Below are positions 1 to 64,000 of a DNA stretch of 64,000 bases, one piece after another. Origin of the DNA: Sideroxydans sp. CL21 (GTDB lineage: Bacteria > Pseudomonadota > Gammaproteobacteria > Burkholderiales > Gallionellaceae). The stretch covers positions 2,306,501-2,370,500 of the forward strand of contig NZ_LR699166.1 of NCBI RefSeq assembly GCF_902459525.1. Direction: 5' to 3'. Each line of letters starts with the position of its first letter. Positions within the stretch are counted from its first letter, which is position 1. Made by a program: the position numbers and the translations under genes. The notes under the pieces were generated by a model. It was not told the DNA's origin and did no database searches. It saw nothing but the letters and a program-made list of their open reading frames with translations.

Positions 1-311
1 GCACAAGCTGCTGGAATTCCACAGGATGTACCCGTAATTTTTATCTCAACACAATGATCGATGCATGGAACAAACAATTGGCGGCGGTACTGCCTTCCGG
101 TGCAGGTACCGTCTGCCAGGACGCCACGCCGAGTGACGGCAGCCCAACAAGTTGGGCATGCGATAACGGATTGTATGCCCCCTACGTCGTCAAGGTATGC
201 TGGAACGAATCGCGCATTGCCGCATCATCCTCCGTCCCCACAGCAGGTTCAGGCGTTGGCAGCGTAATATCCGGAGGGGGAGGATTGCTATGCACCTATA
301 CCAACCTGTGA
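1..311 (+). CDS. pilV: Type IV pilus minor pilin PilV, C-terminal part (cut by window edge)
   Basis: This reading frame is open from base 3 of the window to a TGA at 309-311, so only the last ~102 residues are present and the prepilin leader lies outside. PilV is a minor pilin that helps initiate pilus assembly in the inner membrane. The visible part is cysteine-containing and rich in Gly, Ser and Thr, as expected of a minor-pilin C-terminal domain, but it has no diagnostic motif. The call rests mainly on position: the next two genes are pilW and pilX, and the pilW start lies 22 bases inside this frame. An in-frame ATG at 54 is internal and should not be taken as the start. PilV is the likeliest identity; another minor pilin is possible. 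Confidence 0.72.
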   Translation, partial: TSCWNSTGCTRNFYLNTMIDAWNKQLAAVLPSGAGTVCQDATPSDGSPTSWACDNGLYAPYVVKVCWNESRIAASSSVPTAGSGVGSVISGGGGLLCTYTNL

Positions 312-1288
312 ACAATTCACGCATTAAAGGGTATTCGCTTGTCGAGTTCATGATAGCGATTACCATTTCGATGATTATCATGCTGGCTGTAGCAGTTGCT
401 TGGCAGAGCGGCTTCAAGACTCAGCAAAGCCAGACCGACGTAAGCCGGCTGAATGAAACCATACGCTTTGCAATCGATCTGCTATCAAGAGAGATCAAAC
501 AAGCTGGATACACCAACACAACCACGTCATTGATGAATGAACTCAGCTTCTGTTCTACTACGACGGTAGGGAGTTCCATTGTAGGCGTCAACGACCCCGC
601 CAATATCAACCCGGCTGGCCCCGTACCTGCCGGACCCACCGGACACTTGCCCGCAGGTTCAACAATAGTTATGAACCAAAGCGATGCAATCCGCGTCCGT
701 TATTACGGGGAAGACACCATCGCGGGAACATTTGCCCCCACTCCCTCGACCAATACCTCGCAAGACTGCCTTGGCAACCCTATAGCACTTGGGACGCTGA
801 TTGAAGATACGATGTACGTTGCTGCAGATCCGAACAACAAGAATGAGCCAACCTTGTGGTGCCACACGAGCAATCCCAATGCTGGGGTTAACTCTACGCT
901 ACCCATGGTAGCCGGGGTGGAAAGTCTGCAGATTCTCTACGGGGAGGATATTTCGTCTCCGTTGGACGGAATTATCGATCGCTACGTCCCCTGGCAGCTG
1001 GTTACAAACCCTGACAACATCCTGAGCGTGAAGGTTTCCATTGTCGCCCGCAGCCCCAATCCTGTTGCGCTCGACACCACAGCAAAAACCTTTTATCACT
1101 TCGGCGGCGCAACTGCTGGAGTAGCTGGCTCCGTCGGCTCAATAATGCCATATACAGACCCGACAGGCGGCTCAAGCCCCGGAACAATATTTGTTGCGCC
1201 CACCATCCCGAACGACGCGAAAATGCGGCTGCGCCTGCCGCCAATGTCTGCTGAAATTGCCGTGCGGAATTTCAGCTTTTGCCAATAG
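290..1288 (+). CDS. pilW: Type IV pilus assembly protein PilW
   Basis: 332 residues. The N-terminus carries a class III prepilin signal: a short basic leader ending in Gly, then YSLVEF, with Glu at mature position 5 and a hydrophobic helix of about 20 residues. Leader peptidase PilD should process it, and the product belongs to the minor-pilin complex that primes pilus assembly with PilV, PilX and PilY1. I chose the ATG at 290 because a GGAGG-type ribosome-binding site (273-283) precedes it and the leader then has a normal length; the frame is open further upstream to an ATG at 197, which would give an implausibly long leader. It overlaps the pilV end by 22 bases, indicating one operon. Confidence 0.88.
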   Translation: MHLYQPVNNSRIKGYSLVEFMIAITISMIIMLAVAVAWQSGFKTQQSQTDVSRLNETIRFAIDLLSREIKQAGYTNTTTSLMNELSFCSTTTVGSSIVGVNDPANINPAGPVPAGPTGHLPAGSTIVMNQSDAIRVRYYGEDTIAGTFAPTPSTNTSQDCLGNPIALGTLIEDTMYVAADPNNKNEPTLWCHTSNPNAGVNSTLPMVAGVESLQILYGEDISSPLDGIIDRYVPWQLVTNPDNILSVKVSIVARSPNPVALDTTAKTFYHFGGATAGVAGSVGSIMPYTDPTGGSSPGTIFVAPTIPNDAKMRLRLPPMSAEIAVRNFSFCQ

Positions 1289-1298
1289 GTGAGTGCAA

Positions 1299-1874
1299 AT
1301 GAATAATTGGCAATTAAGCGCAATTGGATCCAGGCAGAACCAGCAAGGGTTCAGCCTGATCATGGCACTTGGTTTCATGGTTTTTCTAACATTGATCGTG
1401 CTCAGCATGGTCAACGTGACGAGTTCAGACGAAAAAATCGCTCGCAACTCTCGCGACAAGGATCTCGCCTTCGCGGCAGCTGAAGCCGCATTGCGCGATG
1501 CAGAGATGTATATTTCAGGCAGTTATATGTACCCGTACAATCCAAAATTAAACGTTGCTTTATACACCAGCAATTGCCCTAACGCCCTGTGCGACTTGAG
1601 ATCTACTCCCGTCAATCTGGGAATACGTGATTTTTTCAGCCCCGACATCTACGGCAGCAAAAGCAATGTCCTGGGCTATGCCTCCGATGGAGTCACTCCC
1701 ACCACATATTCTCCAAAGATAAATGGAGTGGCTAGCCAACCACGCTATTTGATCGAAGTTGTTAACACCAACGACCCCAGTGGTAACAATCCAATTGCAT
1801 ATAGAATTACTGCGCAGAGTGTCGGAAAATCGATGGACACTCGTGTTACTTTGCAGGAGCTATATAACCCGTAA
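1299..1874 (+). CDS. pilX: Type IV pilus assembly protein PilX
   Basis: 191 residues from the ATG at 1299; a GTG at 1293 is an alternative start two codons earlier. I prefer the ATG because AGGTGAG (1287-1293) is well spaced from it. The prepilin-like N-terminus has a Gly followed by FSLIM and a hydrophobic helix. The usual Glu at mature position 5 is replaced by Met, which is normal for PilX and its secretion homologue GspK, thought to cap the pilus tip. The gene starts ten bases after pilW, so the two are co-transcribed. Downstream, instead of pilY1 in the same direction, there is a 384-base gap and then pilE on the opposite strand. Confidence 0.85.
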   Translation: MNNWQLSAIGSRQNQQGFSLIMALGFMVFLTLIVLSMVNVTSSDEKIARNSRDKDLAFAAAEAALRDAEMYISGSYMYPYNPKLNVALYTSNCPNALCDLRSTPVNLGIRDFFSPDIYGSKSNVLGYASDGVTPTTYSPKINGVASQPRYLIEVVNTNDPSGNNPIAYRITAQSVGKSMDTRVTLQELYNP

Positions 1875-1931
1875 TGATTTCCTGTTTTCAGACTTCCGAA
1901 CACAATAGTTTTATGTGCGGCATGTGAGATG

Positions 1932-1990
1932 AGGCATGTAATTTCTGCCTTCTGAAGGCGACTGACCACAAGAAATTACAGGTCATGCCT
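1932..1990. repeat. Large imperfect palindrome in the pilX/pilE convergent gap
   Basis: The gene-free stretch 1875-2258 contains one clear structure. AGGCATG-TAATTTCT (1932-1946) pairs with AGAAATTA (1971-1978) and, after a five-base bulge, CATGCCT (1984-1990), giving 15 pairs. Inside the loop a second perfect palindrome, GCCTTC-T-GAAGGC, occupies 1947-1959. It could be a bidirectional terminator for the convergent pilX and pilE transcripts, although no long T-run follows on either strand, or the remnant of a small mobile or rearrangement element. I see no coding potential or RNA gene in the rest of this gap. Confidence 0.6.
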
Positions 1991-2258
1991 GTTAAGCGAG
2001 TGACGAAATCCGCTGAATTTTCAAGTACCAATATTTACATATTGATCACCATACCGGCAGCGATACTTTCCATACTGTGCGGTCCGACCACAATCAGCAT
2101 AATAGACACGATTTAAGCTGCAAAGAGCACATGGAATAGTAGATACACCTCCTCATCCAGAAGGCAAAGCGCGCCTCTTGTCACAGGAAGGTTGAGGGGG
2201 AGCAGCATAGCGGTGTGAATGTTTCAACTGACCAGATCAATAATCAGCGGGCAATACG

Positions 2259-2687
2259 CTACCAGCAAGTTGAAGGACTTCCCGGAGCGCTGCCTTTAAT
2301 ACCCATGTTATCCAGGGTCAGTGTTCCACAATCAGCATCGACAAACCCGTTCCCCGGCGTAGCAATAATTTTGTAAGTGTCCGGAGTGGTAGTGACGGTA
2401 ATAGTGATTGTGTACTTCAATGCGTTGATGTTGTCACCGGAAAAATTGCTCCATCCGTTCGGTTCCGGTGTCGGCGGAGGTGTGTTCACCGCATAATAGG
2501 AATAATTATTGGTGAAGTAGCGCTCCTCCATCTGCGACAAATTAAGCATGGTAGCTTCGGCTTGATGGCGACTAGCCCTGACCACATATTGCCGGTAAGA
2601 CGGAATAGCGATCGCGGTCAGCACTCCGATAATGGCGAGCACAATCAATACCTCGATAAGCGTAAACCCATTAATGCGTGTTCTCAT
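2259..2687 (-). CDS. pilE: Type IV pilin, PilE-like minor pilin
   Basis: 142 residues. A very short basic leader (MRTRING) is followed by FTLIEVLIVLAIIGVL, the canonical class III prepilin cleavage site with Phe at mature position 1, Glu at position 5 and the conserved hydrophobic helix. The C-terminal third has two cysteines (near 'DADCGTL' and 'STCW') positioned for the D-region disulfide. The gene follows pilY1 by 16 bases on the same strand, so it should be translated from the pilY1 message, matching the usual pilY1-pilE order. It converges on pilX. Minor pilin PilE is likelier than the major pilin PilA because of this context. Confidence 0.87.
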   Translation of the reverse strand: MRTRINGFTLIEVLIVLAIIGVLTAIAIPSYRQYVVRASRHQAEATMLNLSQMEERYFTNNYSYYAVNTPPPTPEPNGWSNFSGDNINALKYTITITVTTTPDTYKIIATPGNGFVDADCGTLTLDNMGIKGSAPGSPSTCW

Positions 2688-2703
2688 GGCGTTCCCAGGT
2701 TAG

Positions 2704-5700
2704 TTAAAATTGCTTCCATGAAAGGCGTCCAAACTTTCCTAACTTGTGTCTAATGTCGCAATTGAGCCCTCCGCCCATCTCACTCGGGTAACAGGACTGT
2801 ACCAGTGCAGAGGAAGTTCTGGCCAAATTGTTCAAAAATCCCCAGCCGGGTACGAAGTAGTTAGCCGCATTACAGTTCCCTGCAGTGCAAGGATTCGGTT
2901 GTTGTGTCGGCAAACCTGCCGGAGGTGCAATCCCCGCGGCCGCAGCCCCGGCCGCAGAAGGAGGAATATCAAATGACACCGGATTCAATGCGGCGCCGCC
3001 AACCAAGGATTTCCCGCTTGCAGGTACCTGGATGGCCACCGTCGAGCCGGGCGGAATAAAGGAAACATATCCGCTTGGATTGCCGGGGATAAGGAATAGT
3101 CCTGCGGGAACAGCTCCCCCCGTCAAATAGGAAAGGTTGTATTCGAAGCCGCTTGTGTTGCCGGTGCATGGATTCGTGGCCGGCGTCAGTGTCGTAAATT
3201 GAATTACTGATCCGGTCAGAACAGGGGGGTCCGAATGCGAACGCTCCCCATTGCCCGGCAGATCGAAGAACCAGCCGAATTGCTGGGGAGTTCCCGATAA
3301 TGATGCAAGCTGGGTAGCGGGCGTCACGTTCGGAACGGTCGCCGGACACAGGTTGGTCGCGTTACTAGTCGCCAGCGGGGTCGGTGAAAAATTCGGATCG
3401 CATGACGACTGAATGGTATAGGTTGTGCAGTTGCCCGTGCCAGGTGTACATGAATTACCGTTGCTGTCGACGGAATACGTCCCGATAATCGCCTGGCGCT
3501 GCAGCGCGCTTCGGCCCGCCACCGGGGCACCCATATCCCATATCCCATACAGCGTGTCGGTATAGAAAAGCGTGCCACTCTGAGGGTTCACGTCTGCCTG
3601 ATCTATCCACGAACCAGTGCCAAACATGACCATAAATCCGCCATTCGGGTTTCTCGCAGCTGTTGGCGCGGTCGTAATTTGTTGCCGGTGTCCAGCCCCA
3701 TCCACTGCCGAGAATAGAGGAGAACCGGAAAAAGCAGGTCCCCAGGAAGTGGGACTGATGGAAGTCAAGTCAATCTTCCACATGTTGCCGTTTCTGTCGC
3801 CGCCGTAGACATAATCGATCATTCCGTCCTGATTGATGTCGATGGCCGTCACCGAAGCGAGGCCATTGGAAGCATTGTTCGGAGTACCGGGGCTTGTCAG
3901 GGTAATTTTGAAATAGTTCGTCCCCAGTGTCCATGGCTGGGTAGTACTCAGATTCGGGTCAACGTACAGGATGTACAGGTAGGCGTTATTGTTGTTCGGA
4001 TTGCCAGTCGCATCAACACTGTTGAAACCGTTCCCGAAAATCACGGCGAAGCGCTTGTTATTGAGCTTGCGGATGATAGGCTGGCTGAAGGTGTAGCCCA
4101 GATCCGGGTCGTCCTTGTCGGTAAATTCCCAGAGTACATTTGAGGAACCGAATCCCGTCACCGGGTCTGTAATATTCAGGGCATAAATTCCCTTTCCACC
4201 GGCATTCAAACCACCGACCAGCATCGTCATCCATGTGTCGTTGGTGCCATCGCAATATGCCGAACCCGAGCCATTTCTGATGCAAACATCCGACGTGACG
4301 GGACTGCCATCGACGTAATACCTATGGGCGTAATTCGGGCTCATGAGCATACTGAGCGATGAATAGCTTGCATAGGGAACGTAACCGAACACCTCGGTTC
4401 CACTATATGAAGTGGAAAGACCTGCTTTGCAATTTGCGGGTTGCGTGGAGGCAGGAGTACTACCCGACATCTGTGGGCAACTGCTGGGAAGGTTGGTTGT
4501 GGGATCGATGTAGTATGCTGCATTGTAAGCGTGAAGCATGCCATCGTTGCCACCCACATAGATCATGGGCGTACGTGAAGCCTCGACTTGCGCAAAGTAT
4601 TTGTATGAGGCGTCGGGAAATGCAGCAGACGGGGCAGAAACATAGAGCGGATTTGAAAAAATCACATCGCCCAACTGGCCCGTCGGTCCCGCTGTATAGG
4701 ACGCCAATGTTGGACAACCAGAGCTGCAGGCCAAACCTTCAGCTCGCCTCGAACGCCATAAATGGTTTGCCTGTGTATTTGGACTTGCAGCACCCGTCGC
4801 GCTGGGCAGATATGCTTCTTTTGTCATGTCTCCCCGGATGTATGTCACGCGGTCAACACCAAAACCATCCACAACACCAAGGTCGCTCGTGTTCAGCAAA
4901 CCCTGTTGGTACGAATCAAAATTGGACAGTCCATTGCTGGAATCCGGAGCAAACTGGATACCCGCGTATGACGTACGGTTGAAGGAAACAATGTTGCGCA
5001 CCGACGGATTGGGAAGCATCTGCGATGCAGTCCAGTTGGCAGTCGTATTGAACGTTCCCGATTGGGATATCACAAAGGCTTGCACATCGCCTGTCCAGCC
5101 ACCGGAATTGTAACCAGCCTGGTAGATATAGGCACCTGTCCCTGTGTTCAGAGTACCGGCCGACTGGGCCAAAGCCGCTTCGTCGCCTTGGGCTGCGGCA
5201 ATACTCTGGATCGCACTTTTCACGGAAGCGATCATGGATATCGGATCACCCGCACGCAGCAGATTTTTGGGCCAGTTCATATAGGCGGTAGAACTGCCGT
5301 AGTTTGGAGGGGAAGAATAACCTGTATTGCACGGAAAACTGTTGCCCAGAAGCGAGTTGTACCACGCGGCAGTGGAACTCCATAAGCCGGAAGCATCATA
5401 ATTAGTCGGATCGCCATACTTTGCGGTCAACCAAAATTGTTTTTGGTATGCACAATCCTTGTCTTCCTGGACATCAATGACAAAGGTTTTGACGGTCATG
5501 GGGCTGCTGTTGGGCGCGAGATCAGGGCGTATGTTATTCGTGGCTGCCCATGCTGCTAATCCAGCCATATAGAAGCTGGCGCCCCCTGCTCCGGTCATGG
5601 ACTGGGCAATACCTCCCATCCCCTCCATCGCCCCAACCGCGTTGGTTGCATCAGCTGTACCAGTGGCCGCTGAGATTGTGGTGCCATTAATCTTCCCTAA

Positions 5701-7977
5701 AATTCCGGTATCGCCTGACAAAGAACCCAAATCATTCGGGTGAGCGTTATTATTCCCATCTGTATAGGCATTACACACCGAACTGCCAGTGGTGGTATAC
5801 GTGCCTCCGGGCAGGCGTTTGTCGCACCAAGTATGCGCGTCTCCCATCGTGATGATGTAGTTTTTCTGGCAGGAATACTTCACCGGATCATCCCAAGTGG
5901 TGATCACTGGAAAGCCGTCACTCGTTGCACTTTTCGCACCATTGTAAAAGGCGGTCGTAGGTGCGGGGGTTCCGGTTGCTGTCGTGCCGTTATAATTTCC
6001 CCCGCGTAGATATTTCAGGGTTTCATAATAAAGCTTGCCTATATCGTCGTAGGTTTTGTAATACTTGGCTGTGCTTCCGAATTTGTTGATGTAATTGATG
6101 ACCCCGGAATTGGCTGGTGCCACTCCCCATGGGGTCGTCATTGTCGCCGTGTCCCCGGAATCGGGATTGTTGATGAACGTCCCGTCGGTCGCAGACCATT
6201 CGGCAGCCGCATTGGGCCCGAACCCGCCCGCCAGCAACAACTGTTGTGGCCCCAGATATTTCGCCTTGGAGCGCAATACCGCATTGTCAATATCCGAAAT
6301 TCCTCCCCCGCTGTTTGCAACACCGCCGCTGTTCATGAAATAGGATGTCACCCCGAAACGCATCGAAATGCTATTTCCCTGCAAAACACCGGTCGGCTTC
6401 CATGTCGCGTTGTCGCTATATTGCTGGCAATCGCTCTCGACGCCTACCGTCGGATCACAGACTTTTGCACGTACATTATAGGTAGTGGTGCCACTGCCCA
6501 ACGTCACGTTATATGAGGAATAATAATAAATTGGTGCACCATAGGTGCCAGTATTAGTTGCATCATAGTAAACAGTGATAGGGCTGTTTATGTTATTTGT
6601 GATGTTGTAATTGGTGAGATACTTCTTTTTGGATACGGTCGTATACGAATACGATGCGGGTGAATTTGACACATAGGTATCCGTTGACGGCGAGGAAGGC
6701 GTAAAAGATGAGCATTGATAATATGTATTGCCACCGTATGAGATAGCGGTATAACTTGAACATGTAGACGTAGTACCGTTATTGTCCAGTGAGGTACAGG
6801 TAGTCGTTGGTGTGGTGCCAGAAACAGAACACGTCACATTGTTGTTCAGGTAGGGAGTTGAAGACGTACCTGGGGTCGAAGCTAGCCCGCCCACATTGGG
6901 AGCAGACAGCGGCATTGTAGTAGCGAATCCTGCACCTCCCGAAAACAGTCCAAATCCACTGCAAATATAAGGTGAACTCGCTGTCCCACTTCCAATCCAG
7001 CTATTGCAGCTCCCTGTTGTCCCATTCGACAAAGCAGCCGTACAACTTGGAGGTTTAGCCGAGAAACTACCGGCAGGGCAACTGATGTTCACACTGCCCG
7101 CTACCGACGATGCTGTCAGCACGCTGGATGTCATAGCACTCGGCGAAGTAACCGGGACACCAGCTGAGTCGGTTTGGAAAACTGAACATTGATAAGGGCT
7201 CGTTGAAGTACCATTACCAATATAGGTCGCACAACTCACCGCATCTCCGCTCGAAAGGGAATAGCCATAACCAATTGAGGAGCCTGTACCGCCGCAATTG
7301 AAACCGCCACCCGAAAGCAGTTGGGGTCCCAGGCAAGTCGCCGTAGCAGTTGTTGCGTTGCTAGGGGTTACCACCATCGTGACCCCGTTCCCCTTGTTGA
7401 CAATGGTCAGTGCTACGCCCGCCGCATAGCCTGTTGTAACCCCATCCTCCGTATAAGCTTTATTAATGAAGTTGCCACCCTGGTTAGATTGATAGCTTCT
7501 TTCCAGCACTGTCAACCCGCCCGGATTCGTCGTGGAGTTGGGAAGATCAACTACCCTGTTGCCGCCAGTCATGGCAAAACGGAATTCATCCAGACCCGCC
7601 ATCGACACCCAGTTCAGAAAGTTCCCGCTCCAGCCGCTGACACATGCGTGAGGCGAGCTGGATACAGTAGTCGAATAGGCAATCGGGTAAAACCAGCCCG
7701 ACACTGAACCGCTGGTCAATGCGGAGTTATAGGCATAACACTTCTGGTCGTCGAAATAGCCAAGGTAGGTATTGTTGCGTGAATAGGAACTGGCGTCCTG
7801 ATAGGCCGGCGTGATCGCCGTCGGGAACTCCACCGAAAGCGCAAACATGATGTTGGGTGGCACACCGCTTTTCAGGCTCAAGGGCAACTGGGACAGCGTT
7901 CCGGCCAAAGATGAAATCGAAATTGCAGCCATCAATGCGGCAGCAATAAGATTCGATTGAATTCTGATCATGTTCAT
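2704..7977 (-). CDS. pilY1: Very large PilY1 family type IV pilus tip adhesin/assembly factor
   Basis: 1757 residues, against roughly 1000-1200 for well-studied PilY1 proteins. An N-terminal signal peptide (about residues 1-25) sends it to the periplasm. The C-terminal half has the PilY1/PilC beta-propeller signatures: YVGGNDGMLHAYNA and a Ca2+-binding loop DINQDGMIDYVYGGD (3796-3840), which in the family controls pilus extension and retraction. The N-terminal von Willebrand-like segment begins PPNIMFALSVEF and lacks the DxSxS metal site. The added length lies mostly at about residues 200-560, a Ser/Thr/Gly/Tyr-rich region with repeated cysteine motifs. AAAGGGG precedes the ATG by seven bases. 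It is expected to act with the minor pilins PilV, W, X and E. Confidence 0.9.
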   Translation of the reverse strand: MNMIRIQSNLIAAALMAAISISSLAGTLSQLPLSLKSGVPPNIMFALSVEFPTAITPAYQDASSYSRNNTYLGYFDDQKCYAYNSALTSGSVSGWFYPIAYSTTVSSSPHACVSGWSGNFLNWVSMAGLDEFRFAMTGGNRVVDLPNSTTNPGGLTVLERSYQSNQGGNFINKAYTEDGVTTGYAAGVALTIVNKGNGVTMVVTPSNATTATATCLGPQLLSGGGFNCGGTGSSIGYGYSLSSGDAVSCATYIGNGTSTSPYQCSVFQTDSAGVPVTSPSAMTSSVLTASSVAGSVNISCPAGSFSAKPPSCTAALSNGTTGSCNSWIGSGTASSPYICSGFGLFSGGAGFATTMPLSAPNVGGLASTPGTSSTPYLNNNVTCSVSGTTPTTTCTSLDNNGTTSTCSSYTAISYGGNTYYQCSSFTPSSPSTDTYVSNSPASYSYTTVSKKKYLTNYNITNNINSPITVYYDATNTGTYGAPIYYYSSYNVTLGSGTTTYNVRAKVCDPTVGVESDCQQYSDNATWKPTGVLQGNSISMRFGVTSYFMNSGGVANSGGGISDIDNAVLRSKAKYLGPQQLLLAGGFGPNAAAEWSATDGTFINNPDSGDTATMTTPWGVAPANSGVINYINKFGSTAKYYKTYDDIGKLYYETLKYLRGGNYNGTTATGTPAPTTAFYNGAKSATSDGFPVITTWDDPVKYSCQKNYIITMGDAHTWCDKRLPGGTYTTTGSSVCNAYTDGNNNAHPNDLGSLSGDTGILGKINGTTISAATGTADATNAVGAMEGMGGIAQSMTGAGGASFYMAGLAAWAATNNIRPDLAPNSSPMTVKTFVIDVQEDKDCAYQKQFWLTAKYGDPTNYDASGLWSSTAAWYNSLLGNSFPCNTGYSSPPNYGSSTAYMNWPKNLLRAGDPISMIASVKSAIQSIAAAQGDEAALAQSAGTLNTGTGAYIYQAGYNSGGWTGDVQAFVISQSGTFNTTANWTASQMLPNPSVRNIVSFNRTSYAGIQFAPDSSNGLSNFDSYQQGLLNTSDLGVVDGFGVDRVTYIRGDMTKEAYLPSATGAASPNTQANHLWRSRRAEGLACSSGCPTLASYTAGPTGQLGDVIFSNPLYVSAPSAAFPDASYKYFAQVEASRTPMIYVGGNDGMLHAYNAAYYIDPTTNLPSSCPQMSGSTPASTQPANCKAGLSTSYSGTEVFGYVPYASYSSLSMLMSPNYAHRYYVDGSPVTSDVCIRNGSGSAYCDGTNDTWMTMLVGGLNAGGKGIYALNITDPVTGFGSSNVLWEFTDKDDPDLGYTFSQPIIRKLNNKRFAVIFGNGFNSVDATGNPNNNNAYLYILYVDPNLSTTQPWTLGTNYFKITLTSPGTPNNASNGLASVTAIDINQDGMIDYVYGGDRNGNMWKIDLTSISPTSWGPAFSGSPLFSAVDGAGHRQQITTAPTAARNPNGGFMVMFGTGSWIDQADVNPQSGTLFYTDTLYGIWDMGAPVAGRSALQRQAIIGTYSVDSNGNSCTPGTGNCTTYTIQSSCDPNFSPTPLATSNATNLCPATVPNVTPATQLASLSGTPQQFGWFFDLPGNGERSHSDPPVLTGSVIQFTTLTPATNPCTGNTSGFEYNLSYLTGGAVPAGLFLIPGNPSGYVSFIPPGSTVAIQVPASGKSLVGGAALNPVSFDIPPSAAGAAAAGIAPPAGLPTQQPNPCTAGNCNAANYFVPGWGFLNNLARTSSALVQSCYPSEMGGGLNCDIRHKLGKFGRLSWKQF
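6712..7233 (-). other. Cysteine-framed degenerate repeats inside pilY1
   Basis: Three related segments occur in the PilY1 N-terminal half. Cys249 to Cys264 has the pattern C-x-x-Y-I-G-N-G-T-x-x-S-P-Y-x-C; Cys324 to Cys339 has C-x-x-W-I-G-S-G-T-x-x-S-P-Y-x-C; a diverged copy runs from Cys406 to Cys422. They are about 75-80 residues apart and separated by Ser/Thr/Gly-rich linkers. The spacing suggests tandem small domains, each possibly closed by a disulfide in the periplasm or on the cell surface. I do not recognise a named family. Confidence 0.55.
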
Positions 7978-8061
7978 AACGCTACCCCTTTATGCTCCAA
8001 ACGAATCACCGACATATCCAAAAACAATGTGCCCATGACAAGCCATTAGAATCTCGAGTTG

Positions 8062-8089
8062 AGTTTAATTTCTTTCAATTCAATGTCAA
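8062..8089 (-). promoter_or_regulatory. Candidate sigma-70 promoter for pilY1-pilE
   Basis: On the minus strand a perfect -35 TTGACA (8084-8089) is followed after 16 bases by TAAACT (8062-8067; four of six matches to TATAAT). It lies in the 196-base gap between ispH and pilY1 and would give a leader of about 75 bases. This would let pilY1-pilE be transcribed separately from the upstream ispH cluster. Confidence 0.35.
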
Positions 8090-8173
8090 ATCTGTGCGAC
8101 AAGTGGTTAATTTTGAAAGACGGACGGTAACCCGATTACAGCATTCGGGAGAGACGACTTGATGGGAATGCAA

Positions 8174-9103
8174 TCAGTTGCTCGGAATGAGGGCTTTCGG
8201 AAGCGGAAAAACGACATTCTCCTGAATGCCTTCTGCCTCGCGCACACTGATTGCACCCAGTTGTTTGAGCCGTGAGATGACTGCCTGCACCAGCACTTCC
8301 GGAGCGGATGCGCCGGCTGTAATGCCGACATGTTGCCTGCCCTGCAACCATTCCGGCTTGAGTTCATCGGCGTTATCAACCAGATAGGCCGGGACATCAA
8401 GGTTGCGTGCAACTTCACGCAGGCGGTTGGAATTGGAACTGTTCGGCGAGCCGACCACGATGACCAGGTCGCATTGTTTCGCCAACAACTTTACCGAGTC
8501 CTGCCGGTTCTGCGTGGCATAACATATGTCGTCCTTTTTCGGCCCCGTGATAAACGGGAAGCGCGTCTTGAGCGCGGCGATGATGGCGCTGGCATCGTCC
8601 ACCGAAAGCGTGGTCTGCGTCACATAGGACAGATTCTGCCCGTCCTGTACCTGCAGTGTTTGTACGTCGGCTGGCGTTTCGACCAGATACATGCCGCCGT
8701 TGCTCTGCCCCATCGTACCCTCCACTTCGGGATGGCCTTTGTGACCGATCATCACGATCTCTTTACCCTGACCACGCATGCGGGAAACCTCGAGATGCAC
8801 CTTGGTCACCAATGGGCAAGTCGCATCGAATACGGTCAGATTGCGCGACTCGGCCTCGCGGCGCACCGATTGCGGAACGCCGTGCGCACTGAAAATCAGA
8901 ATGCTGCCGGAAGGCACATCTGCCAGATTTTCGATGAAGATCGCGCCCTTGGCTTTCAAGCCGTCGACAACGAATTTGTTGTGTACCACTTCGTGCCGCA
9001 CATAGATGGGCGCGCCGTGCAATACCAAAGCCCGTTCCACGATCTCGATGGCGCGATCGACTCCGGCGCAGAAGCCGCGCGGGTTAGCGAGTAACAGGTC
9101 CAT
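8174..9103 (-). CDS. ispH: 4-hydroxy-3-methylbut-2-enyl diphosphate reductase (IspH/LytB)
   Basis: 309 residues, close to the E. coli length. IspH carries out the last step of the methylerythritol phosphate pathway, reducing HMBPP to IPP and DMAPP with a [4Fe-4S] cluster in the cytoplasm. The three cluster cysteines are visible at C12 ([10 protein letters not shown]), C96 (DATCPLV) and C194 (DDICYATQ), and the active-site His124 and Glu126 are in [11 protein letters not shown]. The start at [10 protein letters not shown] fits the family. It overlaps the 3' end of lspA by 20 bases. Many relatives have an fkpB-type peptidyl-prolyl isomerase gene between lspA and ispH; none is here. Confidence 0.97.
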
Positions 9104-9560
9104 GTTTTTTTCCTTTGAAGCTATCCCAGATCAACAGCGCTGCACCGCAGGTGATCGCAGAGTCGGCCAGGTTAAATGCGGCGAAGTGGGCGCTGCCCCA
9201 ATAGAAATCGAGGAAGTCCACCACATAACCGTAAGCGATACGGTCGATCAGATTGCCCAGCGCCCCGCCAAGAATGAATGCCAACGCAAAGCAGAACAGT
9301 TTTTGCGACTGGTGCTTGCGTAGCAGCCAGATGATCCATGCCGAAGCAACGAGTGCAACGACGCTGAACAGCCAGCGCTGCAAACCGCCTGCGTCGCTCA
9401 AAAAACTGAAGGCCGCGCCCGTGTTGTGTGCCAATACCAAATTGAAAAACGGCATCACGGCAAAACTTTCGCCATAGACAAGATGATTGCTGATCGCTGC
9501 CTTGCTCAACTGGTCAAGGACGATGACCACGACTGAAACCAGAAGCCAGCGACTAAGCAT
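9084..9560 (-). CDS. lspA: Lipoprotein signal peptidase (signal peptidase II)
   Basis: 158 residues with four hydrophobic segments, the normal layout for this inner-membrane aspartyl protease that removes signal peptides from diacylglyceryl-modified prolipoproteins. Family motifs are present: DQLSK near the N-terminus, [15 protein letters not shown], then VVDF (Asp115) and FNLADSAI (Asp133), the presumed catalytic pair by comparison with the Pseudomonas enzyme. Its start overlaps the ileS stop by eight bases and its end overlaps ispH by 20, so the three genes are probably translationally coupled. Confidence 0.96.
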
Positions 9561-12420
9561 AGCGACGCGCCTCGCCTTTGCCGTACAGGTTGCTCACGCA
9601 ACGGCCACAAAGTGTCGGGTGAGCGGCATCGCTGCCCACGTCCGAGCGGTAGTGCCAGCAACGTTCGCATTTGGCGTGCGCACTTGGCGAAACCTTGATC
9701 TCCAGTTCGCCTTCGCGCAGATGCACATTGGCACGCGATGTGATGAACACCAACCGCAGGTCATCGCCCAGCCGTGCCAGCAATTCAAAAATATCATTCG
9801 GCGCATACACATCGATTTCAGCCTGCAATGCGGAACCGATAGCGCTCGTTGCGCGTTGTTCTTCCAACTTCTTGTTCACTTGATCGCGCACCGCTCGAAT
9901 GTCGCTCCAGGCGCTCATTGCCGCACCATCCAATCCGGAATTCGGCAATTTGTACCAAACAGTTTCGAACACACTCGCATCATCCTTGCCATTCAAAGTC
10001 GCCCAGACCTCTTCGCCGGTAAAACTCAATATCGGCGAGATCAAACGCGCCAAGGATTGCGCGATGTGATACAGCGCATTCTGCGCTGAGCGGCGTGCAT
10101 TGGAATTCTCGCCGGCAGTGTAAAGGCGGTCTTTCAAAATATCGAGATAGAAACCACCCAAGTCTTCCGAGCAGAAACCCAGCAACTTTTGTACCGCGAA
10201 GTGGAATTCGTAACGCTCATAATCGCCACACACTCCTTCCTGCAATTTCTGCGTCAATGCCAGCGCATATCGGTCGATCTCCAGCCATTGCTCCACTGGC
10301 ATGGCATCGCGATTCACGTCGAAGTCGGCGATGTTTGCCAGCAGGAAACGCAGCGTATTGCGGATACGGCGGTAACTTTCCACCACCCGCTTCAAAATTT
10401 CGTCCGATATTGTCAGTTCGCCGGAGTAATCGGTGGAAGCCGCCCACAAGCGCAGGATGTCCGCACCCAGCGTATCCAGAATCTTCTGCGGCGCGATGAC
10501 ATTACCCTTGGACTTCGACATCTTGTGGCCATTGCCGTCCACCACAAAGCCGTGCGTGAGCAGCGCATCGTAAGGCGCGCGGCCATTGATGGCGCAGCCA
10601 GTCAGCAACGACGACTGGAACCAGCCGCGATGCTGGTCGGAGCCTTCCAGATACAGATCGGCCGGCACACGCAGCCCTTCGCGTTTCGCCAGAACGGCGT
10701 AATGCGTCACACCCGAATCGAACCACACGTCCAGCGTATCGGAGAGTTTGCGGTAGTGCGCAGCATCTTCGCCCAACAGATCGACGCTGTTCAGGCTGAA
10801 CCAGGCCTCGATACCGGATTGCTCGACGCGCTTGGCAACTTGCTCCAGCAATTCCGGCGTGCGCGGATGCAATTGCATCGTTTCCTTGTGCACGAAGAAC
10901 GGCATCGGCACACCCCAATTGCGCTGGCGCGATACGCACCAGTCGGGACGGTTCTTGATCATCGCTTCGAGCCGCGCGCGCCCCCAGGACGGGAAGAATT
11001 GTGTTCCGGCAACCGCCTGATTGGCGAGGTCGCGCAAGGATGTACCACTGGACGGCTGATGCCGAACGGATAGAGTCAAATCTTCATTATTTCTGTGAGT
11101 TAATGATGCAACTTGCTCCATGCCGATGAACCATTGTGGTGTGGAGCGGAAAATGATCGGCGTCTTGTGACGCCAGCAATGCGGATAGCTGTGTTTGAGT
11201 TTTTCCTGATGCAACAAATGTCCGCTCGCTTCCATCGCTTGCAGCACGATGTCGTTCGCCTTCCACACGAACACGCCTGCCAATGGCGTTCCCCCGACTG
11301 CCGGAGTAGTGGAGATGAACTTGCCGTCGTCGCCAACCGGATTCTCGTTCGGCAGGCCGTAACGCTGGCCGACCACATAGTCGTCCACACCGTGTGCCGG
11401 TGCGGTATGCACAAGACCGGTACCCGCTTCCAGCGTGACATGCTCGCCGCAGATGACGGGCACGATGCGGTCGTAGAACGGGTGTTGCAACGGCAAACCT
11501 TCCAGCGCCGCGCCGTAACAGGTGGCCGCAAGACCGTCGCCCCGGTCGTTGCTGCCGCCCAACTGGTAGCGGCTCAGGCATGCAGCCGCCAGATCGAATG
11601 CCAGGATCAGATATCCCTTCTCGGTTCGGATCAGGTCGTACTGCAATGCAGGATGTACACTCACGGCCTGGTTGGCGGGTAACGTCCACGGCGTGGTGGT
11701 CCAGATCACCGCGTACACTTTGGCACTGCCCGGCAGCGACACACCGAATGCCTTTTCTACTGCGTGTTTGTCTTTCACCTCAAAACCGACGTCGATGGCG
11801 GGCGACACTTTGTCCTCGTATTCGACTTCGGCTTCAGCCAAGGCCGACTGGCAATCCAGGCACCAGTTCACCGGCTTGCGGCCTTGATACAAATACCCGC
11901 GTTCATGGATCTTGCCGAGCGCGCGGATGATGTCCGCTTCGGTCCGGAAATCCATGGTCAGGTAGGGACGGTCCCAGTCTCCCAGCACGCCGAGACGGAT
12001 GAAATCTTTCTTCTGGCGCTCAATCTGCTCTTTCGCGTATTCGCGGCACAGTTCGCGGAACTGCGAAGCGGGGATCGCCTTGCCGTGTTTCTTCTCCACC
12101 TGCAATTCGATGGGCAAGCCGTGACAATCCCATCCCGGAACGTAAGGCGCATCTAAGCCGCTCAGGGTCTTGCTCTTGATGATGATGTCCTTCAGCACCT
12201 TGTTCACCGCATGGCCAATGTGGATATCGCCGTTCGCATAAGGAGGGCCGTCGTGCAGGATGAATTTCGGGCGCCCTGCCGCGGCCTTGCGGATGCGCTG
12301 GTAGCGCTGCTGCGCCTGCCATTGCGCCAGCATCAGCGGCTCTCGTTTGGCCAGATCGCCACGCATGGGGAATGTCGTATCGGGAAGATTCAGCGGATAT
12401 TTCTTTTTGTCATCACTCAT
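9553..12420 (-). CDS. ileS: Isoleucyl-tRNA synthetase
   Basis: 955 residues, a class I aminoacyl-tRNA synthetase charging tRNA-Ile and editing valine. The signature HIGH is in [10 protein letters not shown], the KMSKS loop in HKMSKSKGN, the tRNA-end region in [14 protein letters not shown], and a C-terminal zinc motif has paired cysteines (CERCW ... CGRC). The ATG at 12420 lies within ATGAGTGA, overlapping the ribF stop by eight bases; the frame is open further upstream but that part belongs to ribF. One oddity is an extra stretch of about 23 residues just after PQWFIGMEQ (11038-11112), absent from E. coli IleS as I recall it. The rest is collinear. Confidence 0.97.
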
Positions 12421-13339
12421 GTTCGATAAACCATTTCTTTGCCTTGTCAACATCCAGCGCGATCTGCCGGGTCAATGCTTCAAGATTCGGATACTTCTCT
12501 TCGTCACGCAGCTTCTGCAGGAATTCCACGCGCAGATGCTTGCCATATATTTGCTGTGAAAACTCGAACAGATGCACTTCGAGTACCGGTTTCGCATTCT
12601 GCTTCAGTGTCGGGCGCACACCCAGGCTCGCCACGCCCTGCAGCACGCCCAACCCCTCGGTATGCGCCAGCACCACATAGATGCCCTTGAGCGGCGGCAG
12701 ATTGTGTTTCAACTGGATGTTCGCGGTGGGGAAGCCGAGTTTGCGCCCCATGCCGTCGCCATGCACAACGCGGCCGCTGATGCTGTAAGGACGCCCCAGG
12801 TACTCGCGCGCCATGCGTATCTGCCCTGCCGCCAGCGCCGCACGTATCGCGGTGCTGGAGATGCGCACCCCGTCATGCAACACGCTGTGCACTGCCTGCA
12901 CCTCAAAGCCGCGTTCCCCGCCAATCTTCTCCATCAGCGCGAAATCGCCGACCCGACCGCTACCGAAGCGGAAATCGTCGCCGATCAGCACGAATTTCGC
13001 ATGCAGCTTTTCATGCAGTGCATGGATGAAATCTGCGGCAGTCTTGCGCGCGAACAGCGCATCGAAACGGCAGACATGCACGCGGTCCACCCCCATCGTG
13101 CTGAACAACTCGAGCTTTTCGCGCAGGCTGGTGAGCCGCGCCGGCGCCTGCTGCGGCGTGAAAAACTCGCGCGGATGCGGCTCAAAGATGACCACTGCAG
13201 TCTGCAACCCGCGAGCCTGCGCGGCAGCACGCAATTCCTTGAGCATCGCCTGATGGCCCAGATGCACACCGTCGAAATTACCGATGGTGACAGCCACAGC
13301 TTGAGTGTTTGTAGAATGTAGTCCGCGTAGAATCTGCAT
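12413..13339 (-). CDS. ribF: Bifunctional riboflavin kinase / FAD synthetase
   Basis: 308 residues. The N-terminal FMN adenylyltransferase domain has [11 protein letters not shown], the nucleotidyltransferase HxGH motif. The C-terminal flavokinase domain has [11 protein letters not shown] and a conserved GV.S.G.RPT-type segment. It makes FMN and then FAD from riboflavin. I chose the ATG at 13339 because homologues start just before the LRGLHS segment; the frame is open about 29 codons further upstream into a terminator and promoter area. ribF-ileS-lspA-ispH is a widely conserved proteobacterial order and the genes overlap, so this is the first gene of that operon. Confidence 0.95.
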
Positions 13340-13412
13340 AGGGCGCGGATTATACCGTGAGATATCCTGTTGAGCCTCTCTGAGCATCATCCCAAAGAAG
13401 GCGTTACAAAAT

Positions 13413-13437
13413 AAAAGCGGGCTCAACGCCCGCTTTT
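13413..13437 (-). terminator. Intrinsic terminator after tldD
   Basis: A perfect ten-base stem, AAAAGCGGGC (13413-13422) with GCCCGCTTTT (13428-13437) and loop TCAAC, lies 20 bases past the tldD stop. On the minus strand the 3' side runs into TTTTATTTTG. It separates the yhdP-nit-tldD unit from ribF. Confidence 0.85.
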
Positions 13438-13457
13438 GTCACTTCAGTCGAGGACGT

Positions 13458-14894
13458 TCATGCCGTCCCGCCCACGGTCAACCCGTCGATGCGCAATGTC
13501 GGTTGCCCTACCCCGACCGGTACGCTCTGCCCTTCCTTGCCGCAGGTGCCGACGCCGGGATCGAGTGCCATGTCGTTGCCTATCATGCTCACCCGCATCA
13601 GCGCTTCCGGGCCGTTGCCAATCAGCGTCGCCCCCTTGACCGGATAGGTGATCTTGCCATCCTCGATCATATAGGCCTCGGTGGTTGAAAACACAAACTT
13701 GCCGCTGGTGATGTCCACCTGCCCCCCGCCGAAATTGGCCGCATACAAGCCGTGCTTGACCGAAGCGATGATCTCCTGCGGCGTCTTGTCCCCATTCAGC
13801 ATCATGGTATTGGTCATGCGCGGGATCGGCAGATGCGCAAACGATTCGCGCCGCGCGTTGCCGGTCACCGGCACGCCCATCAGGCGGGCGTTCATCGTGT
13901 CCTGCAGATAACCGCGCAGGATGCCGTCTTCAATCAAGACTGTACGTTGCGTGGGGTTCCCTTCGTCATCCACATTGAGCGAACCGCGCCGGTCGGCGAT
14001 GGTACCGTCGTCCACGACAGTCACCCCTTTCGCCGCCACCCGTTCGCCGATACGGCCGGAAAAAGCTGAACTGCCCTTGCGGTTGAAGTCGCCTTCCAGA
14101 CCGTGCCCCACCGCTTCGTGCAGCAGGATACCGGGCCAGCCGCTGCCCAGCACCACGGTCATGTTGCCTGCCGGTGCGGGCCGTGCATCAAGGTTGATGA
14201 CGGCCTGATGCACAGCTTCTTTGGCGTAGCGTTGCAGCACCTCGTCGCTGAAATAGTCGTAGCCGAATCGCCCGCCGCCGCCCGCCGAACCTTGCTCGCG
14301 GCGACCGTTGCTTTCGACGATCACCTGTAGCGACAGGCGCACCAATGGTCGGATGTCGGCGCTCATCAGGCCGTCGTTGCGCGCCATCAGCACCACGTCG
14401 TATTCGCCGGCCAGATTAGCCATCACTTGCGTAACGCGCGGATCGAGGGCGCGTGCATGGCGTTCCAGCCGCTCCAGCAGCGCGACTTTTTCGTCGGCTT
14501 TCAGGGTGGCAATGGGATCGTGCGGCAAATAGAGTTCACGCACTTTGCCGGCATGCAGATGGGCTGCTGTCTGTTTGCCGCCCTGGCGGGCGATCGCACG
14601 GGTAGCCAGCGCCGCCTCTTCCAGGGCAGGCAGCGTAATATCGTCGGAATAGGCGAAAGCGGTCTTGTCGCCGCTGATTGCGCGGACACCGACTCCCTGA
14701 TCGATATTGAAGCTGCCCGATTTGACGATACCTTCTTCCAGCGACCAGCTCTCGGCGCGGCTGTATTGAAAATAAAGATCGGCGTAGTCCACGCGATGCG
14801 CCAACATCTTGCCGAACACCTGTTCCAGATGGCGGGATTCCAGCCCGTGCGCGGTAAGCAGCGCACTTTGCGCCAATTGCAGGGCGGCGTTCAT
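13458..14894 (-). CDS. tldD: Metalloprotease TldD
   Basis: 478 residues. TldD and its partner PmbA/TldE form a cytoplasmic metalloprotease that degrades unfolded peptides and matures some RiPPs; the partner is not in this window. The zinc-binding segment [13 protein letters not shown] is present (HExxxH), with the family's glycine-rich C-terminal half. The ATG at 14894 overlaps the stop of the nitrilase-family gene by four bases (ATGA). The order yhdP, amidase, tldD resembles the enterobacterial yhdP-tldD arrangement. Confidence 0.94.
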
Positions 14895-15760
14895 GCCTGT
14901 TCCAGATTGTCGCAAGACAACGTGCGGTGGGACAGCGCGGGCAGACTGCTGCGCAAGCTGGCCTGATAGTTCGGGTTCACATCGGCGATGACTACGCCGG
15001 AACCGCGCTGCAATTCATCCATGATGCGCCCCCAGGGATCGACGATCATGGTATGGCCGTGCGTCTCGCGTCCGCTTACATGGTAACCGCCTTGCGCTGC
15101 GGCGATGACATAGGACAGGTTCTCGATGGCCCGCGCGCGCACCAGCGGCTCCCAGTGCACCTTGCCGGTGGTGGCGGTGAATGCGGAAGGCAGCACGATG
15201 ATGTTGACATCCTTCATGGCGCGGAACAGCTCCGGGAAGCGCAGGTCGTAGCATATGGCCAAGCCGATTCGGCCGAAGGGACTATCCACCACCACGATCT
15301 TGTCGCCCGCCTCGATGGTGCTGGCTTCGTTGTAGTGTTCGTTGCCCAGCGTCAGGTTGAACAGATGGATCTTGTCGTAACGTGCCACTTGCGCACCGGT
15401 CTCGTCGAACACCAGCAGGCTGTTGCGCACCTTGTCCGGCGTACTCGCCGCCAAAGGAATGGAGCCTCCCACCAGCCATATCCTGTGTTTGCGCGCCATT
15501 TCACTAAGGAAGCTCTGGATCGGCCCCCGACCGGGCTGTTCGCACACCTTGACCTTGTCCTGTTCGTTCATGCCCATGATGGCGAAGAACTCAGGCAGCA
15601 CCACCAGCTTCGCCCCTTGTTCTGCCGCCTTTGCGATCAGGCGTCGCGCCTCGCTCAGGTTGCCTTCGACCTTGGGGCCCGAGGCCATCTGGATGGCGGC
15701 AACCTTGAATGCGTTGAGTTGTGCGGCGATCCGCGTTTGGGTGCTATCGAGGGAAGACAT
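14891..15760 (-). CDS. Carbon-nitrogen hydrolase (Nit1-like deaminated-glutathione amidase family)
   Basis: 289 residues. The nitrilase-superfamily catalytic triad is visible: Glu57 in LPEFFA, Lys130 in RYDKIHLF and Cys170 in [10 protein letters not shown]. The IHLF and [11 protein letters not shown] motifs match the Nit1/YbeM branch, which removes side products such as deaminated glutathione in the cytoplasm. Exact substrate cannot be read from sequence. It lies between yhdP and tldD on the same strand, with a four-base overlap into tldD, and is cotranscribed with them. Confidence 0.87.
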
Positions 15761-15820
15761 ATGCTGTAACTTTCAAAGTTTCAAATTCTGGTTATTCGGA
15801 CACGACAAGGATTCAAGCAA

Positions 15821-18800
15821 CTAATCTCCGGAACCTGATCCGCCTTGAGGAGATACTCCACTCTGGGCAGGTACTCCACCTGAAGCAGGTTTGGACTGCC
15901 CCACCTTTTCTACCTTGGGATCAGCCCAGCTGCCGCTGACATTGTATTCAAACGAAACCAGCTTATCGAGCGGATCGCGCAAAATCTTGTTTGCCAACAA
16001 TACACCCACTCCGACCACAGGACCCGCAGCAAAGGAAAGTAGCGACACGTTATCACCAATCGACGGCAAGATGCGAACCTTCAGTTCCTGCGTCTCACGG
16101 CCCAAATCGACCTGCCCGGCCATGGTGACCTTTGCGCCCGTGCCGGTCAGTTTCATATCGTTGGTCAGCAACAGTCCGTTCACGATCCGGGCATTGCCGG
16201 TGATGCTGTCGAACTGAAAACCCTTGCTGAACACATCGGTGAAATCAAGCGAGAGACGCTGCAAACTCAACACACTAATCAATTTCAACGCTCCCACTTG
16301 GGAATCACTGACCTTAAGAAAGCGCCCTTTGCCCACGTTCAGGTGCATGGTTCCGTTAAGTTTGGAATAACTGAAGGAATCCGGAGCACCGGTCCAATTC
16401 AGGTCGCTCTCCAGCGTACCGCTGCCATCCTTGACACTGTCCGGGTAGCCGGAGCGCGACAGAATCTTGCCTGCATCGCTGATATCGGCCCGCACGTTGA
16501 TTTGAGTTTGTTCGGGTTCTGCCTGCCACTTGCCGGTCATATTCAACACGCCATCCGGATTGATGAGCAGCAGATTGTCCAGTAATACGTTACCACCGGA
16601 TTCACTCATCGTCATTTCCAGCCTGCCCAGTTGGCGCCCCTTGTAGGAAAGCTTCTCAACCGCCACATCCACCTCGGGAAACGACGAGTTGTCGACCCTG
16701 GTTTTCATCTCGGGCGCAAGCGGCAAGGTTTTCACAGGTTCGCTATGTCCTTCACCCAGCATTGCATTTTTGAAACGTCCTAGCAGTTTGCCATTCCCTT
16801 GCGGCTGCCAGATCAAGTCGCCATTCAGCTCCCTGGATGCCATGCGCAAACTGAGCAAGCCGTTGCGCCCGCTGCCATTGATACTCAACGAATTCACCGT
16901 ATTTCCGTAACCGGTCAATTTGTCCACAGTCACTTCGATGCCGGCCACATTGGGTAGCTGTCCGTCACCCCCCGAGGTCAGGCCCAAACCGCTCCATCCC
17001 TCGAACGACACCTGCGGCAACTTGCCCACGACCCATATTCCGTCTTTGCCGCCCAAAACGTTTGTTCCGCCAAATGCAACGCGGCCGCTCCGGATATTCC
17101 ATGCACCATCCGCCCCCAATCGACGCAAAAATCTTGCATCGATCAAAGGTCCGTAACGAAAGCCCAGTGCATCCCGTCTCGGGCTGATGTTTTTGTGCTC
17201 GAAGTGCAGCGCAACACGCTCGCTTGCCGACTTGGCCAGAGGTATCGGCAAATTCGACGAAATCCCTTGCAGATCGGAATCTACCGTCACCTCTACTGAT
17301 TTGTTCTGGGCGCGGATTTCGGCACTCCAATCGGTAGAACCATGCACGCGCCCCAACACCGGAAGCGGGATCAGCTTGTTCAGGTTATCCAGATCAAGTC
17401 TGCCTCTGGCCTTGGTCAACAACGCACCATTTTCGCTCAACACTGTCAGGTGAGCGTCACCGCCCAATATCTGCGCCCCGATGTCTCCCGCGCTCACCGA
17501 TGATTCGGTGAATGCCAAAATGCCATTCACTTTGCGCAACAACGGAACATTCTTGCCGAAATCGACCTCGTTGTTCACAAAATGGTAGCCCCCCCGAACC
17601 TTGACTGGCGCATCTCCGCCCAACGGGATGTCGAGTTGCAACTCAAGCTTGCCGTCGCCACTTGCCTTGACGCCTCCGGTAAAACCGTCCAAGTAGCCAT
17701 TCACAGGGCTCTGGTTGATGTAATCCAGACAATGCTGTGTGGTATCAGCTGTTTCCCCGCGCACTTGCAACATCGGCTTGCTGTCGAGCAAATCCGGAAT
17801 GCTGACTTTGACGTTCTGCAGATGCACTCCCGCTGTCGTGGCGCTGACTGCATCGACGTTCAGTTTGTTTCCCTGAATCAACAGACGGATCTGCGCATCC
17901 TCCAGGAGCGGCCATCCCTTGGCAAATTCCATTACCCCCCCCTTGGCTCGCGCTTCCAGGCGGAAGATGCCCCGGTCGTCGCCTACAAAGGGAAAGTCGC
18001 GCAGATCTCCACGCAAACGTATATGAAATTTGTCCGCCTGGCCGCCCTGCAACGCTGTCTGCAACCAGTCGCGAGTTACCTTGTTCACCGCCGGTATGGG
18101 GGTGTAGTGCCCGGTACGCTGCACCGCGACACGCGACAGGTCGACTGTGGCATCGACCGAACCCGGACCCTCGTGTTCCGCCTGATAACTGCCGTAGATC
18201 GTTCCTGCGAGATCGGCGTTGGCAAGTTCGACGTTGCTGAGCTTGACCTCCAGCCCCCGCGAATTGCGATCCCAACCGAGCCGCGCCGCAAGCGTATCGA
18301 ACTCGACCGGCTCCGCAAACAATTGCGGTGCATCAAGCATGAATTTGCGGCTGTCGAGTATGAGCGTACCGGCGGTCTCGACTCCATCCACTTTTCCGGT
18401 CAAACCCGCAAAGCCGGGCAGGTCGCCGAAACGATGCATAGACAGGCCGGAAAAACGCGCCTTGATTTCATAACGCAGGCTCTCTCCGGCATTGCTTTGC
18501 CATAAGGCGTGCAAATCGGCGATGCGTCCTTGCGGCGATGCTTCGGCGATCTGCTTTTTCAGTCCATCCCCAAGCGGCAGGTAGGAAGCCAGTACGCTGA
18601 TTTCCCCCAGATCCAGCGCATTGGCCCTGATCTCGCCTGAAGAAAATTTGGTTTCATGCCCGTCGGCCAGGCGCAAATAGAAGTCGGTAGGCTTCAATTT
18701 GAAACCGTCGCGCATCTGCAAGGACAGGCGCTGAGTGGTGACCTCGAACCCGCGGTCCAATTGATGCCAGCCGATGCGGCCGCGCAATTCGCGCAGATCA

Positions 18801-19699
18801 AGTTGGGGCAGTTCTTCAGACAAACGAGCTTGCACCCCCGCCAGAGCCACGTCGGCATCCACACTGCTCAACTGCCCCTGTTCGAAACCCAGCCACATAC
18901 GCAAAGCACCCTTGCCATGTTTGAACGCGCTCGGCAACGTCACCCATGGCTTCCAGGCCAGCACATCCGCATAGTCGAGTTGGGTGAACAATTGCCCGCG
19001 CCACTCGTTCATGTCGGCAAAGCTGTCGCCGTTGAAGTCGCCGCGCACGTCCAGCCGCGAAGCCAGTTTCTCCGGCGCCGATGCGCGCACCGCAAAGCGA
19101 TGGTGCCCGTACCGGTTGTCGATACTCAAATCGACTTTCTCCAGCGCCAGCGTGGGCGCCGCACGCAACTCGTCCTGCCAGGTGATGCGCCCGTTGCGAA
19201 TAACGACTCGCGCCTGATGCAACAGCCAGTCTGAAGAACTCCCGGCATCCGGCGATTGCGCAGTCAACAGAATCCCTGCAACGTACCACAGCCCCTGCAC
19301 ATCCCGCCGCACGGATAAATCGGGACTATCTATCACCAGACTATAGAATCTCAACTCCAGGGCAGGCAAACTCGTCCAGGACACCGTATCCTCAAGGTGA
19401 GGCAGGTTCAACGCGACATTTCCCTGCTTGTCCAGTATTTGCACGTCAGACAGCAACAGACGCGGACGCAAACCGTCCCAGTCCGCTTCGATCTTGCCTA
19501 TGGTCAGCGGCTGTCCGATGGCGGCACTGGCTGCAGTAGTAATCTGTTCGTGATAACGCTCGATACCGGGCAAGATGCTGTAGCGCAAGGTCAGCAGCAA
19601 CAGCGCGCCAACAATGGCCAAGAGCAAAACGAGCTCAAACGCAAAGCGGGTCAACTTCCCCATGCTGCGCCATGCCAGAAGAAAAGAGACTTTCAGCAT
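15821..19699 (-). CDS. yhdP: YhdP family AsmA-like phospholipid transport protein
   Basis: 1292 residues from the ATG at 19699; a TTG four codons upstream is possible, and neither start has a good ribosome-binding site. One transmembrane helix near the N-terminus (about residues 17-40) anchors a very long periplasmic part made of repeating beta-strand-like segments, the AsmA/DUF3971 layout. E. coli YhdP, with TamB and YdbH, forms bridges that move phospholipids to the outer membrane; the length (about 1270) and the neighbouring tldD agree. The C-terminal tail is Gly/Ser/Pro-rich. It begins the yhdP-nit-tldD unit and is divergent from glnE, 104 bases away. Confidence 0.9.
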   Translation of the reverse strand: MLKVSFLLAWRSMGKLTRFAFELVLLLAIVGALLLLTLRYSILPGIERYHEQITTAASAAIGQPLTIGKIEADWDGLRPRLLLSDVQILDKQGNVALNLPHLEDTVSWTSLPALELRFYSLVIDSPDLSVRRDVQGLWYVAGILLTAQSPDAGSSSDWLLHQARVVIRNGRITWQDELRAAPTLALEKVDLSIDNRYGHHRFAVRASAPEKLASRLDVRGDFNGDSFADMNEWRGQLFTQLDYADVLAWKPWVTLPSAFKHGKGALRMWLGFEQGQLSSVDADVALAGVQARLSEELPQLDLRELRGRIGWHQLDRGFEVTTQRLSLQMRDGFKLKPTDFYLRLADGHETKFSSGEIRANALDLGEISVLASYLPLGDGLKKQIAEASPQGRIADLHALWQSNAGESLRYEIKARFSGLSMHRFGDLPGFAGLTGKVDGVETAGTLILDSRKFMLDAPQLFAEPVEFDTLAARLGWDRNSRGLEVKLSNVELANADLAGTIYGSYQAEHEGPGSVDATVDLSRVAVQRTGHYTPIPAVNKVTRDWLQTALQGGQADKFHIRLRGDLRDFPFVGDDRGIFRLEARAKGGVMEFAKGWPLLEDAQIRLLIQGNKLNVDAVSATTAGVHLQNVKVSIPDLLDSKPMLQVRGETADTTQHCLDYINQSPVNGYLDGFTGGVKASGDGKLELQLDIPLGGDAPVKVRGGYHFVNNEVDFGKNVPLLRKVNGILAFTESSVSAGDIGAQILGGDAHLTVLSENGALLTKARGRLDLDNLNKLIPLPVLGRVHGSTDWSAEIRAQNKSVEVTVDSDLQGISSNLPIPLAKSASERVALHFEHKNISPRRDALGFRYGPLIDARFLRRLGADGAWNIRSGRVAFGGTNVLGGKDGIWVVGKLPQVSFEGWSGLGLTSGGDGQLPNVAGIEVTVDKLTGYGNTVNSLSINGSGRNGLLSLRMASRELNGDLIWQPQGNGKLLGRFKNAMLGEGHSEPVKTLPLAPEMKTRVDNSSFPEVDVAVEKLSYKGRQLGRLEMTMSESGGNVLLDNLLLINPDGVLNMTGKWQAEPEQTQINVRADISDAGKILSRSGYPDSVKDGSGTLESDLNWTGAPDSFSYSKLNGTMHLNVGKGRFLKVSDSQVGALKLISVLSLQRLSLDFTDVFSKGFQFDSITGNARIVNGLLLTNDMKLTGTGAKVTMAGQVDLGRETQELKVRILPSIGDNVSLLSFAAGPVVGVGVLLANKILRDPLDKLVSFEYNVSGSWADPKVEKVGQSKPASGGVPAQSGVSPQGGSGSGD

Positions 19700-19803
19700 A
19701 GAGCGGGGCAAAACAACATGAAGAGGCGGGACAGGTGACGCATGAAGAACCTATAATGCAGGACAGAAGGCCAGTGTACGCATTTTAACCTGAACCCCTC
19801 GCC

Positions 19804-22507
19804 ATGAATACCGAAACCCCCCGCTTCTCGGCCGACTTCGACCATCTGGTACGACATGCCAGACGCTGCAGCCGTTACCTGAGCCGCTTGCTGGATGCAG
19901 AACCGGAACTGCTGAGCTGGCTGCATGAAAATCATCTCACCCCTTGCGATGGTGAGGTCATGCGTGTCTGGTCGGATGCGCTTCCCGCCGAAACTGAAGA
20001 ACAGTTGTCTAAAGCATTGCGCGCCCTCCGCAAGCGCGTGATGTTGCATGTACTGACCCGCGACCTGAACGGACTTTCCGATCTCGGCGAAGTGATGCGC
20101 AGCATGACCGCATTGGCAGAACATGCAGTAAGGCGCGCGCAAACCTTGACCATGCAAGCCTTGATTGAACAGTTCGGGCAGCCCATCGGGGAAGAGAGTG
20201 GCGCATACCAGGAACTTCTGGTGATCGGCATGGGCAAACTGGGCGGGGGCGAGTTGAACGTCTCTTCCGATATCGACCTGATCTTCGTATATCCCGAAGA
20301 CGGAGAAACCAACGGCCCCAGATCGTTAAGCAACCACGAATTTTTTAACCGCCTCGGACGCAGGATCATCGCACTCATCAACGAACCGACCGCCGACGGT
20401 TATGTGTTCCGCGTGGATATGCGTTTGCGTCCCTATGGCGACAGCGGCCCGCTGACCATGAGTTTCGCTGCACTGGAAGAATACCTGGTCGCGCAGGGCC
20501 GCGAATGGGAACGTTATGCCTGGATCAAGGCGCGCGTCATATCTCCGGAATCCTCGACACATACCGCAGAACTGGAAAAGCTCGCCCAGCCTTTCGTGTT
20601 CCGCAAATACCTGGATTTCGGTGCATTCGATTCCATGCGCAAGCTGCACGCACAGATCCGCGCCGAGGTCGTTCGCCGTGACCGCCATCACAATATCAAA
20701 CTCGGCCCCGGCGGCATCCGCGAGATCGAGTTCATCGCACAAGTGTTCCAGTTGATCCGCGGGGGGCGCGATGCGGCATTACGCATCCGCCCGACCCGCC
20801 AAGTGCTGCAACGGCTTGCGCTGGACGGCGAATTGAGCGCCGACGTGGTAAAACGACTGGACGAAAGTTACGTATTTCTGCGCAATCTTGAACATCGCCT
20901 GCAATACCTCAACGACCAGCAGACGCAGGAGCTGCCTGAAGACGCTGAACAGCAAGAAATCATCTCCGCCGCAATGGGTTATGCCGACTATGCAGCGTTG
21001 AGGGCAGCACTGGACCCGCTGCGCGATTTCGTCAGCCGGCAATTCGAGACTGTGTTCGGTACAAAACAGGAAGCGAATGGGAATACATGGTGGCGCGACG
21101 ACGCAACTGCGGAAGGAATTGCTGCCTCGCTCACCGATCTCGGTTACCGGGAGAGCACTTCCCTCGCCGAAAATCTCATGCAGTTCCGCAAAGGCAGTCG
21201 CTATCAACTGTTGCCTGAAATCAGCCGCGAGCGTCTCGATGCACTATTGCCGCGTCTTGCCGAACTGTGCGCAACGGCATCCAGCCGCGACAATGCACTG
21301 CGCCGCACACTGGTATTGCTGGAAGCCATCGCGCGCCGTGCCGCCTACCTCGCCTTCCTGACCGAGTATCCCCAGGTGTTGCCGCGTCTTGTGCGCCTGC
21401 TCTCCGCAAGCGCCTGGGCAGGCGACTACCTGACACAGCATCCTATTCTTCTCGACGAGTTGCTGGACACGAGGGAACTGTATGTCGCCCCCGATTGGGT
21501 GGCGCTGGATGCCCAGCTTGCCGCACTGCTTGCAGCCCATGCCGGAGATACCGAGCGCGAGATGGACGCTCTGCGCCAGTTCCAGCAGGCACAGGTTTTT
21601 CATCTCCTGGCGATGGACCTGCAGGGCCTGCTGCCCCTGGAAAAATTAAGCGACCACCTGAGCGATCTTGCCGATCTCATCCTGCGTCATGTGCTTGATC
21701 TGTGCTGGCGCGACGCGCGCAAGAAACACCGGGAAGACCCGCTGTTTGCCATCGTTGCTTATGGCAAATTGGGGGGGGCGCGAACTGGGCTATGCCTCCG
21801 ACCTTGATCTGGTATTTCTGTACGACGATGAACATCCCGATGCGGGGGAAATTTACGCGCGCCTGGCGCAACGTATCAACACCATGCTCTCCAGCTACAC
21901 TTCATCCGGCCGCTTGTATGAAGTCGACCTGCGCCTGCGTCCGAACGGCGAAAGCGGGTTGCTGGTCAGTTCGATCACTGCATTCGAAGAGTATCAACTC
22001 CAGCACGCCTGGGTGTGGGAGCACCAGGCGCTGACGCGGGCCCGTTTCTGTGCCGGCAATGAAGCAGTCGGCGCGCAATTCGAGCGCGTCCGCATCGAAA
22101 TACTGCGCAGGCCGCGCGACATTTCTGCGCTCCGCCGGGAAGTCATCGAAATGCGACAGAAGATGCATGACGGCCACCCGAACAAGACCGAACTGTTTGA
22201 TATCAAACAAGACAGCGGCGGCATGGTGGACATCGAATTCATGGTGCAATTTATGGTACTTGCCCATTCCTCCACCCACCCCGAGCTCACTGCAAACAGC
22301 GGAAATCTTGCACTATTGGAGGCCGCAGCGAAACTGAAATTGATCGACGGCAAGGTTGGCAATCAGGTGCGCGAACTGTATCGTGAACTGCGTCGCATAC
22401 AGCATCAGATGCGCCTGAACAACCAAACCCCGTGCCGTATCGAACGGGACCGACTGGATACGGCCCCTGTCTCTTTATTGTGGAATTCTTTGCTGGAAAA
22501 GATCTAA
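19804..22507 (+). pseudogene. glnE: Bifunctional glutamine synthetase adenylyltransferase/deadenylase, frameshifted at a poly-G tract
   Basis: GlnE attaches and removes AMP on glutamine synthetase according to nitrogen status. The N-terminal half is intact to residue ~658, including the deadenylylase motif GMGKLGGGELNVSSDIDLIF. At 21771-21778 there are eight consecutive Gs where seven would keep the frame (GKLGGRELGYASDLDL). The first frame runs off to a stop at 21807, while the remaining ~240 residues, including DLDLVFLYDDE of the adenylyltransferase domain, continue in the next frame to 22507. Together they make about 900 residues, normal for GlnE. The break falls inside the second active-site motif. 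It may be a real mutation, a slippage-prone tract or a sequencing error; the C-terminal frame has not decayed, which favours a recent or artefactual change. Confidence 0.9.
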
Positions 22508-23820
22508 ACGGCAGCCGGTGCATTACCGGCAGCGGGAAGGTGAAAAACATTCCCGCCTGCAGCTTCGTTGGCGTGGCCGATGCGACCGATCATGCGATAC
22601 GAGGTCATCTCACCCTTCCCCTTCACGTTCAGTATGTTGGGGGGCTCGAACAAGTAGCCAAAACGCAGGCGGTTGTAGGTAAGCTTGTCGGTCAGGATGT
22701 GCCCCGATTTCGCATCATCGGTCAGGCGACTGGCAATATTCACCGTATCGCCCCACAGATCGTAGATAAAGCGTTTGGTACCGATCACGCCCGCCACCAC
22801 GGGCCCGGTGGCGATACCAATATGTATGCCCAGGTTGCGCTTGACCAATGCCGGATGCCTGGATACGAAATCCAGCATCTCGATCGCCATGTTGGCCATG
22901 TCTTCCACGTAGTCCGGACGTTCGCGCGACAGCCCGCCAACCACCATATAAGCATCGCCGATGGTCTTGATCTTTTCCAGGCCGTATTTCTCGGAAAGAT
23001 CGTCGAAACCGGAAAACACCGTATTGAGCAAGCCAACCATCTGCTCCGGGGACATTTGCTCCGTCAGCTGGGTAAAATTCACCAAGTCGGCGAACATCAC
23101 GGTGACATCCGCATAGCCGTCGGCGATCAACCCCTGGTTATTCTTCAGGCGTTCGGCAATATTGGATGGAAGTACGTTGAACAGCACCCGCTCCGATTTC
23201 TTCTGCTCTTCAGCCAGCAAGGCATGCTGTTGGTCGAGCTGGGTTTTGATCTTCTCGGTCTCAATCACGAAGTAGCGCACGAGGAAATAGAGGATGGAAG
23301 ACATCGCCGCAAAGTTGAGCGCAAAAAATATTCCAATGGTATTCAACGGAACACCGGTAGTTGCGCCGGTGCTCAGATAGTAGTCGAAGAAACCGGACAC
23401 TGCCGTCATCACGATATAGGCAATGAACCAGGGGATGGATTCGCGCCAGCCCGACACCACCAGCGCCCCGATCGGTGCCAACAAGGCCCACAACGCCACG
23501 CCGCTGGAAGTGACCGAACTGCCTATGCTCCATTGCATGATGAACGGCGCAAACAGGAACAACGTCAGTTGTATAAAACGAAGCACCTCGAAATTGCGGG
23601 TGCGCATGTAGTAAACCAGCGAAGCAACCGAGATCGCCTGGTATCCGAGAGGGACATTGCTGGAAAAGTTCAGTCCCATCATCCAATAAATGGCCAGCCA
23701 GAACATGACCGCAAATGTCATGAAAGCCGCCGCAAAAATGAGCAGACTCTTGCGCAGTTTTTCTTCCTGCGTGTCCATCATTTCCGGCTTGATTTCATTC
23801 GAATTGATGTGCTGCACCAT
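22504..23820 (-). CDS. Class III adenylate cyclase with six-helix membrane domain
   Basis: 438 residues. Six hydrophobic segments fill about residues 25-185, followed by a short coiled coil and a class III cyclase domain. Metal-binding aspartates are Asp245 (MFADLVNF) and Asp289 (KTIGDAY). Lys285 and Asp354 (YDLWGD) are the adenine-selecting residues, and Asn361/Arg365 are the transition-state pair, so ATP rather than GTP is the expected substrate. It should make cAMP on the cytoplasmic face of the inner membrane. The ATG at 23820 has GGGGG eight bases upstream. Its end overlaps the glnE end by four bases on the opposite strand. Confidence 0.9.
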   Translation of the reverse strand: MVQHINSNEIKPEMMDTQEEKLRKSLLIFAAAFMTFAVMFWLAIYWMMGLNFSSNVPLGYQAISVASLVYYMRTRNFEVLRFIQLTLFLFAPFIMQWSIGSSVTSSGVALWALLAPIGALVVSGWRESIPWFIAYIVMTAVSGFFDYYLSTGATTGVPLNTIGIFFALNFAAMSSILYFLVRYFVIETEKIKTQLDQQHALLAEEQKKSERVLFNVLPSNIAERLKNNQGLIADGYADVTVMFADLVNFTQLTEQMSPEQMVGLLNTVFSGFDDLSEKYGLEKIKTIGDAYMVVGGLSRERPDYVEDMANMAIEMLDFVSRHPALVKRNLGIHIGIATGPVVAGVIGTKRFIYDLWGDTVNIASRLTDDAKSGHILTDKLTYNRLRFGYLFEPPNILNVKGKGEMTSYRMIGRIGHANEAAGGNVFHLPAAGNAPAAV

Positions 23821-23996
23821 ACTGCCCCCGGATATCTCGCTGCCCAACGTGCGCGATGATTACATGAACGCGCAACAAAAGAAATACACCGAAAGATATC
23901 CCTCGTCCACCTGTTTGAACCTCGCGCTTCATTATCAATGCAGAAACGGCTAGAATCGCTGCCCTCGCAACAACAAAACGAATTAAGGAAATCAAC

Positions 23997-24917
23997 ATGT
24001 CCATGTCCGACCGCGACGGCTTCATCTGGTACGATGGCAAGCTCGTACCCTGGCGCGAAGCCACCACCCACGTACTCACCCATACCCTGCATTACGGCAT
24101 GGGCGTGTTCGAAGGGGTGCGCGCATACAAGACCACACAAGGGACTGCGATATTCCGCTTGCAGGAACATACCGACCGCTTGTTCAACTCGGCCCACATT
24201 TTCAAGATGAAAATGCCGTTCGACAAAGCGACCCTGCTGGAAGCACAAAAAGAAGTGGTACGCTCCAACAAGCTGGAATCCTGCTACATCCGACCCATCG
24301 TATTCTACGGTTCCGAGGCAATGGGCATAGCCGCCACCGCCATCAGTGTGCATGTAGCCGTGGCGGCGTGGCCTTGGGGTGCATACCTGGGCGAGGAAGG
24401 CATGGCGAAGGGTATACGCGTGAAGACTTCCAGCTTCACCCGCCATCATGTGAACATCAACATGTGCAGGTCTAAATCCGTCGGCACCTATACCAATTCC
24501 ATCCTCGCGCATCAGGAAGTCGCCCACGACGGCTACGACGAGGCATTGCTGCTGGATGTGGATGGCTATGTGGCCGAAGGCGCGGGAGAGAACGTCTTTA
24601 TCGTGAAAAAGGGCAAGCTCTACACGCCCGATCTGACTTCATGCCTGGAAGGTATCACGCGTGATTCCATCGTCACATTGGCAAAGGATATGGGGCTGGA
24701 ACTGATTGAAAAGCGCATCACGCGCGATGAAGTGTATTGCGCCGAAGAGGCCTTCTTCACCGGCACTGCGGCAGAAGTCACGCCAATACGCGAACTCGAC
24801 AACCGTACCATCGGTGCGGGAAGCCGCGGTCCGATCACCGCCAAGCTGCAAGCCGCATTCTTCGATATCGTCGCAGGCAGGAACGCCAAGTATGCCGACT
24901 GGCTGGCACACGTATAA
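23997..24917 (+). CDS. ilvE: Branched-chain amino acid aminotransferase
   Basis: 306 residues, fold-type IV PLP enzyme that transaminates the keto acids of leucine, isoleucine and valine with glutamate. The PLP lysine is Lys160 in NMCRSKSVGTYTNS; HTLHYGMGVFEGVR and EGAGENVF are conserved family segments, and FFTGTAAEVTPI near the C-terminus closes the cofactor site. AAGGA lies seven bases before the ATG. It starts a compact rightward group with a small zinc-finger gene, waaF and a phosphohexomutase gene. The leucine pathway genes leuA-D are elsewhere in the window. Confidence 0.95.
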   Translation: MSMSDRDGFIWYDGKLVPWREATTHVLTHTLHYGMGVFEGVRAYKTTQGTAIFRLQEHTDRLFNSAHIFKMKMPFDKATLLEAQKEVVRSNKLESCYIRPIVFYGSEAMGIAATAISVHVAVAAWPWGAYLGEEGMAKGIRVKTSSFTRHHVNINMCRSKSVGTYTNSILAHQEVAHDGYDEALLLDVDGYVAEGAGENVFIVKKGKLYTPDLTSCLEGITRDSIVTLAKDMGLELIEKRITRDEVYCAEEAFFTGTAAEVTPIRELDNRTIGAGSRGPITAKLQAAFFDIVAGRNAKYADWLAHV

Positions 24918-24941
24918 TATACTGACTAGCAAAGGGAAAAC

Positions 24942-25142
24942 ATGTCCAACGAAAACAACACACAGCGTTACGTAGAAGTCGGTGCGGAAGCTTTGCCTCT
25001 GTTCTGCCCGACACCTGCAGTCAGTCTGTGGAGCGCACACCCGCGAGTCGCCATCCCGGTCGATAAACTGGGCGAGGCCCGTTGCCCGTATTGCGGTACT
25101 TTGTACAAGTTCAAGGGTGAGCTCCCGCGCGGCCATCATTGA
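24942..25142 (+). CDS. Small zinc-finger (zf-CHCC / NDUFS6-like) protein
   Basis: 66 residues. The metal ligands are Cys22, His33, Cys48 and Cys51 (CPYCGTLYKF), the pattern of the CHCC zinc-finger family related to the mitochondrial complex I accessory subunit NDUFS6. The bacterial proteins have no firmly established role. It is 24 bases after ilvE with AAAGGG before the start, and is followed by waaF, a neighbourhood I recall for betaproteobacterial members. Confidence 0.87.
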   Translation: MSNENNTQRYVEVGAEALPLFCPTPAVSLWSAHPRVAIPVDKLGEARCPYCGTLYKFKGELPRGHH

Positions 25143-25175
25143 AGCGCAACGTTCTCATTCCCTGTCCGTCATCGC

Positions 25176-26195
25176 GTGAAAAAAATCCTCATCATCGCCC
25201 CGAGTTGGGTGGGCGACTGCATGCTGATGCAGCCCATGCTGTATCGCCTGCAGCAACGTCATCCCGGTGCCAACATCGATATACTGGCTCCGCTCTGGAC
25301 GGAAAAGCTGCTACGACAAATGCCAGAAGTTCATGATGTCCTGATCAACCCATTCCCGCACGGCAATCTTGGTTTGCTTGCCCGACGCCGCTTTGGAATG
25401 CAATTACTGAACGCGCAATACGATCAGTCCATCGTGCTGCCCAACTCATGGAAATCGGCATTGGTTCCGTATTTTGCGGATATCCCTTTGCGGACCGGCT
25501 TCGTCGGCGAAAAGCGTTACGGCCTGCTTAACGATGCCCGCAAGCTAAGCAAGAAGAAACTGCCACTGATGGTGGAGCGTTTTGCACAACTCGCGGAAGG
25601 GCCGGACGAAGAAATCGCGCGCCCCTTGCCGTCTCCGCAATTAAAAACAAGCGACACACAGCGCGAGCAGGCGCTTGCCAAATTCGAACTGTCGCTGGAC
25701 AAGCCTGTTGCCGTGTTCTGCCCCGGAGCGGAATACGGCCCGGCCAAGCGCTGGCCTCCCCAGTACTATGCCGAACTGGCCCAGTACCTGCGCACGCAAG
25801 GCTATGCAGTCTGGCTGGTCGGCTCGTCCAAAGACAAGGAGGTCGCCGACAAGATCGTTGCGCTCGGCAACGAGCCTTGCCGCAACCTGTGCGGGGTGAC
25901 CGACCTCTCCGAGGCGATCGCGCTGCTGTCCTGCGCCGATCTGGTGGTCAGCAACGATTCGGGATTGATGCATATCGCCGCGGCACTGGACAGGCCCCTG
26001 CTGGCAATCTTCGGTTCCAGCAGCCCGCAGTTTACGCCGCCGCTATCCAACAATGCCCAGGTGCTCAAGCTCGACTTGCCCTGCAGCCCCTGCTTCAAGC
26101 GCGAGTGCCCGCTTGGACATTTCAACTGCATGATCAAGTTGCCGCCGAAAGAAGTTGCACGACATATTTCCATTCATTTGAAACATCAATCATGA
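25176..26195 (+). CDS. waaF: Lipopolysaccharide heptosyltransferase II (GT9 family)
   Basis: 339 residues starting with GTG at 25176. It adds the second heptose to the LPS inner core, using ADP-heptose, at the inner face of the inner membrane. GT9 signatures are present: an N-terminal IIAPSWVGD loop with the conserved Asp, FCPGAEYGPAKRWP, and VSNDSGLMHIAAALDRPLLA in the donor-binding half. The C-terminal cysteine-rich stretch (CSPCFKRECPLGHFNC) is typical of WaaF. No strong ribosome-binding site is visible before the GTG. Its stop overlaps the next gene's start by four bases (ATGA). Confidence 0.92.
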   Translation: MKKILIIAPSWVGDCMLMQPMLYRLQQRHPGANIDILAPLWTEKLLRQMPEVHDVLINPFPHGNLGLLARRRFGMQLLNAQYDQSIVLPNSWKSALVPYFADIPLRTGFVGEKRYGLLNDARKLSKKKLPLMVERFAQLAEGPDEEIARPLPSPQLKTSDTQREQALAKFELSLDKPVAVFCPGAEYGPAKRWPPQYYAELAQYLRTQGYAVWLVGSSKDKEVADKIVALGNEPCRNLCGVTDLSEAIALLSCADLVVSNDSGLMHIAAALDRPLLAIFGSSSPQFTPPLSNNAQVLKLDLPCSPCFKRECPLGHFNCMIKLPPKEVARHISIHLKHQS

Positions 26196-27568
26196 CTAGC
26201 GTTCCCAAAGAAATCTTCAAGGCTTATGACATACGTGGCATCGTCGGCAAGACGCTGACTGGCAAGATCGTGGAAGGCATCGGACACGCCATCGGTTCGG
26301 AAGCAGTCGCGCGCAAGCAGCACAGCATCGCCATCGGCCGCGACGGCCGCTTGTCCGGCCCCGAGTTCTCACAGGCACTTGCGCGCGGCATCCAAAGAAG
26401 CGGGATCAATGTGATTGACGTAGGCATGGTTGCCACGCCGATGACTTATTTTGCTGCCTTCCAGCTCAAGACCGACTGCGCTGTAATGATCACCGGCAGC
26501 CACAATCCGCCCGATTACAACGGACTGAAGATGGTGCTGGCGGGCGAAACACTGTCCGGCGAGACCATCCAAAAGCTGCGCCTGCGCATCGAGCAGAACG
26601 ACCTTGCCCATGGCAACGGCAGCTACTCGCAATACGACATCGCGCCTGAATACCTCGCGCGCATCATCGGCGACATCAAGCTGGCTCGCCCTCTCAATAT
26701 CACGGTCGATTGCGGCAACGGCGTGGCCGGGGATTTCGCCGCCAAGCTCTATCGTGGCATCGGCTGCAGCGTCACCGAGTTGTTTTGCGAAGTGGACGGC
26801 AACTTTCCCAACCATCATCCCGATCCGTCCGATCCGCATAATCTGGAAGACCTGATCGCCGCCCTGCGCGACAACGAGAGCGAACTGGGCCTGGCCTTCG
26901 ATGGCGACGGCGATCGTCTGGGCGTGGTCACAAAAGACGGCAAAATCATCTTCCCCGACCGCCAGTTGATGCTGTTCGCCGCCGACGTACTGAGCCGCAA
27001 CGCAGGCGCCGAGATCATTTTCGACGTGAAATCCACGCGCAACCTATTCGGTTGGATACGCGAGCATGGCGGCAAACCGACGCTATGGAAGACCGGCCAT
27101 TCGCTGGTCAAAGCCAAAATGCGTGAGACCGGCGCCTTGCTGGCCGGAGAAATGAGCGGTCATGTATTCTTCAAGGAACGCTGGTATGGCTTCGACGACG
27201 GACTTTATGCCGGCGCACGGTTGCTGGAGATTTTGAGCCGCACCGGCGATCCCGGCGCCGCGCTGAATGCGCTGCCGGATGCGGTGTGCACGCCTGAATT
27301 GCACATCCACACAACGGAAGGCGTAAACCATGCGCTGATCGCCCAGTTGCAAAAAGATGCCCGCTTCACGGATGCAAAGGACATCATCACCATCGATGGA
27401 CTGCGCGTGGAGTACGCCGACGGGTTCGGCCTGATGCGCCCTTCCAACACCACGCCGGTGATCGTGCTGCGCTTCGAGGCCGACAATGCCGGTGCACTGC
27501 AGCGCATCCAGAACGATTTCCGTCGCGTATTGCTGACAGCAGCGCCCGAGCTGTCCTTACCGTTCTAA
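26192..27568 (+). CDS. Phosphomannomutase/phosphoglucomutase
   Basis: 458 residues, alpha-D-phosphohexomutase superfamily, AlgC/ManB type, interconverting hexose-1- and hexose-6-phosphates for LPS and exopolysaccharide precursors. The phosphoserine is Ser103 in TGSHNPPDYNG; the metal loop is DGDGDR with Asp237, 239 and 241; the sugar-binding loop is GEMSGH; and the phosphate site is RPSNTTP. The start is the ATG at 26192 coupled to the waaF stop; the frame is open upstream but that part is waaF in another frame. It ends two bases from the converging diguanylate cyclase gene. Confidence 0.93.
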   Translation: MTSVPKEIFKAYDIRGIVGKTLTGKIVEGIGHAIGSEAVARKQHSIAIGRDGRLSGPEFSQALARGIQRSGINVIDVGMVATPMTYFAAFQLKTDCAVMITGSHNPPDYNGLKMVLAGETLSGETIQKLRLRIEQNDLAHGNGSYSQYDIAPEYLARIIGDIKLARPLNITVDCGNGVAGDFAAKLYRGIGCSVTELFCEVDGNFPNHHPDPSDPHNLEDLIAALRDNESELGLAFDGDGDRLGVVTKDGKIIFPDRQLMLFAADVLSRNAGAEIIFDVKSTRNLFGWIREHGGKPTLWKTGHSLVKAKMRETGALLAGEMSGHVFFKERWYGFDDGLYAGARLLEILSRTGDPGAALNALPDAVCTPELHIHTTEGVNHALIAQLQKDARFTDAKDIITIDGLRVEYADGFGLMRPSNTTPVIVLRFEADNAGALQRIQNDFRRVLLTAAPELSLPF

Positions 27569-27570
27569 AT

Positions 27571-29334
27571 TTATTCGCTGTAAAAAAAGTAGCGGCTTTT
27601 GCCGCCCTGCTTGGCCTTGTACATCGCCTGATCGGCCCGCGAAAGCAGAGCGTCAAAACTTTCCCCATCCTCCGGATAGACACTGATTCCGACGCTGAAT
27701 GATACCGTGGCCGGTGTCTCGCTATCCAGCACGTAGGGCTGCACTGCGATATCGAGCAGCTTTTGCGCCACGACTTCGATACTCTCCATATCCTTCACGT
27801 CCCGCAGCAATACGGTGAACTCGTCGCCGCCCAGACGCGCCACCGTGTCGCCGGATCGCACGCATAGCCGGATACGTTCCGCAACCGATTCCAGAAGACA
27901 ATCTCCGTTGTTGTGCCCGTGCATGTCGTTCACCGCCTTGAATCCATCGAGATCGATGAACATCACCGCCAGTTTGGTATGTGCGCGCTGTGCCTGCGCA
28001 ATGGCCTGCTGCACGCGATCCCGGAACAGCATGCGATTGGGCAGGTGCGTCAGGGGATCGTGGTAGGCCAGGTAATGGATCTCTTCCTCCAGGCGTTTCT
28101 TCTCGGAAATATCCTGCTGTACCGACAGAAAGTGCGTCAGTTCGCCTTTATCGTTATACAAGGGCGAGATACTTTGCGCGACGGTATAAAGCTCGCCGGC
28201 CTTGGTGCGGTTCACGATTTCTCCGCGCCAATGATGGCCGTTCAGAATGGTCGCCCACATCTCGTTCCAGAACGACTGCGGATGCTGGCCGGAATTGAAT
28301 ATTCGCGGGTTGGCGCCGGTTATCTCATCTGTCGTATAGCCGCTGTAGCGGCTTACCGCCTCGTTCAGCCATTCGATGGCACCGTCACGGCGGGTAATGA
28401 ACATGGCGTTCGCCGCATTGCTCATGGCAGCCTGCATCAGGCGCAATTCCTGCTGCTCCTGCGCCCCCAGCATCGCCACCGTGACGCGCCCGGCAAATGC
28501 GGACAGGCGGCTGATCGTCAATTTATCGAAGGTGTTTTCGTGCGCCGAATACATGACCAGCGCACCTGCAACTTCATTCTTTATGCCCAGCGGCATGGCT
28601 AGGACGCTGCGCATGCCGTACCGTTCCGCACGCTCGCGCCACGGCGCGAACCGCGGCGATTCCGAAGACATGGACTCTGCCTTGTTGCCGCGTATCGACC
28701 TGCCTGTAATTCCCTGCCCCTGCGGTGTGTCGTCCCAACGCACCTCGATGCCCTCCAGATAGGCAATTTCACCGGCCGACGCCACGGGTTCAACCCGGCC
28801 ATCAGGCATCTTGGCCCCGATCCAGACCAGCTTGAAATCGAACAATTCTGCCATGCGGCGGCAGATACGTTCGTTCAACGAACGCATGTCGTAGCCGAGC
28901 AGAATGAGCTGGTCGATCTCCTGCATCAGATAGTCCGCCACCACTTGCTCGCGCAGGTTGCTGCGCAGGATCGCACTGACCATCTCGCGTTGCATGCTGG
29001 GCAACAGACGTTCCATCTGATCGAGCGCAATACAATCCTGCGCACCGAGGCGCATCGCTTCGCCAAGCCGAAGCGGTACCATGCCGTCATTCAATACGAT
29101 CAGTGGAATATCCAGCGTGCGGCAGCGCAATGCATGCACTACGGCTTCGATGGTGAGTTCGGCAGATGAGCCAAGAAGCAATACGTCCCAATTTTGCTGC
29201 AGATGACCGTCCAGCATCACCTCATCGTTTGCTTGCTCGTAATGCACTTCGCAATTCTCGGCCTGCAAATGCCCGATGATCTTCGCCATATTGCCCACCG
29301 ATGTCGCGGCAAACAATATGCGCAATTCATTCAT
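27571..29334 (-). CDS. Diguanylate cyclase with degenerate receiver, GAF and PAS domains
   Basis: 587 residues. Residues ~1-120 look like a response-regulator receiver, but the phosphoacceptor position is Gly55 (DVLLLGSS) instead of Asp, so it is probably not phosphorylated. A GAF domain follows (~150-295), then PAS (~300-415, ending in the VQQDISEKK linker) and GGDEF (~420-587). The active site is intact (LGGDEF, residues 501-506; FIDLDGFKAVND), and an RxxD product-inhibition site is five residues upstream (Arg493-Asp496). It should make cyclic di-GMP in response to signals at GAF/PAS. Its start overlaps the upstream response regulator by four bases. Confidence 0.92.
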   Translation of the reverse strand: MNELRILFAATSVGNMAKIIGHLQAENCEVHYEQANDEVMLDGHLQQNWDVLLLGSSAELTIEAVVHALRCRTLDIPLIVLNDGMVPLRLGEAMRLGAQDCIALDQMERLLPSMQREMVSAILRSNLREQVVADYLMQEIDQLILLGYDMRSLNERICRRMAELFDFKLVWIGAKMPDGRVEPVASAGEIAYLEGIEVRWDDTPQGQGITGRSIRGNKAESMSSESPRFAPWRERAERYGMRSVLAMPLGIKNEVAGALVMYSAHENTFDKLTISRLSAFAGRVTVAMLGAQEQQELRLMQAAMSNAANAMFITRRDGAIEWLNEAVSRYSGYTTDEITGANPRIFNSGQHPQSFWNEMWATILNGHHWRGEIVNRTKAGELYTVAQSISPLYNDKGELTHFLSVQQDISEKKRLEEEIHYLAYHDPLTHLPNRMLFRDRVQQAIAQAQRAHTKLAVMFIDLDGFKAVNDMHGHNNGDCLLESVAERIRLCVRSGDTVARLGGDEFTVLLRDVKDMESIEVVAQKLLDIAVQPYVLDSETPATVSFSVGISVYPEDGESFDALLSRADQAMYKAKQGGKSRYFFYSE

Positions 29335-29789
29335 AGCGGAACAGAGTGTGGATAAGAATGCTTCAAGCCCTTGCCGCTCAGCCAGCCCAGAGCGGCAAGT
29401 TCTCGCAGGAGTTGCGTGAATTCGGCGTGATTCACCGGTTTTTTGACAAAGCTGTTGGCCCCGATCTGGTAACTCAGCACCACGTCGGATGGCTCATGCA
29501 GTTCCGAGAACACGACAATGGGTACTTCCTGCAGACGCGACTCCATGCGCAATGTGCGCAATACCGCAAGGCCGGCCAGCTTGGGAAGTTTCAGGTCCAG
29601 CAGAATCAGGCGCGGCATAGAATAACCCCGCTTGACAGTGTCGGACAGCCATTCCAATGCCTCGGTCGCATCGCGCGCCACTGCGAGGTGCAATTCGTCC
29701 GGACAGCTCGCCACCGCCTGTTGTATCAGAAGAACTTCGGCTTCGCCGTCTTCAACCAACAAAATCGTTTCGTTCGCTTGTCTGAGCAT
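29331..29789 (-). CDS. Single-domain response regulator (Rcp1-like CheY family)
   Basis: 152 residues, a lone receiver domain. Visible are the acidic pocket (LVEDGEAE), phosphoacceptor Asp65 (LLDLKLPK), Ser95 and the KP lysine (FVKKP). The long alpha4 segment and the E-rich N-terminus resemble the Rcp1-type receivers that partner phytochrome or hybrid kinases. I chose the ATG at 29789; the frame is open another 22 codons upstream with no good start. The four-base overlap with the diguanylate cyclase gene suggests that it supplies phosphorylation input to that protein, whose own receiver is degenerate. No cognate kinase lies in the window. Confidence 0.87.
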   Translation of the reverse strand: MLRQANETILLVEDGEAEVLLIQQAVASCPDELHLAVARDATEALEWLSDTVKRGYSMPRLILLDLKLPKLAGLAVLRTLRMESRLQEVPIVVFSELHEPSDVVLSYQIGANSFVKKPVNHAEFTQLLRELAALGWLSGKGLKHSYPHSVPL

Positions 29790-29951
29790 CGCCCGCTTCA
29801 ACCTTGAATTATCAGGAAACGATGCATGTATCCGGCACGCACAGCCTAGCCCCAAAAATCATCTCCATTTCCGAGTGTAACCCTACACTAACGGAACGAA
29901 CCTTGGCAACCGGACTGAGCGACAATCAGGCGCGGAGTATCCGGGTTTTGA

Positions 29952-32573
29952 TTAAAGCTTGGACTTCACCCAATCGGCAACTGAGGCCAGCGCTGTAGCC
30001 AGATGTTCGGGTTGCGTGCCGCCTGCTTGCGCCATGTCCGGGCGACCGCCGCCTTTGCCGCCGACCTGTTGTGCGACAAAGTTGACCAACTCTCCCGCTT
30101 TCACTTTGCCTGTGGCATCAGCTGTTACACCGGCGATCAGGCTCACCTTGCCGTCACTCACCGAGGCCAGCAGGATCACGGCAGATTTAAGTTTATCTTT
30201 CAGCTTGTCCAGCGTTTCGCGCAACACTGCCGCATCAGCGCCTTCCAGCCTGGCGGCCAGCACTTTGACCCCGTTGATATCTTGTGCTTGCGCCAGCAAC
30301 TCGTCACCCTGGGCGGAAGCGAGTCTGGACTTCAATGCGGCCAGTTCCTTCTCCAGCGATTTTACATTGTCGAGGATTTGGCCGATGCGAGCAGCAGCTT
30401 CCTGCGGCTGCGACTTCACTGTGTCAGCCACTTGCTGCAACTGTTGCTCCTGCCGTTGTACCAGCGCCAGTGCGCCTTCGCCCGTCACTGCCTCGACACG
30501 GCGCACGCCCGCCGCCACACCGCTCTCGGCCACGATCTTGAACAGGCCGATGTCTCCGGTGCGTTTCACGTGCGTACCGCCGCACAGTTCGCGCGATGAA
30601 CCGATATCCAGCACGCGCACTTCATCGCCGTATTTTTCGCCGAACAACATCATCGCGCCGGTCTTCTGCGCATCCTCGATATTCATCACACGCGCCTGGC
30701 ATTCGGCATTGGCCAGAATTTCGGCATTCACGATGTTTTCCACTTTGCGAATCTCGGCATCCGTCATCGGTTGCGTTTGCACGAAGTCGAAACGCGTCTT
30801 GTCCGCATCAACCTGCGAACCTTTTTGTTGCACGTGGTTGCCCAGCACTTCGCGCAACGCCTTGTGCATCAAGTGCGTTGCGGAGTGGTTGCGCACCGTA
30901 CGGCTGCGCGCAGCGACATCCACCCTGGCGGCGACGCCGTTGCCCACCGTCATCTTGCCGGTCTTCACCACACCGTGATGCCCGAACACGGCAGCCTGTA
31001 TCTTCTGCGTGTCTTCCACCGCGAAGATGCCGTGCACGCTGCGCAGTTCGCCGCAGTCGCCGACCTGGCCGCCCGATTCGGCATAGAACGGAGTGTCGTC
31101 CAGTACCACCACGCCCGTGTCGCCTTCGTTCAGTTCATTCACTTCAACGCCATCCTTGTACAAGGCGAGGATGTTTCCCTTGTGCTCCAATGTGTCGTAG
31201 CCATGGAAAATGGTCGCCGGACCGGAGTATTCGAGGTTTGCCGCCATCTTGAACTTGCCTGCCGCGCGCGCCTGCTCCTTCTGACGAGCCATTGCAGTAG
31301 TGAATGCCGCTTCGTCCACTGTCACGCCACGTTCGCGGCAGATGTCGGCAGTGAGATCAAGCGGAAAACCATAAGTATCGTGCAGCTTGAATGCGGTCTC
31401 CCCGTTGAATACCTTGCTGCCCGCCTTGTCCATTTCGGCCAGGTCGGCTTCAAGGATCGCCATTCCGTGTTCGATGGTCGCAAAGAAGCGCTCCTCTTCC
31501 AGCTTGAGTATCCCCTTGATACGCGTTTGCTCTGTGGTCAACTCGGGATATGCCGCCCCCATCTGCTCCACCAGGTCTGGCACCATTCTGTAGAAGAACG
31601 CCTCGCGTGCGCCCAACTTATAACCGTGACGGATGGCACGACGTATGATGCGGCGCAGCACGTAACCGCGGCCTTCGTTGCCGGGGATCACACCGTCGGC
31701 GATCAGGAATGAGCAGGCGCGGATGTGGTCCGCCAGTACTTTGAGCGAAGGCGAATCCAGATTGGTGCAATGGGTCTCGCGTGCCGCCGCCTTGATCAGT
31801 GCCTGGAACAGGTCGATCTCGTAGTTCGCATGCACATGCTGCAGCACCGCCGAGATACGTTCCAGTCCCATGCCGGTATCCACCGAAGGCTTGGGCAGCG
31901 GATGCATCACGCCCGCCTCGTCGCGGTTGAACTGCATGAACACGTTGTTCCAGATCTCGATGAAGCGGTCGCCGTCTTCGCCGGGACTGCCGGGAGGGCC
32001 GCCGGGGATGTGCTCTCCGTGGTCGTAGAAGATTTCGGTGCAGGGGCCGCAAGGGCCAGTATCGCCCATCATCCAGAAATTGTCGGACGCATAACGCGCA
32101 CCCTTGTTGTCGCCGATGCGGATCACGCGCTCGGCCGGCATCCCGATCTCTTTGGTCCAGATGTCATAAGCCTCGTCGTCCTCGGCATACACGGTGACGG
32201 TGAGTTTGTCCTTGGGCAGCTTGAACACCACCGTGAGCAGTTCCCACGCATAATTGATGGCGTCGCGCTTGAAATAATCGCCGAAACTGAAGTTACCCAA
32301 CATCTCGAAGAAGGTATGGTGCCGTGCGGTATAGCCGACGTTTTCCAGGTCGTTGTGCTTGCCGCCGGCACGCACGCACTTCTGCGAAGTCGTGGCGCGA
32401 GTGTAGGGACGCTTGTCGAAACCAAGGAATACGTCCTTGAACTGGTTCATGCCCGCGTTGGTGAACAACAGCGTCGGGTCTTCGTGCGGGACCAGCGAAC
32501 TGGAGGCAACTATCGTATGGCCTTTGGAGGCAAAATAATCGAGGAACTTCTGGCGGATTTCGCTGCTTTTCAT
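29952..32573 (-). CDS. alaS: Alanyl-tRNA synthetase
   Basis: 873 residues, full length for a bacterial AlaRS. The class II catalytic core is at the N-terminus ([30 protein letters not shown]). The editing domain has [11 protein letters not shown] and the zinc-site CGGTHV, and the C-terminal C-Ala domain has a coiled coil before it (~residues 715-760) and a [12 protein letters not shown] glycine-rich end. It charges tRNA-Ala and clears misacylated Ser and Gly. It is on the same strand as recX, with a 92-base gap that holds a probable terminator. Confidence 0.97.
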
Positions 32574-32609
32574 CTGGACACCAATCGACGCGATTTATTC
32601 AATAAATAC

Positions 32610-32626
32610 GCCGCCCGAATGGCGGC
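32610..32626 (-). terminator. Probable terminator between recX and alaS
   Basis: A six-base GC stem, GCCGCC (32610-32615) with GGCGGC (32621-32626) and a five-base loop, lies 40 bases past the recX stop. On the minus strand it is followed by GTATTTATTG, a weak T-rich tail, so termination may be partial. Confidence 0.45.
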
Positions 32627-32665
32627 ATCAAGGCATGAATCATACCATTTGATGCCCTTGTCCTG

Positions 32666-33193
32666 TCAGTCCTCCCCCGTTGCGGAGGAAAGTTTCAGGA
32701 CCTTGAAGATCACATCCATGGAAAACCCGCGCGATTGCAGAAACCGCACCTGTTTGGCTTTTTCCTTGGCATCCTGAGGCTGGATACCGAACTTCCTGTG
32801 CCACACCTCGCGCGCCGCATCCAGTTCGGTTTCTTTCAGTTGCGGCAGGGTTTCGGCGATCAGATCTTCGGCGATGCCTTTCTGGCGGAGTTCGTGGGCG
32901 ATGCGCTGGGTGCCGAAACGACCGCGCTTGGCGTCCACCCATTGCGTGGCGGCGCGCGCATCGGAGAGCCAGTTACGTTTTTCCAGCTCGTCCAGCACGG
33001 CATCGAGGTCTTCGCCTTCCTGAACGTAAGGCTGCAACTTGGTGTGCAACTCTGCCCGGCTATGCTCGCGCCGCGCCAGATAGCGCATGGCGCGAACACG
33101 CAGGCTTAACTCAGGCTTGTTCCTCAACTGCTTTAGATCCTGCCTTGGCGCTGGATTTTTCGCTTCCTTTCGCAGTCGTTTTTTCGACGACAT
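32666..33193 (-). CDS. recX: RecA regulatory protein RecX
   Basis: 175 residues from the ATG at 33193. RecX binds in the RecA filament groove and limits filament growth. The three-helix repeats are recognisable ([54 protein letters not shown]). The start is uncertain: the ATG at 33193 implies an 83-base overlap with recA, whereas the next ATG at 33085 would cut into the first conserved helix ([17 protein letters not shown]). I kept the upstream start for that reason, but the first ~28 residues are basic and low in conservation and might not be translated. Position directly after recA is the family norm. Confidence 0.88.
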
Positions 33194-34190
33194 CCAGTTT
33201 CGCCACGCCGACAGCTTCGCGTATGCTGTTTTCGATCTCGGCAGCGATATCCGGATTGGCCTTCAGGAATTCACGCGCGTTGTCCTTGCCCTGGCCGATT
33301 TTTTCTCCCTTGTAGGCGTACCAGGCACCGGATTTCTCGACCAGTTTGTGCAACACGCCCAGTTCGACGATCTCGCCTTCACGCGAAATACCTTCCCCGT
33401 ACAAAATGTCGAAATTAGCTTCGCGGAACGGGGGGGCGACCTTGTTCTTGACCACTTTGACGCGGGTCTCATTGCCGATGACTTCGTCGCCCTTCTTGAT
33501 CGCGCCGGTGCGGCGGATATCCATACGCACGGAGGCATAGAACTTGAGCGCGTTGCCGCCGGTAGTGGTTTCGGGGTTGCCGAACATCACGCCGATCTTC
33601 ATGCGGATCTGGTTGATGAAAATGACCATGGTATTGGAGCGGTTGATGTTGGCGGTGAGCTTGCGCAGGGCTTGCGACATCAACCGCGCATGCAGGCCCA
33701 TCTGCGCATCGCCCATTTCGCCTTCGATTTCGGCTTTGGGGGTCAGGGCGGCAACGGAGTCCACCACCACGATATCCACGGAACCGGAGCGCACCAGCAT
33801 GTCGACGATTTCCAGCGCCTGTTCGCCGTTGTCCGGCTGCGAGATCAGGAGATCTTCTACCCTGACGCCCAGTTTCTGCGCGTACTGTGGGTCAAGCGCG
33901 TGTTCCGCGTCGATGAAAGCGGCGGTGCCGCCGAGTTTTTGCATCTCGGCGATGACTTGCAGGGTAAGCGTGGTTTTGCCGGAAGATTCCGGGCCGTAGA
34001 TCTCGATCACGCGACCGCGCGGCAAACCGCCTACGCCCAACGCGATGTCCAGCCCCAGCGAACCGGTGGAGACCACCTCGACATCCTTGATCGCTTCGCC
34101 CTCGGCCAGACGCATGATGGAACCCTTGCCGAACTGTTTTTCAATCTGGCTCAGGGCCGCCGCGAGTGCCTTGCTCTTGTTGTCATCCAT
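33111..34190 (-). CDS. recA: Recombinase RecA
   Basis: 359 residues. RecA forms ATP-dependent filaments on single-stranded DNA for strand exchange and triggers LexA self-cleavage. Walker A (GPESSGKT), Walker B ([12 protein letters not shown]), the L1/L2 DNA-binding loops ([27 protein letters not shown]) and a C-terminal tail rich in Lys, Ala and Glu are all visible. It is followed by recX and preceded by an 85-base gap carrying a candidate promoter and a GAAC-N4-GTTC palindrome. Confidence 0.98.
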
Positions 34191-34224
34191 TTACGTTACC
34201 CCTTTCAAAAATTCGATGGGGCAG

Positions 34225-34266
34225 ATTGTGGCACAACAATTCGGACTTGTACAGAACGTTCGTTCT
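34225..34266 (-). promoter_or_regulatory. Candidate recA promoter with GAAC-N4-GTTC palindrome
   Basis: Reading leftward, TGTACA (34248-34253) and CACAAT (34225-34230), each matching the sigma-70 consensus at four of six bases, are 17 bases apart. Just upstream, AGAACG-TT-CGTTCT (34253-34266) is a perfect 14-base palindrome overlapping the -35 edge. It contains GAAC-N4-GTTC, a spacing known for LexA boxes of Gram-positive bacteria rather than the E. coli CTGT-N8-ACAG, which I could not find here. Its role as an SOS operator is inferred from position. Confidence 0.4.
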
Positions 34267-34275
34267 CTTTATATT

Positions 34276-34824
34276 TCAAACGATCTTAGTGCTGTTATTC
34301 AAAATGTTAACAACACCTTGCAGGGCGATTTGCACCGATTTCGCGCGCACCGCATCGCGGTCGCCGGAAAGCTGATGGCAAGCCGTGCGCACGGTATCGT
34401 TGGTCGCCCAGGCGAACCAGACCATGCCGACCGGCTTTTCCGGCGAGCCGCCGGTGGGCCCGGCAACGCCGCTCACCGAGACCGCCACCTGGGCGCGGCT
34501 GTATTGCAACGCACCGTCCGCCATTTCGCGCACCGTCTGCTCGCTCACGGCGCCATGCGCCTCCAGCGTATCCGGTGATACGCCCAGCATTTCTTCTTTC
34601 GCACCGTTGGAGTAAGTCACGAAGCCGCGATCAAACCAGTCGGAACTGCCCGATATCATGGTAACCGCCTGCGCCACACCACCACCCGTGCAGGATTCCG
34701 CCGTCACCAGCATCATGCCATGCTGCTTGAGCGCGGCGCCAACCTGCTGCGCCAACAGTTTCCCCGAATCCTGTCCGCCTGCAACTGCGGGACGCGCCCT
34801 CTTCTTTGCCCGCTTCATCTTCAT
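34276..34824 (-). CDS. pncC: Nicotinamide-nucleotide amidase (CinA C-terminal domain family)
   Basis: 182 residues containing a single CinA C-terminal domain: TAESCTGGGVAQAVT with the catalytic Ser, GFVTYSNGAKEEMLGV, and VSVSGVAGPTGGSPEKPVG. The enzyme deamidates nicotinamide mononucleotide in NAD recycling. The first ~17 residues are a basic Lys/Arg-rich tail that may not belong to the core fold. Its start overlaps the metZ stop by four bases, and it ends just before the recA promoter region. Confidence 0.92.
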   Translation of the reverse strand: MKMKRAKKRARPAVAGGQDSGKLLAQQVGAALKQHGMMLVTAESCTGGGVAQAVTMISGSSDWFDRGFVTYSNGAKEEMLGVSPDTLEAHGAVSEQTVREMADGALQYSRAQVAVSVSGVAGPTGGSPEKPVGMVWFAWATNDTVRTACHQLSGDRDAVRAKSVQIALQGVVNILNNSTKIV

Positions 34825-35987
34825 AACCCCCTGACCAGGTCGTTCTGGATATCGATTACCGCTTCCAGACCTACCGCAATGCGGATCAGCCCGTCACCGA
34901 TGCCCGCCGCCGCCCGCGCTTCGGGCGAGATGCGCGCATGCGTCGTGGTCGCCGGATGGGTGATGGTGGTCTTGGTGTCGCCCAGGTTCGCGGTGATGGA
35001 AAGCAACTTGGTGTTGTCGATGACGCTCCAGGCAGCAGCCTTGCCGCCCTTCACCTCGAACGCCACGATACCGCCGCCGGTCTTTTGCTGTTTCTGCGCC
35101 AGTGCATATTGCGGGTGCGACGGCAGGCCGGGATAGAACACGCGCGCCACATTGGGCTGCTTCTCCAGCCATTGCGCCAGTTGCAGTGCATTCGCGCTGT
35201 GCGCGTCCATGCGCAGCTTGAGTGTCTCGATCCCTTTCAGGAACACCCACGCGTTGAACGCACTCATGGTCGGGCCGGTGGTGCGCAAGAAACCGTACAC
35301 AGGCTCCATCAATTTTTTGCTGCCCAGCACCGCGCCACCCAGCACGCGTCCCTGGCCATCAATGTACTTGGTCGCGGAATGGATCACGATGTCCGCCCCC
35401 AGCTCCAGCGGCTTTTGCAAGATGGGCGTGCAGAAACAGTTGTCCACTGCCAGCAGCGCGCCGCAGGATTTCGCCACCGCAGCAATCGCCGCGATATCGG
35501 AAATCTCGGTCAGCGGATTGGACGGCGTCTCCAGAAAGAACAGCTTGGTATTCGTGCGCACCGCTGCCTGCCATTGCCCGACATCGGTGGCGGAAACGAA
35601 AGTCGTTTCCACCCCGAATTTTTTCAGTACGTTGTTGAACAGGTTCACCGTCGAACCGAAGATGCTCTGCGACGCAACCACATGGTCGCCTGCCTTGAGC
35701 AAGCCCATGCAGGCGGACAGGATGGCGGACATGCCGGATGACGTCGCCACGCATTGCTCTGCACCTTCCAGCGCGGCCAGTCGCTCCTCGAACATGGTGA
35801 CAGTGGGATTGGTAAAACGCGAGTAGATGTTGCCCGGCTCCTCGCCGATGAAGCGTTTTGCTGCCTGTTCCGCGCTGTCGAAGGTAAAGCTGGAAGTCAG
35901 GAACAGCGCCTCGCTGTGCTCATGGAACTGGCTGTGCACGCTGCCCGCGCGCAGCGCCAGCGTTTCCGGTTGGTATGATTCGGTCAT
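34821..35987 (-). CDS. metZ: O-succinylhomoserine sulfhydrylase
   Basis: 388 residues, Cys/Met-metabolism PLP family. MetZ makes homocysteine directly from O-succinylhomoserine and sulfide, bypassing cystathionine. The PLP lysine is Lys207 in IHSATKYIDGQGR; SSGMSAI (cofactor-phosphate region) and DNCFCTP are family segments. The GxVLGG context and the missing cystathionine-lyase features favour MetZ over MetB/MetC. AAGGA lies before the ATG. Its leader carries a SAM-II riboswitch and a terminator, so high SAM should reduce its expression. Confidence 0.93.
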   Translation of the reverse strand: MTESYQPETLALRAGSVHSQFHEHSEALFLTSSFTFDSAEQAAKRFIGEEPGNIYSRFTNPTVTMFEERLAALEGAEQCVATSSGMSAILSACMGLLKAGDHVVASQSIFGSTVNLFNNVLKKFGVETTFVSATDVGQWQAAVRTNTKLFFLETPSNPLTEISDIAAIAAVAKSCGALLAVDNCFCTPILQKPLELGADIVIHSATKYIDGQGRVLGGAVLGSKKLMEPVYGFLRTTGPTMSAFNAWVFLKGIETLKLRMDAHSANALQLAQWLEKQPNVARVFYPGLPSHPQYALAQKQQKTGGGIVAFEVKGGKAAAWSVIDNTKLLSITANLGDTKTTITHPATTTHARISPEARAAAGIGDGLIRIAVGLEAVIDIQNDLVRGL

Positions 35988-36030
35988 GTTCTTCGTCCTT
36001 GCGGCCTGTCCACGCCGACAGTGCCGCCAA

Positions 36031-36066
36031 TAAAAAACCCGGAAAGCTTAGCGCTAAACCGGGTTT
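36031..36066 (-). terminator. Intrinsic terminator between the SAM-II aptamer and metZ
   Basis: On the minus strand AAACCCGG (36059-36066) pairs with CCGGGTTT (36035-36042) and is followed by a run of Ts. The loop contains TTTAGCGCTAA. The TTTAGC of this loop (36053-36058) is complementary to GCTAAA of the aptamer (36074-36079), so an alternative antiterminator pairing is possible when SAM is absent. Confidence 0.8.
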
Positions 36067-36123
36067 CCCTCGCTTTAGCAGTATTTGTAACGCGCCCGCA
36101 AGCTGTTCCTCAAATCGGCGCAG
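36067..36123 (-). ncRNA. SAM-II (SAM-alpha) riboswitch aptamer upstream of metZ
   Basis: Read on the minus strand, the segment carries the SAM-II landmarks in order: a GCGC P1 arm (36118-36121) followed by CGATTTG, then CTTGC in the loop, the returning GCGC arm with GTTACAAAT, and GCTAAAGCGAGG at the 3' end. This matches the SAM-II class I remember from metA, metX and metZ leaders of alphaproteobacteria, where the 3' GCTAAA strand closes the pseudoknot over SAM. It lies in the 174-base gap after purF and before metZ, the expected gene for this class. Pairing was checked by eye only. Confidence 0.85.
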
Positions 36124-36127
36124 ACAG

Positions 36128-36157
36128 AAAGTAACACCCTCCGCCGCGAATTGTCAA
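36128..36157 (-). promoter_or_regulatory. Candidate sigma-70 promoter for metZ
   Basis: A perfect minus-strand -35 TTGACA (36152-36157) is followed after 18 bases by TACTTT (36128-36133), a weak -10. Transcription from it would begin just upstream of the SAM-II aptamer, which would then be the very 5' end of the metZ message. It begins five bases after the purF stop. Confidence 0.45.
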
Positions 36158-36161
36158 CGCA

Positions 36162-37688
36162 TCACATTGAGCTCGCGCTCATCACCAAATCCAGTTCCAG
36201 CTGGTCCTCTTCCAGGGTCTTGTTCGCTTTGCCGCCCGCACGCGCGGCTTCGACACGATCCAGATAGTCGGCCGTGATGTCGCCGGTGATGTATTCGCCG
36301 TCGAAACAGGAGCAGTCGAATTTGGTGATATTCGGGTTGCACTTCTGCACCGCCGCCTTCAGGTCGTCGAGATCCTGGTAGATAATGCGGTCGGCGCTGA
36401 TCTCGCGGCAGATCTCTTCGTCGGTGCGGCCGGTGGCGATGAGTTCCTTGCGGCTGGGCATGTCGATGCCGTAAACGTTGGGGAATTTCACGGGTGGTGC
36501 GGCGGACGCGAAATACACTTTGCGCGCCCCGGCATCGCGCGCCATTTGCACGATCTCGCGGCTGGTGGTGCCGCGCACGATGGAATCGTCCACCAGCAGC
36601 ACGTTCTTGCCCTTGAATTCGACGCTGATGGCATTGAGCTTCTGGCGCACTGATTTCTTGCGCATCGCCTGACCCGGCATGATGAAGGTGCGGCCGATGT
36701 AGCGGTTCTTCACGAACCCTTCGCGGAACGGGATGCCGAGATGGTTGGCCAATTGCAGCGCACTGGGGCGGCTGGAATCGGGGATGGGAATCACCACGTC
36801 GATGTCGTGATCCGGCCATTCGCGCAGAAGCTTTTCCGCCAGGTATTCACCCATGTTCAGGCGCGTCTCGTACACCGAGATGCCGTCGATCATCGAATCG
36901 GGGCGTGCGAAATAGACATACTCGAAGATGCAGGGATTCAGTTCCGCATGCTGGGCACACTGCTGGCTGTGGAAGTTGCCGTCGAGATCGATGAACACCG
37001 CTTCTCCCGGCGCGATGTCGCGCAAGAACTTGAAGCCCAGCGTATCCAGCGCGACGCTTTCGGACGCCACCAGATAATCAACACCTTTATCCGTATTGGC
37101 CGAGCCCACCACCAGCGGCCGGATGCCGTGTGTATCGCGGAATGCCAGCAAACCGTAACCCGAGATCATCGCTACCACCGCATATGCGCCGCGACAGCGG
37201 CGATGCACGGCGGCAACCGCAGCAAAAATGATCTTTGGATCGAGACGAAAGTTCGTCGCATTCGCTTGCAGTTCGTGTGCCAGCACATTGAGCAGCACTT
37301 CCGAATCCGAGTTTGTGTTCACATGGCGCATGTCATCGAGAAACAATTCCTTTTGTAGCTGCGCCGTGTTGGTGAGGTTGCCGTTGTGCCCGAGCACCAC
37401 GCCGAACGGCGAGTTCACGTAGAACGGTTGCGCCTCGTTGTGATCGACAGCGGAGCCTGCCGTCGGATATCGCACATGGGCGATGCCGGCATTGCCGGTC
37501 AGCGCGCGCATGTTGCGGGTGCGGAACACATCGTGTGCAAGCCCGTTGCCTTTATGCAAATGGAAGGTATTGCGCTCCAGCGTGGCAATGCCTGCCGCAT
37601 CCTGCCCGCGATGTTGCAACACTTGCAGCCCGTCATACAGCAATTGATTGACCGGACTTTGCGAAACGACACCTAGAATCCCACACAT
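36162..37688 (-). CDS. purF: Amidophosphoribosyltransferase
   Basis: 508 residues. PurF makes phosphoribosylamine from PRPP and glutamine, the committed step of purine synthesis. Cys2 (MCGILGVV) becomes the N-terminal glutaminase nucleophile after Met removal, so no propeptide is present. The PRPP site is [13 protein letters not shown]; the C-terminal part has [15 protein letters not shown]. It sits after cvpA, the classical cvpA-purF pair, 34 bases apart, and before the separately controlled metZ. Confidence 0.97.
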
Positions 37689-37722
37689 ATACGTTTATGC
37701 TTCCCAGTTGAAATTGATCAGT

Positions 37723-38202
37723 CTATTTCCGCGCCGCATCTTCCGGCAAATAATCTTTGGCATACAGGGCCGCTTCCTGCAACGGCTTGCTCGACAAGGC
37801 ATTGCGCCAGAACGGCAACTGCGGCAGATCGGTCAACCCGCCCAGCCACACCAGCGCGATCACCACCAGACCGCCGCGCAACATGCCGAATATCGCACCG
37901 AACTTGCCATCCATCCCGGACAGGCCGGCGAACTTCGCGAGCCGCGCCAGAAACCAGGCGAACAACGCAGCCACGATCAGCGTTGCGATAAACAGGGCCG
38001 CAAATGCCGCCGCCGAGCGGATGTTCTGCTCGCCCACCGCCAGGGGTACATACGGTAACGCCTGTGCCGAAAAGGTTCGCGCCACAATGTAGGCTGCGAC
38101 CCAGCCGATCAGCGAGAACAGCTCATACATGAAACCGCGCCACCAGCCCACCAATGCGGACAACAGGATGATCGCAATGACCGCGTAATCAAACGAAGTC
38201 AC
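37723..38202 (-). CDS. cvpA: CvpA family inner-membrane protein
   Basis: 159 residues with four hydrophobic segments and the N-terminal signature FDYAVIAIILLSALVGWWRG. CvpA is needed for colicin V export in E. coli and has been linked to envelope homeostasis and bile resistance; its biochemical role is not settled. It is eight bases after dedD and 34 before purF. Confidence 0.92.
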   Translation of the reverse strand: MTSFDYAVIAIILLSALVGWWRGFMYELFSLIGWVAAYIVARTFSAQALPYVPLAVGEQNIRSAAAFAALFIATLIVAALFAWFLARLAKFAGLSGMDGKFGAIFGMLRGGLVVIALVWLGGLTDLPQLPFWRNALSSKPLQEAALYAKDYLPEDAARK

Positions 38203-38210
38203 AAACTAAC

Positions 38211-38873
38211 CTATTCGAGGTTGAGCACATTGGAATGTGTGCCCTGTTTTTCAAGTTTGCTCTTGATCTTTTCTGCGGCTTCGCGTGTCGGGTAACTGCC
38301 TATACGCACGCGTACGACGCCGCCCGCTTTCTCTGTGTAAGCGTGATAACCCTGTTTGCTCAGCTTGGCTTGCAAGATCCTGGCGGTATCCGCATTGGCG
38401 AAGGCACCGGCTTGCAATACCCAGCCCGTCTTCGGCACTGCCTGTGCGGCGTGCTTGCTCTCGACTTTGGGCTTGGATTCAGGCTTGGACTTTACATCCT
38501 GCTTGGGTTTGCTCACCGCCTGAGCTGGCGCAACAGGCTTTGCAACCGGGGAAAGCACAATTGCCGCAACAGGCGCAGAAGTGGCTACGGGTGCAGAGGC
38601 AACTACCGGTGCACTTGCCGCGTCGGAGGTCGCAGCTACTGCAGAAGCCATCTTGTCCAATTCCGGCAAGTTGATCTTGGGCTGGAAATCGCCTGCGCTG
38701 TCTTTGTTCGGAATGCGCAATTCGATGTCGTTGCCCGCCTTGGGTGCGGGCTCGCTGTCGAACACCACCGGCAGCAAAACCACCACCAGCAAAACCAGCG
38801 CCACTGCACCGATCAAGCGGCGTCTCGTCTGCCGCCTCAAATTGAATTCTTCTTCCGTCGTCTGTTTTGCCAT
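38211..38873 (-). CDS. dedD: SPOR-domain cell-division protein (DedD-like)
   Basis: 220 residues. A basic cytoplasmic N-terminus, one transmembrane helix (about residues 20-40), a periplasmic linker rich in Ala, Pro, Val and Lys (~95-145), and a C-terminal SPOR domain (~147-220: WVLQAGAFANADTA ... VRVRIGSYPTREAAE). SPOR domains bind denuded glycan strands at the septum. Architecture and position between folC and cvpA match DedD. Confidence 0.9.
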   Translation of the reverse strand: MAKQTTEEEFNLRRQTRRRLIGAVALVLLVVVLLPVVFDSEPAPKAGNDIELRIPNKDSAGDFQPKINLPELDKMASAVAATSDAASAPVVASAPVATSAPVAAIVLSPVAKPVAPAQAVSKPKQDVKSKPESKPKVESKHAAQAVPKTGWVLQAGAFANADTARILQAKLSKQGYHAYTEKAGGVVRVRIGSYPTREAAEKIKSKLEKQGTHSNVLNLE

Positions 38874-38891
38874 TGCGCTATGCCTGAAAGG

Positions 38892-40157
38892 TCAGCCGCC
38901 GCGCATCCCGCGCGCCCGCATCACTTCCGCCACCGTATAGAATGATCCGAAGGCCGTGATTCTATCATTTTCGCCGGCCCGATTGCTGGCCTCATGCAGA
39001 GCATCGGCGATGGATGCGCAGGGTTTAACCTCACCTTGAACCTGCGCATTGTGCAGCACCTGCGCCAGTTCGGCGACCGTCGCGCCACGCGGTGCATCGA
39101 TCCCGGCGACCAGCCAGACGTCGATCTGCGCATCCAGCGCCCGCACCACCCCGTCCATGTCCTTGTCCTTGAGCATGGCAAATACGGCGAAGGTCTTCGC
39201 GGGCGGAAGATTGGCAAGATTCTGTGCCAGCGAACGCGCCGCGTGCGGGTTGTGTGCGACATCCAGGATCAACTGCGGCTTGCCCGGCACAAACTGGAAA
39301 CGCCCGGCAAGCTCGACCTCAACCAGCCCGCGCCGCACGACACCCATATTCACCGGCAATTTGCCTTTGAGGGCGTCCAGCGCTGCCAATGCAGCACTGG
39401 CATTGTTCAACTGAAATGCACCGCGCAAGGCCGGATAAGGCATGGCACTGCGCGAGCCGATTTTGCTGCGGTAATCCCATTGCCCTTCATGCCTGGCAAA
39501 CCCGAATTCGCTCCCGATGCACCACAGCTCCGCACCCACCTGCTGTGTCTGCGTGCGTATCGCCTGCGGCACATCGCTGTCTGCACAGATCGCCACCCGC
39601 CCCCGGCGGAAGATGCCAGCCTTTTCGAACGCAATCTTTTCTCGTGTGTCTCCCAGATAATCGACATGATCGATATCTACACTGGCCACCACCGCGCAAT
39701 CCGCATCGAATACGTTCACCGCATCCAACCGGCCTCCCAGCCCGACTTCGAGGATGGCAACGTCCACCCGATGCGCGATGAAGCATTGCATCGCGGCCAG
39801 CGTGCCAAACTCAAAGTAGGTCAAGGGTATATCACAGCGCACCTGCTCGATCTGGACAAACGAAGCACACAGTTCCGCATCGCTCACCGGCTGTTTGGCG
39901 ATGCGCACCCGTTCGTTGTAATCCAAAAGATGCGGCGAGGTATAGCAGCCAACCTTGTAGCCTGCAGCGTGAAGAATGGATTCCAGCATGGCGCATACCG
40001 AACCCTTGCCGTTGGTACCGCCTACGACAATGACCGGAAAATCAGGTTGGAGATTCAGCCGCTGTTTGACTTGCGCCACGCGCTCCAGACCGAGCGCGAT
40101 GGTTTTTGGATGCAGGGATTCGAGGTAGGTCAGCCAGTCAGCCAGGGTATTGGGCAT
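38892..40157 (-). CDS. folC: Bifunctional folylpolyglutamate synthase / dihydrofolate synthase
   Basis: 421 residues from the ATG at 40157; the frame is open 22 codons further but homologues start at about MPNTLADWL. The Mur-ligase-type P-loop is VVGGTNGKGSVCAML, with a conserved YTSPHLLDYNERVRI and FEFGTLAAMQCF in the N-terminal domain, and ILDVAHNPHAARSLA in the C-terminal one. It forms dihydrofolate and adds glutamate tails in the cytoplasm. It follows a DUF3147-like gene by 14 bases in the conserved accD-folC-dedD-cvpA-purF run. Confidence 0.95.
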   Translation of the reverse strand: MPNTLADWLTYLESLHPKTIALGLERVAQVKQRLNLQPDFPVIVVGGTNGKGSVCAMLESILHAAGYKVGCYTSPHLLDYNERVRIAKQPVSDAELCASFVQIEQVRCDIPLTYFEFGTLAAMQCFIAHRVDVAILEVGLGGRLDAVNVFDADCAVVASVDIDHVDYLGDTREKIAFEKAGIFRRGRVAICADSDVPQAIRTQTQQVGAELWCIGSEFGFARHEGQWDYRSKIGSRSAMPYPALRGAFQLNNASAALAALDALKGKLPVNMGVVRRGLVEVELAGRFQFVPGKPQLILDVAHNPHAARSLAQNLANLPPAKTFAVFAMLKDKDMDGVVRALDAQIDVWLVAGIDAPRGATVAELAQVLHNAQVQGEVKPCASIADALHEASNRAGENDRITAFGSFYTVAEVMRARGMRGG

Positions 40158-40171
40158 TCTGTGTTTCGCGA

Positions 40172-40522
40172 TTACAACTGCACGCCGAACTTGCGCAACA
40201 AGGGCAGCATCGCCAGGTAACAAGCTGCGGTAACCGCAACGGAAATCGCGAGACTTAACCAGAAGTTCAGTCCTTGCCTGAGCAGTATCGGAAGCAGCAG
40301 AAACAGGATCAGGGATGGCAATACCAGCCAGAATATCTGGCTGGACAGCTCGGCAATACGTGCGGATTCAGCGCCCTCGACGTGCATCCACATGAACGCC
40401 AGCAAGGAAGTGAGCGGTATTGCAGCAAACAAGGCGGCGAAGCCGGTACTCCGTTTGGCGATCTCCGCTATCGCCACGATGACGAATGCGGAAATCCCTA
40501 CCTTGAGCACGTAGTAAAGCAT
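40172..40522 (-). CDS. DUF3147-like small membrane protein
   Basis: 116 residues made almost wholly of four hydrophobic helices, with short charged loops (KRSTG, HVEGAESARI, RQGLN). It resembles the DUF3147 group of inner-membrane proteins, whose function is unknown. It lies between accD (five-base gap) and folC (14-base gap), so it is part of that transcript; in many relatives accD and folC are directly adjacent. Confidence 0.72.
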   Translation of the reverse strand: MLYYVLKVGISAFVIVAIAEIAKRSTGFAALFAAIPLTSLLAFMWMHVEGAESARIAELSSQIFWLVLPSLILFLLLPILLRQGLNFWLSLAISVAVTAACYLAMLPLLRKFGVQL

Positions 40523-40527
40523 CAGTG

Positions 40528-41412
40528 TTAAGCCGCCTCCAGCTTCGCTACCGCATCCTGCTTGGTCAGCAAAGTGATCAGCGTCGCCAACTGGTCGCGC
40601 ATCTGGCGCCTGTCCACGATCATGTCGATGGCACCGTGCTCCAGCAAAAACTCTGCGCGCTGGAAACCGTCCGGCAGGGTCTCGCGCACAGTCTGCTGGA
40701 TCACGCGCGCACCGGCGAAACCGATCAGCGCACCGGGCTCGGCAATAACCACGTCACCGAGAAAAGCAAAACTGGCCGAGACACCGCCCATGGTGGGATC
40801 GGTCAACACGGAAATGAAGGGCAATCTGGCTTCGCTCAATTGCGTGAGCGCAGCGCTGGTCTTGGCCATCTGCATCAATGACAGCAGTCCTTCCTGCATG
40901 CGCGCGCCGCCGCTGGCTGAAAAACAAATGAAGGGGCATTGCTGTTCCAGCGCAACCTGCACGCCGCGCACGAAACGTTCGCCGACGACGGAGCCCATCG
41001 AACCGCCCATGAAATCGAACTCGAATGAGGCGGCCACGACAGGCAGGGCATGGATACTGCCCTGCAGCACGATCAAGGCATCGTCCTCATCGGTCTTCTT
41101 TCTCGCCTCGACCAGACGGTCGCTGTATTTTTTCTGGTCCTTGAATTTCAGCGTATCGACCGACAACACTTCGGCGCCGATCTCGAATCGGCCTTCGTTA
41201 TCCAGCAGCCAATCCAGACGAGTGCGCGCGGTGATGCGGTGATGGTGATTGCACTTGGGGCAGACACTATGGTTCTTTTCCAGGTCGGCGTGATACAGCA
41301 CGGCCTGGCAGGACGGGCATTTGTGCCACAAGCCGTCAGGCACGCTCTTTTTGATGTCTGCACTTTCGCGGCGCTTGATCTTGGGGGGTAACAGTTTTTG
41401 AAACCAGCTCAT
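40528..41412 (-). CDS. accD: Acetyl-CoA carboxylase carboxyltransferase subunit beta
   Basis: 294 residues. AccD and AccA form the carboxyltransferase that moves CO2 from biotin to acetyl-CoA for fatty acid synthesis. The N-terminal zinc ribbon is Cys32-x2-Cys35 ... Cys51-x2-Cys54; the crotonase-like core has [21 protein letters not shown] and [16 protein letters not shown]. It follows trpA by 12 bases on the same strand. Confidence 0.97.
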
Positions 41413-41424
41413 GTTGCTCTCCTC

Positions 41425-42222
41425 TTATTGATCGATTGCTAGACGCAATTCTTTCACCAATTTGCCCACATTGGCGACTACATTTTGTGCGGTCGAATTT
41501 TCGACTTCCTGCACGATGCGGCTGCCCACCACCACGCCATCGCACAATTTGGATACAGCCCTGGCTGTCGCCGCATCGCGGATGCCGAAGCCGACGCCGA
41601 TGGGCAGTTTGATGTGTTTGCGCAGTTGCGGGATTTTTTGCTCGATGGCCGACAGGTCAAGGTTGCCCGCACCGGTCACGCCCTTGAGCGAAACGTAATA
41701 CACATAACCGCGCGCCAGCTTGGCGACTTGGGCTATGCGTGCCTCGTTGGTGGTCGGCGCCAGCAGGAAAATGGGCGCGATGTTGTGGCGTTGCAGATGC
41801 TCGAACGCTTCGTGGCTTTCTTCCGGCGGAAAATCCACGGTCAGCACGCCGTCCACGCCGACTTCCGCGCAACGCCGGGCGAATGCTTCCCACCCCATCG
41901 CCTCGATCGGGTTGCCGTAACCCATCAACACCACCGGGGTGGTCGTATCCTGTTTGCGAAATTCCGCCACCATCGACAGTACGCCGCGCAGCGACATGCC
42001 GTGTTTGAGTGCACGTTCGGAAGCACGCTGGATCACCGGGCCGTCCGCCATCGGATCGGAGAATGGAACACCCAGTTCAAGCACATCCGCACCTGCCGCC
42101 ACCAACCCATGCATCAGCGGCACGGTGAGTTGCTGCGACGGATCACCTGCGGTAATAAAGGGGATGAGCGCTTTGCGCTGCTGCTGTTTGAGTTTGGCGA
42201 AGGTTGTGTCGATGCGACTCAT
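41425..42222 (-). CDS. trpA: Tryptophan synthase alpha subunit
   Basis: 265 residues, TIM barrel cleaving indole-3-glycerol phosphate to indole, which is channelled to TrpB. The catalytic Glu and Asp are in [18 protein letters not shown], and [12 protein letters not shown] is the phosphate-binding part. The ATG at 42222 overlaps the trpB stop by four bases; the frame is open far upstream but that part is trpB in another frame. Confidence 0.96.
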
Positions 42223-43415
42223 AGCGTGATTCCTTTGATACGAGCCACGGTGTTCATATCCTTGTCGCCTCGGCCGGAGAGATTCACCAGCAACACTTTG
42301 TCTTTGGCCAAAGTCGGCGCCAATTTCATCGCATACGCCAAGGCATGGCTGGATTCCAGCGCGGGGATGATGCCTTCGAAACGGCACAGCGCATCGAACG
42401 CGGCCAGTGCCTCGTCGTCGTTGATCGCAACATATTGCGCACGACCCTGATCCTTCAACAGGCAATGCTCGGGACCGACGCCGGGATAATCCAGACCGGC
42501 AGAGATGGAGTGCGTCTCGATGATCTGGCCGTTCTCGTCCTGCATCAGGTACACCTTGTTGCCGTGCAGCACACCCACCTTGGCGTTCGCGGTAAGCGGC
42601 GCGGCATGCTGTCCGCTGGCGATACCGTGACCACCCGCTTCCACGCCGATGATCTGCACGCTCTTTTCCTCGATGTAGGGATAGAACAGGCCGATGGCGT
42701 TGGAGCCGCCGCCGACGCAGGCGATCACCGCATCCGGCTGGCGTCCGATCATTTCCGGCATCTGCACCTTGGCTTCGTTGCCGATCACGCACTGGAAGTC
42801 GCGCACCATCATCGGGTACGGATGCGGGCCCGCCGCCGTGCCGAAGATGTAGAACGTGCTTTCAACGTTGGTGACCCAGTCGCGGATCGCTTCGTTGCAC
42901 GCATCCTTGAGCGTCTTCGAGCCGCTCTCCACCGGCACCACTGTTGCGCCCAGCAGCTTCATGCGGAACACATTGGGCGCCTGGCGCTGGATGTCCTCCG
43001 CCCCCATGTAGACGATGCATTCCATGCCGAAGCGTGCTGCCACCGTCGCTGTCGCCACGCCGTGCATGCCCGCACCGGTTTCCGCGATCACGCGCTTCTT
43101 GCCCATGCGCTTGGCCAGCAAGGCCTGGCCGATGGCGTTGTTGATCTTGTGCGCGCCGGTATGGTTCAGGTCTTCGCGCTTCAGGTATATCTGCGCACCG
43201 CCCAGGCTCTCGGACAAACGCTTGGCATGATAGATCGGACTCGGACGGCCGACGTAATGTTTCAGTTCGTAGGCGAATTCGGCCTTGAATTCGGGATCGT
43301 CGCGAAAACGCAGATACTGCTGGCTCAATTCTTCCACGGCCGGAATAAGCGTCTCGGCCATATAGATACCGCCGAATTGGCCAAAGTGCCCCGTGCTGTC
43401 TGGATAGTTATACAT
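42219..43415 (-). CDS. trpB: Tryptophan synthase beta subunit
   Basis: 398 residues, PLP enzyme joining indole and serine. The PLP lysine lies in [25 protein letters not shown] and [12 protein letters not shown] are the other cofactor-contact motifs. The start [16 protein letters not shown] overlaps the trpF end by eight bases, so trpF-trpB-trpA are translationally coupled. Confidence 0.97.
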
Positions 43416-44043
43416 CTGCTCGTTTGACCTCATTGATGAACGCGGCGATCTTCGCCGCGTCCTTGATTCCTTTTGCAGCCTCCACGCCGCTGGATACATC
43501 CACCGCGTAAGGCCGCACTTGCGTGATCGCTGCTGCAACATTGCCCGTATGCAAACCGCCGGACAGGATCACCGGCAACGGCAGACCTTGCGGAATGAGC
43601 GTCCAGTCGAACGACTCGCCGGTGCCACCCTGCACCCCCTCGATGAAGGCATCGAGCAACAATCCCCGCGCAGCGGAGTAACGAGCCGCGCATTGTATCA
43701 AATCCACCCCGTTCCTGACCCGGATCGCCTTGAGATAGGGCTTGCCGAACTGCGCACAGAACTCGGGTTCTTCTTCACCGTGGAATTGCAGCATATCCAG
43801 CGGAATCTGTGCCAGGATTTCGCGCACATATTCAACGGCTGGATTGACGAACAATCCAACCATAGTGACGAAGGGGGGAATGGCACGCGCAAGTTGCGCC
43901 GCTTGCTGCAAGCTGACGTGGCGCGGACTTTTCTCATAGAACACCAGACCGAGCGCATCCGCACCATTGCTGACCGCGGCCAATGCGTCCTGCCCGCGCG
44001 TGATGCCGCAGATTTTTATCCGTGTTCTGGTGTTTCGGTTCAT
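43408..44043 (-). CDS. trpF: Phosphoribosylanthranilate isomerase
   Basis: 211 residues, a TIM barrel in tryptophan synthesis. The general base Cys12 (IKICGIT) and general acid Asp131 (LLLDAFIEG) are both present, as is the phosphate-binding [10 protein letters not shown]. It is a single-function enzyme, not fused to TrpC. It lies 20 bases after truA and overlaps trpB, the usual betaproteobacterial truA-trpF-trpB-trpA order. Confidence 0.96.
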
Positions 44044-44063
44044 TTGAATGCTTCAACTCAAAA

Positions 44064-44834
44064 TCAAGATGGCATTGTACCTTGAGGCAGGCCCCACTTC
44101 GCATCGTAGGTGATGTGACGCAAATAAAGGCCATCCGGGGCAAAGGTCGGCGCCGCGAACTTGCGGTCGCGCCCTACCAGCACCTCGCGCACCCACTGCG
44201 GAGGGTATTTGCCCTTTCCTACATACAACAGACAACCAAGAATGTTGCGCACCATATGATGCAGGAAGGCATTGGCCGTCAGATCGAAAATGATCGTGTC
44301 GCCCTGCTGCCGGATATCGAGCTGAACCAGGTTCTTCACAGGGGTCTTGGCCTGGCATTGCGAGGAACGGAAAGCGCTGAAGTCGTGCTCGCCCAGCAGG
44401 AATTGCGCGGCGGACTGCATCGCTTCAACATCCAGCGGCGCGTGAAACCAACCCACCTTGCCGTGATGTACCGCACTGCGCGAAGGACGGTTGACAAGCA
44501 CATACTGATAGCTGCGTGCCTGCGCAGAAAAACGCGCATGGAATTCATCCGCAACGGGATGCGCCCATAACACGGCAATATCCTGCGGCAGCAGTGCATT
44601 TGTTCCGCGCACCCATGCACTGAGCGGCCTGCTAGCGTCCGTATCGAAATGCACGACCTGCTCCAGCGCATGCACACCGGTATCGGTGCGTCCCGCAGCA
44701 AGGATGGCGATGTTTGCGCCCGCAATTTCACCCAGCGCCGCTTGCAACGCAAGCTGCACGTTCGGCACATCGGGTTGGCTCTGCCATCCGTTGTAAGCAC
44801 TGCCGTCGTATTCCACGCCGAGCGCGATCCTCAT
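44064..44834 (-). CDS. truA: tRNA pseudouridine(38-40) synthase
   Basis: 256 residues. The catalytic Asp51 is in AAGRTDTGVHA; YDGSAYNGWQSQ and FLHHMVRNILG are family segments. It converts uridines 38-40 of the anticodon stem-loop. The ATG at 44834 overlaps the stop of the upstream CbiQ-like gene by four bases; the longer frame upstream has no support. Confidence 0.95.
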   Translation of the reverse strand: MRIALGVEYDGSAYNGWQSQPDVPNVQLALQAALGEIAGANIAILAAGRTDTGVHALEQVVHFDTDASRPLSAWVRGTNALLPQDIAVLWAHPVADEFHARFSAQARSYQYVLVNRPSRSAVHHGKVGWFHAPLDVEAMQSAAQFLLGEHDFSAFRSSQCQAKTPVKNLVQLDIRQQGDTIIFDLTANAFLHHMVRNILGCLLYVGKGKYPPQWVREVLVGRDRKFAAPTFAPDGLYLRHITYDAKWGLPQGTMPS

Positions 44835-45451
44835 CGCCACACTCCCGCCAATACTGCCCCACCCAATACCAGTATCAAGGCATCGACAATGCGAAACGGA
44901 TGCAATTGCAATTCGATATGCTCTGCTCCGCTTGTCGCTGGCTGCATGGCAGCCCGGATGGTAAAGCGCCAATCGCTCGCCGTATCGCGCATGGTCGATT
45001 CGGCATATTCCAGCGTCAGCGCCAAACGCACGGCGATGCGTTCACGCGACAGGCCTAACCAGCGTAGCGGATATGCCAGAGTGTAAAGACCACTGATGAG
45101 CAGTGACTGCGGCAACAGCTCCAGCAGGATCGCCAGCCCTGACAGCACGCTCAACAAGCGGCCCAGTTGCAACATTCCGTCCTGCAGGCCTTCCCAGGTT
45201 GGTGAAATAGCACCAAGTTTCCCCCACACGGCGGCGCCCGGTGTCGTAAAGGCGTATATCAACAACAGGGAGAACAATATCCAGCGTGTGCGCCGGAGCA
45301 GACTCAGCAATTGCTTGGCGCAAAGTTTCAATGCCAATCCGAACAATACAGTGCTCAGTGCCAGCAAAGCCATGGGCTGCAAGCGTTGCGCCAGCAAGGC
45401 AAGCAACACCCAGACAAGTATCTGAACAGCGGGATGTGGAATGAGTTTCAT
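44831..45451 (-). CDS. CbiQ/EcfT-like transmembrane protein
   Basis: 206 residues with about five hydrophobic segments and, near the middle, an amphipathic helix with PLRWLGLSRERIAVRLALTLEYAE, reminiscent of the coupling helices of ECF-transporter T components. No ATPase (EcfA) or substrate-binding (S) component is nearby, so it may use shared ATPases or have lost transport function. The start is uncertain: the ATG at 45451 has no ribosome-binding site and lies 15 bases past a strong hairpin; a TTG at 45505, next to the fimV stop, is an alternative. Confidence 0.7.
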   Translation of the reverse strand: MKLIPHPAVQILVWVLLALLAQRLQPMALLALSTVLFGLALKLCAKQLLSLLRRTRWILFSLLLIYAFTTPGAAVWGKLGAISPTWEGLQDGMLQLGRLLSVLSGLAILLELLPQSLLISGLYTLAYPLRWLGLSRERIAVRLALTLEYAESTMRDTASDWRFTIRAAMQPATSGAEHIELQLHPFRIVDALILVLGGAVLAGVWR

Positions 45452-45465
45452 ATCGTTCAAATGAA

Positions 45466-45489
45466 AACGGCAGCCGTGAGGCTGCCGTT
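45466..45489 (-). terminator. Intrinsic terminator after fimV
   Basis: A perfect ten-base stem, AACGGCAGCC (45466-45475) with GGCTGCCGTT (45480-45489) and loop GTGA, lies 18 bases past the fimV stop; on the minus strand TTTTC follows. It is also only about 15 bases before the start of the CbiQ-like gene, so it could attenuate read-through into truA and the trp genes. Confidence 0.75.
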
Positions 45490-45506
45490 CAATTAACTCC
45501 GGCAAA

Positions 45507-48200
45507 TTACAACTGCTGCATCAGAGTTTGCGCGGACTCACGCTGCTGATCGTCGCCATCGCGTAACACCTCTTCCAAAATTTCGCGCGCACCGGCTGCA
45601 TCGCCCATTTCCTGGTATGCCTTGGCCAGATCGAGCTTGGTGGCAACTTCCTGCCAATGTTCGTTCTTCGGCTCAGCAACTCCAGCCCCCGAAGGGGTCC
45701 TCAGGTTGTCCATGTTCAAACTGATCTCACCCAAACCCAGATCAGGAGCAGGCGCGACTGTTTTCACCGGACTTTCCAACGGGAAATCGAGCGTAAATGC
45801 GAGCCCCTCATCTTTCGACGGCGCGGTCGGTGCAGGCGTTGCGGAAACCGGCACCCTAGGGTGGGTCGCGGTCACATCGAACACCAGATCATCCATACTC
45901 AGCGCCGTCGTATCCTCATGCGCTCCTCCCGCAGGCTTCATCGCAGGGAAGCCCGGATTAGTTCCGGTGATGTCAAAATCCATTGGCGTTGATTGAGTAG
46001 CGCTGTGCAAAACATCCGACGACATGATGGCGGTCGTCTCTTGCGATGTCGGCGCTTCGAGCACTATCGTGTTTTGATTGGCGAACGCGGATGCAGCAGG
46101 TGCCGCTGCACCGAAACCCAGATCGAAGTCCACCGTTGGCGCAACCGCCTCAATTTTCTTCTCGGCGGCAGGTGCTGCACTGGCGTCACCACCATAGAAC
46201 GGATTGCTTGGATCCAGCTCCCGTCCCATCGAAACAGCCTGACTCCATGCAGACTCATCGCCGGACTCTTTGATCTCGCGTGCGTAACTATAGAAAGAAT
46301 TAGTGTCCTTGCGCGTCGAATAAATGGAAAGCAGTTTGAGCTTCACCGGAATATTGTTCGGATTCTTTTTCAGTGCTTCTTTAAGAACTTCTTCAGCCTG
46401 AGCATCGCGTCCGAAAGTCAGAAACAGATCGGCTTCGCCAATGGGGTCAACCTCTTCCGAATCGGAACTTGCGGCTACAGCAGCTGTTTGGGCAGCGGCA
46501 GTGAAATCACCGGTGTCCGGGGAAGGCGAGACCGGAGCCGCGATACGCCCGGTTGTACTTCCTTCGTCTTGATCTTTCTTCTTTGCTGGCGCTTTATTCT
46601 TGCTGCCACCCTGTTTGCGGCGACGCGCCACTACGAAGCCCAGTCCACCCAAAGCCAGCAGTAACGCTGCACCGGCCGCAAGATAGAGCGGCTCTTCCAT
46701 CACTTCATCAATCAGGGATGGTTGTTCAACAACCTTCGGAGGAACCACAATTCTGGGCTTGGCCGCAATCGCACTGCTTGCCGGTTTCGGGACAGAGGCT
46801 GTATTCATCGTGACCGAGCTGACCGGTTCCGATGCAGGTACCGATGCGGATTCCTTTTTCAACTCTGCCAGCTTTTTCATGTCCTGTACGTTCTTTTCCA
46901 GGATCGCGGTACGTTCTTGCGCTTCTTTCAAAGCCTTGCTCTTGGCAATAGCTTCCTCTTCCTTGGCGATGGCCTTCTCTTGGGCAGTGGATTTTCCCGC
47001 TCCGACAGCCTTGTCATTCGGTGCTTCGCCCTTGGAAAGCTTCAGCACTTCTTTGGCCGGCTCCTTCGTTGAAGCCGATTTATCGGTTACTGCCGTGCTG
47101 ATCTTGCCCGCCGCCTCTTGTTTACCTGCACTCTCTGTTCGCGCCGTGCGGGCTGCAGCCAGTTTTTGACGGTATGCATTCCAATCCGCTGCTTGTACGC
47201 GTATTTCTTCTACCGCATCAGCCTGCGGCATCTTCTGGACAGCGTCGTTTTGCGGGATATTCAGTATCTTTCCGGCCCTGATCCGGTTCATGTTGTGTGC
47301 ATCGAACACACCGGCGTTTTCACGATACAGCGCGACGAGCATACGCTCCAGACTGACATTGTCAGGCTTGATTTGTGCTGCAATTTTGGCAAGTGTGTCA
47401 CCGCGCATAACGACAATTTGTTCGGGTGCCGTAGCAGGTGCGGCTTCCGCCAGCGACTCTTCCTTGCTTAGAGCATCCTGCTTGATTGGTGTCGTCTCAA
47501 TGGGCGCCACCGCGACCGGAGCACTCGCCTGCGCCAACTCTTGCTCGGCTGGCGCAGCTTCAGCCGGTGCTGCAGCAACTGCACTTTCCGCGGCAGGTGC
47601 AACAACTGGGTTTCCAGCGGCAACAGGTGTTTCCACCACGGGCTGAGCTTCAACAGGCTGGGCTTCAACAGGCTCGGAAGCTGCAACAACAGGAGCAACA
47701 ACAGGTTCGCTCGCAGCAACAGGCGCGGGGGGAACAGCGGCAGGTACTGCCAAAACCGGCTCGATAGGTTTGACTTCTTCCGCCTTGGGTTGCTCCGGTT
47801 TGTAATCGACCGGGTCAAGAAGGAAAGTGTATTCACGCAACAATTTTCCCGAGGACCAAGTCAACTCGACCATTAGCGTGACAAATGGATCGTTCACTGG
47901 CTGGGCAGTCGTCACCTTGATATAGGAGTCACCGTTGGCACGCTCTTCAACCTGGAACTTGATTTTTGGGACATTGTAAGGAAAGTCGACGCCCGCGTTC
48001 TTATAGGCTTCTGCTGAAGCCAATTTGGCTTTGATGCTGGATTTGTCAGCCTTGTCGACGGAAACTACTTCGATCTCTGCTTTCAGAGGCTGCCCCAGTG
48101 CAGAAGTAACATTAATCCCGCCTAATCCCGCCGCGTAGACGATACCAGACCCAGCCAAGCAGGCTATATAAACTGACGCTTTTAGAATTGATTTCAGCAC
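45507..48200 (-). CDS. fimV: FimV/HubP family polar peptidoglycan-binding protein
   Basis: 897 residues. A signal peptide (cleaved near residue 23) leads into the FimV N-terminal domain (~24-135, GLGGINVTSALGQPLKAEIEV). A long Pro/Ala/Val/Glu-rich linker follows, then a LysM domain (~262-316), a coiled coil (~405-452), one transmembrane helix (~505-525) and an acidic cytoplasmic part ending in the FimV C-terminal motif (KLDLAKAYQEMGDAAGAREILEEV as a conserved helix pair). FimV organises the pole and supports type IV pilus function, so it links functionally to the pil genes at the left of the window. Position between asd and truA is typical. Confidence 0.93.
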   Translation of the reverse strand: MLKSILKASVYIACLAGSGIVYAAGLGGINVTSALGQPLKAEIEVVSVDKADKSSIKAKLASAEAYKNAGVDFPYNVPKIKFQVEERANGDSYIKVTTAQPVNDPFVTLMVELTWSSGKLLREYTFLLDPVDYKPEQPKAEEVKPIEPVLAVPAAVPPAPVAASEPVVAPVVAASEPVEAQPVEAQPVVETPVAAGNPVVAPAAESAVAAAPAEAAPAEQELAQASAPVAVAPIETTPIKQDALSKEESLAEAAPATAPEQIVVMRGDTLAKIAAQIKPDNVSLERMLVALYRENAGVFDAHNMNRIRAGKILNIPQNDAVQKMPQADAVEEIRVQAADWNAYRQKLAAARTARTESAGKQEAAGKISTAVTDKSASTKEPAKEVLKLSKGEAPNDKAVGAGKSTAQEKAIAKEEEAIAKSKALKEAQERTAILEKNVQDMKKLAELKKESASVPASEPVSSVTMNTASVPKPASSAIAAKPRIVVPPKVVEQPSLIDEVMEEPLYLAAGAALLLALGGLGFVVARRRKQGGSKNKAPAKKKDQDEGSTTGRIAAPVSPSPDTGDFTAAAQTAAVAASSDSEEVDPIGEADLFLTFGRDAQAEEVLKEALKKNPNNIPVKLKLLSIYSTRKDTNSFYSYAREIKESGDESAWSQAVSMGRELDPSNPFYGGDASAAPAAEKKIEAVAPTVDFDLGFGAAAPAASAFANQNTIVLEAPTSQETTAIMSSDVLHSATQSTPMDFDITGTNPGFPAMKPAGGAHEDTTALSMDDLVFDVTATHPRVPVSATPAPTAPSKDEGLAFTLDFPLESPVKTVAPAPDLGLGEISLNMDNLRTPSGAGVAEPKNEHWQEVATKLDLAKAYQEMGDAAGAREILEEVLRDGDDQQRESAQTLMQQL

Positions 48201-48327
48201 GCCGCCACCCTATTTGTTGTCCCAGACGTTATTCAGATTAACATCATAGGGTTAGTGATGCAAGCTCACTTTTCCCTTAAGTTCGTGCGTTAACCACCAG
48301 TAAAAAACCGGATTTACCTTACCCTAA

Positions 48328-49431
48328 CTACTTGCCCAACAAAATTCTGAGCATGCGGCGCAACGGTTCCGCTGCGCCCCAAAGCAATTGGTCTCCGCAA
48401 ACGAATGCGCTTACATATTCCGGCCCCAACTCCATCTTGCGTACGCGCCCGACAGCCACGTCCAGCTTGCCGGTCACGGCAACCGGGGTCAGTTCACGCA
48501 CCGAGATTTCGCGCTGGTTCGGTACGAACTTGACCCACGGATTGCCCCCCTTGATGAGCGCTTCAATTTCGTTCAACGGAACATCTTTCTTCAGCTTCAG
48601 CGTCAACGCCAGACTATGACAGCGCATCGCTCCGATACGAACGCACAAGCCATCCACCGGAATACGCCGGTTCGTTCCCAGTATTTTGTTGACCTCGGCA
48701 CAGCCCTTCCATTCTTCCTTGGACTGGCCGTTGTCGAGCTGTTTGTCGATCCAGGGGATCAGACTGCCCGCGAGCGGTGCACCAAAATGTTCGGTTGGCA
48801 TCTTGTCCGAGCGCAACGTCTCCGCCAGACGGCGGTCGATGTCCAGAATGGCCGACTTCGGATCGGCCAGCAGATCCGCCACCGAGTTGTAGGCCACCCC
48901 CATCTGGTTCAGCAGTTCGCGCATGTTCTGGGCACCCGCGCCGCTGGCTGCCTGATACGTCATGGACGATACCCACTCCACCAGACCTGCATGGAACAAG
49001 CCGCCAAGACCCATCAACAGGATGCTGTTGGTACAGTTGCCGCCGATGAAATTCTTGCCGCCATTCGCCAGAGATTTCCTGATCAGGTCGAGATTCACCG
49101 GATCGAGGATGATGACCGCGTGATCTTCCATACGCAGCGTGGAAGCTGCATCGATCCAGTAGCCTTGCCAACCTACAGCACGCAGCTTGGGAAATATCTC
49201 GGTGGTGTAATCGCCGCCCTGGCAGGAGATGATGGCGTCCATCGCCTTCAGTTCGTTCAGGTCATGCGCATCCTTCAATGGCACGCCGCGGCCTTCGGCA
49301 GGCGCTACACCGCCCGCATTCGAAGTGGTGAAGAACACCGATTCAAACAGCTCAAAGTCCTTCTCTTCGCGCATGCGTTGCATGAGTACCGAACCCACCA
49401 TGCCGCGCCAACCGATCAGTCCTACTTTCAT
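48328..49431 (-). CDS. asd: Aspartate-semialdehyde dehydrogenase
   Basis: 367 residues. It reduces aspartyl phosphate to aspartate semialdehyde for Lys, Thr, Met and diaminopimelate. The NADP loop is [14 protein letters not shown]; the acyl-binding nucleophile is Cys133 in [23 protein letters not shown] is also conserved. The length matches the Gram-negative branch. The ATG at 49431 is chosen over an in-frame start 16 codons upstream because [10 protein letters not shown] is the family start. Confidence 0.96.
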
Positions 49432-49486
49432 TTCTTTTCCTTCGTTAAACCGGGAAGGGATCGCACCTGCGGTGCTCAAGGGGCAA

Positions 49487-49529
49487 GGGAGAAGGGTGAA
49501 TACTGCTGCACCGCCTTTACCCTTCTCCC
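49487..49529. repeat. Long stem-loop between leuB and asd
   Basis: GGGAGAAGGGT (49487-49497) pairs perfectly with ACCCTTCTCCC (49519-49529), and three more inner pairs, one of them G-U, extend the stem to about 14. The loop is 15 bases. There is no T-run on the minus strand, so it is not a classical terminator. It could stabilise the leu message end or be a dispersed intergenic repeat. Confidence 0.55.
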
Positions 49530-49554
49530 GATCCTCTTCTCCCTACTCAATTAA

Positions 49555-50619
49555 TCACAGGGCTGCGACAACCGCATCACCCATCGCCTTGCAACCGACT
49601 TTCTTCATGCCTTCTTCATAAATGTCGCCGGTGCGCAGGCCTTGCTGCAACACCTTGCGCACCGCCGCCTCGATGCGCTGAGCCACATCCGCACGGGCAA
49701 ACGTATATTGCATCATCATCGCCACCGACAGGATCGTCGCCAGCGGGTTGGCGATATCCTTTCCGGCGATGTCAGGCGCAGAACCGTGGCAAGGTTCGTA
49801 CAGCCCCTTGTTGTTCGAATCCAGCGACGCCGACGGCAGCATGCCGATGGAACCGGTCAGCATCGACGCCTCGTCCGACAGGATGTCGCCGAAGATGTTG
49901 CCGGTCAGGATCACGTCGAACTGCTTGGGCGCACGCACCAGCTGCATCGCGGCGTTGTCGACATACATATGCGAAGTGGCGACTTGCGGATATTCCTTCG
50001 CCACTTCGGTCACGATCTCGCGCCAGAACATGCTGGTATCCAGCACATTGGCCTTGTCCACCGAGCACAGTTTTTTGTTGCGCTTCATCGCGATCCGGAA
50101 GCCGACATGCGCCACGCGACGGATCTCCGATTCGCTGTAGAGCATGGTATCAAAACCCTGGCGTTCGCCATTGTCCAGCGTGCGGATGCCGCGCGGCTGA
50201 CCGAAGTAGATATCGCCCGTCAGTTCGCGCAGGATCATGATATCCAGGCCGGACACGATATCCGGGCGCAGCGTCGACGCGCTCACCAGCTCGGGATACA
50301 CCATCGCCGGACGCAAGTTGGCGAACAGCCCCAGCCCCTTGCGGATGCGCAGCAAGCCCTGTTCGGGACGCTGCGGGCGCGGCAGATTGTCGTACTGGTA
50401 GCCGCCCACGGCACCGAGCAGCACCGCGTCGGAAGCTTTCGCCAGATCCAGCGTCGCTTCCGGCAACGGGTCTTTCGCCGCATCGTAGCCGGCGCCGCCG
50501 ATAGGCGCGTATTCCATCTCGATCTTCAGTCCGTCACTGCGCAATGCTTCCAATACCCTGACCGCCTGGGCGACGATCTCGGGCCCGATGCCGTCACCCG
50601 GCAATACTGCTATCTTCAT
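49555..50619 (-). CDS. leuB: 3-isopropylmalate dehydrogenase
   Basis: 354 residues, NAD-dependent oxidative decarboxylase of the leucine pathway. Family motifs are GDGIGPEIV at the N-terminus, [11 protein letters not shown] for substrate contact, and [14 protein letters not shown] in the NAD site. GGGGATAA lies before the ATG. It is 18 bases after leuD and 123 bases before asd. Confidence 0.97.
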
Positions 50620-50637
50620 TTGGTTATCCCCGGAAAA

Positions 50638-51276
50638 TTACGCATACAGCCATGGCTGCGCCGCGCGGTGTTTCGTTTCATAAGCCCTGATGTCTTCCAC
50701 ATGCTGCAAGGTGAGCCCGATATCGTCCAGACCATTCAACAGGCAATGCTTGCGGAACGCATCCACCTCGAACTTGTATACCGTGCCGTCCGGCGTCGTG
50801 ATGTCCTGCCGTTCCAGATCGACCTTCAATCTGTATCCGGCGTTGGCCTCGACCGCCTTGAATAAGGCATCGACTTTTGCCGCCTCAAGCTTGATCGGCA
50901 ACAGGCCGTTCTTGAAACAGTTGTGAAAGAAAATGTCGGCATAACTCGGCGCGATGATGACGCGGAAGCCGTAATCTTCCAGCGCCCACGGCGCATGCTC
51001 GCGCGAACTGCCGCAACCGAAGTTCTCGCGTGCCAGCAATATCTGCGCGCCCTGGTAGCGCGGCTGGTTCAGCACGAAGTCCTTGTTCAACGGGCGCTCG
51101 CTGTTGTCCATGCCGGGCTCCCCGTGGTCGAGGTAGCGCCATTCGTCGAACGCGTTCGGGCCGAAACCGCTGCGCTTGATCGACTTCAGGAACTGTTTCG
51201 GGATGATCGCATCGGTATCCACGTTGGCCCTGTCCAAAGGCGCGACCAAACCATCGAGCAACTCGAATTTACGCAT
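50638..51276 (-). CDS. leuD: 3-isopropylmalate dehydratase small subunit
   Basis: 212 residues, partner of LeuC in isomerising isopropylmalate. The swivel-domain signatures [12 protein letters not shown] and [18 protein letters not shown] are present. The ATG at 51276 overlaps by one base the TGA of the small gene upstream, so translation is probably coupled. Confidence 0.96.
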
Positions 51277-51512
51277 CACTTGCTCTCTTTCTTCAACTTT
51301 TCGCCGCCCTGTTCCATCTTCTTGCCGACCCATTCTCCGGCCTTTTTGAGCCCTTTAACCGTAGCGTCAGCCCCCTTCTCGATGCCGCGTCCGGCGGCTT
51401 CGCCGCCTTTTTTCACGCCATCGCCGATCTTCTTGGGCAGACTCTTTTCCTCTTCGGCTTGTGCAAGCTGCACCGTCATCAACAACGCCAGCAAAATGAA
51501 TATTCGTTTCAT
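51276..51512 (-). CDS. Small exported Lys/Gly-rich protein between leuC and leuD
   Basis: 78 residues. A clear signal peptide ends near residue 19 (LAQA), and the mature part is a short charged repeat-like helix rich in Lys, Gly and Glu ([21 protein letters not shown] has the flavour of entericidin proteins). In Burkholderia-type genomes an entericidin A/B lipoprotein gene occupies this leuC-leuD position, but here there is no lipobox cysteine, so the product would be a soluble periplasmic peptide. Function unknown. Confidence 0.7.
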
Positions 51513-51515
51513 GAT

Positions 51516-52919
51516 TCACTCCTTGCTTACATCAATGAAATGTCCTGCGATCGCCGCTGCTGCAGCCATCGCCGGGCTGACCAGGTGTGTACGACCACCC
51601 TGCCCCTGACGGCCTTCGAAATTGCGATTGGAAGTTGCCGCGCAACGTTCGCCCGGCGAAAGACGGTCATCGTTCATCGCCAGGCACATCGAGCAACCCG
51701 GATCGCGCCATTCGAAGCCGGCCTCGATGAACACCTTGTCCAGCCCCTCTTTTTCCGCTTGCGCCTTCACCAGGCCGGAACCGGGCACCACCATCGCCAG
51801 CTTCACATTCGCGGCGACTTTCCTGCCCTTGGCCACGGCTGCCGCTGCGCGCATATCCTCGATGCGGCCGTTCGTGCACGAGCCGATGAACACCTTGTCG
51901 ATCCTGATCTCGCCGATCGGCGTGTTGGCTTTGAGATCCATGTAGGCCAGCGCACGCTCCCAGTCGCTGCGCTTCACCGCGTCCGGAGCGGATGCCGGGT
52001 CCGGCACGCGCCCGTCGATGGACGTCACCATCTCGGGCGACGTTCCCCAGGTCACCTGCGGACGTATGCCGGCCGCATTCAGTTCCACCACCGCATCGAA
52101 CTGTGCGCCTGCCTCGGAATGCAAAGTGCGCCAATACGCCACCGCCTTGTCCCATTGCTCGCCCTGCGGCGCGAACGGACGACCCTTGATGTAGGCGAAA
52201 GTCGTTTCATCCGCCGCCACCATGCCCGCGCGCGCACCGGCTTCAATCGCCATATTGCACAAGGTCATGCGCCCTTCCATGCTCAAGGCACGGATCGCGC
52301 TGCCCGCGAATTCAATGGCATAGCCGGTACCACCTGCGGTGCCGATCTTGCCGATCACGGCGAGTGCGATATCTTTGGCGGTCACCCCTTTGCCCAGAGC
52401 GCCCTCCACCTTGACCAGCATGGCCTTCGATTTTTTCGCCACCAGGCACTGCGTCGCCATCACATGCTCGACCTCGGAAGTGCCTATACCGTGGGCCAGC
52501 GCCGCGAACGCGCCGTGCGTGCTGGTGTGCGAGTCGCCGCATACTACCGTCATGCCCGGCAAGGTGGCACCCTGCTCCGGCCCGATCACATGCACGATGC
52601 CCTGGCGCGCGTCGTTCATCTTGAATTCGGTCACCTTGAATTCGGCACAATTGGCGTCCAGCGTCTCCACCTGCAAACGCGACACCGGGTCGGCGATGCC
52701 CGCCGCACGGTTCGTGGTCGGCACATTGTGATCGGCCACCGCCAGGATGGACGAGGTACGCCAGAGCTTGCGCTGCGCCAGTTTCAGGCCTTCAAATGCC
52801 TGCGGACTGGTCACTTCATGCACCAGATGACGGTCGATGTACAGCAACGCGGTGCCGTCGGCTTCCTGCCGTACCACGTGAGAATCCCAGAGTTTGTCGT
52901 ATAACGTTTTTGTGCTCAT
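51516..52919 (-). CDS. leuC: 3-isopropylmalate dehydratase large subunit
   Basis: 467 residues, aconitase family. The [4Fe-4S] ligands are visible in [13 protein letters not shown] and [26 protein letters not shown]-like sequence ([18 protein letters not shown]) and [19 protein letters not shown] are typical. The ATG at 52919 ([16 protein letters not shown]) is the family start; the frame is open farther upstream without support. Four bases separate it from the small exported gene. Confidence 0.97.
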
Positions 52920-53088
52920 TTTCACACCTCGATTTAGCGGGTAATTATGCCACAGCGGCGGCGGCGTCCCAAACCGCGACGATACCGTCACAGATACTTG
53001 CGGGCTGGCAATCGCCCAAAACACGGGGCGCTGCGCCCGGAAAGCCCAAGATCACCCCGATCTTGAACTTCGGTTCTCGTCCAACAAG

Positions 53089-54786
53089 TTACGCTGCCTG
53101 CCTTTGGATCAATCTTTGCAGGGATGACTCAGCCCGGTTGATCCCGCTCACCAGCGCCTTGATCGAAGCAGTAACAATATTGGAATCCAGCCCTACGCCG
53201 TAGCACCCGGCACCCCCCTCCATGTTCGCGATCTCCATGAATGCGCATGCGCGCGCATCACCCGCCTCACTGCTTGCGCTCATTGAGCGCTCTTCATAGC
53301 TGCGGACTTGAACGCCGAACCCGGCGCTTTGCAAGGCGTGGACAGCCGCATCGATGGGGCCATTTCCTTCGCCCGTCAGCAAGTGCGACGTACCGTGAAT
53401 CTCCACATTCAGCCTTATGCCTTGTGCCGAGCCATGCTCGAACAGATGATGTTCCCTGTAGCGCACGGGTTCCGAGGTTTCCAGATAGGTCGTCGAGAAC
53501 AGTTGCCATATCTCCACAGCACTGATCTCTCCGCCGTGGCTGTCGGTATGTTTTTGCACGACACCGGAGAATTCGACCTGCAAGCGACGCGGCATGACAA
53601 TCCCGTACTCCGTTTCCAGCAAGTAGGCAATGCCGCCCTTGCCGGACTGGCTGTTCACCCGGATCACCGAATCGTAGCTCCGCCCGACATCCTTCGGGTC
53701 GACGGGAAGATAGGGTACATTCCAGAATTCGCCGGGCTGCTGGACCGCAAAGCCCTTCTTGATCGCGTCCTGGTGCGACCCGGAAAAGGCGGTAAACACC
53801 AGATCCCCGACATATGGATGGCGCGGATGTATGGGCAACTGGTTGCAATGCTCGACGGTGCGCGCCACAGCGTTGATATCCGAAAAATCCAGGCCGGGGG
53901 CTACGCCCTGCGTATATAGATTCAAGGCCAGGGTCACGATATCCACGTTGCCGGTGCGCTCCCCATTGCCGAAAAGGCAACCCTCGACGCGGTCGGCGCC
54001 GGCCATCAAGCCAAGCTCGGCGGACGCCACGGCCGCACCCCGGTCGTTATGCGTATGCAGGCTGAGCACGATGCTGTCGCGCCGCGCAAGATGGCGGTGC
54101 ATCCACTCGATCTGGTCTGCATAGACATTGGGCGTGGCCACCTCGACGGTAGTGGGAAGATTGATGATCACCTTGTTGGACGGCGTCGCGCCCCAAGCCG
54201 CAGTCACGGCATCACAGATCTCGAGGGAAAAATCGAGTTCGGCAGCGGTGAACGTTTCCGGGCTGTACTCCAGTACCCACTCCGTTTCCGGCTGTTCTGC
54301 GGCCAACTGCCTGACCAGCTTCACGGCTGAAACGGCCATGTCGACGACCTCCGCTTTGCTCATGCCGAAGACGACGTCGCGGAAGGTTTTCGAGACCGGG
54401 TTATAGACGTGCACAATGGCACGCCGCGCCCCCCGGAGCGATTCCATCGTGCGCCGGATCAGGTGCTCGCGCGCCTGGGTCAGCACTTCGATCGTCACAT
54501 CCTCGGGAATGTGGCCGCCCTCGATCAGTTCGCGCACGAAATTGAAATCGGTGGCGGACGCCGAAGGGAACGCCACTTCGATCTCCTTGAAGCCGATGTC
54601 GCAGAGCATGCGGAACATGCGCATCTTGCGTTCGCCGTTCATCGGCTCGAACAGCGACTGGTTGCCGTCGCGCAGATCGGTACTCATCCAGATCGGCGGT
54701 TGGGTGATGGTGCGGTTCGGCCATTGACGGTCTGTAAGATCGACTGGCGGAAACGGCCTGTATTTGGTTTCGGGATGTTGCAACAT
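53089..54786 (-). CDS. leuA: 2-isopropylmalate synthase, long LeuA type
   Basis: 565 residues. The first enzyme of leucine synthesis, condensing acetyl-CoA and 2-ketoisovalerate. It is of the longer branch: [18 protein letters not shown] leads into the HMGL-like barrel with STDLRDGNQ and the metal site HTHNDRGAA, and a LeuA allosteric domain closes the protein. I chose the ATG at 54786 because AAGGAG lies eight bases ahead; a GTG at 54795 is too near it. It is 169 bases upstream of leuC, but that gap and its weak hairpin suggest a separate unit. It is divergent from an Lrp-type regulator. Confidence 0.93.
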
Positions 54787-54816
54787 GATGATCACTCCTT
54801 AAGTAATTTGGATAAG

Positions 54817-54829
54817 AACTCAATGAGTT
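54817..54829. promoter_or_regulatory. Palindrome in the leuA leader, candidate operator
   Basis: AACTCA-A-TGAGTT is a perfect inverted repeat 31 bases upstream of the leuA start, in the 176-base region shared with the divergent Lrp/AsnC gene. The region is AT-rich, and ATTGCG occurs twice ten bases apart (54900-54905, 54910-54915). A regulator site is plausible from position only. Confidence 0.3.
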
Positions 54830-54962
54830 ACATATTAATAAAACGCCCACGGCAGATGCTTGCGTAATTCACCCTAAAAATTGACTTATTGGCAACAATA
54901 TTGCGCATAATTGCGATATATTTATATACATATGCCAAGCAATTCACATCTAAGGAAATATC

Positions 54963-55424
54963 ATGCAACTCGATCCCTACGATTTACAGATATTGCGGGT
55001 ATTGCAAGAGGATGGGCGCATCAGCAACCAGGATTTGGCCGACCGCATCAGCCTCACGCCTTCGCCTTGCCTGCGCCGATTGCACGCGCTGGAGGAAGCG
55101 GGACTCATCACCGGATACCGCGCGCTGCTGGACGCCAAGAAACTTGGCCTGTCGTTGATGGCCCTGATCCTGATCTCGATGGACAAGCACACGCCCGAAC
55201 GTCTGGGCAACTTCGAGGCGAAAGTGGTGGAAATCCCGGATGTACTGGAATGCCTGCTGATCACGGGGCAGGATGCGGATTACCAGCTCAAGGTGGCGGT
55301 CAGGGACATGGATGCCTACCAGGAACTGCTGCTCAACCGCATCACCCGTATCGAGGGCGTCACCGGCGTGCACTCCAGCTTTATCTTGCGCCGGGTGGTA
55401 GACAAAACTGCGCTGCCGCTTTGA
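54963..55424 (+). CDS. Lrp/AsnC family transcriptional regulator
   Basis: 153 residues. An N-terminal helix-turn-helix (DPYDLQILRVLQEDGRISNQDLADRI, then SPCLRRLHALEEAGLI) and a C-terminal RAM ligand/oligomer domain (about 65-150, VLECLLITGQDADYQLKV). Members sense amino acids, often leucine, and regulate neighbours. AAGGA lies seven bases before the ATG. The divergent leuA makes it a good candidate for leucine control of that gene. Confidence 0.92.
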   Translation: MQLDPYDLQILRVLQEDGRISNQDLADRISLTPSPCLRRLHALEEAGLITGYRALLDAKKLGLSLMALILISMDKHTPERLGNFEAKVVEIPDVLECLLITGQDADYQLKVAVRDMDAYQELLLNRITRIEGVTGVHSSFILRRVVDKTALPL

Positions 55425-56591
55425 TCAGGGCTGATGGCTGTTTACCGCCATGTTACGCAGCTTCCACCACATCAATAGCAACCCCAACAGCGCCGCACCC
55501 GCACTGAATGTGTACAAAGCGCTCGCACCCCAGTGCTGCCAGATCGGGCCGCTGGCCAAACCGCCCAGCATGCCGCCCGCGCCATAGGAGATGCTGCCAT
55601 AAAGGGCCTGCCCCCTGGATTGGTGCTTCCCCTGAAAGAACTGGTGCACCAAGCCCAGCGCACTGGCGTGGTATGCACCGAAGGTGAGCGCATGCAACAT
55701 TTGCGCAAACAACAGCAGCACCACCCAATCCACGGCCCATCCGATGAGCAGGAAACGCAATACAGCAGCGCCGAAGCTGACCAGCAGGATGCGCGTGAAC
55801 CCAAAGCGTCGCGCCAGCGCAGGCATCAGGAAGAACACGCCGATCTCGCATATCACGCCCAAAGCCCATAGCCCGCCTACTGCGCTCTTGGAGTAACCGT
55901 GTTCGACCAGATAGATGGAATAGAAGGTGTAGTACGGACCATGCGCGACCGACATCAGGAAGCATGCGCCGAACAACGCCAGCACGCGCGGTTGCAGCAC
56001 GATCTGGCGGATAGGCTGGTGGTCGGTGTGATGTGCAAGCACTTCGGTCGCGGGCAACTGGCGCGCAAATACCAGAATGCCGAGCTCGCAAACCAATCCC
56101 GCCCACAACAGCCAGGCAATGGCGACATAGTCGAAGGCGAAACCCAATCCCACCACCGTCAGGATGAAGCCGATGGAGCCCCAGGAGCGGATGCGCCCGT
56201 AATGCGCCGCATTCTTGCCCAAATAACTGAGCGTGGTCGCCTCCACCAGCGGCATGGACGCGCTCCAGAAGAAACTCATAAAAGCCAGCACCAGGAATGA
56301 CCCCCAGAAACTGGTGGTGGCGAATACCCCGAGATAGAACAGCGCACTCAAGGCGGACGCCACTTGCACCACCAGCAAGCGCTTCCCCGAACGATCGGCC
56401 AGCCAGCCCCAAATGCTCGGCGCAATCATGCGCATGACCGGCTGGATGGACATCAGGATGCCGATCTCGATGACATCGAAGTGTATGGATTTGAGATACA
56501 GGCTCCAGTAGGGCGAGAACATCCCCACGAAGGCGTAATAGAAGAAATAGAAGCCGGCGATGCGCCAGTGGTAGTTCTTGGTGGTGGACAT
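55425..56591 (-). CDS. MFS transporter (MFS_1-like / PPP family)
   Basis: 388 residues with about 12 hydrophobic helices. The N-terminus (YHWRIAGFYFFYYAFVGMFSPY) and GRIRSWGSIGFI match the HcaT/3-phenylpropionate-like branch of the major facilitator superfamily in the inner membrane; the substrate cannot be deduced. I chose the ATG at 56591 over one eight codons upstream. It converges on the Lrp gene with stop codons directly abutting, and no terminator fits between. Confidence 0.87.
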   Translation of the reverse strand: MSTTKNYHWRIAGFYFFYYAFVGMFSPYWSLYLKSIHFDVIEIGILMSIQPVMRMIAPSIWGWLADRSGKRLLVVQVASALSALFYLGVFATTSFWGSFLVLAFMSFFWSASMPLVEATTLSYLGKNAAHYGRIRSWGSIGFILTVVGLGFAFDYVAIAWLLWAGLVCELGILVFARQLPATEVLAHHTDHQPIRQIVLQPRVLALFGACFLMSVAHGPYYTFYSIYLVEHGYSKSAVGGLWALGVICEIGVFFLMPALARRFGFTRILLVSFGAAVLRFLLIGWAVDWVVLLLFAQMLHALTFGAYHASALGLVHQFFQGKHQSRGQALYGSISYGAGGMLGGLASGPIWQHWGASALYTFSAGAALLGLLLMWWKLRNMAVNSHQP

Positions 56592-56652
56592 AACAGACGG
56601 GCAACTGAACGGCACGCATTATCTCATGCAAAGAAATATTTTCGTCACGGCA

Positions 56653-56680
56653 CTTGAAATCGAAATCCCCGCCCCAATTA
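56653..56680 (+). promoter_or_regulatory. Sigma-32 heat-shock promoter for grpE
   Basis: CTTGAAA (56653-56659), a 12-base spacer and CCCCAATTA (56672-56680) closely match the RpoH consensus CTTGAAA-N11-16-CCCCATnTA. It lies 28 bases upstream of the grpE start and should drive the whole grpE-dnaK-dnaJ group under heat shock. Confidence 0.8.
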
Positions 56681-56707
56681 CGCACCAGTCGAAATAAGGA
56701 GAGCAGC

Positions 56708-57238
56708 ATGGCACAGAACGATAACACCCCGCAGAACGAGCAGCCACAAGCCAACACTGAAACTCCGGCCGAGGCCATACCCAGCCTGGAAGAGATGCTG
56801 AAGGCGTCCGAACTCAAGGCACAGGAACACTACGATGCCTGGATGTATGCCAAGGCCGAGGGCGAAAACATCCGCCGACGCGCTGCCGAAGATATCAGCA
56901 AAGCACAGAAATTCGCCGTGGAGCGTTTTTCCAACGAGATGCTGGCAGTAAAGGACAGCCTGGAAGCCGGCATGGCCGTGCAGACCGACAATATCGAGAG
57001 CTTCAAGAGCGGCATGGATCTGACGCTGAAACAGCTTTCCAGCGTGTTCGAGAAGTTCAACATCAAGGAAATCAACCCGGTCGGCGAAAAACTCGACCCG
57101 CACAAGCATCAGGCCATCGGCATGGTGGAAAGCGAGCAGGAAGCCAACACAGTAGTCAACGTCATGCAAAAGGGTTACTCGCTGAATGACCGTGTTTTGC
57201 GCCCGGCACTGGTCATGGTCGCCAAGGCAAAAGAATAA
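56708..57238 (+). CDS. grpE: Nucleotide exchange factor GrpE
   Basis: 176 residues from the ATG at 56708, which has AAGGAG nine bases ahead; the frame is open 18 codons upstream but that covers the promoter. GrpE speeds ADP release from DnaK and acts as a thermosensor through its long N-terminal coiled coil (~30-80). The C-terminal beta domain has the signature [17 protein letters not shown] and [18 protein letters not shown]. First gene of the heat-shock cluster. Confidence 0.96.
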
Positions 57239-57245
57239 TAAAGCA

Positions 57246-57282
57246 CTTGAAATATCCAATGCCGCCCTGATGTTAGGCGGCA
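57246..57282 (+). promoter_or_regulatory. Second, weaker sigma-32-like promoter with overlapping hairpin before dnaK
   Basis: CTTGAAA (57246-57252) is a perfect RpoH -35; 12 bases on, CCCTGATGT (57265-57273) is a poor -10. A hairpin TGCCGCC ... GGCGGCA (57260-57266 with 57276-57282) encloses that -10 region. It may give dnaK extra transcription, or the hairpin may trim the grpE message. Confidence 0.35.
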
Positions 57283-57331
57283 AGGCAACAAAGTATTCAA
57301 CACTTACGAATTCAACTGAAAGGAAAGCATC

Positions 57332-59260
57332 ATGGGAAAAATCATCGGTATCGACCTGGGCACGACTAACTCCTGCGTGGCCATCATGGAAAACGGCAAG
57401 ACCAAGGTGATCGAGAACGCCGAAGGCGCCCGTACCACCCCGTCCATCATCGCCTACATGGAAGACGGTGAAGTATTGGTGGGTGCGCCCGCCAAACGTC
57501 AGGCCGTGACCAATCCCAAGAACACCCTGTACGGCGTAAAGCGCCTGATCGGTCGCCGTTTTGAAGAGCCGATGGTACAGAAAGACATCAACATGGTTCC
57601 CTACAACATCGTCAAGGCCAAGAACGGCGACGCATGGGTGAAGGTGCGCGACAAGGAAATATCCGCACCGGAAATCTCCGCCGAAGTGCTGATGAAGATG
57701 AAGAAGACCGCCGAAGACTACTTGGGCGAACCCGTCACCGAGGCCGTCATCACGGTTCCGGCCTACTTCAACGACAGCCAGCGCCAGGCTACCAAGGATG
57801 CAGGCCGCATCGCCGGTCTGGACGTAAAACGCATCATCAACGAACCGACCGCAGCCGCACTGGCTTTCGGTCTGGACAAGCAGGAAGGCGACCGCAAGAT
57901 CGCGGTGTATGACCTCGGCGGCGGCACGTTCGACATCTCCATCATCGACATCGCCGAGATCGACGGCGAGCACCAGTTCGAAGTGATGTCCACCAACGGC
58001 GACACCTTCCTCGGCGGTGAAGACTTCGACATGCGCGTGATCGAATTCCTGGTGGACGAGTTCAAGAAGGAAAGCGGCGTCGACCTGAAGAAGGACATGC
58101 TGGCCTTGCAGCGCCTGAAAGACGCGGCAGAAAAAGCCAAGATCGAACTGTCTTCCGCACAGCAGACCGAAGTGAACCTGCCTTACATCACTGCCGATGC
58201 GACCGGCCCGAAACACCTGGCCGTGAAGATCACCCGCGCCAAGCTGGAAAGCATCGTGGAAGACCTGATTGCACGCACCATCGAGCCGTGCAAGATCGCG
58301 ATGAAGGATGCGGGCGTAACCAACGCCGACATCGCCGACGTGATCCTGGTGGGTGGTCAGACCCGTATGCCCAAGGTGCAGGAGAAAGTTAAGGAATTCT
58401 TCGGCAAGGAAGCGCGCAAGGACGTGAACCCGGACGAAGCCGTGGCGGTTGGTGCGGCGATCCAGGGCGGCGTGCTGCAAGGCGAAGTGAAGGACGTGCT
58501 GTTGCTGGACGTGACTCCGTTGTCCTTGGGTATCGAGACCATGGGCGGTGTGATGACCAAGCTGATCAAGAAGAACACCACGATCCCGACCAAGGCCTCG
58601 CAAGTGTTCTCTACCGCCGACGACAACCAGTCCGCCGTGACCATCCATGTGCTGCAAGGGGAACGCGAGATGTCTTCCGGCAACAAGAGCCTGGGCCAGT
58701 TCAACCTGTCCGACATCCCGCCCGCACCGCGCGGCATGCCGCAGATCGAAGTGACCTTCAACATCGACGCCAACGGTATATTGCACGTGGGCGCGAAGGA
58801 CAAGGCCACCGGCAAGGAAGCCAACATCACCATCAAGGCCAGCTCCGGCCTGAGCGAAGAAGAGATTCAACGCATGGTGTCGGATGCCGAAGCGCACGCG
58901 GACGAAGACAAGAAGGCCGTGGAACTGGTGACTTCGCGCAACCAGCTGGATGCGTTGATCCACTCCACCAATAAATCGATGAAGGAATACGGCGAGCAAC
59001 TGTCTGCCGATGAAAAGTCAGCCATCGAAGCCGCACTGAAAGATGCGGAGAGTGTGGTCAAGGGCGACGACAAGGCTGCCATCGACGCCAAGGCTGAAGC
59101 ACTGGCAACTGCCGCGCAAAAGCTGGGCGAGAAAATGTACGCTGCCGAACAGGCCAAGGCCCAAGGTGCACAGGGTGGTGCTGCCCCCGGCCACGAAGCC
59201 AAAGCTGACGAAGGCGACGTGGTGGATGCAGAGTTCACCGAAGTAAAAGATAAAAAATAA
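57332..59260 (+). CDS. dnaK: Molecular chaperone DnaK (Hsp70)
   Basis: 642 residues, full length. The ATPase domain has [30 protein letters not shown], the phosphate loop DLGGGTFD and the autophosphorylated Thr in [11 protein letters not shown]. The linker [15 protein letters not shown] joins the substrate-binding domain, and the Ala/Lys-rich tail ends in [14 protein letters not shown], the conserved C-terminal motif. It refolds proteins with DnaJ and GrpE in the cytoplasm. AAAGGAAAG precedes the ATG. Confidence 0.98.
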
Positions 59261-59273
59261 GGAGCAAGGCAAC

Positions 59274-59326
59274 GAGGATTGCGGAGCGAGAAATACCTTA
59301 ATCGGGTAACTCGCCCTTCAATCCTC
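59274..59326 (+). other. Stem-loop between dnaK and dnaJ
   Basis: GAGGATTG (59274-59281) pairs with CAATCCTC (59319-59326), and within it GCGAG (59286-59290) pairs with CTCGC (59310-59314). No run of Ts follows, so it is not a typical terminator. The dnaJ start at 59340 has no Shine-Dalgarno sequence directly ahead; the only GGAG in the gap is inside this structure. Confidence 0.6.
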
Positions 59327-59339
59327 AAGCCTTTTCAGC

Positions 59340-60464
59340 ATGAGCAAAAAAGACTATTACGAAGTCCTCGGTGTCAATCGCGATGCCTCGGAAGAAGAGA
59401 TCAAGAAGGCTTATCGCAAGCTGGCGATGAAGCACCATCCCGACCGCAATCCGGACAATCCGAAAGCGGAGGAACAATTCAAGGAGGCGAAGGAAGCCTA
59501 CGAGACCTTGTCCGACGGGCAGAAACGTGCTGCTTACGACCAATATGGTCATGCGGCATTCGAAGCTGGCGGCATGGGAGGCGGCAGTCCGTTCGGAGCC
59601 GGCGGTGCACAGGGCTTCGACTTCGGCGACATCTTCGGCGACATCTTCGGCGGCGGCCGCGGCGGGCGCAGCCAGGCCCATCGCGGTGCCGACCTGCGCT
59701 ACAACATGGAGATCACGCTGGAAGAAGCCGCGCGCGGCGCGGAAAAACAGATTCGTATTCCGGTCATGGAGGAGTGCGAGACTTGCAGCGGATCCGGTGC
59801 CAAACCCGGCACCAGTGCCACCACCTGCCAGACCTGTGCAGGTCATGGCCAGGTGCGCATGCAACAGGGCTTCTTCTCGGTCCAGCAGACATGCCCGCGC
59901 TGCCATGGCAGCGGCAAACAGATCAGTTCGCCGTGCAAGGACTGCCACGGCACAGGACGAATCAAGAAACAAAAGACGCTGGAGATCAAGATCCCGGCAG
60001 GTATCGACAGCGGCATGCGCCTGCGCCACAGCGGCCACGGCGAAGCCGGCAGCCACGGCGCGCCGCACGGCGACTTGTACGTGGAGATCCACATCAAGCC
60101 GCATAGCGTATTCCAGCGCGACGGCGACGACCTGCATTGCGAAATGCCGATCAGCTTCGCCACCGCGGCATTGGGAGGCGAAATTGAGATACCGACCCTG
60201 GACAGCAAGGCCAGCATCAAGATTCCCGCCGAGACCCAGAGCGGCAAGATCTTCCGTTTGCGCGGCAAGGGCATCAAGGGCATGCGCACCCATACCCATG
60301 GCGACCTGCATTGCCATGTCGTGGTGGAAACGCCTGCCAAGCTGACCGATCGCCAGAAGGAATTGCTGCGCGAGTTCGAGACCATCAGCCAGAATGACAG
60401 TGAACGGCACAGCCCGCGCGCCAAGTCGTGGATGGGCAAGGTGAAGGATTTCTTCGCGCAGTAA
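59340..60464 (+). CDS. dnaJ: Molecular chaperone DnaJ (Hsp40)
   Basis: 374 residues. The J domain has YYEVLGVN and HPD at residues 33-35, which stimulates DnaK ATP hydrolysis. A Gly/Phe-rich linker follows (~75-115), then four zinc-finger CxxCxGxG repeats ([32 protein letters not shown]) and two C-terminal substrate domains. The order grpE-dnaK-dnaJ is the classic proteobacterial heat-shock set. Confidence 0.98.
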
Positions 60465-60466
60465 TC

Positions 60467-60522
60467 TTGTGCAACGGCGCGGCGATTGATTTATGATTCG
60501 CCGCGTCGTTCAACTTGCACAA
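60467..60522 (+). other. Extended hairpin abutting the lemA ribosome-binding site
   Basis: An outer stem, TTGTGCAA (60467-60474) with TTGCACAA (60515-60522), continues into an inner stem of 11 pairs (60475-60485 with 60498-60508, one G-U), with a six-base bulge 60509-60514 and a 12-base loop. The 3' arm ends in the first As of AAGGAGCT, the lemA ribosome-binding site (60521-60528). It could end dnaJ transcripts or control access to lemA. Confidence 0.6.
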
Positions 60523-60534
60523 GGAGCTCCTTCA

Positions 60535-61107
60535 ATGAGTATCACTATTATCCTTCTCGGCATCTGTGTCGTTGCACTGATCTACGGCATCACCCTGTAC
60601 AACAATCTTGTCAGTCTCAAGCATGCCGTCAGCAAGGCCTGGGCAAACATCGACGTTCTGCTCAAGCAGCGGCATGACGAACTGCCCAAGCTGGTCGAAG
60701 TGTGCAAGCAATACAAGCAGTTCGAACAGGAGACATTGCAGCGCGTGATCTCCGCACGTTCGCAAGTACAAGCCGCGCGCGAGGGACAAGACATCGAAGC
60801 CCTGGGCAAAGCGGAAGGTGCGATGCGGGCCAGTCTGGGCGGTCTGTTTGCGGTAGCCGAAGCCTATCCCGAATTGAAAACCAACCAGAATTTCATGCAA
60901 CTCCAGGCCCGCATCACCGGACTGGAAAATGGCATTGCCGACCGGCGAGAGTTGTATAACGATTCGGTGAACATCTATAACGTCGGCATAGAACAATTCC
61001 CCGGTGTACTCATCGCCAACATGTTTGCCTACACTGCAAAACCCTTGCTGGAGTTCTCCACTGCCGAAAAAGCGGATGTGGATATGAAGTCACTGTTCAG
61101 CCAATAA
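60535..61107 (+). CDS. lemA: LemA family protein
   Basis: 190 residues starting at the ATG at 60535, seven bases after AAGGAGCT; an upstream in-frame ATG at 60493 lies in the hairpin region. One N-terminal membrane helix (~3-22), then the helical-bundle LemA domain (YNNLVSLKHAVSKAWANIDVLLKQRHDELPKLVE is its hallmark start, and YNDSVNIYNVGIEQFPGVL is the conserved core). LemA function in bacteria is unsettled, but it commonly neighbours GIDE-type membrane proteins, as here two genes downstream. Confidence 0.93.
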   Translation: MSITIILLGICVVALIYGITLYNNLVSLKHAVSKAWANIDVLLKQRHDELPKLVEVCKQYKQFEQETLQRVISARSQVQAAREGQDIEALGKAEGAMRASLGGLFAVAEAYPELKTNQNFMQLQARITGLENGIADRRELYNDSVNIYNVGIEQFPGVLIANMFAYTAKPLLEFSTAEKADVDMKSLFSQ

Positions 61108-61197
61108 AATTGGAACGATTTTCGTCGCGCTTCAACTCATGTCTTTCACACTCCGGCGTGATCGACTAATTAAATTATCCAGAGAAAGGAAAACATC

Positions 61198-61926
61198 ATG
61201 AAGAAGCTGCTCGCATTGCTCTGCATACTGGGAATCGCACAACCAGCGATGGCCGCCAGCATTTCCACGCTAGGCGCCCTCAATCAAACGGATTTCCGCA
61301 CACTTTCCGAAGATCTCGGCGCCGCATTGAGCTACAAGCCGGTCACTCCGGCAACTCCGCTTGGCGTCACCGGATTCGACATGGGCATAGTAGTCACACA
61401 GACCGACATGTCCAGAAGTTCACAAATCTGGAGCAAAGCCACTGGCGGCGGCAGTTCTATCAGCAACCTGTACATCCCCAAGCTTCAAATTGACAAGGGG
61501 TTGCCGTTCGGCATCGATGTTGCAGCTTTTTATTCCAAGATACCCACCACCAACATCTCGCTTTACGGCGGTGAATTGCGCTATGCGATTCTCGATGGTG
61601 GCCTCGCCGAACCCGCAGTCGCCATTCGCGGCTCCTTCACCAGGCTGGGCGGAGTAGATCAACTATCTTTCGATACCAAAGGGCTGGATCTTTCCATCTC
61701 CAAGGGCTTCGCCATGTTCACTCCCTATGCCGGTGTCGGTGAGGTCTGGGTCAACAGTTCTGCAAATGTCACCGGTCAGGGTGGCACTGCCTTGTCGCAA
61801 TCTTTCACTCAGGGCAAGGTATTCGCCGGTGCGAACCTGAACCTCGGCTTCAGCAACCTGGCTGCCGAAGTGGACAAGACGGGTGGCATACGGTCGATCA
61901 GCATGAAACTGGGTTTCCGTTTCTGA
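61198..61926 (+). CDS. Outer-membrane beta-barrel protein of unknown function
   Basis: 242 residues. A signal peptide ends at AMA (residue 19). The mature protein is rich in alternating hydrophobic/glycine strands and ends in Phe (KLGFRF), the signature recognised by the Bam complex, so an eight- to ten-strand barrel is likely. I do not recognise a named family. AAAGGAAAA precedes the ATG. It lies between lemA and the GIDE-like gene on the same strand. Confidence 0.75.
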   Translation: MKKLLALLCILGIAQPAMAASISTLGALNQTDFRTLSEDLGAALSYKPVTPATPLGVTGFDMGIVVTQTDMSRSSQIWSKATGGGSSISNLYIPKLQIDKGLPFGIDVAAFYSKIPTTNISLYGGELRYAILDGGLAEPAVAIRGSFTRLGGVDQLSFDTKGLDLSISKGFAMFTPYAGVGEVWVNSSANVTGQGGTALSQSFTQGKVFAGANLNLGFSNLAAEVDKTGGIRSISMKLGFRF

Positions 61927-61964
61927 CAAGCTGCCCCAGCTACGCGTAGCCAAAGAGGACGGCG

Positions 61965-62861
61965 ATGCTGACCACCCTCCGTCGCGAATACACACAACAC
62001 ATCACCTCCGGCGGACAACTTCTCCTGTTGCTCGTCGGCATCAAACTGAAATCGCCTGCCGGATGGTTGTGGTGCCTGGGCATCATGGCTGTCGTCAGCC
62101 TGTTCGCGTGGTACTCCACCCTGTACCGCCTGCGTGCGATCAGCGGCACACCCACATCGCGCATCGCTTCCGCCGCGCAAGGCTATGTGGAGTTGATCGG
62201 ACAGGGCAGAGCGGACGGTGTCCCGATACTCTCCCGATATTCAAATCTGCCCTGCCTGTGGTGTCGCTATAAACTCGAGCGCAAACGCAGCGACAACAAG
62301 GGATGGAATACCGAGGAACACGGCGAAAACAGCGCTCCGTTCATCATTGACGACGGCAGCGGCCGGTGCGTGGTCGATCCGCAAGGTGCGGAGGTGCTGA
62401 CCAAACACAAGGACAGCTGGACCAAGGGCGACTATCGATACACTGAATGGCGACTGCTGGATATCGACTACATCTATGTCCTGGGCGAATTCAAGACAGT
62501 GGGCGGCAGCAACACGACCCTCACGCAAGACGACTTGGTCAAGCAAGTGCTGTCCGAATGGAAAGCGGATAACGCCAACCTGCTCAAACGCTTTGACCTC
62601 GACAATAACGGTGTACTCGACATGCAGGAATGGATGCTGGCGCGCTCGGCCGCCAAACGCGAAGCAGAAAAACGCATGAACGAAGTGCTCGCGGAACCGG
62701 ATGTCAATTTCATGCTGCAGCCGCGTGACGGGCAGCTGTTCCTCATCAGCAATTTCGACCAAGACAAGCTCGCGCTTCGCTACAAACTGTGGGCATGGGC
62801 GCACATCGTCATCCTCTTTGGCGCACTTCTCAGTATGGCCTGGATAGTGAGGCAGCCCTGA
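61965..62861 (+). CDS. GIDE-like membrane protein with EF-hand
   Basis: 298 residues with membrane segments near residues 30-50 and 275-295. The central part (GRADGVPILSRYSNLPCLWCRYKLER ... FIIDDGSGRCVVDPQGAEV) resembles the GIDE/MULAN domain of mitochondrial E3 ligases, but no RING finger is present, so ligase activity is not implied. At about residues 206-219 is a canonical 12-residue EF-hand loop (DLDNNGVLDMQE), with Asp, Asp, Asn and Glu ligands, absent from typical family members I know. AGAGGA precedes the ATG. Often found with LemA. Confidence 0.8.
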   Translation: MLTTLRREYTQHITSGGQLLLLLVGIKLKSPAGWLWCLGIMAVVSLFAWYSTLYRLRAISGTPTSRIASAAQGYVELIGQGRADGVPILSRYSNLPCLWCRYKLERKRSDNKGWNTEEHGENSAPFIIDDGSGRCVVDPQGAEVLTKHKDSWTKGDYRYTEWRLLDIDYIYVLGEFKTVGGSNTTLTQDDLVKQVLSEWKADNANLLKRFDLDNNGVLDMQEWMLARSAAKREAEKRMNEVLAEPDVNFMLQPRDGQLFLISNFDQDKLALRYKLWAWAHIVILFGALLSMAWIVRQP

Positions 62862-62994
62862 CTTTCGGAAATCTTTTTCTCTGAAATGGTCTAATATAAG
62901 TTGATGGTGGGAATGCGGGAAATACAACCACCACCGGTATTGTTTTCCCCTGGACATCGGGTATCCGTTTGCAACAAACAGAGAGGAGCTTGCG

Positions 62995-63537
62995 ATGAAA
63001 AACTATCTTGCCATTGGGCTTTTCGCACTATCAGTTTCACTGCCTGCCTATGCAGCACTCAGCACCGGTGCAATAGCGCCGAATTTTGTTACCCAGGCAT
63101 CACTGGGCGGCAAAGTATTCACATACTCCCTCGGCGATGCACTGAAGAAGGGGCCTGTGGTGCTGTATTTCTATCCGGCCGCGTTCACAAAGGGCTGTAC
63201 GATCGAAGCACATGACTTTGCCGATGCCATCGAAAAATACAAGGCTCTCGGTGCGACAGTGATAGGTGTTTCGCATGACGATATCGAGAAGTTGAACAAG
63301 TTCTCAGTGAGCGAATGCCGGGAAAAATTCCCGGTGGCGGCCGATCCGGACCAGAGCATCATGAAATCCTACGATGCGATACTCGCGGCAAAACCGGAAT
63401 ATGCCAACCGGGTTTCCTACGTCATCTCCCCCGCCGGCAATGTCATATTTTCATACGCCGACATGAACCCGGACAAACATGTCGAATACACGCTTGAAGC
63501 CGTGCGGAAATGGAATGCGGAACACAAGCCGAATTGA
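62995..63537 (+). CDS. Exported peroxiredoxin (AhpC/TSA, BCP-like)
   Basis: 180 residues. A signal peptide ends near residue 20 (AYA), placing the enzyme in the periplasm. The peroxidatic Cys68 is in YPAAFTKGCTIE (PxxxTxxC); Cys107 (SECREKF) may be the resolving cysteine, since it follows in the same domain. The thioredoxin-like fold is typical of bacterioferritin comigratory proteins, but those are usually cytoplasmic. It reduces peroxides. GAGAGGAG precedes the ATG. Confidence 0.88.
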   Translation: MKNYLAIGLFALSVSLPAYAALSTGAIAPNFVTQASLGGKVFTYSLGDALKKGPVVLYFYPAAFTKGCTIEAHDFADAIEKYKALGATVIGVSHDDIEKLNKFSVSECREKFPVAADPDQSIMKSYDAILAAKPEYANRVSYVISPAGNVIFSYADMNPDKHVEYTLEAVRKWNAEHKPN

Positions 63538-63583
63538 CCCAGAGGGAACAAAAAGGCGTTATCAGGAATCTCTTCGGAACTCC

Positions 63584-64000
63584 CTATTTGTTCTCCAGCG
63601 CCTCCCAGCGCGCCATCAGCTGCAATAACTCGTTTTCGATCTCTGTTGCACGCTGCTGAAGTTGTTTGGCATGCGACGGATTGTCGCGAAAAAGCGCACC
63701 CGCCCCCAAGGCTGCAGTGATCTCCTCCTGCTCGCGTTCCAGCACTTCAATGCGCTGCGGCATCTCGTCCAGTTCCCGCTGCTCCTTGAAACTGAGCTTG
63801 GCCGAAGTCTTCGGCTTCTCCGCAACGGCCTTGGCCGCCGACTTCTGTGGCGACGCGGCTGATGACTTTTGAGCAGATTCGAATTTCTTCACGCGCACCC
63901 AGTCCTCGTAACCGCCGACGTATTCCATCAGCTTGCCGTCGCCCTCGAAGGCAATCACTTGCGTCACCACATTATCGAGGAAAGTACGGTCGTGACTGAC
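63584..64000 (-). CDS. uup: ABC-F ATPase, Uup type, C-terminal part (cut by window edge)
   Basis: The last 138 residues of a leftward gene that begins outside the window. It opens with VSHDRTFLDNV, the H-loop signature of ABC-F proteins, and continues through GGYEDWVRVK to a C-terminal coiled coil (KLSFKEQRELDEMPQRIEVLEREQEEI), which is the Uup DNA/ribosome-binding tail. The Lys/Ala-rich linker fits Uup too. ABC-F proteins act on ribosomes. The stop at 63584 is 47 bases from the peroxiredoxin stop, convergent. Confidence 0.88.
   Translation of the reverse strand, partial: VSHDRTFLDNVVTQVIAFEGDGKLMEYVGGYEDWVRVKKFESAQKSSAASPQKSAAKAVAEKPKTSAKLSFKEQRELDEMPQRIEVLEREQEEITAALGAGALFRDNPSHAKQLQQRATEIENELLQLMARWEALENK

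Follow-up and report, generated by a model that had tools for sequence, protein, structure and literature searches.

A SAM-II riboswitch and a predicted SAM-dependent terminator before metZ of Sideroxydans sp. CL21

The leader of metZ in the stretch of 64,000 nucleotides analysed here (the window) raises the question of whether SAM stops transcription of a methionine-synthesis gene through a riboswitch of the SAM-II class, and through which pairings. The gene encodes O-succinylhomoserine sulfhydrylase (721.9 bits, where the family model has its cut-off at 522); its product shares 97% identity with MetZ from a Sideroxydans MAG, and the named matches next in rank come mostly from Gallionellaceae. 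Read 5' to 3' on the minus strand, the order is purF, TTGACA, an extended -10, the SAM-II aptamer, an intrinsic terminator and metZ. The sequence-only reading had placed promoter, aptamer and terminator in this succession, and all of its coordinates proved correct. The features are as follows, from upstream to downstream:

36162-37688, minus strand: purF, the gene upstream of the metZ leader (TIGR01134, 532.7 bits)
36152-36157, minus strand: -35 box TTGACA, from the sequence; most metZ leaders of Gallionellaceae have TTGAC(a/g) in this position
36128-36136, minus strand: extended -10, TG-T-TACTTT (TG at 36135-36136, hexamer at 36128-36133), from sequence and conservation
36058-36131, minus strand: SAM-II aptamer (SAM_alpha, RF00521), extent of the covariance-model match
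36117-36121, minus strand: P1 5' strand GCGCC, pairing with 36092-36096
36098-36103, minus strand: presumed P2 5' strand GCTTGC (pseudoknot), invariant in 49 leaders
36092-36096, minus strand: P1 3' strand GGCGC
36072-36079, minus strand: P2 3' strand GCTAAAGC, invariant in 49 leaders, containing the SAM-contacting GCTAAA (36074-36079)
36053-36079, minus strand: antiterminator hairpin GCUAAA.CG.GG-(GAAA)-CC.CG.UUUAGC (-12.1 kcal/mol), from cotranscriptional folding, energy and conservation
36053-36058, minus strand: TTTAGC, antiterminator partner of GCTAAA
36032-36066, minus strand: intrinsic terminator (hairpin -15.2 kcal/mol, six U)
36059-36066, minus strand: terminator 5' arm AAACCCGG
36043-36058, minus strand: terminator loop
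36038-36042, minus strand: CCGGG, which starts the terminator 3' arm
36032-36037, minus strand: terminator U-run
35996-36000, minus strand: Shine-Dalgarno-like AAGGA, 8 bases before the ATG, outside aptamer and terminator
34821-35987, minus strand: metZ, O-succinylhomoserine sulfhydrylase, 388 aa (NCBIfam NF006003 and TIGR01325, both above cut-off)

The purF reading frame stops 5 bases upstream of TTGACA. Both promoter boxes are recognisable in most relatives; the -10 hexamer TACTTT is weak and separated from the -35 box by an 18-nt spacer, with the TG one base upstream of the hexamer. Judging from the sequence, transcription is predicted to start a few bases 3' of the -10, at the foot of P1. 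The metZ promoter was not listed in a consensus promoter scan of the window because its -10 hexamer is weak, and the leader terminator was missed by a simple terminator scan of the window because its loop is long (16 nt) and capped. This terminator may additionally halt putative read-through from purF.

The assignment of the aptamer to SAM-II was examined with the RF00521 covariance model, which agrees with the sequence-only reading in its E-value, although the score stays just under the curated threshold. The model aligns over its full length (1-79) at 36058-36131 with no non-standard pair, giving an E-value of 1.5e-6 for the stretch and 3.2e-6 for the whole genome; the score of 35.6 bits is 0.4 bits below the gathering cut-off of 36, which is why an Rfam search of the window at the default cut-off reported nothing and the match surfaced on a rerun by E-value. 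The P1 stem GCGCC/GGCGC encloses a loop beginning with GATTTG, matching the GAUUU loop feature of SAM-II, both P2 strands with the conserved UUGC and GCUAAA are present, and the gene context fits the class as well, with metZ after this copy and metX after a second one. We take GCTTGC to be the P2 5' strand, the P2 pairing being assigned from the known SAM-II fold. The metZ leader shares with RF00521, as described by Corbino et al. 2005 (PMC1273637), the P1 and pseudoknot core, GCUAAA, a promoter near P1, a terminator between P2 and the gene, and a methionine-synthesis target. It differs from the consensus in the deletion of four positions after GCUAAAG, which probably helps to hold the score below the cut-off. 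By these features the metZ leader is predicted to carry a SAM-II riboswitch aptamer that binds SAM.

RF00521 matches twice in the whole genome (3.8 Mb), both times below the cut-off, before metZ and before metX. The second copy (G000:C1:3702963-3703037, about 2464-2538 of L033; 33.8 bits) precedes metX-metW, in which metX is of the succinyl type (NF047916). Since these two sub-threshold matches in 3.8 Mb stand before both enzymes that make homocysteine from homoserine, they are not due to chance. In the metX leader the parts come in the order seen before metZ, including a separate TTGACA, antiterminator and terminator, and its P1 shows a compensatory change from GCGCC/GGCGC to GUGCC/GGCAC. A SAH riboswitch (RF01057; G000:C1:141060-141151, 45.9 bits) was also found in this genome, which therefore probably uses different RNA classes to sense SAM and SAH.

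We consider it very probable that the SAM-II riboswitch is a transcriptional OFF switch for metZ, in which termination would depend on SAM. The elements of such a platform are present, namely an intrinsic terminator between aptamer and metZ and an antiterminator that excludes both the aptamer and the terminator. RNA polymerase would start just upstream of P1 and make the aptamer. With SAM bound, the pseudoknot P2 (GCUUGC with GCUAAAGC) would be locked and GCUAAA unavailable, so that the intrinsic terminator would be the next hairpin to form and transcription would end about 90 nt from its start. When SAM is scarce, GCUAAA would pair with UUUAGC as soon as the latter is transcribed; CCCG of the terminator 5' arm would then be buried in the antiterminator, whose stem of CG/CG and GG/CC is closed by a GAAA loop, and the polymerase would continue into metZ. 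The decision would be under kinetic control, in the interval of roughly 20 nt that separates the finished P2 from the finished antiterminator.

According to stepwise folding, P1 forms first and the hairpin at 36053-36079 is added once 36053 has been transcribed; this antiterminator is the fold of lowest energy while transcription proceeds from 36053 to 36038, and the terminator is so from about 36035. With GCUAAA and CCCG both taken up in this hairpin, neither P2, which requires the former, nor the terminator, which requires the latter, can form alongside it. The pairing of GCTAAA with TTTAGC had been proposed from the letters alone and is borne out: it belongs to the minimum-energy intermediate, and its duplex reaches -11.5 kcal/mol against a shuffle mean of -4.6, a value attained by 5 of 5000 shuffles. 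The antiterminator is stronger than had been claimed, as stepwise folding shows the hairpin additionally capturing the terminator 5' arm. In the metX leader the same succession is obtained, via GCUA/UAGC plus AGCG/CGCU. The whole metZ leader shows no unusual stability against shuffles (z -1.07), which is expected of a switch with a pseudoknot. The folding program leaves out pseudoknots, and for this reason the SAM-bound side is modelled on the known SAM-II fold. The SAM switch of the sequence-only reading is thus supported by the covariance match, cotranscriptional folding, the metX duplicate and comparative enrichment, and its terminator step with SAM is one that we infer. A candidate arrangement in which GCUAAA/UUUAGC is a mere pseudoknot with the terminator, leaving the arms uncontested, was dropped, as the CCCG arm is paired too in stepwise folding.

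Among 80 Gallionellaceae metZ loci, the leader lies close to metZ in 46 and about 630-690 bases upstream in five (L040, L042, L048, L057, L101), where another gene apparently separates the two. No recognisable SAM-II leader was found in the other 29 (L052, L055, L064 and L081 are examples), and it has apparently been lost in many Gallionella. The terminator loop of the L106 metZ leader is enlarged by an insert of several tens of bases. In an alignment of 49 Gallionellaceae leaders, the window included, 99.6% of the antiterminator pairs are kept, compared with at most 61% for slid versions of the pairing, and the sole common variation is a change from U-A to U-G. No double compensatory change in the antiterminator occurs among the 49 leaders, in which GCUAAA is invariant; covariation is not visible because this strand is fixed, as expected for a ligand contact, and on its own the alignment would speak for conservation, not covariation.

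The pairing was further examined in 67 dereplicated leaders of the order, using GCUAAA with the following bases against the 5' half of each leader's own terminator. The aptamer 3' strand pairs with its own terminator at -9.54 kcal/mol; shuffled terminators give -7.07 (sd 0.21, a distance of more than 11 sd) and swapped ones -9.04, with the own-terminator value reached by 7 of 3000 swaps. UUU(A/G)G(C/U) occurs in 18 of the 67 terminator hairpins, where 3.8 to 5.8 would be expected, an enrichment of three to five times; these order-wide statistics account only partly for relatedness among the leaders. The fetched DNA yielded five terminators as potential controls, too small a set for comparison. 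Many terminators of the order are without strong pairing of the GCUAAA type, and some seem to use other partners.

One such partner is the other aptamer strand, which in a subset of leaders looks like the antiterminator partner, instead of GCUAAA or in addition to it, as with GUUCAGCUUGC and GCAAGCUGAAC in L011. The antiterminator might accordingly be a different or compound helix, in which the P2 5' strand (CAGCUUG) pairs with AAGCU of the terminator loop, with GCUAAA/UUUAGC nested in it or not; for the window we regard this as unlikely. Across the order, the cognate pairing of that strand with its own terminator beats 2000 of 2000 swaps, with a flat reversed control, and AAGCU shows little or no variation across the 49 leaders, a conservation that is, however, also explained by an AGC/GCU stem within the terminator loop. 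Fewer than ten leaders have the helix in strong form (L009, L011, L019 and L060 are examples); in the window, by contrast, the pairing ends at AGCUU with no extension upstream, and the minimum-energy fold uses GCUAAA/UUUAGC. The P2 5' strand was therefore rejected as the main antiterminator partner, because the window lacks its signal, which is real in a minority of relatives.

Structural studies of SAM-II have mostly treated it as a translation switch, although in surveys the terminator is the platform most frequently seen with it in alpha- and betaproteobacteria. The aptamer could be real and act mainly on translation or RNA stability, above a constitutive, unswitched terminator that, for example, ends purF read-through. 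In the best-studied SAM-II (metX, structure 2QWY), the ribosome-binding site is sequestered within P2 (PMC10907184); the SAM-II of Sinorhizobium meliloti metA has a terminator after it, but prediction gave no antiterminator driven by SAM-II (PMC9373788); and in the window the end of purF lies directly upstream of the leader. However, 72 bases separate P2 from the Shine-Dalgarno-like site at 35996-36000, which is not part of the terminator either, and P2 therefore cannot hide it directly; a specific antiterminator, conserved and recurring before metX, likewise argues against an unswitched terminator. This explanation is accordingly quite improbable, and the transcriptional OFF switch is preferred. 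For S. meliloti metZ, the same gene, SAM binding was predicted to bring about Rho-independent termination, with a short leader RNA as the product, and an RNA of about 100 nt increases in high SAM in vivo (PMC9373788). That switch differs in belonging to an alphaproteobacterium and in having in vivo data, whereas the one in the window is known from sequence.

The sequence-only reading had also called this arrangement notable in a betaproteobacterium, which does not hold. RF00521 matches at an E-value of 0.001 or better in 117 of 250 genomes of the order (47 of them passing the Rfam cut-off) and in 89 of 274 genomes of the class (24 passing). Corbino et al. 2005 noted that many SAM-II aptamers are followed by terminators, together with the placement of promoters (PMC1273637), and the 2007 survey of Barrick and Breaker described SAM-II as the class most often linked to terminators in alpha- and betaproteobacteria (PMC2258182). 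The metZ locus is thus an ordinary member of SAM-II and of low novelty, as the class is common in the order and both the terminator link and the logic of S. meliloti metZ had already been published. Sub-cut-off loci were fetched for 62 matches: the full core with P1 is present in 58, of which 53 have a terminator and 47 are followed by metZ, metX or metH. That the metZ leader is no riboswitch and resembles SAM-II by chance beside an ordinary terminator can practically be dismissed in spite of its score of 0.4 bits below the curated cut-off, given the genome-wide E-value, the restriction of genome matches to metZ and metX, the frequency of matches in the order and the genes that follow the sub-cut-off cores. 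By short motifs or by eye, SAM-II in the order was also seen before metH (L028 and eight others), metK (L015, L178) and a metN-like ABC transporter ATPase (L205).

The same riboswitch appears to have been described under other names. Leyn et al. 2014 scanned proteobacterial genomes with Rfam models, with no SAM_alpha listed for betaproteobacteria, and presented a novel betaproteobacterial 'metXZ' element before metXW or metZ (PMC4239095). As described there, the element is like the present leader in having one stem and a pseudoknot built from conserved blocks, followed by non-conserved terminators; it differs in being called novel and in its other second conformation. By this published anatomy, the metXZ element appears to be this SAM-II riboswitch, and was probably called new because these copies escape the Rfam model when its own threshold is applied. 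The Burkholderia 'sRNA' Bp2_Cand287 was detected by RT-PCR; its published map shows it next to purF, metZ and metX, and a role as cis element in methionine metabolism was proposed (PMC3521395). Bp2_Cand287_SIPHT corresponds to Rfam RF02424, which is like SAM-II in its position before methionine genes but models the opposite strand: 29 of its 52 matches in the order overlap RF00521 matches, all antisense and none sense. Such overlaps occur in L203, L195:2768-2904, L194 and L199, among other loci. On the other strand of the strongest RF02424 match (L203, 107.5 bits) stands a SAM-II core in which an inserted hairpin separates P1 from GCUAAA; this strand also has a terminator and, downstream, a MetZ-like ORF. 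RF02424 (Bp2_287) therefore appears to model the SAM-II leader from the wrong strand. Its presence at the metZ locus as an sRNA in its own right was rejected, with only 14 bits on the plus strand and no match in the genome search.

Several leaders contain two SAM-II-like elements in tandem (L194, L197, L198 and L200, also L199 and L196), a standard one with its terminator followed by a variant of about GCGCCGAKTTAATCGACAACTTGC...GCTAAAGCG before a small ORF of about 100 aa starting with M(F/Y)DC; the variant type is also present in L206. In L194 and L200, where the small ORF was examined, neither Pfam nor NCBIfam gave a match. The ORF is followed by a MATE-type transporter in L194, L197, L198 and L200, with the family match run on L194 and L200. 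Two RF00521 matches stand in tandem before another gene in L201.

Taken together, the observation at the metZ locus is confirmed. For the wider group, we think it likely that betaproteobacterial SAM-II leaders are one widespread transcription-switch subfamily, mostly lying below the Rfam cut-off and renamed twice (metXZ; Bp2_287/RF02424), whose terminators often contain a mimic of one aptamer strand, so that the antiterminator can be read from the sequence. The short and explicit arrangement of aptamer, antiterminator and terminator, duplicated before metZ and metX, makes a good model for the transcriptional mode of SAM-II. More useful than the locus is the wider annotation gap: because most matches in the order and the class miss the Rfam cut-off, elements published as new in betaproteobacteria may be the old riboswitch.
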